From Clostridia bacterium (GTDB taxonomy: Bacteria; Bacillota; Clostridia; Christensenellales; DUVY01), in assembly GCA_036562685.1 (NCBI GenBank), contig DATCJR010000038.1, positions 1 to 36,505 on the forward strand: DNA of 36,505 bases, read 5' to 3'. Below are positions 1 through 36,505 of the stretch, in pieces; the stretch's first letter is position 1, and each line of letters begins with the position of its first letter. The notes beneath the pieces are model-generated. The model ran no database searches. It saw only the letters and a program-made list of their open reading frames with translations, and was not told the origin of the DNA. The position numbers and the translations under genes were made by a program.

Positions 1-320
1 TGAGCTTCTATCAGCAATTCACTTGAAGGCATTATGGCTTCGTCAACAACTTTGTCTGAAAAATCGGCATTATAATCCATGCTGTTGGTTGCTCCGTCCG
101 TATCGACAAACAGCACTTTGAAATTAGCTCTGCCGTTATAACGAACTTCGCCTGCCAGCGCCTCATAAGATAAAATATCGCTGTCGCATGAAATAGTCAA
201 AATTTTGGCTATTTTTGCATCTGTTTCGGGCTGAAGCCTTGCCTCAATAGCGACCTGATTTGGAGTAACATTTTTAAAATGCTCCGGAATAATTTTTTCA
301 TATATTTGCTCTGATGCCAT
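1..320 (-). CDS. SPOCS-domain (DUF3794) protein, 5' part only
   Basis: This is the first 106 codons of a minus-strand gene that runs off the left edge of the window. It starts at ATG 320-318 behind an AGGGGG ribosome binding site. The translation has the typical order of a DUF3794/SPOCS unit: a stretch around AKIAKILTIS, then YEALAGEVRYNGRANFKVLF, then a V-D-T-D-G turn. In SipL-type proteins this domain is found in spore-envelope morphogenesis factors, often with a C-terminal LysM domain; here the C-terminus is not visible, so a SipL assignment cannot be tested. Family assignment is by motif recognition. A role in sporulation is inferred from the family and from the other sporulation genes in the window. 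Confidence 0.72.
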   Translation of the reverse strand, partial: MASEQIYEKIIPEHFKNVTPNQVAIEARLQPETDAKIAKILTISCDSDILSYEALAGEVRYNGRANFKVLFVDTDGATNSMDYNADFSDKVVDEAIMPSSELLIEA

Positions 321-440
321 AATGATGCCCCCTGTTAATATTTACAGTGTAACAATATATTTTATAGCGATAGCTGTTGTTTTATGACTATAAATATGTA
401 TTTTATTTTTTTATCTAGGTGCTTTTAATAATATATTGCG

Positions 441-518
441 TTTGGTTTATTTTTATGACCAAAGGGGCATAATAATCAAAGTTACCTTAATTTGGTTTTT
501 AAAAAAACATTTACCAAA
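441..518. repeat. Two successive TTTGGT...ACCAAA inverted repeats upstream of veg
   Basis: Two inverted repeats with the same 6-bp arms lie one after the other: TTTGGT 441-446 with ACCAAA 458-463 (11-nt spacer), and TTTGGT 491-496 with ACCAAA 513-518 (16-nt spacer). The second ends just before the veg ribosome binding site. They could be paired operators or alternative RNA hairpins (arm 1 could also pair with arm 4). I see no clear promoter here that would decide. The rest of the 321-534 gap is AT-rich without recognisable features. Confidence 0.4.
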
Positions 519-534
519 GATCTAGGAGAAAAAT

Positions 535-792
535 ATGAGAAAACCTATTTATGAAATGGAATCTGTAAAGCAAAAGATATTAGAGTTAAAAGGAAAAGCA
601 ATAAAGCTTACAGTTCATCGTGGCAGAAAACGCTATGTTAAATATACAGGAATATTAGAAGAAATCTATCCTTCTGTTTTTACAGTCAGAATAAATGAAC
701 ATAAATCTATGGATATTATCACTTATTCTTATTCGGATGTTTTGTGCGGAGATGTCAAGATTTCTGTGCCTGATGTAATGTCAGCCACATAA
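535..792 (+). CDS. veg: Veg family protein
   Basis: An 85-residue protein matching the Veg (DUF1021) family in length and in its conserved core: an N-terminal helix ending in L-K-G-K, the basic patch GRKRYVKYTGILEEIYPSVF (residues about 41-60), and the later Y-S-Y-S-D-V-L block. Veg is a small, strongly expressed protein of spore-forming Firmicutes; in Bacillus subtilis it has been linked to biofilm matrix gene control and spore outgrowth. The start is ATG 535, preceded by CTAGGAG. The gene is monocistronic, and its stop codon directly abuts the stop of the convergent uppP gene with no base between and no visible terminator. Confidence 0.85.
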   Translation: MRKPIYEMESVKQKILELKGKAIKLTVHRGRKRYVKYTGILEEIYPSVFTVRINEHKSMDIITYSYSDVLCGDVKISVPDVMSAT

Positions 793-1572
793 TCATAGCA
801 GCAAAAACGACAATAAAGACATAAGCACAAGATAAACTGAGAATCCCCAAAAGGCGTGATTTGATACAATTTTGAGCATAATTTTTGCGGAGAAAAATCC
901 GCTTACCAAAGCGCTCAAAAAACCAGCGATTATTGCGCCTGCGCCTATATCCACATTTACAACGCCTATGTCTATTATATCAACAACTACTGCACCCAAG
1001 ACTACTGGTATGCTCATCAAAAAGGAAAATTTGGCTGCAGTTTCTCTATCTTGACCTGCTACCAGTCCTGCGCTTATTGTTGAACCGCTGCGGGATATGC
1101 CAGGAAACACTGCTATGCCCTGAAACACGCCCATAATAAATGCCTGCCCAACAGTAATTTGGTCTAAACCGTTGTTACCCAATAACCATTTTTGAGGCTT
1201 CTGCGAAACAAGATCGCCGATAAGCAAAAAAATTGCGCTTATCATAAAACCCCAGCCTAAATAGTTTCCGCCAAAGCTTGCTTTTAAAAAGGCTTCAAAC
1301 ACAAACACTATAACCGCTGCAGGTATAGCAGAAATTATGATATTAACTGTAAGTTTAGAAAACGGATTAAGAAATAATTTTTTTATTTCTTGAAACAAAA
1401 CCGCAATTACTGATATCAATGTAGCAAGATGCACCACAATATCAAAGCTAAGCGCACTTTCGGATATATTAAAGAGGTTTTGAAATAAAACCAAATGACC
1501 GCTGCTAGAAATAGGCAAAAATTCTGTAAGCCCTTGAATTAATCCTAAAATTATCGCTTCCCAAATAGTCAT
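793..1572 (-). CDS. uppP: Undecaprenyl-diphosphatase (BacA/UppP family)
   Basis: A 259-residue polytopic membrane protein that dephosphorylates undecaprenyl diphosphate to recycle the lipid carrier of cell-wall synthesis; the family is known for bacitracin resistance. Both signature regions are present: the Q-G-L-T-E segment followed by FLPISSSGHL near residues 13-27, and PGISRSGS in the middle of the protein. Length is normal (about 260-275). The start at ATG 1572 fits the N-terminus of the family (M-T-I-W-E-A), but no purine-rich ribosome binding site is visible in front of it. It is divergent from ychF and convergent with veg. Confidence 0.93.
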   Translation of the reverse strand: MTIWEAIILGLIQGLTEFLPISSSGHLVLFQNLFNISESALSFDIVVHLATLISVIAVLFQEIKKLFLNPFSKLTVNIIISAIPAAVIVFVFEAFLKASFGGNYLGWGFMISAIFLLIGDLVSQKPQKWLLGNNGLDQITVGQAFIMGVFQGIAVFPGISRSGSTISAGLVAGQDRETAAKFSFLMSIPVVLGAVVVDIIDIGVVNVDIGAGAIIAGFLSALVSGFFSAKIMLKIVSNHAFWGFSVYLVLMSLLSFLLL

Positions 1573-1638
1573 AATTAATAGATATGGAATATTGCTTCAA
1601 AAAATAACCTAATTTGTATAACCCTTGGATTTAAGTCT

Positions 1639-1667
1639 TTGGACTTTTTTTTCGTGTGTGCTATAAT
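1639..1667 (+). promoter_or_regulatory. SigA-type promoter of ychF
   Basis: TTGGAC at 1639-1644 and TATAAT at 1662-1667 are separated by exactly 17 bp. The spacer carries the TGTG element just ahead of the -10 box. The predicted start of transcription is near 1674, giving a leader of about 33 nt with TTGGAG as ribosome binding site. Confidence 0.75.
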
Positions 1668-1706
1668 ACCTCTTGCTTAATAATTTTATTTTGGAGTTCG
1701 TTTGAA

Positions 1707-2795
1707 ATGAAACTGGGTGTAGTGGGTTTGCCCAATGTTGGCAAAAGCACGCTTTTTAATGCAATAACTAATGCCGGTGCAGAAAGCGCCAATTATCCGT
1801 TTTGTACTATAGAACCTAATGTAGGTGTAGTCAATGTTCCTGATCCTAGACTTGAAGTTTTGGGAAAATTATATAACACAAAAAAAATAACACCTGCCGT
1901 ACTTGAATTTGTAGATATTGCCGGACTTGTAAGAGGAGCAAGCCGCGGCGAAGGCTTGGGCAATAAGTTTTTGTCGCACATAAGAGAAGTTGATGCTATT
2001 GTTCATATAGTAAGATGCTTCGATGATCCAAATATAATTCATGTTGACGGAAGTCCTAATCCAAAGCGCGACATAGAAACCATAGAGCTAGAGTTAATTT
2101 TGGCTGATATGGAAAGCGTAACAAAAAGAATAGACCGTGCTTCAAAAGCGGCAAAAGGCGGAGATAAGCAAAGCATTCAAGAGCTAGAACTTCTTAACAA
2201 AATCAAGACTGCTTTGGAAAGCGGAAAAAATGCACGAAGTGTTCTTTCAACACCTGAAGAAATAGAACTTGCTCAATCGTTTTTCCTTTTGACCACCAAG
2301 CCCGTAATATATTGCGCTAATATTGGTGAAAATGATATCGGAAAAGAAACTGATTATGTAAAAACTGTGCGTGAATATGCCAAGGAACAAAATTCTGAAT
2401 TTATGGTCATCTGCGCCAGAATTGAAGAAGAACTTGCCAGCCTTGACAAAGAAGAAAAAGAGCAGTTTATGGAAGCTTTGGGTCTAAAGACCAGCGGACT
2501 TGAACAGCTTATTGTTACAGGTTATAGACTTTTAGGCTTAATCAGCTACTTGACTGCTGGCGAAAAAGAAGTAAGAGCGTGGACCATAACCAAAGGTACC
2601 AAAGCACCGCAAGCAGCAGGAAAAATTCACAGCGACTTTGAAAGAGGATTTATTAGAGCAGAAATTGTATCTTATGATGATTTGGTTGCTTTGGGCTCTT
2701 TTAATGCGGCAAAAGAAAAGGGCAAGGTCAGAAGTGAAGGCAAGGATTACGTAATCAAAGACGGAGATGTTGTTCTGTTTAGGTTTAACGTCTGA
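1707..2795 (+). CDS. ychF: Redox-regulated ATPase YchF (Obg-family P-loop NTPase)
   Basis: A 362-residue Obg-related NTPase that associates with ribosomes and, unlike most of the group, prefers ATP. The translation begins [15 protein letters not shown] (Walker A), has the DIAGLVRGA switch region, and carries N-I-G-E in place of the NKxD guanine-specificity motif, which is the YchF hallmark. A C-terminal TGS domain follows ([20 protein letters not shown]). I chose ATG 1707 because it gives the family N-terminus and sits behind TTGGAG; the open frame extends 17 codons further upstream but into the promoter. It is followed by tilS without a clear terminator. Confidence 0.95.
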
Positions 2796-2830
2796 TGCTT
2801 TTTTGCTTGGTATAAAATCATAATACTATA

Positions 2831-2839
2831 TGGTATAAT
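2831..2839 (+). promoter_or_regulatory. Extended -10 promoter of tilS, 8 nt before the start codon
   Basis: TGGTATAAT is a perfect extended -10 element. Only eight bases separate it from the ATG at 2848, so transcription should begin within about 3 nt of the start codon. No good -35 hexamer sits at 17 bp, as is common for extended -10 promoters. Confidence 0.6.
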
Positions 2840-2847
2840 TCTTGTTA

Positions 2848-4179
2848 ATGAATGTAATCACTGATTTTTTTTCAAAAGGACAAAAAATAGGCCTGGCGGT
2901 AAGCGGCGGCATGGATTCCATGGCGCTGCTTCATTGGTTTTTTGAAAACAAACAAAAACTTGGAATCAGCATTGTCGTTATTAATATAGACCATGACATC
3001 CGCTCAACATCTTATGAAGATAGTGCTTTTGTACAAGACTATTGCCAAAAAATAGATGTTCCTTGTCTTTTTTATAAACTAGATAGACAAAAGCTGTTTA
3101 AAAACAATGTGGAAAACTCGGCGCGTCTAGAAAGATATGCTATTTTTCATGAATTAATAGAAAAAAAAGAAGTTGATTATATTGCGACAGCGCATCATGC
3201 TAAAGACAATGCTGAAACCGTTTTGCTGCATTTGTTTCGCGGCTGCGGACTAAAGGGCGCTGGCGGAATAAGCCTAAAAACCCCAAAGGGAATAATAAGA
3301 CCGCTTTTATATACGCCTAAAGAAGAAATTATTCAATACATCAATGACAATAATATACCTTATGTTACTGACGAAACCAATCTTTGCACGGACTATGACA
3401 GAAATTTTATAAGACTAGAAATTTTGCCCAAGATTGAAGAACGCTTTAAAGAAGCTGTCAAAAATATAAATTCATTTTCTAAGACTGCCAAAGTAGATAA
3501 TGAATTTATAGAACAATATGTCCCTGGTCAAAAAGTCAATAATAATGAATTGTTTATACCTTTAGAGCACTTTAACTTTAAAGACAGTATAATCAATCGT
3601 GAAATACTCAACTCACTTAACTCTTTGGGCATCCATTATGATATCGATTCTTCTCATATTGAGCTAGTAAAATCTCTTGTTCTAAGGCCTGCAGGAACTA
3701 AGCTGGATATAAAAAACGGAATAATAGCTTTAAGAGATTATAACGGCATAACACTTATTGATAAATCAAATCTAGAAAATGACGAATTCTTAGATTTCAG
3801 TGTACCTTTTGGTACAGGAAAAATAAAACTTCCTAATGGTGTTTTGGAAGTTGAGTTAATGAAAAATGATTTTGATGACATCAATTTTTTAAAAAATTTA
3901 CAAGAGCAGTATCTGGATGCAGATACATTGCCTTCTGACTGCGTCATCAGGTTTAGAAGAGCAGGCGATTGTATAAATAAATTTGGCGGAAGCGGGAAAG
4001 TATCGCTAAAAGAATATTTTATCGACAAAAAAATATTAGCAAGAAAGCGTAATAGGGTACCTTTATTAGCGAAAAAAAATCAGATATATGCTATAATAGG
4101 AATATCTGTTAGCCAAGAGGTAAAGATTACAAGCCAAACACAAAACATATATAAGCTGAAATTTTTGGAGGAACAGTAA
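2848..4179 (+). CDS. tilS: tRNA(Ile)-lysidine synthase
   Basis: A 443-residue enzyme that adds lysine to C34 of the CAU-anticodon tRNA-Ile so that it reads AUA codons; it uses ATP and is essential. The PP-loop SGGMDS is at residues 19-24, followed by the conserved TAHHAKDNAETVLLHLFRG region and FIRLEILPKI. The C-terminal substrate-binding domain is present (RFRRAGDCI, then NRVPLL near the end), so the protein is full length. The open frame allows a TTG at 2842, but ATG 2848 gives the usual N-terminus. There is no ribosome binding site and a -10 box lies just upstream, suggesting a leaderless mRNA. The stop overlaps the hpt start by one base (TAATG), the usual tilS-hpt pair. Confidence 0.93.
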   Translation: MNVITDFFSKGQKIGLAVSGGMDSMALLHWFFENKQKLGISIVVINIDHDIRSTSYEDSAFVQDYCQKIDVPCLFYKLDRQKLFKNNVENSARLERYAIFHELIEKKEVDYIATAHHAKDNAETVLLHLFRGCGLKGAGGISLKTPKGIIRPLLYTPKEEIIQYINDNNIPYVTDETNLCTDYDRNFIRLEILPKIEERFKEAVKNINSFSKTAKVDNEFIEQYVPGQKVNNNELFIPLEHFNFKDSIINREILNSLNSLGIHYDIDSSHIELVKSLVLRPAGTKLDIKNGIIALRDYNGITLIDKSNLENDEFLDFSVPFGTGKIKLPNGVLEVELMKNDFDDINFLKNLQEQYLDADTLPSDCVIRFRRAGDCINKFGGSGKVSLKEYFIDKKILARKRNRVPLLAKKNQIYAIIGISVSQEVKITSQTQNIYKLKFLEEQ

Positions 4180-4706
4180 TGTCTAAAATTACTAAAGTAT
4201 TAATCGATGAAAACACTATAAAACAACGTGTAAAAGAACTAGGCGAAGAAATTTCTCGTGATTATGCGGGAAAAGACATTCTTATGATAGGAATTTTGAG
4301 AGGAAGCGTTATTTTCTTTGCCGACCTTATTAGAGAAATCAAATGCAATGTTGTAATTGATTTTATTTCTGTAAGCAGCTATGGTTCAAGCCATAAAACA
4401 ACAGGCGAAGTAAGAATGATAAAAGATGCAGACGAAGCTATTGACGGCAAAGATGTTATAATCGTTGAAGATATTGTTGATACCGGCTTAACATTGCAAT
4501 ATCTCAAAAAAGTTTTGTCTTCAAGAAATCCTAATTCTTTGAAAGTTTGCTGTCTTTTGGATAAACCTGAAAGAAGAAAGGTTGAAATCAGTTCAGATTA
4601 TTTGGGCTTTACAATTCCTAACGAATTTGTAGTAGGCTATGGCTTTGACTACGCACAAAAATACCGCAATTTAAAAGATATTTGTGTATTAGACCCTAAG
4701 GGCTAA
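4179..4706 (+). CDS. hpt: Hypoxanthine phosphoribosyltransferase
   Basis: A 175-residue type I phosphoribosyltransferase that salvages hypoxanthine (and usually guanine) with PRPP to IMP or GMP. The PRPP-binding motif VIIVEDIVDTGLTLQYL is clear near residues 92-108, the flexible-loop S-S-Y-G-S is near residue 67, and the late V-G-Y-G-F-D-Y block is typical of bacterial Hpt. A GGAGGA ribosome binding site lies inside the end of tilS, and the two genes share one base, so they are translationally coupled. In many Firmicutes ftsH follows; here a terminator does. Confidence 0.93.
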   Translation: MSKITKVLIDENTIKQRVKELGEEISRDYAGKDILMIGILRGSVIFFADLIREIKCNVVIDFISVSSYGSSHKTTGEVRMIKDADEAIDGKDVIIVEDIVDTGLTLQYLKKVLSSRNPNSLKVCCLLDKPERRKVEISSDYLGFTIPNEFVVGYGFDYAQKYRNLKDICVLDPKG

Positions 4707-4712
4707 AAATAA

Positions 4713-4772
4713 AAAAGGCTGATACAGAATATAATAAATTACATTTTATATATACCCTGAAATCAGCCTTTT
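4713..4772 (+). terminator. Terminator-like hairpin after hpt
   Basis: AAAAGGCTGAT (4713-4723) pairs perfectly with ATCAGCCTTTT (4762-4772). The loop is long (38 nt) and AT-rich, and may fold further. The downstream T run is only four bases, so termination may be partial. Confidence 0.6.
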
Positions 4773-4870
4773 AGCAAAACAAATAAATTGTTTTGTGATT
4801 ATAGGATATGTCACTTTTCAAAAAATATTCAAGAAAATCTATTTTTCTTTGTTTTTTGAACTAGAATATG

Positions 4871-4879
4871 TGATATAAT
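4871..4879 (+). promoter_or_regulatory. Extended -10 promoter of the DUF1934 gene
   Basis: TGATATAAT, an extended -10 element, ends 11 nt before ATG 4891. The predicted mRNA leader is about 5 nt, too short for a ribosome binding site, and none is visible. Confidence 0.55.
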
Positions 4880-4890
4880 AGTTATGCCAA

Positions 4891-5304
4891 ATGAAAGAAA
4901 GGCAATATTCTGCTAAAATTATTCTTGACACTTATGAAAATGGCAATCGTGCTTTGAGAATCGACACTGACGGAATAGTTACTTTTAGAGGCGTCGGTGT
5001 TTTTGTAGACTTTCAAAATGAAGATTATAAGACAACGATAGGTTTTTCTGAAGACACGGTCACCTTGACCAGAATCGGAGAGCAATCCTATACAATTATA
5101 TTAACCAAAAATCAAGTTAAAGAATTTTTCATAGATACAGGCTATGGCTTGTTGCCGATAAAGGTAACAACGCATGATATTTCTTATAAACAGGAAGATA
5201 ATATAATTAATCTAGTCATGGAATATTCGCTTAAAGCCGATGCGCTAACAGAAAGTATGAAAAATAAATTAATTCTTAAATGTGTCTTTGGAGGAGCATT
5301 ATGA
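4891..5304 (+). CDS. DUF1934 (YwiB-like) protein, calycin-type fold predicted
   Basis: A 137-residue protein resembling the DUF1934/YwiB family: a beta-rich chain with the segment TTIGFSEDTVTLTRIGEQSY, then FIDTGYGLLPIKVTTHDISY, then an I-N-L-V-M-E-Y-S-L strand. These parallel the conserved order of YwiB (a T-x-x-x-x-x-x-D-x-V-x-L-x-R-x-G core and the G-Y-G-x-x-P-I block). The biochemical function of the family is not known. The start at ATG 4891 has no ribosome binding site. Its last codons overlap the next gene as ATGA, so the two form an operon with coupled translation. In Bacillus ywiB is next to argS; here it is not. Confidence 0.68.
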   Translation: MKERQYSAKIILDTYENGNRALRIDTDGIVTFRGVGVFVDFQNEDYKTTIGFSEDTVTLTRIGEQSYTIILTKNQVKEFFIDTGYGLLPIKVTTHDISYKQEDNIINLVMEYSLKADALTESMKNKLILKCVFGGAL

Positions 5305-5969
5305 AACTGCAATGGCTGGGGCATGCAAGTTTTTTGCTAAAAGAAAGCACCGGCACGGCAATTGTAACTGATCCATATGATAAAAAACTTACAGGTTTTG
5401 AAATGCCCGAAGTACATGCCGACATAGTTACTTCTTCTCACAGCCACGCTGATCACAACTATTTTAAAGCAATAAAAGGTTCGCCAATTATTTTAAACAA
5501 GCCGGGTGTAACTGATGTTTTGGGTGTTCAAATTACATCTATACCTAGCTTTCATGATGATAAACAAGGCAAAAAAAGAGGGGAAAATCTAATTTTCAAA
5601 TTTAGAATTGACGGCATTGATGTCTGTCATTTGGGCGATATAGGACAGGAAGTTTCAGCAGAACTTACTGACCAATTAATGCCTGTTAATATACTGCTCA
5701 TTCCAGTAGGGGGAAATTATACCATTGATGCTCACCAGGCATATGAATATGTTAATGTATTAATGCCTGATGTTGTAATACCTATGCATTACAAAACACC
5801 TGACTGCCAAATAGACATAGAAAAATTAGATTCTTTTATCAGGCTGTTTGACGACGATGCTGTAATCTTTTCAGAGGATGACATTCTGGAGTTTGAGAGA
5901 GATGATTTTGAAGGAAATTTCACCAAAATCATAATACCCAAACGCTTATTAAAATCGAATATGCTTTAA
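5301..5969 (+). CDS. UPF0173 metal-dependent hydrolase (metallo-beta-lactamase fold)
   Basis: A 222-residue metallo-beta-lactamase-fold protein of the UPF0173/UlaG-like group. It starts MKLQWLGHASFLL and carries the metal-binding S-H-S-H-A-D-H-N (the HxHxDH signature), a distal HLGDIGQ with the bridging Asp, and VIPMHYKTPD with the last His. These are all the ligands of a binuclear metal site, so it should be an active cytosolic hydrolase; the natural substrate of UPF0173 proteins is not established. ATG 5301 follows GGAGGAGC and overlaps the stop of the upstream gene by four bases (ATGA). The open frame begins seven codons earlier, but that lacks the family N-terminus. Confidence 0.88.
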   Translation: MKLQWLGHASFLLKESTGTAIVTDPYDKKLTGFEMPEVHADIVTSSHSHADHNYFKAIKGSPIILNKPGVTDVLGVQITSIPSFHDDKQGKKRGENLIFKFRIDGIDVCHLGDIGQEVSAELTDQLMPVNILLIPVGGNYTIDAHQAYEYVNVLMPDVVIPMHYKTPDCQIDIEKLDSFIRLFDDDAVIFSEDDILEFERDDFEGNFTKIIIPKRLLKSNML

Positions 5970-5977
5970 ACATGTAT

Positions 5978-6065
5978 TTTTAGATTTAATTTTACAAAAT
6001 CTAAAAGCGTCTACATTTTATGCATGCTTAGAAAGTTAATAAACATTAACTGCCTTGCATAAAAT
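5978..6065. repeat. Two inverted repeats, one nested, ahead of rho
   Basis: First, TTTTAGATTT (5978-5987) pairs with AAATCTAAAA (5997-6006) over a 9-nt loop. Second, ATTTTATGCA (6015-6024) pairs with TGCATAAAAT (6056-6065), and inside it AGTTAAT (6034-6040) pairs with ATTAACT (6045-6051) over a 4-nt loop. All arms match perfectly. A T-rich stretch follows. They could be a weak terminator for the upstream operon or a structured rho leader. Confidence 0.5.
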
Positions 6066-6148
6066 TTTTTATGGATATTTTTAGATAATTAAATTGATTT
6101 TTACACCTTTCTTATATATTCAAATGTTCAAAGGAGTTTTTTAAGATA

Positions 6149-7585
6149 ATGGACAAAGTTTACAACAGGAGTACCCTTGCCGATATGGGCATTTTTGAAC
6201 TCAGGGAATATGCTAGACGTGTCGGAGTGGATTCTCCCACTATGTACAAAAAAGATGTATTGATTGATAAAATAATCGCGGTGCTACAAGGCGAGATAGC
6301 CCCTAAGCCCAGATCAAACAGAGGCCGTCCTCCTAAGCCGCTTATAACCAATACAACTAATGCTGCCACAACACCTACAGATTCTTCTTATATAAATACT
6401 CCGGTAATTTCCCTTGGTAAAACCCCTGCTGTTTTAAACGATTCAGCTACTAATGATTATGATGAATTTGAAGAACGTGAAGGAATTTTGGAAATTCATA
6501 ATGACGGTTATGGTTTTTTGAGAGTTCACAATTATGAACCGGGCGATAAAGATGCATATATTTCCAATCAGTTAATAAAAAAATACCGCCTAAGAAAAGG
6601 CGATTTAATAAAAGGTCAAGTCAGAAAAATTCGCGAAGACAAACAAATTGCAGTTTTTAATATCATAAGCGTTAACGGTGTAAATCCTGATGAAATTGCA
6701 AAACGACCCAACTTTGATGACTTAATTCCTATTTATCCTAATGAAAGATTTAAACTTGAACTTCCCAATTCAAAATATGATATAGCAATAAGAAGCATAG
6801 ACTTAATAGCACCTATTGGAAAAGGTCAGCGCGGTATGATAGTCAGCCCTCCTAAGGCGGGTAAAACAACGATTTTGAAAAAAATTGCCAATTCTATAGC
6901 TATCAACCATCCCGAAGTACATCTTATAGTTTTGCTGATAGATGAACGTCCCGAAGAAGTTACCGATATGCAGCGTTCTATTAAAGGTGAAGTTATATAT
7001 TCAACATTCGATGAAAGTCCAGACCATCATACTAGGGCTGCCGAACTTGTTTTGGCAAGGGCAAAGCGTCTTGTAGAAATGAACAAAGATGTAGTCATTT
7101 TGCTAGACAGTCTTACAAGATTGGCACGTGCTTATAACCTTACCATTCCTCCAACAGGAAGAACGTTAAGTGGCGGTATTGATCCAGGCGCATTATACAG
7201 TCCAAAGAGATTCTTTGGTTCTGCGCGTAATATAGAAAATGGCGGAAGTCTTACAATAATCGCTACAGCCTTGATTGATACAGGTTCCAGAATGGACGAT
7301 GTAATTTATGAAGAGTTTAAAGGTACGGGCAACATGGAAATTCACCTAGACAGACGCCTCAGTGAAAAACGTATATTCCCTGCAATTGATCTTGCAAAAA
7401 GCAGTACAAGACGCGAAGAATTGCTGTTATCTCAAAAAGAGCTTGAAGGTATCTGGTCTATACGAAAGATTTTGTCAGTAGGCGATACACAAGAAGCTAC
7501 AGAACAACTGATTGCTATGATGTCAAAAACAAATAATAATATAGAATTTATTGATAATCTTCAGCTTTGGTTAAAAAATCTTTAA
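6149..7585 (+). CDS. rho: Transcription termination factor Rho
   Basis: A 478-residue hexameric RNA helicase that ends transcription at Rho-dependent sites. The N-terminal Rho_N helical domain (residues 8-48) is followed by a low-complexity Ser/Thr/Asn/Pro-rich linker (about 50-105) that contains a GRPP-type basic patch, then the RNA-binding OB domain (EGILEIHNDGYGFLRV, about 111-126). The ATPase core has the P-loop PPKAGKTT at 234-241, LLIDERPEEVTDM (Walker B region) at 262-274, and the LDSLTRLARAYN stretch at about 319-330. ATG 6149 follows AAGGAG with a 12-nt spacer. The gene stands alone with its own terminator. Confidence 0.96.
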   Translation: MDKVYNRSTLADMGIFELREYARRVGVDSPTMYKKDVLIDKIIAVLQGEIAPKPRSNRGRPPKPLITNTTNAATTPTDSSYINTPVISLGKTPAVLNDSATNDYDEFEEREGILEIHNDGYGFLRVHNYEPGDKDAYISNQLIKKYRLRKGDLIKGQVRKIREDKQIAVFNIISVNGVNPDEIAKRPNFDDLIPIYPNERFKLELPNSKYDIAIRSIDLIAPIGKGQRGMIVSPPKAGKTTILKKIANSIAINHPEVHLIVLLIDERPEEVTDMQRSIKGEVIYSTFDESPDHHTRAAELVLARAKRLVEMNKDVVILLDSLTRLARAYNLTIPPTGRTLSGGIDPGALYSPKRFFGSARNIENGGSLTIIATALIDTGSRMDDVIYEEFKGTGNMEIHLDRRLSEKRIFPAIDLAKSSTRREELLLSQKELEGIWSIRKILSVGDTQEATEQLIAMMSKTNNNIEFIDNLQLWLKNL

Positions 7586-7611
7586 AATATAATTGAATAA
7601 AAAGCATAACT

Positions 7612-7648
7612 TGCCGTACAATTGAGATATTTTACGGCATTTTTTTTT
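7612..7648 (+). terminator. Intrinsic terminator of rho
   Basis: TGCCGTA (7612-7618) pairs with TACGGCA (7633-7639) over a 14-nt loop and is followed by nine T residues. This is a classical intrinsic terminator, on the rho gene itself. Confidence 0.85.
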
Positions 7649-7652
7649 GCAT

Positions 7653-7682
7653 AAAAAAAGGCTCTCTATACGAGAGTCTTTT
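7653..7682 (-). terminator. Intrinsic terminator of the zinc-ribbon gene
   Basis: Read on the minus strand, GACTCTC pairs with GAGAGCC (one G-T mismatch in DNA terms, a G-U pair in RNA) over a 5-nt loop and is followed by seven T residues (plus-strand A run at 7653-7659). It lies tail-to-tail with the rho terminator. Confidence 0.75.
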
Positions 7683-7698
7683 AAAAAGCTGATTTAAA

Positions 7699-7872
7699 TT
7701 ATCTTCTATAACCACGGTCTGAGTTATTGAATCTTTGCTTTTTTGCTTTTCTGCATTCGGGACATCTTGTGGGCTCATTGGTAAAGCCTTTTTCTGCATA
7801 GAATTGTTGTTCGCCTTCGGTAAACAAAAACTCTTTGTTGCAGTCCCTGCAAACTAGCTTCTTATCGGGCAT
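7699..7872 (-). CDS. Small zinc-ribbon protein (zf-trcl type)
   Basis: A 57-residue protein with two CxxC knuckles, VCRDCNKEF (C8, C11) and RCPECRKAK (C37, C40), separated by the conserved FTEGEQQFYAEKGF segment. This is the pattern of the probable zinc-ribbon family PF13451 found as stand-alone peptides in Clostridia. It probably binds one zinc ion; function unknown. The basic C-terminus (RFNNSDRGYRR) could contact nucleic acid, but that is inference. A strong AGGAGG precedes ATG 7872, and an intrinsic terminator follows. Confidence 0.85.
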   Translation of the reverse strand: MPDKKLVCRDCNKEFLFTEGEQQFYAEKGFTNEPTRCPECRKAKKQRFNNSDRGYRR

Positions 7873-8034
7873 GGTACTACCTCCTGTTCTTTTTCCATAA
7901 CGGTCTTTTAAGAGATAGTATCATTTTCAAAAACGAATTGAGTGTTAACCGTGGGTGTTTTTAATAGTGATATTATCCTAAACAGAGTCTTACGGATTTA
8001 CTTTTAGTATATCAAAACAAAGGTATTTTTGCAA

Positions 8035-8268
8035 TTACTTTGTATATGATTTTGCTGTCTTGTTATCTCTGTTAGTTTTTGCCTTTTTTCGATAATACAC
8101 ACTGCATGTCATAAAAAATATCAGACACAGCGTTACAATGGCAAAATTGATCAGCACAAACGATGATATAGTATTAAACAAAATATAAATTACGATGCTG
8201 ATCCAACTTATGAATGTTAGGACAAACCCTATAAAATAATATATAGCGTATTTTTTATAAATGTTCAT
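8035..8268 (-). CDS. Small two-helix membrane protein, unknown
   Basis: A 77-residue protein that I do not recognise. It has two hydrophobic helices (about residues 8-31 and 36-57) with a short linker, and a basic, hydrophilic tail of about 20 residues (RKKAKTNRDNKTAKSYTK), so it is probably a hairpin in the membrane with the tail in the cytosol. GAGGGG precedes ATG 8268 at good spacing, which supports it as a real gene. It lies between the zinc-ribbon gene and ppx, with AT-rich gaps of 160-180 bp on either side. Confidence 0.55.
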   Translation of the reverse strand: MNIYKKYAIYYFIGFVLTFISWISIVIYILFNTISSFVLINFAIVTLCLIFFMTCSVYYRKKAKTNRDNKTAKSYTK

Positions 8269-8451
8269 TGCCCCTCTGCCTGAACATTAACTCAAAAAAT
8301 TTTAATCTTTAGTAAAAATATTTTTTTATATCTAGAAAAAATCAAAATTGAAGTCGGCTTTTAAACAACATATAAAAATATATACTACTTAAATGCTTTT
8401 TGTCAAACATTTTTGTATATTCTAGTATATGCAAAATACTTAATATATGAT

Positions 8452-9321
8452 TCAATAGGGTATTTTTTTATAAATACAATATCCTTCCATATTATCTTTT
8501 TCGCTTACAGTTATGTTCTCGATATTCAACATCTTCATAATTGATTGTGCCAAAACAGCACCATATCTAATGACTTTGGCGCGTTCAATGCCCAAAGTAG
8601 GATATGACTCATATATTTCTTGATCTGATTTGATCCACAACTCATTAACAAGCGTGTTTAAAGCTTTTAGCTTAATTATACTGTTATCTACGATTTTAGG
8701 ATCGTATTGCTTTAATTTTAAAAGCATGCTAGATAAACTAGTAAATGTTCCGCCTATCCCTACAAATTTATCGGCTTTTGATTGACCGTAATTTTGAATA
8801 GTTTCTTTTATATATTTTTCTAAGGCTTTTCTATCCAGACCAAACAAATCTCTAAGTCTTACCGTTCCTATGGACAAACTTTTAGAATATGTAATCTCAT
8901 TGTTTTTTCCAATACTTATCTCGGTGCTTGCTCCGCCGATGTCAACTACGCCTAAAAATTGTCCTTTTTCACTTTGACCGCTGACCGCGCCCAAAAAACC
9001 GCACAAAGCCTCATCATTGCCGCTCATGACGTCTATTTCAATTCCGATTTTTTGTAAGACCTTTTTTAAAAACTCATGCGAATTTTTGGCTGCGCGTATA
9101 GCCTCAGTTGCAAAAATATAAATATTATGAGCGCCTGCTTGTTTGGCATAAATAACATAATCTTCCAATACCGCCAAAGTTCGGTCCATTGCGGCGTCAC
9201 ATAATATTCCAGTTGTACTTAAACCCTCGGCTATGCGAGTCACTTTAGACATTTTGGCAAAACTTTTGCCGGTAAGCATAAGCCTTACTGAATTAGATCC
9301 CAAATCGATTATTGCGTTCAT
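8452..9321 (-). CDS. Ppx/GppA family phosphatase (exopolyphosphatase-like)
   Basis: A 289-residue protein of the ASKHA-fold Ppx/GppA family, which hydrolyses polyphosphate or guanosine pentaphosphate. The start MNAIIDLGSNSVRLML is the phosphate-binding loop 1; TEAIRAAKNS, GVVDIGGASTEI (loop 2) and FVGIGGTFTSL follow in order. It has only the N-terminal catalytic module, as in short Firmicute versions, and lacks the C-terminal HD-like domain. It is last in the yabP-yabQ-divIC-ppx cluster. ATG 9321 lies two bases after the divIC stop with no ribosome binding site, so translation is probably coupled. Whether its substrate is polyP or pppGpp cannot be told from sequence. Confidence 0.88.
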   Translation of the reverse strand: MNAIIDLGSNSVRLMLTGKSFAKMSKVTRIAEGLSTTGILCDAAMDRTLAVLEDYVIYAKQAGAHNIYIFATEAIRAAKNSHEFLKKVLQKIGIEIDVMSGNDEALCGFLGAVSGQSEKGQFLGVVDIGGASTEISIGKNNEITYSKSLSIGTVRLRDLFGLDRKALEKYIKETIQNYGQSKADKFVGIGGTFTSLSSMLLKLKQYDPKIVDNSIIKLKALNTLVNELWIKSDQEIYESYPTLGIERAKVIRYGAVLAQSIMKMLNIENITVSEKDNMEGYCIYKKIPY

Positions 9322-9323
9322 GA

Positions 9324-9602
9324 TTACTTTTTGGGGACAAATACAATCTCCCCATCTTCTGTCAACTCCAATTTTTCTCTTGCGTACTTTTCAATATAAT
9401 CTTTTTCTAAACGGCTTGCAAGTTCATTGTCTATTCTTTCTGACAACAAATTCAATTCGCTGAGTTTTTTTCGCAACTCTTCTTGTCTTGCCTTCAGCCT
9501 AAATATTGTAATAATGTTGATAGTAAGAGCAATTAACATTATTACCAAAAGGCTTACGGCGGCAACAGTAATAAGCTGTCGTTTTTTTTCTCTTGCGGAC
9601 AT
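9324..9602 (-). CDS. divIC: DivIC/FtsB-type septum formation initiator
   Basis: A 92-residue bitopic membrane protein of the DivIC/FtsL/FtsB group, which links FtsZ-ring assembly to septal wall synthesis. A short basic cytosolic start (SAREKKRQ) precedes one membrane helix (about residues 10-32), then a coiled coil (RLKARQEELRKKLSELNLLS) and the C-terminal motif Y-I-E-K-Y-A-R-E-K-L followed by G-E-I-V-F typical of DivIC. The open frame starts five codons earlier at a TTG, but GGTGGAGG lies at ideal spacing for ATG 9602, so that is the start. Position after yabQ matches divIC in Bacillus and Clostridia. Confidence 0.87.
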   Translation of the reverse strand: MSAREKKRQLITVAAVSLLVIMLIALTINIITIFRLKARQEELRKKLSELNLLSERIDNELASRLEKDYIEKYAREKLELTEDGEIVFVPKK

Positions 9603-9622
9603 AACCGCCTCCACCAATAACG

Positions 9623-9970
9623 CTATTTTTTGCCTTGTTCGTTATTGTCTTTGAAAAGTCTGCAAAATTGATTATACACTATTTTACGAAAGCTCTCAAA
9701 ATGTTTGCCTAGAATAGCCTTTAATAAAAAAACACCTAAAATGTAAGATAAAAAGGAATAAAAGCGAATTTCCCCGTAATTTATCAAAAATGCCCATAAC
9801 ACAAGCCCAGCTCCGATTATGAGCATTACCAAAAAATCTAATATAAAAATATATATTTTGTTAGACGAGATAACCTTAAATGTATATGTAAGTTCGCATA
9901 CAAGTCCAATCACAATCCCGCCAAACAAAAACGCAAGAAAAATAAGTCCTTGCCCTTCGTTGATTGTCAT
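9623..9970 (-). CDS. yabQ: Spore cortex biosynthesis protein YabQ
   Basis: A 115-residue membrane protein with about four hydrophobic segments, beginning MTINEGQGLIFLAFLFGG, which resembles the YabQ family N-terminus, and ending in a hydrophilic tail. In Bacillus YabQ is made in the mother cell, sits in the outer forespore membrane and is needed for spore cortex formation. The start codon overlaps the stop of yabP by four bases, and divIC follows 20 bp later; this synteny is the strongest support. Confidence 0.82.
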   Translation of the reverse strand: MTINEGQGLIFLAFLFGGIVIGLVCELTYTFKVISSNKIYIFILDFLVMLIIGAGLVLWAFLINYGEIRFYSFLSYILGVFLLKAILGKHFESFRKIVYNQFCRLFKDNNEQGKK

Positions 9971-10248
9971 TTGAACAGCCTTTTTATAAATCCCTTTGTT
10001 TTGGTTTGGTCATACTTAAAACAAGAAAATTCACCGGTTATCACAAGCCCGCCTTCGTCCGCGTTGTATTTCTGGATTTTTATTTCCGAGCCTGTAATTT
10101 CAAGCACACCTGCGCTTGTATCAATTAAGACCAAAACATCGTTGGCGTTGATAACTTCTTTTACACCCGTAATGGATAACTTTTTTCGACCATCGCATTG
10201 CAACGTATGCGTCTTGGCTGTCAAAACCTGATTGCTCTCTGAAGACAT
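9967..10248 (-). CDS. yabP: Sporulation protein YabP
   Basis: A 93-residue protein of the YabP/YqfC family. The core runs from DGRKKLSITGVKEVINANDV through VLVLIDTSAGVLEITGSEI to GGLVITGEF, matching the family pattern of repeated beta strands with the I-T-G turns. YabP is a mother-cell sporulation protein; its biochemical role is not known. An AGGTGAG ribosome binding site lies 3 nt before ATG 10248 and is itself one arm of a 10-bp inverted repeat. It heads the yabP-yabQ-divIC-ppx cluster. Confidence 0.88.
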   Translation of the reverse strand: MSSESNQVLTAKTHTLQCDGRKKLSITGVKEVINANDVLVLIDTSAGVLEITGSEIKIQKYNADEGGLVITGEFSCFKYDQTKTKGFIKRLFK

Positions 10249-10251
10249 AAT

Positions 10252-10303
10252 CTCACCTGTATTTTTTAATGTTTTATATATCTTTATTATTCTTACAGGT
10301 GAG
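10252..10303 (-). promoter_or_regulatory. Inverted repeat containing the yabP ribosome binding site
   Basis: CTCACCTGTA (10252-10261) and TACAGGTGAG (10294-10303) on the plus strand are perfect 10-bp arms with a 32-nt AT-rich loop. In yabP mRNA that starts upstream of both arms, the ribosome binding site AGGUGAG would be paired with an upstream CUCACCU, which resembles the anti-Shine-Dalgarno tail of 16S rRNA. No T run follows, so it is not a terminator. Confidence 0.5.
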
Positions 10304-10319
10304 GTTATGCTACTTTTAT

Positions 10320-11591
10320 TTATTTCTTGATATTTTTTGATTTTTGCTGATTATTAATGATTATTATAACTATCAATATGATAACTGCTATTATTACAAC
10401 GCCTATTATATAAAAAGCATTTTCAGGCATGTTCTCAAAAATTGAATTTATAAATTGCTTTATTTCATCAAAGAAATCAAATTCTTTGGTATCGCCTGGA
10501 ATAATGCTGTCTTTATAATATAGATTGTAAACACCGTTTTGCTTTTTTACTTCAAACACTATATCACCCATAGTATCCGTTCTTAACAATTTATCTTGAG
10601 AAAAGCCCATTTCTAAAAATCTATCCAAAACTTCGGTGTGGGGATGTCCGTAAGAATTGCCTTCACCGCAGCTTATTACGCCATATATCTGCGACCTTTT
10701 GGATTGCTTAGTGACAAGTTCAATTAACGCACTAGAAGAAGATGTTCGGCTTCCATGATGTCCAAGTTTATATACATCTATATCAAATTCTTCATTTTTA
10801 TATGTTTCAACAAAGGCGGCTTCTGCTTCTTTTTCTGCATCACCGCTTAAGAAAAATTCAAAGCCTTTGTATTCTATAATAAAGATATTGCTATAATTGT
10901 TTGAATCAGAATATTGATAACTTAACGGCGAATAAAAACTAATCAAATAATTATCGCCGTTTATATCCTGACTTGGCTTAGATTGGGGACGATTATATCT
11001 TCTTCCGTCGCTTACCAAAACTTTGGGCGTATAAGATTTTCCGTCAATTTCAAATGATTTGTATGCCTGTTCTATAAATTCTTTATATACTACCGTGCTT
11101 TTGCTCTCAACTTCTATGTCTATTCCATCGTCATCCCATAATTTAAGATTTTGGTCTGTTATAGTATTATCCTGCGTAATTGCAAGCACAGGATCCACAA
11201 AGCCGGATAATGATGCTATTACATTGGGACGGTATATCGTCATAGCGGGATAGACTTCTAAAACTTCAGGCATGCTTCCTAAGTGATCCGCATCAGTGTG
11301 CGTAACTATGCAGTAGTCAAAATATTTTAGTCCGTCAAAATTTTGTTGTATATAGCTTAGGATTTTTTCTTCTGTTTTGTTTTTGTTGTCGCCCGCATCA
11401 ACTATCATTGTTTTTCCATCAGGCAGTTGTATTATGATACAGTCGCCTTGACCGACATCTACAAAATGCACTTCAAGATCATATTCTTGAGCATACACCA
11501 GTTTGTCAGGTAAGATGTTATAAAAAACGCCAGCAATCAAAATAAAAATACATAATAAAGAACATGTTATTTTTTTATACAAATATTTCAT
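10320..11591 (-). CDS. Secreted, membrane-anchored ComEC-like metallo-hydrolase
   Basis: A 423-residue protein with an N-terminal hydrophobic signal (about residues 8-25), a metallo-beta-lactamase domain like the hydrolase part of ComEC/Rec2, and a C-terminal membrane helix (about 392-414) with a basic tail. Metal-site motifs are V-G-Q-G-D-C early on, I-V-D-A-G-D, VTHTDADHLG (HxDxDH), F-L-S-G-D-A-E-K and YKLGHHGSRTSSS. It lacks the ComEC channel helices, so it is not a full DNA uptake protein; related secreted forms are annotated as ComEC-like MBL hydrolases of unknown substrate. The domain should face outside. ATG 11591 has no ribosome binding site and probably only a short leader. Monocistronic. 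Confidence 0.82.
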   Translation of the reverse strand: MKYLYKKITCSLLCIFILIAGVFYNILPDKLVYAQEYDLEVHFVDVGQGDCIIIQLPDGKTMIVDAGDNKNKTEEKILSYIQQNFDGLKYFDYCIVTHTDADHLGSMPEVLEVYPAMTIYRPNVIASLSGFVDPVLAITQDNTITDQNLKLWDDDGIDIEVESKSTVVYKEFIEQAYKSFEIDGKSYTPKVLVSDGRRYNRPQSKPSQDINGDNYLISFYSPLSYQYSDSNNYSNIFIIEYKGFEFFLSGDAEKEAEAAFVETYKNEEFDIDVYKLGHHGSRTSSSSALIELVTKQSKRSQIYGVISCGEGNSYGHPHTEVLDRFLEMGFSQDKLLRTDTMGDIVFEVKKQNGVYNLYYKDSIIPGDTKEFDFFDEIKQFINSIFENMPENAFYIIGVVIIAVIILIVIIIINNQQKSKNIKK

Positions 11592-11743
11592 AATCTACTT
11601 CTATCATAATAATACATTATTTTTAAATTTGACAAAACCGCTATAACGATATATTTTTATAATCATAAAAAAGTTCCTAATGAAAAACTCTATAAAAAAT
11701 ATAATATTCTGCTAAAGTAAACCATATAATAAGGAAGATGAAT

Positions 11744-12520
11744 ATGAGATTCAAAAAAGATAAAAAACCGCTTTTAGGTCTGGCTTTGGGCGGGGGAGCA
11801 ACCAGAGGTTTTGCTCATGTCGGCGCAATAAAAGCTTTTGAAGAATATAATATCAAGTTTGATTATGTAGCAGGCACAAGCGCAGGCTCTATTGTCGGAG
11901 CGCTTTATTGTGCAGGAGCTAACAGTCAAGACCTTATCAATATCTCACATGCTTTGGATCCGAAATCATTAAGGAGTGCTTTATCTTTGCCTCCAATAGA
12001 TACAGCTAAGCTAGAAAATATCTTAAAAAATTATATAGGTGATATAACCTTTGATGCGCTCAAAATTCCTTTTATCGCTGTGGCTGTGGATTTGAAAGAA
12101 GCAACTCAAGTGTACTTAAAAAGCGGAGCTGTGGCAAAAGCCGTAAGCGCAAGCTGTGCTGTTCCGTTCTTTTTCCGCCCCGTAATAATAGATAATATGC
12201 ATCTTGTTGACGGCGGACTGCTTAACACCGTACCAAGCGATGTAACTAGGGTTATGGGTGCCCAAAAAGTTGTGGCTATAGATGTCAACAGTTCTAGAGG
12301 ACAGGGTACAGACAGCCTAAGAATTTTGGATGTCATTGGCGCAACCATAAGAATAATGGGTTCAGTCAATGCTATGATTGGCAAAACATATGCAGATGTT
12401 TTAATTACGCCTGACCTTAAAAAATTCAAGCCAACTAGCAAAGACGGGTATGAAGAGATGATAGAACTTGGATACAATGCCGCAAAAGCTGCTATTCCTC
12501 AAATTTTAGATCTTTATTAA
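11744..12520 (+). CDS. Patatin-like phospholipase (RssA/NTE family)
   Basis: A 258-residue lipid acyl hydrolase of the patatin fold. The oxyanion loop LALGGGATRGFAHVG is at residues 13-27, the nucleophile elbow GTSAG centres on Ser46, and the partner Asp lies in DGGLLN at about residue 155; the catalytic dyad is complete. The length matches small bacterial RssA-type proteins. The frame also has an ATG at 11738, but AAGGAA directly abuts it, while ATG 11744 is spaced correctly. A TATAAT at 11725-11730 lies very close upstream. The physiological lipid substrate is unknown. It lies upstream of the MFS gene in the same direction, but that gene appears to have its own control. Confidence 0.85.
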   Translation: MRFKKDKKPLLGLALGGGATRGFAHVGAIKAFEEYNIKFDYVAGTSAGSIVGALYCAGANSQDLINISHALDPKSLRSALSLPPIDTAKLENILKNYIGDITFDALKIPFIAVAVDLKEATQVYLKSGAVAKAVSASCAVPFFFRPVIIDNMHLVDGGLLNTVPSDVTRVMGAQKVVAIDVNSSRGQGTDSLRILDVIGATIRIMGSVNAMIGKTYADVLITPDLKKFKPTSKDGYEEMIELGYNAAKAAIPQILDLY

Positions 12521-12552
12521 ATTTTTATATAATTTTACCAATAAATTTTATC

Positions 12553-12581
12553 TTTACTTATCTACAAAAATAAGTTAAAAT
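12553..12581 (+). promoter_or_regulatory. Putative promoter of the MFS gene
   Basis: TTTACT (12553-12558) and TAAAAT (12576-12581) are 17 bp apart, giving a start near 12588. The -10 box lies within the left arm of the 14-bp inverted repeat at 12570-12615. Confidence 0.5.
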
Positions 12582-12615
12582 CTAATCATTATGGATAAGG
12601 GAGATTTTAACTTAT
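12570..12615 (+). promoter_or_regulatory. Perfect 14-bp inverted repeat at the MFS gene start
   Basis: ATAAGTTAAAATCT (12570-12583) and AGATTTTAACTTAT (12602-12615) match over all 14 bases, with an 18-nt spacer. The right arm runs from just after the GGGAG ribosome binding site into the first two bases of ATG 12614. The left arm overlaps the putative -10 box. It could be a DNA operator with two half-sites about three helical turns apart, or, if transcription starts further upstream, an RNA hairpin closing the start codon. Confidence 0.65.
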
Positions 12616-14056
12616 GCAAAATGATACCCCTAGGCTAAAACTAAATATTGGCAGAACAATTCTAATAGGCCTAGCTTTTATGGCTATATGCCTTTTTTGG
12701 GAAATTTATGATTCTGTAATGCCTTTGTTTTTGAGAAATTTCAAAGTTTTTGACAATAATAAGGTGTTAGTGGGCGTAGTTATGGCTTTGGATAATTTGC
12801 TTGCGCTCGTACTATTGCCTTACATGGGAAAATTATCCGACGACTTCCCAAAAATCACATCCAAACATCCCAAGCTGCAAAAATTAGGCAAAAGAATGCC
12901 TTTTATAATAGTAGGCACTGTTTTGGCGGCAATAGCATTGATGTTTGTAACTTTGGGACATGAAACACAAAATCTTATTTTGATGCTTGTCTCAACTGCG
13001 TTCTTGCTTGTGTTTATGTGTCTATATCGTTCGCCTGCCGTCGCTTTTATGCCGGACGTTACACCTAAACCTCTAAGAAGCAAAGCTAACGCCATAATTA
13101 ACATAATGGGTGTTGTGGGTGGAGTTGTGGCAATGGTTTTGTCAATGATCTTCTTAAAAACCCGCACCGAATCAATCAATGGTGAAGAAGTAAAATACAT
13201 CCAATATGGCATAAGCAACTGGATTTTGATGATAAGCGTAGCTGTATTGATGATTTTTGCTATGATTGTTATGATAATCAAGGTAAGAGAAAATAAGTTT
13301 GTAGAAGAAAAACAAAAAATGCTTGAAGCTGCTGGCATTGTAGAAGACGAACAAGACCTTGATGAAAAAATACAGGAAGAAATCGCAAAAAATGAAGGCG
13401 GAAGATTTAAAAAACTTGGATTAACCAAGGCGCAGCTTATAAGCTTAATACTTCTTTTGGGCGCGGCGTTTTTGTGGTTTATGGCTTATAACGGTCTGAA
13501 AACTTTTTACTCAACATTTTATCTAGAATATCTTGGTCAAAAGAATTTCCAATTGCCTATGATAATAGGTCAGGCTGCCGGATTTGTTGCTTTTATACCT
13601 GCTGGATTGCTGGGTTCAAAATTAGGCAGAAAAAAGACAGTTATGATTGGCATATCTACTTGCATAATAGGACTTTTGATTTCTTGTCTAATGGTATTCA
13701 CTGTACCTAAAACCAATGTAGCTCTTGTCAACATACTTATGATTGTGGTGTTTATCTTTGTGGGCATAGGCTGGGCAACAATAAATGTGCATTCTTATGT
13801 TATGAGCGTAGAAATGGCAAATAAAAACAATACCGGCGTATTTACAGGATTGTATTACAGCTTCACAATGACCGCACAAATGATAACTCCCATTGTAGTA
13901 GGTGGAATAATTGACGTTTTGGATATTAGATTTATGTTCCCTTACGCAACTATACTTATGGCTTTGGCTTTGGTAGTAATGACATTTGTTAAACACGGAA
14001 ATTCTACACCAATAGCCAAAAAAGGCTTAGAACTATTGGCTGGTGAAGAAGATTAA
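12614..14056 (+). CDS. MFS transporter, SLC45/sugar-cation symporter-like
   Basis: A 480-residue major facilitator with about 12 membrane helices. The N-terminal half has WEIYDSVMPLFL in helix 1, then YMGKLSDDFP and the LGKRMPFIIVG loop, features shared with SLC45-like sucrose/proton and GPH-type sugar symporters. A central cytosolic loop (about residues 225-270) is rich in Glu, Lys and Gln and probably helical. The second half repeats the loop as GSKLGRKKTVMIG. A sugar or glycoside is a plausible substrate, but sequence alone does not give it. The ribosome binding site is GGGAG, and the start codon lies in a perfect inverted repeat. It ends at an intrinsic terminator. Confidence 0.83.
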   Translation: MQNDTPRLKLNIGRTILIGLAFMAICLFWEIYDSVMPLFLRNFKVFDNNKVLVGVVMALDNLLALVLLPYMGKLSDDFPKITSKHPKLQKLGKRMPFIIVGTVLAAIALMFVTLGHETQNLILMLVSTAFLLVFMCLYRSPAVAFMPDVTPKPLRSKANAIINIMGVVGGVVAMVLSMIFLKTRTESINGEEVKYIQYGISNWILMISVAVLMIFAMIVMIIKVRENKFVEEKQKMLEAAGIVEDEQDLDEKIQEEIAKNEGGRFKKLGLTKAQLISLILLLGAAFLWFMAYNGLKTFYSTFYLEYLGQKNFQLPMIIGQAAGFVAFIPAGLLGSKLGRKKTVMIGISTCIIGLLISCLMVFTVPKTNVALVNILMIVVFIFVGIGWATINVHSYVMSVEMANKNNTGVFTGLYYSFTMTAQMITPIVVGGIIDVLDIRFMFPYATILMALALVVMTFVKHGNSTPIAKKGLELLAGEED

Positions 14057-14094
14057 TTAGAAAAAACTTTAAAACTCTGTTAAATATAAAAATT

Positions 14095-14133
14095 AAAGCC
14101 TCTTGAAAAAATGCTAAAACAAGAGGCTTTTTT
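14095..14133 (+). terminator. Intrinsic terminator of the MFS gene
   Basis: AAAGCCTCTTG (14095-14105) pairs with CAAGAGGCTTT (14120-14130) over a 14-nt loop, followed by T residues. On the minus strand it may also serve the short ORF at 14154-14297, as a T-rich stretch lies beyond it. Confidence 0.8.
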
Positions 14134-14153
14134 GTCTTAAAAAAGACAAAAAT

Positions 14154-14297
14154 TTATTTTCTAGACAAAGCCAAAAAATACTTTTCTTTTGTGTCTATGT
14201 ATTTTTTTATACGTTTGCTGACCTCATCATTAGGACTTTCTATCAGTTCTTTATGTGCTTGATCTACCTGTTTTTTTAGTTCACTTATATCATCCAT
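14154..14297 (-). CDS. 47-residue helical peptide, unknown (weakly Spo0E-like)
   Basis: A short ORF reading MDDISELKKQVDQAHKEL, then a breaking S-P-N-D turn, then a second basic amphipathic helix ending in YFLALSRK. Two helices of this length resemble the hairpin of Spo0E-family phosphatases, but the family signature SQELD is absent, so I do not assign it. AAAGGA lies 12 nt upstream, slightly far. It is flanked by terminator-like hairpins on its 3' side. It could be a real regulatory peptide or a chance ORF; codon use looks coding-like. Confidence 0.5.
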   Translation of the reverse strand: MDDISELKKQVDQAHKELIESPNDEVSKRIKKYIDTKEKYFLALSRK

Positions 14298-14501
14298 GAC
14301 AAGTTTTATCCTTTAAAATAAATAAGTTTTTGGGTTAATATTATTTGAAAAATCCCTATTTTTTATACTGACGGAAAAAATGCCTGTTTAAAGACTTAAT
14401 TTTTCAAATAAAGTCTTTAGCTAGTAAAAACATTTTGAGAGAATTTAGCCTATTTACAGCCGTTTTTTCATATATTGGATTTTTGTGCGTTTTAATATGC
14501 T
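14298..14501. other. AT-rich gap between the 47-residue ORF and gyrB
   Basis: No convincing ORF. One hairpin is visible: AAAGACTT (14390-14397) pairs with AAGTCTTT (14411-14418) over a 13-nt loop, without a T run. The gyrB promoter follows. Confidence 0.4.
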
Positions 14502-14529
14502 TTGCTCCCAAGTCGATTTGTGGTATAAT
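14502..14529 (+). promoter_or_regulatory. Promoter of gyrB-gyrA
   Basis: TTGCTC (14502-14507), 16 bp, then TATAAT (14524-14529), extended by TGG just before it (TGGTATAAT). The predicted start is near 14536, giving a leader of about 30 nt that contains TTGGAG as ribosome binding site. Confidence 0.65.
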
Positions 14530-14532
14530 TAA

Positions 14533-16503
<1,971 letters not shown>

Positions 16504-16531
16504 TTTTGGATAAGGTAAGGTATAAGATATA

Positions 16532-19054
16532 ATGGCTAAGAAAAAAAATGTAGTTAATGCTCTAGATAAAGAAGAGTTTAAAAAAGTTCTTGATAAGAGT
16601 AATATAGTCAAGGTTCAGGTCAATGACGAATTAAAAAAATCTTTTATAGCATATGCAATGGCTGTTAACGTAAGCCGTGCTATTCCTGATGTAAGAGACG
16701 GTCTAAAACCAGTTCAAAGAAGAATATTATATGCAATGAATGAATTGGGCTTGGATTATTCAAAGCCGCACAGAAAATGCGCTCGTATCGTAGGCGATGT
16801 TTTGGGTAAATATCATCCTCACGGTGACAGTGCAGTGTACTTTGCATTAGTAAGACTAGCTCAAAACTTCTCAATGCGTGCTCCCTTAGTTGATGGACAT
16901 GGTAACTTTGGTTCGGTTGACGGCGATCCTCCTGCTGCTCAGAGATATACAGAAGCAAGACTTTCAAAAATAAGTGCTGAACTTTTAAGAGATATCGATA
17001 AAGAAACTGTAGATTTTTATCCCAACTTTGATGATACATTGCAGCAGCCCACGGTTTTGCCTTCTAGATTTCCCAACCTTTTGGTAAACGGTTCTGACGG
17101 TATAGCCGTAGGTATGGCTACTAATATACCTCCGCATAACCTCAACGAAGTAATTGACGGTGTTATAGCATTAATAGACAACCCTGATATTTCAATAGAT
17201 GAGTTGATTCAGATTATCCCTGGTCCAGATTATCCTACAGGCGGAGTAATAATGGGCAGGGCGAACATTCGTCATGCATACAAAACAGGTCATGGCGGCG
17301 TAACCGTAAGAGCAAAGTGTGAAATAGAAGAATATGCACATGGAAAAGATGGATCGCCTACAAAAACACGCATTGTAGTTACAGAACTTCCTCATCAGGT
17401 TATAAAAGCTGAACTCATAGAAAGAATAGCTACTTTAGTTAAAGAAAAGCGCATAGAAGGTATTACAGACATAAAAGACGAATCAGACAGACAAGGTATG
17501 CGTTTTGTAATTGATCTAAAAAAAGACGCTCAGCCTTCTGTTGTTCTCAATATGTTATATAAGCATACCAACCTTCAAGTTTCTAACGGTATTACGTTTT
17601 TGGCGCTAGTACATGGCGAGCCTAAGATACTTAATCTAAAAGAAATGCTGTATTATTATCTGGAACATCAGCGTGAAGTTGTAACCAGAAGGACAGTATT
17701 TGATCTTAACAAAGCTGAAGAACGTTTCCATATAGTAGAAGGTCTTGTAAAAGCTTTGGAAAATATTGACGCGGTAGTTGATATCATTAAAAAGAGCCGC
17801 GACAGATTTGAAGCTTCAGAAAAGTTAATGTCAACCTTTATTTTATCAGACAAACAAACCAATGCTATTTTGGAAATGAGATTACAAAGACTTACTTCGC
17901 TAGAAGTCGAAAAGCTTCAAGAAGAAAAGCAGCAATTAATAGACTTGATCAATGAACTAAAGAGCATTCTCAATTCTAAAGAAAAAATTGAAAATATTAT
18001 AAAAACAGAATTAACACAAATAAAAGAAACTTACGGTAATCCAAGAAGAACAGAAATTTCTCTTGATTACGGCGAAATAGATATAGCTGATATGATAGAA
18101 AAAGAAGATGTTCTTATTTCTATGACGCATTTTGGCTATATAAAACGTTTGCCTGTAACGGAATATAAGTCTCAAAGACGCGGCGGAAAAGGCGTTACAG
18201 CTCACAAACCCAAGGAAGAAGACTTTGTGGAAAACATGTTTATCACAAGCACCCATTCCGACTTGTTGTTCTTTAGCAATAAAGGCAAAGTTTACAGCCT
18301 AAAAGGCTACGAAGTGCCTGAAGCGCAAAAAACAGCAAGAGGCAGAGCTATTGTCAATTTGCTTGATTTGAGCGAAGGCGAGAAGATAACAGCTGTAATA
18401 CCTCTAGAAGAGGGCATGACCAAAGGCTATCTGATAATGGCGACACGAAATGGATTAATCAAAAAGACAGCTTTAAACGAATTTGAAAGAATTAGAAAAG
18501 TAGGCAAAATCGCTATAAATCTAGTAGATAATGACGAACTTATAAGCGTACAGTTGTCCAACGGCAGAGATGAAATCTTGGTCGCTTCTGCTATGGGTAA
18601 ATGCATAAGATTTAGCGAAGAAGATGTAAGAGTTATGGGCAGAGATACTCAAGGCGTAAAGAGTATGTCGCTTGACGAAGATGATTTTGTGGTAGATATG
18701 ACAGTTATCAAGCCTGGACACGAAATTATAACTATTTCTGAATTTGGATATGGAAAGCGTACAGATATAGAAGAATACAGATTGCAAACACGTGCCGGAA
18801 AAGGTATAAAAGCAGGCGTATTCAATAAAAAGACAGGACAACTAGTTAACCTGAAACAGGCGCGCCCTGATGACGATATTATGCTGATTTCAGATAACGG
18901 TACAATAATTCGTATAAACTGCAAAGATGTATCCAAAATAAGCAGAGATACCCAAGGCGTAAGACTTATGAAAATGGAGTCCGGCAGCAAAGTTGTCTGC
19001 GTAGCAGTCACCAATGCTGAGGCTGAGGATTTATCAGACAACACACAAGAATAA
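16532..19054 (+). CDS. gyrA: DNA gyrase subunit A
   Basis: An 840-residue breakage-rejoining subunit of gyrase. The N-terminus has [19 protein letters not shown], the helix-turn-helix [12 protein letters not shown] and the catalytic Tyr139 in QRYTEARL. The C-terminal beta-pinwheel has the GyrA box QRRGGKG, which separates it from ParC. Ser100 (Escherichia coli Ser83) is kept, but the residue matching E. coli Asp87, normally acidic, is Phe104. An extended N-terminus of about 17 residues precedes the E. coli start. The ribosome binding site is a weak AAGG. It closes the gyrBA operon at a strong terminator. Confidence 0.97.
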
Positions 19055-19061
19055 ATCAATA

Positions 19062-19094
19062 AAAAAACGAGCTTGATTTTAAGCTCGTTTTTTT
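19062..19094. terminator. Bidirectional terminator between gyrA and the YjzC gene
   Basis: AAAAAACGAGCTT (19062-19074) pairs perfectly with AAGCTCGTTTTTT (19081-19093), with a 6-nt loop and T runs on both strands. It sits between two convergent genes and should serve both. Confidence 0.85.
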
Positions 19095-19106
19095 AATTTA
19101 AATTTG

Positions 19107-19271
19107 TTAGCTTTGAGAATAGGTCTGTCCTTCTTTGTCTGTGGGAGGGAATCTGTTACCCTTTTCCATAGTTACAAATGCGCCAGTACCCTGACCGTCT
19201 GTATCTATCAATTCGTACTCACCGGATGCAGGGCAGTTTTCTCCCGGTTTAAATTTTTGTTGATTAGCCAT
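19107..19271 (-). CDS. YjzC-family small protein
   Basis: A 54-residue protein starting MANQQKFKPGENCPASGEYE and continuing with a V-T-M-E-K-G-N-R-F-P-P-T block. The sequence order (K-F-x-P-G-E-x-x-P-x-S-G-x-Y-E, then G-x-x-F-P-P-T) matches the YjzC-like family of small Firmicute proteins, of unknown function. AGGAGGACCAAA gives an ideal ribosome binding site before ATG 19271. It is convergent with gyrA and shares its terminator. The upstream side holds a short palindrome, AAGGC-TTTT-GCCTT at 19298-19311. Confidence 0.77.
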   Translation of the reverse strand: MANQQKFKPGENCPASGEYELIDTDGQGTGAFVTMEKGNRFPPTDKEGQTYSQS

Positions 19272-19397
19272 TTTGGTCCTCCTAAAATATTAAAATTAAG
19301 GCTTTTGCCTTTATTTCACTAATAGTATTTTCAAAATTTTAAATTTTATTTATTAAGATGAATTTTTTTTAAACCCAAAAACTCAAAATTGACAAGA

Positions 19398-19426
19398 TTG
19401 ACATTAAATATATTAAAAGTTATAAT
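19398..19426 (+). promoter_or_regulatory. Consensus SigA promoter of argS
   Basis: TTGACA (19398-19403), exactly 17 bp, TATAAT (19421-19426): both hexamers match consensus. An additional TTGACA lies 9 bp upstream. The leader is about 40 nt with no room for a T-box, so tRNA-responsive control is unlikely. Confidence 0.85.
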
Positions 19427-19471
19427 AATTTGTACTTTAATTTGGTAATAATTTAATTTAAGGAAAATCTA

Positions 19472-21205
19472 ATGGAATACAAACAACTTATTTCTCAATT
19501 AATATGTGATAATCTCGAAGTTTCAGGCATAAATCAAGAGGAAATTCAAAATTCTATCAATGTCCCGCCTGAACCTAACTTGGGCGACTATGCTTTGCCT
19601 TGTTTCAAGTTTTCCAAAATTTTGCGCTCGTCGCCAGTAAATATAGCCAACTCTTTGGCACAAAAAATTAATGCTGCCACTCTTCCTTCATTCTTAAAAA
19701 GCGTTACAGCAGTAAACGGTTATCTTAATTTCTTTATTGACCGTACAAAATACGTTCAAGATGTGATTGAAAGCAAAAAAGACGGCTTGCAAAAACAAGA
19801 TATAGGCAATGGCAAAGTAATATGCTTAGATTATTCATCTATAAATATCGCCAAACACTTTCATATGGGACATCTTTCTACCACAGCGATAGGCGGTTCG
19901 CTTTATAGAATATTTAATTATCTTGGATATAAAGCAATAGGCATCAATCACTTAGGCGATCATGGAACTCAATTCGGAAAACTCATAACCGCATACAAAA
20001 AATGGGGCGATCCAAAAATTTTGGAAGAAAGGGGTTTGGATGAGCTTTTAGATTTGTATGTACGTTATCACGATGAAGCTGATAAAAATCCCAAGCTTGA
20101 TGACGAAGCAAGAGAGTGGTCCAAAAAGATCGAAATGCATGACGACGAAGCCGTAACTATTTATCAAAACTTCAAAAAAATTACTCTTGATAATATCGGC
20201 AAGATATATGAAAGATTAGGCATAACCTTTGATTCATACCTTGGTGAAAGCTTTTTTATAGATAAGGTTGAACCTGTCGTCAAGACCTTGGAACAAAAAA
20301 ATCTACTAGTTGAAAGCGACGGCGCAAAAGTCGTAATGCTTGACGAATATGATATGCCGCCTTGCTTAATTTTGCGAAGCGATGGGGCAAGTCTTTATGC
20401 TACGCGTGATATTGCGACAGCAATTTACCGCAAGCAGACTTATGATTTTTATAAATGTCTTTATGTTGTAGCTTATCAGCAAAATCTGCATTTTAGGCAG
20501 TTTTTTAAAGTACTTGAACTAATGGGCTATGAGTGGGCAAAGGATCTTGTTCATGTTGCTTACGGAATGGTAAGCATGGAAGACGGTTCGATGTCCACAA
20601 GAAGCGGAAAACTTATTAAACTTTCAGATGTTTTGGATAAAGCGGTACAAAAGACCAAAAGCATAATAATGCAAAAAAGTCCAGACGCAGATAATATAGA
20701 CGAAACAGCCGAAGCTGTGGGCGTAGGCGCTGTTATATTCTCTTCCTTGTGCAATTCGAAGATTAAAGACATTGTCTTTTCATGGGACAGGGTACTTAAC
20801 TTTGATGGGGAAACGGGGCCTTATCTGCAATATACACATGCAAGATGCTGCAGCGTTCTAAAAAAAGCGGGCGTGGATTATAATAACTATGAACTGTCCA
20901 AAGAACTACAAGAAGTACAGGCTGATTATAGTTCTTTGATGGATGATAATTCATTGACATTAGTTAAAAATATTGATGCCTTCCCTGATCAAATAGTTCT
21001 GGCTTCTCAAAATTACGAACCGTCAATAATCGCACGCGCAATAATTGATATAGCGCAAGGTTATAATAAATTTTATTTTGATTATAAGATTATTGATGAT
21101 GATTTAAGAGTTCAAAAAGCTAGAGTATTGCTGACAATGGCAGTAAAAAACTGTCTAAAAACTGGCATGGAATTACTTCTTTTAAAACCGCTAGAAAAGA
21201 TGTAA
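19472..21205 (+). CDS. argS: Arginyl-tRNA synthetase
   Basis: A 577-residue class I aminoacyl-tRNA synthetase. The N-terminal tRNA D-loop-binding domain is followed by the HIGH-type motif HMGHL in NIAKHFHMGHLSTTAIG (around residue 130), and the KMSKS-like loop is replaced by MSTRSGK, as in most ArgRS. The arginine-specific region with L-G-D-H-G-T-Q-F-G-K is clear, and the C-terminal anticodon-binding helix bundle (NFDGETGPYLQYTHAR onward) is complete. ATG 19472 follows TTAAGGA. The gene has a strong promoter, and a GNAT gene follows 6 bp after its stop, probably co-transcribed. Confidence 0.96.
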   Translation: MEYKQLISQLICDNLEVSGINQEEIQNSINVPPEPNLGDYALPCFKFSKILRSSPVNIANSLAQKINAATLPSFLKSVTAVNGYLNFFIDRTKYVQDVIESKKDGLQKQDIGNGKVICLDYSSINIAKHFHMGHLSTTAIGGSLYRIFNYLGYKAIGINHLGDHGTQFGKLITAYKKWGDPKILEERGLDELLDLYVRYHDEADKNPKLDDEAREWSKKIEMHDDEAVTIYQNFKKITLDNIGKIYERLGITFDSYLGESFFIDKVEPVVKTLEQKNLLVESDGAKVVMLDEYDMPPCLILRSDGASLYATRDIATAIYRKQTYDFYKCLYVVAYQQNLHFRQFFKVLELMGYEWAKDLVHVAYGMVSMEDGSMSTRSGKLIKLSDVLDKAVQKTKSIIMQKSPDADNIDETAEAVGVGAVIFSSLCNSKIKDIVFSWDRVLNFDGETGPYLQYTHARCCSVLKKAGVDYNNYELSKELQEVQADYSSLMDDNSLTLVKNIDAFPDQIVLASQNYEPSIIARAIIDIAQGYNKFYFDYKIIDDDLRVQKARVLLTMAVKNCLKTGMELLLLKPLEKM

Positions 21206-21211
21206 ATAACC

Positions 21212-21850
21212 ATGGAAATATTGACGCTTAATATCTCGCATTATAAACAAGTCCTTGCCTTCTATCAAGCTCAGCTTGAGTTTTTAGAACGCAAGGAGTT
21301 TTTCTATCCTTACGAAGATAATGATCTAAAAATGATTTTGGATAATGGAGGAATAATGCTAGGGGCGTTGGATAATGGCAATATTGTGGGATTAAGCGCT
21401 GTTGACTATGATCCAATTTATGCACAATATTTAAAACAAGTCGTCAATACTTTTTATCCTTATGTGGATCAAAATACAATGGTCTACGAATATTCTGGCG
21501 TAATGACTGATGCCCGTTATCGCAATAAGGGTATAGCGTCAATGCTGTATCAGCAATTAATGCAAAAGGTCAAAAAAAATATCTGCCTTTGTGCTGTTAT
21601 TCAGCTAGAAAACCAGGCAAGTCTTTCTTTTTTCTTTAAAAGAAATTTTAGGCTTGTTTCTGTAAACCGCGATCATAACATAGATTTTGGATATCTGATC
21701 AAATTTACGGATAAAGAATTTCCTGTTGACCAAAACGATTTTTTAGAAATATATTGTCTAGATTTTACAAAATATCGAAAATATCTAAACCGAGGTTATG
21801 CTGGCGTATATTTTGAAAATAACAAAATCAAAATGTGCAAGGTCATTTAA
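21212..21850 (+). CDS. GNAT-family N-acetyltransferase
   Basis: A 212-residue acetyltransferase of the GNAT fold. The acetyl-CoA-binding motif A is visible as VMTDARYRNKGIASMLYQQL (the R-x-x-G-x-A type signature), with a following strand I-C-L-C-A-V-I-Q and the motif B region N-Q-A-S-L-S-F-F-F-K-R-N-F. About 60 residues after this have no motif I know. The acyl acceptor cannot be deduced. No ribosome binding site precedes ATG 21212; it lies 6 bp after the argS stop and probably relies on coupling or read-through. Confidence 0.78.
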   Translation: MEILTLNISHYKQVLAFYQAQLEFLERKEFFYPYEDNDLKMILDNGGIMLGALDNGNIVGLSAVDYDPIYAQYLKQVVNTFYPYVDQNTMVYEYSGVMTDARYRNKGIASMLYQQLMQKVKKNICLCAVIQLENQASLSFFFKRNFRLVSVNRDHNIDFGYLIKFTDKEFPVDQNDFLEIYCLDFTKYRKYLNRGYAGVYFENNKIKMCKVI

Positions 21851-21929
21851 TTCCAAAAAACTACATTTATTTTAATTTCTTTTTTTAATAAAATTCTAAA
21901 TTCCGGACAAGCCAAATATATTTAGTTAT

Positions 21930-22193
21930 ATGGATATTATATTTTACATAGAGATAGCAACTTCTATGATTTTAGGCATAGCATTGATATCTTTTTCGTG
22001 CTGGCTTTTAAAAATCAAAAGCAAAGGGTTTTGGGGTGTGATAATTAATGCTATTATGGGCTGCTTGATGCTTTTTCTTTTCAACCTCTTTGGACTGACG
22101 GCTTTGCCTATTAATCCGCTAAATGTATTTATAACTTCGATTTTTGGCATATTTGGCATAGTTTTGCTATATCTTATAATAACATTTTTATAA
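21930..22193 (+). CDS. BofA-family small membrane protein
   Basis: An 87-residue protein with three predicted membrane helices. The second half carries the BofA-family pattern: I-I-N-A-I-M-G, then F-L-F-N-L-F-G, then L-P-I-N-P-L-N-V-F and G-I-F-G-I-V-L-L. In Bacillus, BofA sits in the outer forespore membrane and inhibits the protease that processes pro-sigma K. Homologs exist across spore-forming Clostridia, some of which lack that checkpoint, so the exact role here is open. No ribosome binding site; TATATT at 21917-21922 ends 7 nt before the ATG, suggesting a leaderless mRNA. An acidic ORF follows 13 bp downstream. Confidence 0.72.
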   Translation: MDIIFYIEIATSMILGIALISFSCWLLKIKSKGFWGVIINAIMGCLMLFLFNLFGLTALPINPLNVFITSIFGIFGIVLLYLIITFL

Positions 22194-22206
22194 GAGGGTA
22201 AAATTT

Positions 22207-22599
22207 ATGGCTGATGACAACGATATAATGGAATTTGATGAAGAGCAATATCTAATAAAATTATATGAAGATGACGCAAATCAAGATATATATGCGTCTG
22301 ATAATATAATTTTTCAAGATCATTTAGATGAAAAAGATGTTTTAGTTACAACATCACTAGAAGACCAAACTATAATAGCTTCAACACCAAATCAATTTGA
22401 TGATGTAAATGAAGATGTTTTAAATGAAACTATTCCAGCAAGCTCAGAACAAAAACAGGAAGCTGATACATCTTTGGACGAACAGCCCATAGATATACCA
22501 GCTTCGATTAATCACGATGAAACGATTCAAGTTTCAAATATATCCAAAACAAAATCTTTATTATCTCCATATAAAATTAGAGGAGAGCAAAAAAAGTAA
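22207..22599 (+). CDS. Acidic low-complexity protein, unknown
   Basis: A 130-residue protein that I do not recognise. It is very rich in Asp and Glu through most of its length (for instance D-E-E-Q-Y-L-I-K-L-Y-E-D-D and the D-V-N-E-D-V-L-N-E-T stretch), with few hydrophobic runs, so it is probably largely disordered. The last 20 residues turn basic (LLSPYKIRGEQKK). GAGGG precedes ATG 22207 at good spacing. It follows the bofA-like gene in an apparent two-gene operon, and its stop is one base from the stop of convergent dnaA. Cytosolic, with no signal or membrane segment. Confidence 0.6.
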   Translation: MADDNDIMEFDEEQYLIKLYEDDANQDIYASDNIIFQDHLDEKDVLVTTSLEDQTIIASTPNQFDDVNEDVLNETIPASSEQKQEADTSLDEQPIDIPASINHDETIQVSNISKTKSLLSPYKIRGEQKK

Positions 22600-22600
22600 A

Positions 22601-23989
22601 TTATTTTTTATAAATGATATTTCTTATATCTTGGCATGCTGTTTTTATGCGTGGATTGTTTTTGAGTTCTGCAGCTATCTTATCGCGTGCATACATGATA
22701 GTAGTATGATCGCGACCGCCAAATATCTGTCCTATAGTAGCTAAAGGCATAGACAAAATTTCAGTTATAAGATAAATACACATTTGTCTTGGATAGACAA
22801 TTTCTTTGTTTTTCTTTTTGCTAAACAGATCTTCTTTCGTAACCTTATAATATCTGCAGCATGTATCAATAATAACATCAATTGACAAAGCTTCATTGGC
22901 TTCGCCTGTGCTGTCTTTTAGCACTTTTGCAGCAAGTTCTACTGTAAGAGGTTCTTCAAATAACTTTGAATGGAAATAAACTCTAGTCAAGTTTTCTTCC
23001 AAAACTCTAACGTTTGAATCGTTTTGTTCAGCGATATATGCCAAAACATCATCCGAAATATTATAGTTTTGAATTAATGCTTTCTTTTGCAAAATAGCAA
23101 GCCTTGTTTCAAAATCTGGAGGCTGAATATCAGCTATAAGTCCCCATCCAAAACGGCTTCTTAATCTCTCTTCCAAAGGATTTATTTCTTTGGGCGGACG
23201 ATCGCTGGAAATAATAATTTGCTTGCCCTTGTCATGCAAATCATTAAAAGTATGAAAAAACTCTTCTTGAGTGCTTGTCTTATTGGCAATAAACTGTATA
23301 TCATCCACCATCAAAATATCAATATTTCTATAGCGGTTTCTAAAATTCATCGAGTTGCTGCGATCTTTGTTTCCTGAACGAATAGAATCAATAAGTTCGT
23401 TCATAAAGCGTTCGCATGTAACATACAAAACCTTTAATTCAGGACGTTTTTGAGTTATATAATTGCCTACGGCATGCATAATGTGAGTCTTTCCAAGTCC
23501 GACTCCCCCATAAATGAATAACGGGTTATATGAATTTCCTGTGTTTTCAGTTACAGCTCGCGCCGCAGCATAAACAAATTGGTTGCTTTTTCCAACTACA
23601 AAATTATCAAATGTGTATTTTGGATTAAATATGCTTGATGTCGGCTGTTCTACAGGATTAGGAGATAAGTCCAAAAATTCATCAGGCTTGCTTATAAATT
23701 CATCCTTTTCAGCAGAAGTTATGACAAGCGCACTTAGATGAGGATATCTCTTAGCTATAGCCGCATTTATTTGCTTTAGATAATTTTTCACTATAACAGC
23801 CTTATTAGCGTTAGTTTCACACATCAAAACAAGCTTCTCATCTTTTACAGTTAGAGGCTTCATTGATTTTATAAAGACGTCAAAGCTTACTGCAGAAATA
23901 GCAGTTTCTAGTTCCTGCAATATTTCATTCCATAACTCGTCGTATTCACTTTTTTGGTTTTGACTTTGTTCTAAATCAAAATCGTTCAT
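22601..23989 (-). CDS. dnaA: Chromosomal replication initiator protein DnaA
   Basis: A 462-residue AAA+ initiator that binds DnaA boxes and melts the origin. Domain I occupies about residues 10-85; domain II is a short linker; domain III starts at NPKYTFDNFVVG and has the Walker A GGVGLGKTH and Walker B ILMVDDIQF; domain IV ends with the DnaA-box-reading signature GGRDHTTIMYARDKI. ATG 23989 follows GAAGGG. A SigA promoter lies about 90 bp upstream. dnaN does not follow; instead the gene is convergent with the acidic ORF. The likely oriC lies about 4.7 kb away, beyond the metal-efflux genes. Confidence 0.97.
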   Translation of the reverse strand: MNDFDLEQSQNQKSEYDELWNEILQELETAISAVSFDVFIKSMKPLTVKDEKLVLMCETNANKAVIVKNYLKQINAAIAKRYPHLSALVITSAEKDEFISKPDEFLDLSPNPVEQPTSSIFNPKYTFDNFVVGKSNQFVYAAARAVTENTGNSYNPLFIYGGVGLGKTHIMHAVGNYITQKRPELKVLYVTCERFMNELIDSIRSGNKDRSNSMNFRNRYRNIDILMVDDIQFIANKTSTQEEFFHTFNDLHDKGKQIIISSDRPPKEINPLEERLRSRFGWGLIADIQPPDFETRLAILQKKALIQNYNISDDVLAYIAEQNDSNVRVLEENLTRVYFHSKLFEEPLTVELAAKVLKDSTGEANEALSIDVIIDTCCRYYKVTKEDLFSKKKNKEIVYPRQMCIYLITEILSMPLATIGQIFGGRDHTTIMYARDKIAAELKNNPRIKTACQDIRNIIYKK

Positions 23990-24077
23990 TGAAATATACC
24001 CTTCTAAAATTACTTAAAAAATACCCGATATATATTTAATATAACTATATAAACTAAACTCAATTGGGGTAAAAATT

Positions 24078-24106
24078 ATTATACTATTTAAGACATTTAT
24101 TTTCAA
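24078..24106 (-). promoter_or_regulatory. SigA promoter of dnaA
   Basis: Reading the minus strand: TTGAAA (24106-24101), 17 bp, TATAAT (24083-24078). The predicted leader is about 80 nt. I see no DnaA box of the TTATCCACA type in this region, so classical autoregulation through such boxes is not evident. Confidence 0.7.
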
Positions 24107-24152
24107 CTAAAACTTCCTTTTTGTTTTATTTATTATTTATTGGTAAATATAT

Positions 24153-24181
24153 TTGACACATATATACCGCTGTGATATTAT
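24153..24181 (+). promoter_or_regulatory. Promoter of the arsR-type/zntA operon
   Basis: TTGACA (24153-24158), 17 bp, TATTAT (24176-24181). The predicted start lies near 24188, directly at the palindromic operator. Confidence 0.7.
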
Positions 24182-24188
24182 AATGATG

Positions 24189-24206
24189 TATGAATAGTTG
24201 TTCATA
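24189..24206 (+). promoter_or_regulatory. Putative ArsR/SmtB operator
   Basis: TATGAATAGTTGTTCATA: a perfect palindrome of 6-bp arms around a 6-bp centre, containing the TGAA-n6-TTCA half-sites typical of SmtB/CzrA/CadC operators. It starts 8 bp after the -10 box and covers the transcription start, a position where a bound repressor would block transcription. Confidence 0.72.
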
Positions 24207-24232
24207 TATTCAACAAATAAAGGAGACACGAT

Positions 24233-24565
24233 ATGCATAATTGCCAGGAAGTAAAACAAATCAAAATACCGTTTTCAGATCAGACGGTAGATGTAATGGC
24301 AGGATTTTTAAAAGCATTATCTGATCCTACAAGGCTTAAGATTATGCTTTTGTTGTCAATTTCAGACGGGCTTAATGTATGCGATATTGCTAATAATCTG
24401 GAGATGACTCATTCGGCAGTAAGCCATCAATTGGGTATGCTAAAGAGAATGCGACTTTTATATTCCAAAAAACAGGGGAAAAATGTCGCTTACTTTTTGG
24501 CTGACGATCATATTTATTCAATAATCAATTCAGCTTCGGACCATGCTCAAGAAATAGTTAATTAG
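24233..24565 (+). CDS. ArsR/SmtB-family metal-sensing repressor
   Basis: A 110-residue winged-helix repressor. The recognition helix region reads NNLEMTHSAVSHQLGMLK (about residues 54-71). In the C-terminal helix the residues Asp91, His93, His104 and Glu107 have the same spacing as the alpha-5 zinc site of SmtB/CzrA. Cys4 and Cys50 lie where CadC-type proteins have their N-terminal thiolate site, but one of the usual Cys pair is replaced by Asn. I therefore expect a zinc sensor acting through alpha-5, with a possible remnant of a Cd/Pb site. It has a good ribosome binding site (AAAGGAG) and heads an operon with a P1B ATPase, which it presumably represses until metal binds. Confidence 0.88.
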   Translation: MHNCQEVKQIKIPFSDQTVDVMAGFLKALSDPTRLKIMLLLSISDGLNVCDIANNLEMTHSAVSHQLGMLKRMRLLYSKKQGKNVAYFLADDHIYSIINSASDHAQEIVN

Positions 24566-24583
24566 GTAAAAGGAAAAGAACTT

Positions 24584-26734
24584 ATGAAAAAGGTTTATAA
24601 AATTACTGAAATAGACTGTGCTGTATGTGCAGGCAAAGTAGAACAAGAACTAAAAAAACTCAAAGAGTTAAAAAATGTGTCTTATAATTTTCCCGCTCAA
24701 AAACTGTTCTTTGAATATGATGATAATCTTGACCAAAAGGAAATATTTCATTTAATCTCCAAAACAGTAAAAACATTAGAACCGCAAGCTGTTATACAAG
24801 ACACCGAGGCAAAAAAACAAGACGCGATAGAGACAAAAAAACACATTTTCTCTTTGGACAATTTTATTAAGCTGATAGGCTTAGTTTTCTTAATCGTTTG
24901 GTTTGCTTTTGAACTTAGCGGTTTTTTGGATGGAATATATCTGATTATTGGATATCTTATAGCATATCTTATGATTTCTTACAATGTGTTGTATAAGTTT
25001 TTCAAAAACCTGTTTAGGTTAAGGCTTTTTGATGAAAACTTTCTTATGACGATCGCTACTATAGGCGCATTTATACTGGGAGAATATTTTGAAGGCGTAA
25101 CTATAATGCTTTTTTATCAAATAGGTGAGTTTCTGCAGGATTTGGCTGTAAATAAAAGCCGAGATCATATAAAATCACTTATCGGAAATCATGAACACGT
25201 TATAACGTTTTTTGACCAAAATAACAATACGCAAACCACACATCCAGACAATATAAAAGTTGGAGACAAAATATTGCTAAAAGCAGGCGAAATGGCGGCT
25301 TTAGACGGTGTTGTAGTCGAAGGAACAAGTACACTCGATACTTCTTCCCTGACAGGAGAAAGTTTGCCAAAAACCGTTATTCCAGGGGATGAAATACTTT
25401 CTGGCAGCATTAATCTGCAAAACTCTCTGACAGTAAGCGTGACGCGGCTTTATAAAGAAAGTACGGCATCCAAAATTATGGAGCTTGTGGAAAAAGCTTC
25501 TTCAAAAAAATCTAAAAGCGAACAGTTTATAACCAAGTTTTCTAGAGTTTATACACCTGTGGTAGTTGGCATTGCCTTGATTATAGGACTTATAATTCCG
25601 CATATTATGCAAATGAATGCATCAATGTGGGGTACTTGGGCAAAAACAGCATTGACATTTTTGATCGTGTCTTGTCCTTGTGCGCTTGTGCTTTCTATTC
25701 CTGTAAGCTATTTTTGCGGAATAGGAGCAGCATCCAGAAACGGCGTTTTATTTAAAGGCACTGACTATCTAGAAAAGTTATCACAAATTGACACATTTAT
25801 TTTTGATAAAACCGGCACTTTGACAACTGGCGTTTTTGAAGTAAGTCAAATTATCCCTTCAAAAAATTATTCACAAGACGATGTAATAACAACAGCTGCA
25901 TACGCCGAAAGTTACAGTTCGCATCCGCTTGCTCGCGCTGTTATGAGAAAAGTCAATCAAAATATTGATCTTTCCAAGATCTCTGAACACAAAAGTTTTG
26001 TAGGCTTAGGCGTTAAAGCGGTGATTGATAATCATATTCATTTTGCTGGAAATTATGATTTTCTTGTTAATAACGGAGTTACTCCGGATCAAAAGCTCAA
26101 TGGTTCGGTTATATATGTTGCTAAAGATAATAAGTACATTGGAGCGGTTTTGTTACAAGACACAGTAAAGCCTGAAGCAAAAGAAAGCATAAAAGAACTA
26201 AAAAATTTAGGCATAAAGCAAACAGTCATGGTAACAGGGGATAACGCGGAAGTCGCTTTGAGGGTATCCGATTTGACAGGACTTGACGAATATCATGCTC
26301 AATGCTTGCCTGAAGACAAACTCAATATTGTTGAAGGTTATATAGAAAAAGGTAAAAAGACAGCTTTTGTGGGCGAGGGCATAAACGATGTCTTAGCAAT
26401 TTCGAGAGCTGATATAGGAATATCAATGGGCGCATTGGGAAGCGACGTTTCTATGGAATCATCCGATATGGTAATAATGACAGATGAACTATCCAAGCTT
26501 CCTCAAATGATTTCATTATCCAAATACACTAAATTCATAGTTTTGCTTAATATTATCTTAGTGCTTGCAGTAAAGCTTACGATAATGTTTATAAACTTTA
26601 TACCTCAATTACAATCCTTATTGCTCGCAGAATTGGCCGATGTAGGAATTGCTCTTGTTGCGGTCATGATAGCACAAACAATATTAAAGTTTGGAAAAAA
26701 GAAAATAAAAATACAAAAAGAAAAACACAACTAA
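24584..26734 (+). CDS. Zinc/cadmium-type P1B ATPase
   Basis: A 716-residue heavy-metal export pump. One N-terminal HMA domain carries D-C-A-V-C (Cys12, Cys15). The actuator domain has the TGES loop, the membrane metal site is CPC in VSCPCALVLSIP, and the phosphorylated Asp is in DKTGTL. The nucleotide domain has S-S-H-P-L-A and T-G-D-N. The last helix pair has K-L-T-I-M-F and A-D-V-G-I-A, the Lys and Asp of zinc-type (P1B-2) pumps. The hinge motif reads GEGIND instead of the usual GDGIND. It lies 18 bp after the ArsR-type repressor and is followed by a strong terminator. Likely exports Zn, Cd or Pb; the exact metal is not certain. Confidence 0.92.
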   Translation: MKKVYKITEIDCAVCAGKVEQELKKLKELKNVSYNFPAQKLFFEYDDNLDQKEIFHLISKTVKTLEPQAVIQDTEAKKQDAIETKKHIFSLDNFIKLIGLVFLIVWFAFELSGFLDGIYLIIGYLIAYLMISYNVLYKFFKNLFRLRLFDENFLMTIATIGAFILGEYFEGVTIMLFYQIGEFLQDLAVNKSRDHIKSLIGNHEHVITFFDQNNNTQTTHPDNIKVGDKILLKAGEMAALDGVVVEGTSTLDTSSLTGESLPKTVIPGDEILSGSINLQNSLTVSVTRLYKESTASKIMELVEKASSKKSKSEQFITKFSRVYTPVVVGIALIIGLIIPHIMQMNASMWGTWAKTALTFLIVSCPCALVLSIPVSYFCGIGAASRNGVLFKGTDYLEKLSQIDTFIFDKTGTLTTGVFEVSQIIPSKNYSQDDVITTAAYAESYSSHPLARAVMRKVNQNIDLSKISEHKSFVGLGVKAVIDNHIHFAGNYDFLVNNGVTPDQKLNGSVIYVAKDNKYIGAVLLQDTVKPEAKESIKELKNLGIKQTVMVTGDNAEVALRVSDLTGLDEYHAQCLPEDKLNIVEGYIEKGKKTAFVGEGINDVLAISRADIGISMGALGSDVSMESSDMVIMTDELSKLPQMISLSKYTKFIVLLNIILVLAVKLTIMFINFIPQLQSLLLAELADVGIALVAVMIAQTILKFGKKKIKIQKEKHN

Positions 26735-26738
26735 CAAA

Positions 26739-26765
26739 AAACCCCTTACAAAATGTAAGGGGTTT
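26739..26765. terminator. Bidirectional terminator between the P1B ATPase and lipoprotein genes
   Basis: AAACCCCTTACA (26739-26750) pairs perfectly with TGTAAGGGGTTT (26754-26765) over a 3-nt loop, with T runs on both strands. It separates two convergent genes. Confidence 0.85.
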
Positions 26766-26785
26766 AATTTTTTTTATAATTTTAC

Positions 26786-28396
26786 TTATTCTTCATCAGG
26801 ATCGGGATAATCTTTTTTATCAAGCTTGCCCAAATCCCATTCTTTATTATTGGAAGCTTTTAGATTTTGTAATCTTAGATATTCTGATGTTTTAGCCAGC
26901 ATAGGAACCATTTCTTTATTGTCATTTTCTATGCTTTCTGCTATTTCGTTATAAGAAGAAAGATAAAAAACATAACCGCCCGCAACATCAATTCCTAAGA
27001 AATCAATTTTAATATTATAATGTGTAATAGCCTTGTATTCGCCAGTAAAATAATTTATTTTATATAATTTTCCTGTTGTAACATCAGAACTTGAATCTGA
27101 ATTTGAATCTGAAGAAGTATATTCCAGATAATAAGCATCATTATCAACAACTTTTAATAATTTTGTTTTTATGCTTAAAAGTGTTGAATATGTGCTTTTT
27201 CCATATGAATATCTGTTGGTAGCTGAACCAGTTACAGCTAATGCAACAAAGTCTTCAGTGCTTCTATTATACACGATTCCAAAGACAGCATCAGGTGCAT
27301 CATTTACTTTTTCAGAAAATACTTCTATAGGATTGGGCTCATAATTTTCAGAACTATAACCTACAAAACTTTGAGCATGATATGTTTTGTTTACAGAATC
27401 TTGAGTAAAGTAGAACAAATAGCCTTGAGATACTTTGTCCAGAGTATATGTTGTTTTGGTAAGAATCTTATTTCTTTCATTACCGTTAGGTCTTACTCTT
27501 TCAACTATATTTCCCGAAGTTTCTTCAGTATCATATTTTTTATCAATCTCTCTTGTATAATAAATATAATCTTCAGGCATATCTTGAGACATACCAGGGT
27601 AATAAACATCTTTTTGAGGCAATATTGCGCTTGTTACATCTTCTGCCAAAACTGTTTCTTTATAAACCTTTTTGGATGTAACTCTTACACTGTATATTTT
27701 CTTTTGACTTGCTTCATAAACAACTACATATACCGAATCACCAAACTTATAATATCCATAAACAGGCTTTGCGGATGTATCTTTAGAACGATACAAAAAT
27801 TGAGTTTGCTTTCCGTCAACTCTTGTCCTATAAAAGTCAACTAGGTTATATTGAATATTTCCCTTTTTATCCTTTAATGTAGTAGGGGAAGTATAATAGA
27901 TATAATCATCAATGATATAAATCCCGCCGTTGATATATCCACCGTTTGTTACAAGCTTAGACACAACGGGTTTAACAACAATTTGATCTATTTCTTGTTC
28001 TTCATCATTTTCATCTTCGTAAGTTCTTTTTTCTGTTATAAAACCGCTAAACTCATCGTTAAACTCATTATCGCTGTTATCATAAGTGGTGTAAGTACCG
28101 TAATAATCAGTTACTTCTTTTTGAGAGCCTTCAGTAAGTTTAGCATAATAAATTCCGCCTTTTACTACATCACCCCAAACATTATTTTTTCCGGTGGTGT
28201 CTGCAATAGCTTTATAACCATTAATAAAATAAATAAAATCACCCCATTGAACAGCCATACCGCCATTGCTGGTAACAGCATATTTATTGTCAGGAGTTTC
28301 ATTAACATCTATTGAAGGATAACGTCCACCGCATCCTGCTAATGCGCCGAACATCATTATAAAGGCAATAAAAACAACAAAAATTTTTTTCTTCAT
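26786..28396 (-). CDS. Large lipoprotein, unknown, probably beta-propeller-like
   Basis: A 536-residue protein with a lipoprotein signal peptide: basic start MKKK, hydrophobic core, lipobox L-A-G-C with Cys22 as the predicted lipidated residue. The mature part is rich in Tyr, Ser, Asp and aromatic beta-strand repeats such as I-Y-Y-A, Y-I-Y-Y-T, V-Y-V-V-V, Y-Y-L-E and Y-V-F-Y-L, spaced as in beta-propellers (DUF5050-like sets), but I cannot place it in a named family. The C-terminus is acidic. I chose ATG 28396 because it starts the signal peptide and follows GGTGG; the frame is open ten codons upstream. It has a strong own promoter and is exported to the outer face of the membrane. Confidence 0.72.
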   Translation of the reverse strand: MKKKIFVVFIAFIMMFGALAGCGGRYPSIDVNETPDNKYAVTSNGGMAVQWGDFIYFINGYKAIADTTGKNNVWGDVVKGGIYYAKLTEGSQKEVTDYYGTYTTYDNSDNEFNDEFSGFITEKRTYEDENDEEQEIDQIVVKPVVSKLVTNGGYINGGIYIIDDYIYYTSPTTLKDKKGNIQYNLVDFYRTRVDGKQTQFLYRSKDTSAKPVYGYYKFGDSVYVVVYEASQKKIYSVRVTSKKVYKETVLAEDVTSAILPQKDVYYPGMSQDMPEDYIYYTREIDKKYDTEETSGNIVERVRPNGNERNKILTKTTYTLDKVSQGYLFYFTQDSVNKTYHAQSFVGYSSENYEPNPIEVFSEKVNDAPDAVFGIVYNRSTEDFVALAVTGSATNRYSYGKSTYSTLLSIKTKLLKVVDNDAYYLEYTSSDSNSDSSSDVTTGKLYKINYFTGEYKAITHYNIKIDFLGIDVAGGYVFYLSSYNEIAESIENDNKEMVPMLAKTSEYLRLQNLKASNNKEWDLGKLDKKDYPDPDEE

Positions 28397-28464
28397 TTTG
28401 TCCACCATATGGTAAAATCTAAACACCTTATCATAAAAATAAATTTTAAAATGCGGTACAATAA

Positions 28465-28493
28465 ATTATACATAAGCATTCCCCAATAGTCAA
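28465..28493 (-). promoter_or_regulatory. SigA promoter of the lipoprotein gene
   Basis: On the minus strand TTGACT (28493-28488), 17 bp, TATAAT (28470-28465). The spacer contains TATG just before the -10 hexamer. The predicted leader is about 60 nt. Confidence 0.78.
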
Positions 28494-28558
28494 ACAAAAT
28501 ACGACTTTAACCATCTTAGTCACAAAAATCATAATATATATAATAAAGGAGAAAGCTT

Positions 28559-28732
28559 ATGGAAAATAAAGATACTATTAAAATAACCAAAATGTCTGAT
28601 TATGATAAAGAGCAGATCTTAAAAGAAATGAAAATAACAGATCCTTTTTATGATAAACCTACATATTATAATGACATTTTGACAAGACATATTCGACTTT
28701 CAAAACATATTAAAAAAAATTATACACAGTGA
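28559..28732 (+). CDS. 57-residue protein beside oriC, unknown
   Basis: A small, charged protein starting MENKDTIKITKMSDYDKEQI and ending in a basic stretch rich in His, Lys and Tyr (TRHIRLSKHIKKNYTQ). I do not recognise it. A clear AAAGGAG lies at good spacing before ATG 28559, and codon use is like the neighbours, so it is probably real. Its last codons overlap a DnaA-box-like TTATACACA (28720-28728), placing it at the left border of the likely origin. No membrane segment or signal peptide. Confidence 0.6.
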   Translation: MENKDTIKITKMSDYDKEQILKEMKITDPFYDKPTYYNDILTRHIRLSKHIKKNYTQ

Positions 28733-29079
28733 AATTTAAATTTTAGTTTCTTTCTATATGTTTATATTTTTTTAAATAGTAGCGTTAGTAATAGATGGGA
28801 GTTAAATTGTGGATAAATAGAGTAGAACACAAAATCGTCAAAAACATATATTCAAAAACCCTTTATATTGTATTTTATAATCTTATATTGTTGTTGAAAA
28901 CTTATCAAGATTATTTAACACATTCAAAAAAGTTATCAACAGAGTTTTCAAAAGGTTAACAACTTTTCAATTTTAAATTTCAATTCAAAATTAATTTTTG
29001 CGCAAAAAGTGTTTTCAAAATCTAATTAATTAACAATTATACACATTTTCACTCACATTTTATACAGCTTTGTGGATAA
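28720..29079. other. Likely replication origin (oriC): DnaA-box cluster
   Basis: This stretch holds two perfect DnaA boxes on the minus strand (TGTGGATAA at 28808-28816 and 29071-29079) and three plus-strand boxes with one mismatch: TTATACACA 28720-28728, TTATCAACA 28933-28941 and TTATACACA 29037-29045. Between and beside them the DNA is very AT-rich, for example around 28970-29035, suitable for a melting region. It fills the 444-bp gap (28733-29176) between the 57-residue ORF and parB, with no other ORF. parB and parS adjacent, and gyrBA, mnmG-rsmG and dnaA within 15 kb, fit an origin. Functional proof is lacking. Confidence 0.78.
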
Positions 29080-29123
29080 ATTTTTAATTATGTTATCATA
29101 ACTAATGATTTATATAATTTAAA

Positions 29124-29152
29124 TTGAAAAATACCTGTATATATGATAAAAT
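29124..29152 (+). promoter_or_regulatory. Promoter of parB
   Basis: TTGAAA (29124-29129), 17 bp, TAAAAT (29147-29152). GAGGAG follows as ribosome binding site. parB therefore has its own promoter and does not depend on parA transcription. Confidence 0.68.
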
Positions 29153-29176
29153 ATAAAAAAAACAGAGGAGACTGTT

Positions 29177-30055
29177 ATGGCAATAAAAAGGGGTTTGGGC
29201 AGAGGACTTGATTCGTTGTTTGGAGATAACGATTATGCCAACAAAATGCAGACTGTTGAAGTAATAGAACAAGAAAGTGAAGTTGAAATTGATAAGATAT
29301 TTCCTAACCCTAATCAGCCTAGAAAAACTTTTGATGAGCAGGCTCTTAATGAACTTGCTGATTCTATAAAAATTCATGGCGTTATACAGCCTCTCATTGT
29401 TACAAAAAGAGATGACAGATATATGATAATCGCAGGAGAACGCAGATGGCGAGCTTCCAAAATTGCTGGTCTGTTAAAAGTTCCGGCTATCATAAAAGAT
29501 TATTCTGATCAAAAAGTAAGCGAAATTTCTTTGATTGAAAACTTACAAAGAGAAGATCTCAATCCTATAGAAGCAGCAAAAGCAATAAAGCAATTAATGA
29601 ATGAATATAACTACACTCAAGAAAAAGTTGCAGAAAGATTGGGTAAAAGCCGTCCTGCTATAACAAATACTTTAAGACTTCTAACTCTTAACAAAGAGAT
29701 AATAGATATGATTTTGAAGGGAAGTCTTAGTGCAGGTCACGCACGCGCACTTTTAGCAATAGAAGATCAAGAAGGACAGCTCAAGCTAGCCAAAATTGCA
29801 GTTGAAAAGCAAATGTCGGTTAGAGATCTTGAAAGTGCGGTAAAAAAGTATTTAGCGCCCAAACCTGAACCTAAACCTGCACCTGAACAGAGTTTAGAAT
29901 TAAAAGAACTTATATATGATATGCAAAGAGTTTTTGCAACCAAAGTTACAGCTATAGGAAACGATGCAAAAGGTAGAATATATATAGATTATTTTTCAAG
30001 AGACGATCTTGAAAGAATATGCGAACTGATAGAAGATTTAAAAAAGAAGATATAA
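29177..30055 (+). CDS. parB: Chromosome-partitioning protein ParB (Spo0J)
   Basis: A 292-residue CTP-dependent DNA clamp that loads at parS and spreads. The N-terminus (KRGLGRGLDSLFG) is the ParA-interacting peptide. The CTPase/ParB domain has I-F-P-N-P-N-Q-P-R, then IIAGERRWRASKIAGL (the GERR motif), then LIENLQREDLNPIEAA. The helix-turn-helix reads YTQEKVAERLGKSRPAITNTLRLLTL at about residues 151-176. A Pro-rich linker and the C-terminal dimerisation domain follow. A perfect parS lies just behind the stop codon. Close to ParB rather than Noc, since the canonical parS is present. Unusually, it is not next to parA. Confidence 0.95.
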   Translation: MAIKRGLGRGLDSLFGDNDYANKMQTVEVIEQESEVEIDKIFPNPNQPRKTFDEQALNELADSIKIHGVIQPLIVTKRDDRYMIIAGERRWRASKIAGLLKVPAIIKDYSDQKVSEISLIENLQREDLNPIEAAKAIKQLMNEYNYTQEKVAERLGKSRPAITNTLRLLTLNKEIIDMILKGSLSAGHARALLAIEDQEGQLKLAKIAVEKQMSVRDLESAVKKYLAPKPEPKPAPEQSLELKELIYDMQRVFATKVTAIGNDAKGRIYIDYFSRDDLERICELIEDLKKKI

Positions 30056-30058
30056 AAG

Positions 30059-30088
30059 AAAAAAATGTTTCACGTGAAACATTTTTTT
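30059..30088. terminator. parS site inside a 30-bp perfect palindrome, terminator-like
   Basis: The 16-bp parS TGTTTCACGTGAAACA occupies 30066-30081 and matches the consensus completely. Seven A residues precede it and seven T residues follow, so the palindrome extends to 30 bp without a mismatch. It begins 4 bp after the parB stop. As RNA, it forms a stem with a 4-nt loop followed by a U run, on either strand, so it may act as the intrinsic terminator for parB as well as the ParB-loading site. Confidence 0.85.
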
Positions 30089-30119
30089 AATCGTTTTTTA
30101 ATCGATATCTAATTATTGG

Positions 30120-30698
30120 TTAATTGACCGCTGATATAATGTTATTGTCGGAAGCGGAATTGTATATTTTTTGCAGACTTATGTGAACTCTGATGCTTTT
30201 GTTGACAGCCTGAGCAATCTTATCAGCAAGTTTATATACAAATCCTAACTTAGCAGTTTGAAAATTATTAGAACTATTGGAAGCAACACAAGCTGAGATT
30301 CCCAAAGAACCGGCTTTTGGCAGCTTATGACCGACAAAAGAGCCAGGATAAATACCCGATGTTAGCTTGATTGTTCCGATATCTTCTGGATTTCCTATGC
30401 TGGCATCAATAGCCCAAATTTTTTGGTTTGGATGGCGTATCTTGATAAAGTCTAATGTTGTTTGAAGATTTTGAGCTGTAACTGGAAGATTTAGCGTACC
30501 ATAGACATAACAAGGTGTGTTATAAATATTTACAAGAAGATGGCCGCATAATGGACCTAAGCAGTCACCAGTTATACGATCGCTGCCTATACATAAAATA
30601 ACAGGCAATGTTTTAAAAAGCCTAAGCTTTTTTAAAAGCATGTCAGCTAGACTTGTGTAATCTGATTCAAAAGAAAATGCAGTCGTTTTCATAAACAT
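30120..30698 (-). CDS. yyaC: Spore protease YyaC family (DUF1256)
   Basis: A 192-residue protein of the YyaC/DUF1256 family, related to the germination protease Gpr fold. The motif CIGSDRITGDCLGPLCGHLL (about residues 36-55) is the family signature, followed by the A-I-D-A-S-I-G segment and the P-G-S-F-V-G-H-K-L-P loop. YyaC is a forespore protein in Bacillus, with a role in spore protein processing not well defined. The frame is open far upstream, but a -10 box (TATACT, 30709-30704 on the minus strand) puts the start at ATG 30698 or 30692, with no ribosome binding site. It separates parB and parA and is divergent from cvpA. Confidence 0.83.
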   Translation of the reverse strand: MFMKTTAFSFESDYTSLADMLLKKLRLFKTLPVILCIGSDRITGDCLGPLCGHLLVNIYNTPCYVYGTLNLPVTAQNLQTTLDFIKIRHPNQKIWAIDASIGNPEDIGTIKLTSGIYPGSFVGHKLPKAGSLGISACVASNSSNNFQTAKLGFVYKLADKIAQAVNKSIRVHISLQKIYNSASDNNIISAVN

Positions 30699-30724
30699 TA
30701 GATAGTATAATAAATTTGATATAA

Positions 30725-30737
30725 GGGAATTATTCCC
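30725..30737. promoter_or_regulatory. Palindrome between divergent yyaC and cvpA
   Basis: GGGAAT-T-ATTCCC is a perfect palindrome with 6-bp arms around one base. It lies in the short divergent intergenic region, about where -35 elements of both genes would be. It looks like a repressor operator; the regulator is unknown. Confidence 0.5.
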
Positions 30738-30784
30738 ACATAGATAAAAAAAATACGTTAGATTAGGGCAAAAGGAGGCTTCTA

Positions 30785-31522
30785 ATGGCGCTAGCAATTG
30801 ACGGTATAGTAATTGGCATATTATTGATTTTCACGCTTTACGGGGCGTATAAAGGCGCTTTAAAGTCAATAACCTCATTATTTGGTACAGCAATATCGTT
30901 AGTAATAGCTGTTTTGGTGGTATATTTTCTTGGAAATAAGGTTTATGAAATTGCGTTTATAAACAATTTGTTTGCTGCTGACAATGGCAGTCTTGCTTCA
31001 TTTTTTTCATCAAAATTACCTGACTTTAACGGAGTAACGATAGGAGCTACACAGCAAGAAATTAATGAAGCAATTGGCGGATTGTGGAGTGTAATCGTTC
31101 CGCTGTTGACCAAGGTTATTAGTAAAATGACAGGCGGTGCTTATCAAGGGCAAACGATAAATTATGCATTAGGCAGGTTCTTAGCTCAAGTTGTATTCTA
31201 TATACTTCTAGCTTTGGTAGTGTTCTTGATCTTAAGAATAATTATAAGATCATTAGAAAAGTTGATTGACAAGATCAAAGGGCAAAAGACGATCAATGAT
31301 ATTGATAAATTCTTTGGATTGTTTATAGGATTTATAAAAGGCGCTGTTACAGTTTCTTTATTATTGATTGTGTTTGGATTTATACTCAATTTGTCATTTA
31401 TGGCGCCTGTAAAAGCAGCGTTTGAACAAACTTATGTTGCTAAAGAACTTAGCAAAATAGTTTTTGAAATAGTAAATAAAATATTTAATAATCCTAAGTT
31501 TTTGGGTGGACTAACCGGCTAG
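30785..31522 (+). CDS. CvpA-family membrane protein
   Basis: A 245-residue membrane protein of the CvpA family. It begins with the family pattern D-G-I-V-I-G-I-L-L-I-F-T-L-Y-G-A-Y-K-G-A-L-K and has four hydrophobic segments (about residues 5-22, 28-49, 135-155 and 175-205), with a larger loop between the second and third that is probably extracytoplasmic. Family members are linked to colicin V production in E. coli and to envelope functions elsewhere; the molecular role is not clear. AAAGGAGG precedes ATG 30785 as a strong ribosome binding site. It is divergent from yyaC and convergent with parA. Confidence 0.8.
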   Translation: MALAIDGIVIGILLIFTLYGAYKGALKSITSLFGTAISLVIAVLVVYFLGNKVYEIAFINNLFAADNGSLASFFSSKLPDFNGVTIGATQQEINEAIGGLWSVIVPLLTKVISKMTGGAYQGQTINYALGRFLAQVVFYILLALVVFLILRIIIRSLEKLIDKIKGQKTINDIDKFFGLFIGFIKGAVTVSLLLIVFGFILNLSFMAPVKAAFEQTYVAKELSKIVFEIVNKIFNNPKFLGGLTG

Positions 31523-31541
31523 ACTTATTTGGATGTTAATT

Positions 31542-31581
31542 AAAAAAAGGCCGCTGTCTTAATAACAGCGGCCTTTTTTTT
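31542..31581. terminator. Bidirectional terminator between cvpA and parA
   Basis: A run of A residues, GGCCGCTGT (31549-31557), a short loop, ACAGCGGCC (31565-31573) and a run of T residues: a GC-rich perfect stem with T runs on both strands. Confidence 0.88.
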
Positions 31582-31648
31582 ATGTTATACATTAATAAAG
31601 GACATCAATAAAAATATGTTATACATTAATAAAGGACATCAATAAAAA
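31581..31648. repeat. Perfect tandem duplication of a 34-bp unit
   Basis: Two identical 34-bp units lie head to tail, 31581-31614 and 31615-31648. Each begins TATGTTATACATTAATAAAG and ends in an A run. They fill the space between the bidirectional terminator and the parA stop. No ORF or known motif is visible in the unit. A recent slippage duplication is the simplest reading. Confidence 0.85.
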
Positions 31649-31658
31649 GCTGTAAATT

Positions 31659-32471
31659 TTAATATTTTTTTCTCAAAACAGAAGGGTCTTCAATTTTGAT
31701 AAAGGTGTCATTATTTCTTGTCAGATATTCTTCGGTAAATGCTTGATAAGAATAACCGCCCGAGCTCTTGGGATCATATTGCATAATGGGCATTCCATAG
31801 CTGGGTGCTTCTCCAAGTCTGATATTGCGAGGAATCTTTACTTCAAAGACTTTGTTTCCAAAATATTTATAAATTTCATCAGCTACGTTATTAACTAAGT
31901 TGGATCTTCCGTCAAACATTGTCAATAAAACACCGTCAATTTCAATAGTAGGATTGAGATGTTTTTTAACAAGTTTAATAGTATTCATTAATTGGCTCAA
32001 ACCTTCCAGAGCAAAGAATTCACTTTGAATAGGAATGATTACAGAGTCGCAAGCAGTAAGAGCATTGATGGTTAGAAGACCTAGGGAAGGAGGACAATCA
32101 ATGCAAATATAGTCGTAAGTATTTTTGAGCTTGTTTAAAATACCCTGCAGAAGTTTTTCGCGCTGTTCCATATAAACCATTTCAACTTCTGCGCCTGCAA
32201 GGTCGATATTAGAAGGAATGATATCCAGATTGTCAACACCCGTAGGAGCAATAACATCATCAATAGGACAATCACCCATAAGAGCATTATAGATAGATTT
32301 GGTAAGTTTGCTTTTTTGAATTCCTAGACCGCTGGTGGCGTTTCCTTGGGGATCCATATCAACAGACAAAACCTTTTTGCCCATAGCTGCAAGATATGCA
32401 GACATATTAATGCAGGTTGTTGTTTTACCCACTCCGCCTTTTTGATTGGTAAAGGCTATTATCTTTCCCAT
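31659..32471 (-). CDS. parA: Chromosome-partitioning ATPase ParA (Soj)
   Basis: A 270-residue deviant Walker-A ATPase that works with ParB-parS in origin segregation and, as Soj, regulates DnaA. The P-loop KGGVGKTTT follows MGKIIAFTNQ at the very start, so it is the short type without an N-terminal DNA-binding domain. VDMDPQGNATSGLG, the Walker B region YICIDCPPSLGLLTINAL and the P-I-Q-S-E-F-F-A-L-E-G-L block are all present. I chose ATG 32471; GGAG lies an unusual 16 nt upstream, and a TTG at 32486 lies too close to it. The gene is separated from parB by yyaC and cvpA and points towards it. Confidence 0.95.
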   Translation of the reverse strand: MGKIIAFTNQKGGVGKTTTCINMSAYLAAMGKKVLSVDMDPQGNATSGLGIQKSKLTKSIYNALMGDCPIDDVIAPTGVDNLDIIPSNIDLAGAEVEMVYMEQREKLLQGILNKLKNTYDYICIDCPPSLGLLTINALTACDSVIIPIQSEFFALEGLSQLMNTIKLVKKHLNPTIEIDGVLLTMFDGRSNLVNNVADEIYKYFGNKVFEVKIPRNIRLGEAPSYGMPIMQYDPKSSGGYSYQAFTEEYLTRNNDTFIKIEDPSVLRKKY

Positions 32472-32504
32472 AATCGTAAAACACAATCTCCTTTGATATC
32501 AATA

Positions 32505-32533
32505 ATTATATCATAAATATAGCATCAAAACAA
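32505..32533 (-). promoter_or_regulatory. Promoter of parA
   Basis: On the minus strand TTGTTT (32533-32528), 17 bp, TATAAT (32510-32505), extended by TGA (TGATATAAT). parA has its own promoter downstream of rsmG. Confidence 0.68.
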
Positions 32534-32593
32534 ATATTAATTATTAAGGAAAAATTTTAAAAAAAACAATTATCGTCAAAAAATGATACGATT

Positions 32594-33253
32594 TTACAAA
32601 GGATTTTTTCTGGGTTTGTTTAGCGGACGCGGATAGCCTTTTGGAGACGGTGCAATTTTATCAATCAAAACCAAAGTTCTGTGATTGCCGTTGAGATCAA
32701 ATTCAATAATATCTTTGATTTTTCCACCCAAAAATTTTATGGCGTGTTTTGCCTGGTCAAGTTCTAGGCTGATGTCAGCCTTATAAAAAATAGCAGTACC
32801 GCCTATTTTTAAAAAAGGCAAAGCATATTCACATAGAACATTAAGCTGAGCAACTGCACGAGCCACAACATAGTCAAAGTCTTTTTGAGTCAAATCTTCT
32901 ATGCGTGTGTGTAAAGTTTTTATATTGGCAAGTCCTAAGTTATCAATTACCTGATCCACAAATCCAATCTTTTTTAAAGATGAATCAACCAGCAAAAAAT
33001 TGAGGTCAGGGCGGACAATTTTAAGAGGTATTGAAGGAAAGCCTGCGCCGCAACCTATATCCAAAACATTAGCGTTCTGTGCAATTAAATCACAAGCTGT
33101 TATGCTGTCCAAAAAGTGCTTTAGAAAAACTTCGTCTTTTTGGGTTATTGCTGTAAGATTGAACTTCTGATTTTCTTCAATCAGCATATTGAAGAAAGTT
33201 TGAAATTTTGGTTCGTTATTTACTGCGAGTGATAATTGGTCTATTTTTATCAT
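32594..33253 (-). CDS. rsmG: 16S rRNA (guanine-N7) methyltransferase RsmG (GidB)
   Basis: A 219-residue SAM-dependent enzyme that methylates N7 of G527 of 16S rRNA (E. coli numbering); loss gives low-level streptomycin resistance. N-terminal helices with NLTAITQKDEVFLKHFLDSI are followed by the SAM-binding loop VLDIGCGAGFPSIPLKIV, and V-V-A-R-A-V-A-Q-L-N-V-L. The C-terminus is basic (PRPLNKPRKNPL), as usual. AAAGG at good spacing precedes ATG 33253, which lies two bases after the mnmG stop. mnmG-rsmG is the standard origin-proximal pair. Confidence 0.94.
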   Translation of the reverse strand: MIKIDQLSLAVNNEPKFQTFFNMLIEENQKFNLTAITQKDEVFLKHFLDSITACDLIAQNANVLDIGCGAGFPSIPLKIVRPDLNFLLVDSSLKKIGFVDQVIDNLGLANIKTLHTRIEDLTQKDFDYVVARAVAQLNVLCEYALPFLKIGGTAIFYKADISLELDQAKHAIKFLGGKIKDIIEFDLNGNHRTLVLIDKIAPSPKGYPRPLNKPRKNPL

Positions 33254-33255
33254 AA

Positions 33256-35142
33256 TTAACCTTTTTTTGTTTTTAGGTACAAGAGCAAAACATTAATATC
33301 TGCAGGATTTACGCCGCTTATTCTTGAAGCCTGACCTAGAGTAAGCGGTCTTATTTTATTCAGTTTTTGGCGCGCTTCTATTCTAAGCCCTTTCAGCGAA
33401 TTATAATCCAAATCTTCAGGCAATTTTAGTTCTTCCAGCTTTTTTACATCTTCAATATTTCGTCTTGTGCGTTCAATATAGCCTTCATAACGTGTGGAGA
33501 CAAGCACTTCTTGAATAACATCGGGCTGAATATCTTTAAGTTCGGGAAGTTCACGAACTATTTCCATTGTAATGTCGTTTCGTTTGAATAACTCTTTTAA
33601 TGTTATGCCTGATTTTATCAATGACTGGTTAGCTTTTTCCAATAGAGGATTAATAGCTTTGGGAGAAAAACTCTTATCAAGCAAAGAGTTAAGTTGCTGT
33701 ATTTTTTCAAGCTTGTCAAGATACTTTTGATATCTTTCTTGTGTAACAAGCCCAGCCTCATAACCTAGTTGGGTTAATCTAAGATCTGCATTGTCTTGAC
33801 GCAAATTAAGTCTAAACTCTGCACGTGATGTCATCATTCTATATGGTTCGTTAGTGCCTTTTGTGGTAAGGTCGTCAATCAAAACGCCTATATATGCCTG
33901 GTCTCTGCCCAAAACCAAAGGCGGTTTTTTGCGAATTTTCAAAGACGCATTAAGACCTGCCATAAGACCTTGACATGCAGCTTCTTCATATCCGCTTGTA
34001 CCGTTAATCTGACCTGCAAAATATAGCCCTTCTATAAATTTGCTTTCTAGAGTGGGCTTTAATGAAAGCGGATCAATACAGTCATATTCTATTGCATAAG
34101 CATCGCGCATAATATGTGCTTTTTCCAAGCCCTTGATGCTATGAACTATTTTTTCTTGAATATCTACAGGAAGAGAAGTGCTTATTCCTTGCAAATACAC
34201 TTCGTCTGTGTCAAGTCCTTCTGGTTCTAGAAAAAATTGATGACGGTTTTTATCCTTAAACCTCATTATCTTATCTTCAATAGAAGGACAATACCTTGTT
34301 CCCGTTCCCTTGATAAGTCCGCTATACATAGGCGCAAGATGTATGTTTTCTCTAATAATTCTATGTGTTTCTTCATTAGTATAGCCTAAATAACAGGGCA
34401 TACGGTCATATTGAACGGATTCAGACATTGCTGAAAAAGAATAGCTGGGTTCACCGTGCTGAATTTCAAATTGTGAATAATCTATTGTTTTACCGTCCAG
34501 ACGGGGAGGAGTGCCTGTTTTGAATCTTCTCAATTCATGTCCAAGCTTTTGGATGCTGTCTGAAAGATGATTGGCGCGAGCAAGTCCCGAAGGACCTTTG
34601 TTTTCTATAATTGATCCTATTATCGTGTTAGATTTTAAATAGACGCCTGTCGCAACAACTACAGCATCAGCATAATATATCTGATTATATAATGTCTTTA
34701 CGCCTGTAATTTTTTTGCCGTCTGTTAACAACTCTACAGCTTCCGCTTGTCTTATTCTAAGATTAGGTGTTTTTTCAAGCGTTGCTTTCATATTGGTGTG
34801 ATATTTGTTTTTATCTATCTGGGCGCGTAAAGATTGAACAGCTACACCTTTACTTGTGTTTAACATTCTTAGCTGAATTAAGGATTTGTCTGCTTCTATG
34901 CCCATTTGACCGCCAAGCGCGTCTATTTCTCTAACCAAATGACCTTTGGATGTTCCGCCTATTGAAGGGTTGCATGCAAGAAGTCCGATAGAATCGAGAT
35001 TGAGAATAAGCATGCATGTTTTTAGACCTGTGCGTGCGCAGGCAAGGGCAGCTTCCGCAGCTGCATGACCTCCGCCGATTACTACTGCATCAAAACGATA
35101 GTCAGAATTGTATTGATTATTATCGTCATTAATTTGTGTCAT
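33256..35142 (-). CDS. mnmG: tRNA uridine 5-carboxymethylaminomethyl modification enzyme MnmG (GidA)
   Basis: A 628-residue FAD protein that with MnmE forms the cmnm5 group at U34 of several tRNAs. The FAD-binding GGGHAAAEAALACARTG is near residue 22, followed by ACNPSIGGTSKGHLVREIDALGG and GTRYCPSIEDKIMRF, and it has the C-terminal helical domain that binds MnmE. Full length for the family. Start at ATG 35142 (a TTG lies directly before); AGGA precedes. mnmE, its partner, is not in this window; the gene upstream is a DUF421 protein. Confidence 0.96.
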   Translation of the reverse strand: MTQINDDNNQYNSDYRFDAVVIGGGHAAAEAALACARTGLKTCMLILNLDSIGLLACNPSIGGTSKGHLVREIDALGGQMGIEADKSLIQLRMLNTSKGVAVQSLRAQIDKNKYHTNMKATLEKTPNLRIRQAEAVELLTDGKKITGVKTLYNQIYYADAVVVATGVYLKSNTIIGSIIENKGPSGLARANHLSDSIQKLGHELRRFKTGTPPRLDGKTIDYSQFEIQHGEPSYSFSAMSESVQYDRMPCYLGYTNEETHRIIRENIHLAPMYSGLIKGTGTRYCPSIEDKIMRFKDKNRHQFFLEPEGLDTDEVYLQGISTSLPVDIQEKIVHSIKGLEKAHIMRDAYAIEYDCIDPLSLKPTLESKFIEGLYFAGQINGTSGYEEAACQGLMAGLNASLKIRKKPPLVLGRDQAYIGVLIDDLTTKGTNEPYRMMTSRAEFRLNLRQDNADLRLTQLGYEAGLVTQERYQKYLDKLEKIQQLNSLLDKSFSPKAINPLLEKANQSLIKSGITLKELFKRNDITMEIVRELPELKDIQPDVIQEVLVSTRYEGYIERTRRNIEDVKKLEELKLPEDLDYNSLKGLRIEARQKLNKIRPLTLGQASRISGVNPADINVLLLYLKTKKG

Positions 35143-35349
35143 CAAAAATTTTTCCTAAAAAACAGCTTATTATAATTATTTGTTAAAGCTAAATAATTAT
35201 ATAACTCAATACATAAATAAAGCAACTGTCTGAATAAAGCAGTAAAAATTTTTTGATATTGATTGATAAAACCGATATAATTCCAATTAAAAACTGAGTA
35301 TTAATATAAACTGTATAACAAGGATTAGAAAGAATATGAAAATGTCATT

Positions 35350-36033
35350 TTAACTTTTATAATGAACATCAAATTTTTTGGTGTCGTCATTATAAGCGGC
35401 AAGCAAAATCTTTTTGAGCTTTTGATTGTTTAAATCTAATTTTTTGATTATCCAATCTTTGTCTTTTCCAAGCTTTTTTAACGTGCTTTTGGAAATTTTG
35501 CCGTCAATAATGACGTTATAAGAAATAACTGCTTTATCTTTTTTTATTTTGAGATCTTCTGCGACAACTGGACTTTTATATTCATGAGGCAAAACGCTAA
35601 AAGTGCCGTTAGTTTCAAAAATTCCAAAAGCTATATCGCTAAGCGAAAAATAACCCTTTTCACGCACAAGTTCCAAAACTTCATTAACATTGAGTTTGCT
35701 TTTCTTTAGCCCCTTATAATTGATTTTGCCGTTTTCTATTATGGTTATAGGAGAGCCTTTCAAAATCTTTTCTAACAACAACCCTTTTCGCGTAAGCCAT
35801 CCGATAAGAAAATCAAAAATAAAAAATATTGACATACTGATAAGATATAGATATATAGGTTTTTCTTCTAGATTGGTTGCCATTTCGGCCGCGATTGAAC
35901 CAATAGATATGCCTGTAACATAACTAATAAAGTCAATTTCAGCTATTTGCTTTTTGCCTAATAGCTTGGATATTACCAAAAGATATAAAAACGCTATGGT
36001 CGCTGATAACAAAACTCTTAATATATCGTTCAT
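35350..36033 (-). CDS. DUF421 (YetF-like) membrane protein
   Basis: A 227-residue protein with three N-terminal membrane helices (about residues 5-25, 33-52 and 60-80) and a cytosolic alpha/beta part. The order of blocks (SKLLGKKQIAEIDFISYVTG, then L-K-G-S-P-I-T-I-I-E-N-G-K-I, then S-D-I-A-F-G-I-F-E-T-N-G-T-F-S-V-L-P) matches DUF421/YetF-family proteins of Firmicutes. Some YetF-type proteins in Bacillus are made late in sporulation and affect spore germination; the function here is not known. It lies upstream of mnmG in the same direction with a gap of about 200 bp, and is divergent from the YmaF gene. Confidence 0.82.
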   Translation of the reverse strand: MNDILRVLLSATIAFLYLLVISKLLGKKQIAEIDFISYVTGISIGSIAAEMATNLEEKPIYLYLISMSIFFIFDFLIGWLTRKGLLLEKILKGSPITIIENGKINYKGLKKSKLNVNEVLELVREKGYFSLSDIAFGIFETNGTFSVLPHEYKSPVVAEDLKIKKDKAVISYNVIIDGKISKSTLKKLGKDKDWIIKKLDLNNQKLKKILLAAYNDDTKKFDVHYKS

Positions 36034-36208
36034 AACTTATAACTTTTCCATAATTCAGGTAAATTATGTCAAAAAATGATTTTTTTAAAATTTGTGTCAA
36101 AGTTAGGTTTAAAAAAATACAATGTAAAAAGAAACAGTATTTTAGACTTTTTTGAACAAGCCCTTTCAAGATCGTGCTTTTTACATAATTTAACAAAGGA
36201 GAAGTATT

Positions 36209-36505
36209 ATGTCAGAATATAATAAGTGCGATTGTGAAAAAGATAAGAAGATTCAACGCCATGTGCATGAAATATTAGGAAGCGTTTTAGTTGCAGAACG
36301 AAAAGAAGATGCTCATGCTCACCGTTTTGCAGGAGTTTCAGGCGAAGCTATTCCTCTTCCTAATGGAGATCATGTTCACAAAATAAAGATAAGAACAGAT
36401 TTTTACGGCGATCATTATCATGAGATTTGTGGCGTATCATCTGGGGCTATAAAGGTAGGAGACAGACATGTTCATTTCGTCAAGGCAGCAACTACAGTTG
36501 ATGAT
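36209..36505 (+). CDS. YmaF-family protein, 5' part
   Basis: The first 99 codons of a gene that runs off the right edge. The translation is unusually rich in His, in H-x-H pairs: RHVHEILGS, DAHAHRFAGVSGEAIP, DHVHKI, DHYHEI and RHVHF. This pattern is that of the YmaF family of small Firmicute proteins, of unknown function; the His pairs suggest metal binding, which is inference. AAAGGAG precedes ATG 36209 at good spacing. Strong ribosome binding site and a single-gene setting, divergent from the DUF421 gene. Confidence 0.78.
   Translation, partial: MSEYNKCDCEKDKKIQRHVHEILGSVLVAERKEDAHAHRFAGVSGEAIPLPNGDHVHKIKIRTDFYGDHYHEICGVSSGAIKVGDRHVHFVKAATTVDD

Follow-up and report, generated by a model that had tools for sequence, protein, structure and literature searches.

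A perfect palindrome of 30 bp, located immediately downstream of parB in a chromosomal contig of a Clostridia bacterium, very probably serves two purposes. As double-stranded DNA it would be the loading site for ParB, and as RNA it would fold into the hairpin that terminates parB. This dual use had been predicted from the sequence of the window, by which we mean the whole 36,505 nt stretch of DNA that was analysed. The prediction gained ground in that the arrangement is conserved in the genus, is recurrent, is exclusive with separate terminators and is accompanied by compensatory changes in the flanks. The exact symmetry of the flanks was not conserved in the genus.

The parB–parS locus

The features of the locus are listed in Table 1. 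The coordinates confirmed that a mismatch-free palindrome, made up of a 16 bp parS between A7 and T7, lies 4 nt past the parB stop codon. It is exactly 30 bp long, the next pair (G30058/A30089) being mismatched. The exact 16-mer occurs once in the window, where 0.01 copies are expected, and only one site with two or fewer mismatches was found in the whole draft genome (1.8 Mb in 216 contigs, 97% complete, GC content 32%). The protein encoded next to it matched the ParB profile TIGR00180 above the cut-off, and no other parB-like gene was found in the genome. The setting is origin-proximal, with dnaA, gyrB, gyrA, parA and rsmG in the window and a single cognate parB in the genome; dnaA and the gyrase genes were named from their sequences and not via a family search. 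From the exact consensus, the position and the cognate ParB, TGTTTCACGTGAAACA is identified as the chromosomal parS, with predicted roles in ParB binding and segregation. A Noc gene with its Noc binding site was considered and rejected, as TIGR04285 scored 246 bits against a cut-off of 315 and the site is the parS consensus.

Table 1. Features of the parB–parS locus (positions in the window)
Feature	Position	Strand	Remarks
dnaA	22601-23989		gyrB, gyrA, rsmG and mnmG also in window
parB	29177..30055	+	292 aa; ParB_N and ParB HTH domains (Pfam PF02195, PF17762), GERRWRA motif, N-terminal LGRGLDSLF
parB stop codon TAA	30053-30055	+	followed by three bases, AAG
A7-parS-T7 perfect palindrome, 30 bp	30059..30088	both	partition site and proposed intrinsic terminator of parB
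A7	30059..30065	-	minus-strand T7 tract for yyaC transcripts; 3-5 long in other genus members
parS core TGTTTCACGTGAAACA, 16 bp	30066..30081	palindromic	RNA form: 6 bp stem, ACGU loop
T7	30082..30088	+	U-tract for parB transcripts; can partly pair with A-tract; 5-7 long in genus
Second T-run, T6 after AATCG	30094..30099	+	conserved in genus; possible U-tract if full 13 bp stem forms
yyaC (spore protease YyaC family)	30120..30692	-	convergent with parB; TIGR02841 above cut-off; TTG start extends ORF to 30797
parA (soj)	31659..32486	-	separated from parB, on the opposite strand

In this contig parB is inverted, with yyaC and a cvpA-like gene between it and parA (29177-32486), whereas rsmG and mnmG retain their usual order with parA. 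The 360 bp directly upstream of parB (28720-29079) contain five matches to the DnaA box TTATCCACA with no more than one mismatch, two of them perfect. This cluster sits in a 750 bp gap of low GC content, with dnaA 5 kb away, and is possibly oriC or a part of it. On the 3' side of parS, a T-rich direct repeat (TTTTTTTAATCG TTTTTTAATCG; 30082-30110) is conserved in the genus and may provide a second U-tract.

A parS palindrome with the form of a terminator

The gap between the convergent parB and yyaC genes is 64 bp, and the parS palindrome is the only hairpin with a U-tract in it. As had been proposed, the palindrome read as RNA gives a hairpin with a U run: a 13 bp stem with an ACGU loop is predicted. 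Part of the T7 is expected to pair with the A7 and part to be free. The predicted free energy of the 13 bp hairpin alone is -10.4 kcal/mol (z = -2.35 in context), and that of the 6 bp core stem alone is -3.9 kcal/mol. Two other terminators in the window are much stronger, at -16 and -23 kcal/mol. The stems of intrinsic terminators are classically G-C rich. The parS stem has two G-C pairs, the rest being A-U, and was missed by a consensus terminator scan because that scan requires three. It is A-U rich, yet its score falls within the range seen for terminators of the same genome and for the parB ends of relatives, where parS hairpins scored -9.7 and separate terminators -10.4. No Rfam family covers the parS region.

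To calibrate hairpin and tail, we used 190 kb of the same genome; the genome sample in these computations comprised 20 contigs. Hairpins of -8.0 or lower with a tail score of at least 4.13, the level of parS, were counted 25 times across 6.4 kb of DNA that follows stop codons (approximately 4 per kb), and 333 kb of genic strands contained 0-1 of them. Judged against its own genome, the parS hairpin would be called a terminator. As the A7 gives T7 on the minus strand, the palindrome also has a form suited to yyaC transcripts, which come from the opposite strand.

We consider it extremely improbable that a parS in an A/T-rich gap merely resembles a terminator by chance. At a GC content of 32%, runs of A and T are common, and T7 alone starts at 0.3% of non-coding positions. 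However, A7 and T7 spaced 16 bp apart were found at just 2 of 18,816 non-coding positions in the same genome, and a perfect palindromic extension of at least 7 by flanks at this spacing was found at 15 of the 18,816. The arrangement is also conserved at four loci of the genus and recurs in a second family.

Comparison within the genus and family

At all four parB loci of the genus, parS lies 1-10 bp past the parB stop codon with T5-T7 downstream. The three further loci, with ParB identities of 77-84%, are found in two G001 contigs, which may be two species in one bin (6% contamination), and one G002 contig. Their parS sites are 1, 1 and 3 bp past the stop codon, preceded by A3, A3 and A5 and followed by T7, T5 and T7, respectively, and a convergent gene is located 53-57 bp past the stop codon. 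Comparison of the A and T flanks, which are exactly seven each in the window, revealed that the T side is kept (5, 7, 7, 7). The A side varies (3, 3, 5, 7) and the exact A7/T7 symmetry is not conserved, only the window's own locus being symmetric. A better-kept T side is what one would predict for an element used mainly in the direction of parB.

Two other genera of the same family are organized differently. G003 has a separate G-C-rich terminator and a pair of parS-like sites at distances of 173 and 212 bp. In G004, the variant TGTTCCACGTGGAACA is centred in a palindrome of more than 50 bp that has no T-run and is followed by a separate terminator. Relatives that combine a separate terminator with a parS lacking A/T flanks, which had been named as evidence against dual use, do exist in other genera (e.g. 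G003, G055 and G174), but in these parS is not the first hairpin. This pattern argues for replacement of one terminator by another and not against dual use.

parS hairpins and separate terminators in other families

The genus g30 belongs to family f28, and 87 of its parB loci were read. They include copies with the same A7-parS-T7 configuration as the window (L304, L357 and L370) and others with A6 and T6-7 (L263, L369 and L372). Longer stems that include G-C pairs were also found, for example AAAAGAA-parS-TTCTTTTTTT in L368, AAAGAGAT-TGTTTCACGTGAAACA-ATCTCTTT in L350 and AAGA-parS-TCTTTTTTT in L267.

A parS hairpin with a U-tail follows 27 of the 87 parB genes. A separate terminator is absent from 26 of these 27 and present at 42 of the other 60, such that 26 loci have the parS hairpin only, 42 a separate terminator only, one has both and 18 have neither. 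With thresholds of our own choosing, at most 95 nt from the parB stop codon for the parS hairpin with its tail and at most 160 nt for the separate terminator, the two were mutually exclusive (Fisher P = 2.7e-9, not corrected for kinship). Exclusion was weaker in tables with a 75 nt limit and parS within 40 nt (P = 0.0043 in g30). The length of the T-run directly after the 16-mer had been tried as a measure and was rejected (Fisher 0.74 in relatives); it is the wrong measure because many relatives extend the stem first (AGAA-parS-TTCT-T7). It was replaced by a combined hairpin-plus-tail score.

A ParB tree was built from 99 loci in a quick IQ-TREE run, and few of its branches were strongly supported. 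On this tree the parS-hairpin state changed at least 12 times, which suggests that the double use arose repeatedly. Six independent pairs on well-supported branches were compared, and the separate terminator changed in the opposite direction in an average of 3.6 of them and in the same direction in none. With so few pairs, the median P of the sign test was 0.125, which is not significant, and the best pairings gave 0.03. The exclusion in g30 supports the conclusion that, among relatives, the parS hairpin substitutes for other terminators.

In family f32 alone, no exclusion between parS hairpin and separate terminator was detected (P = 0.45). In most of this family, parS lies beyond a separate terminator or in an array that precedes one. 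In 17 of 26 f32 loci (L251, L253, L254, L264 and others), parS starts 3-9 nt past the stem of a separate parB terminator, and is therefore located right where the transcript ends or beyond that point. Other f32 loci have a parS array ahead of a terminator at 120-150 nt. Among the variants in this family, L380 extends the parS palindrome by 17 bp before a T-run, and G058 has a G-C stem around TTGTTTCATATGGAACAA. In genus g72 (G096, G176 and G240), the arms of the terminator are parS half-sites with a loop between them, as in GTTCCACGT-GTAACA-ACGTGGGAC-TTTTTTTT in G176. Parts of this series, namely parS abutting a terminator, parS as the terminator and half-sites as terminator arms, look like intermediate states. 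Loop-split half-sites (GTTCCACG...CGTGGAAC-T tract) also form the arms of the post-parB terminator in L255, L259, L260 and L308, and here it looks like parS has turned into a terminator, or the reverse.

Effect of distance from parB

Because the class of parS hairpins is itself defined by pairing and tail, we added a test that uses position only. In g30, the palindromic extension of parS sites within 40 nt of parB had a mean of 5.6, compared with 2.9 for those farther away (P = 3.9e-6), and the medians were 6 and 2 for sites within 40 nt and at 41-400 nt, respectively. Sense-strand U-tails scored 4.57 at near and 3.00 at distant parS (P = 1.5e-8), and an excess of sense over antisense tails was found at near parS (P = 0.0013) but not at distant parS (P = 0.47). 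At near parS, positions 1-5 pair via A-T, G-C or T-A, both sides having changed together, with a change from A-T to G-C in both flanks at positions 2, 3 and 5.

These data bear on another explanation for the flanks, namely that they serve ParB or the mechanics of the DNA (A-tract bending, extended contacts, melting or SMC loading), with the hairpin as a by-product and the parB and yyaC transcripts overlapping without a defined terminator. Across the class, the exact parS sites among the matches listed usually have one or two extra A/T-rich flanking bases, so some extension belongs to the DNA site, and in G003 and others parS is far from the gene end. However, extension by 4 bp or more was seen in 25/28 parB-proximal but only 41/105 distant parS in g30 (P = 1.3e-6), and many distant parS in the same genomes lack such an extension. 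Moreover, the extensions include G-C pairs (e.g. AGAA/TTCT), the T-run is commoner on the sense than on the antisense side, and separate terminators are excluded. A requirement of ParB for flank symmetry would not, on its own, account for a strand bias, exclusion or a difference between near and far sites, and we regard this explanation as unlikely. The compensatory flank changes and the sense-biased U-tails at parB-proximal parS fit dual use and support it.

Proposed mode of action and origin

Under dual use, the double-stranded 16 bp core would be the single recognised ParB loading site of the chromosome. In RNA, the core closed by A-U flank pairs and followed by the U-tract would form a hairpin that ends parB transcription 10-45 nt past the stop codon; that it does so in the cell, and how strongly, we infer from its form and distribution. 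By symmetry, the same palindrome could also terminate yyaC, which is transcribed in the opposite direction. The hairpin would form only once RNA polymerase has passed parS, so that termination would not need ParB and ParB loading would not need RNA. Most likely, the two functions therefore operate at separate levels, DNA for loading and RNA for termination, without mutual interference. As the reading frame is complete before parS, the output of parB should depend little on where beyond the stop codon the transcript ends.

ParB occupancy could instead feed back on its own gene, with ParB on parS blocking or pausing RNA polymerase, or with pausing at the U-tract limiting ParB loading, and so alter parB output or parS occupancy. 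The binding site does lie inside the transcribed hairpin, a point of geometry alone, and in Pseudomonas aeruginosa, promoters next to parS3 and parS4 are reported to be repressed by ParB (PMC5521831). Against this, the parB frame ends ahead of parS, and a transcript terminated at parS would still carry the complete message. Relatives with a separate terminator before parS evidently manage without such geometry, and a search for a sequence feature coupling ParB occupancy to termination found none. We think such feedback very unlikely. We think it equally unlikely that the element is a sensor in which ParB loading at the only centromere alters termination or polymerase dwell, which would couple parB output and centromere occupancy in cis at one locus with no repressor-operator pair.

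The dual-use element probably originated from the location of parS in this order, which is often at the 3' end of parB and beside the terminator. ParB binding would maintain a palindrome with a 6 bp stem, and flank pairs and a T-run would then suffice for it to take over termination, after which the separate terminator could be lost. Co-option along this path would be easy because ParB binding holds the palindrome and parS is already in place.

Known systems

The site shares with the Spo0J/Soj-type parS of Bacillus the exact 16 bp consensus, a cognate ParB and the dnaA/gyrBA/parA/rsmG/mnmG setting. It differs in being the sole site, in the 3' untranslated region of parB, where it is the only terminator-like hairpin. 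With Rho-independent terminators it shares, by sequence form, a hairpin and U-tract just past a stop codon, between convergent genes and with no other terminator, but its stem is fixed by a protein-binding site, is G-C poor and forms a complete palindrome with a 4 nt loop. The nearest precedent for the principle, a word recognised in DNA and reused as a terminator, is found in the neisserial DNA uptake sequences, which serve as rho-independent terminators when present as inverted repeats (PMC2397512). There, each stem consists of two copies of an asymmetric word and there are many per genome, whereas the element described here is one palindromic centromere beside the gene for its binding protein. 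In plasmid RA3, a centromere-like site is also located at the 3' end of the par operon, but an efficient terminator and parS follow orf11 as separate elements (PMC7414963). That arrangement is the one seen in much of f32 and is unlike the merged element in the window.

A centromere that also terminates transcription of its binding protein's gene would bring polymerase arrest and ParB loading together on the same 30 bp. It bears on whether ParB loading is influenced by transcription that reaches or crosses parS and on whether DNA-bound ParB affects RNA polymerase, and is a model for co-option of a DNA-binding palindrome as a terminator. In the plasmids P1 and F, the centromere lies 3' of the parB-type gene. 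Among the open-access papers searched, none was found to describe parS as a terminator, and the stem 'terminat' is absent from the text of a review of chromosomal ParB (PMC7022226). Such absence is weak evidence of novelty.

parS with T-runs beyond the order

In a collection-wide scan, parS followed by T7 was found in at least 119 genome stretches from many phyla. Among the matches listed, with near-duplicates removed, the upstream gene pointed toward the site in 25 and away from it in 7 (P = 0.002). Again among the matches listed, gene ends no more than 60 nt from parS-T7 numbered 11 on one side and 7 on the other, which is not significantly different. Long T-runs were seen at only approximately 2 of approximately 155 exact parS of the class among the matches listed, counted by eye. 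Since most parS of the class have no long T-run, use as a terminator would be an occasional co-option and not a general property of parS.

Several Clostridia (L036, L057, L074, L096, L115, L121 and L146) have parS with T7 between a parB/noc-like gene and parA; in these seven loci it is in front of parA and not after the chromosomal parB. In several species of Chryseobacterium (L044, L058, L063, L100 and L128), a perfect parS with an A-tract is found a few bp past the stop codon of mnmG.
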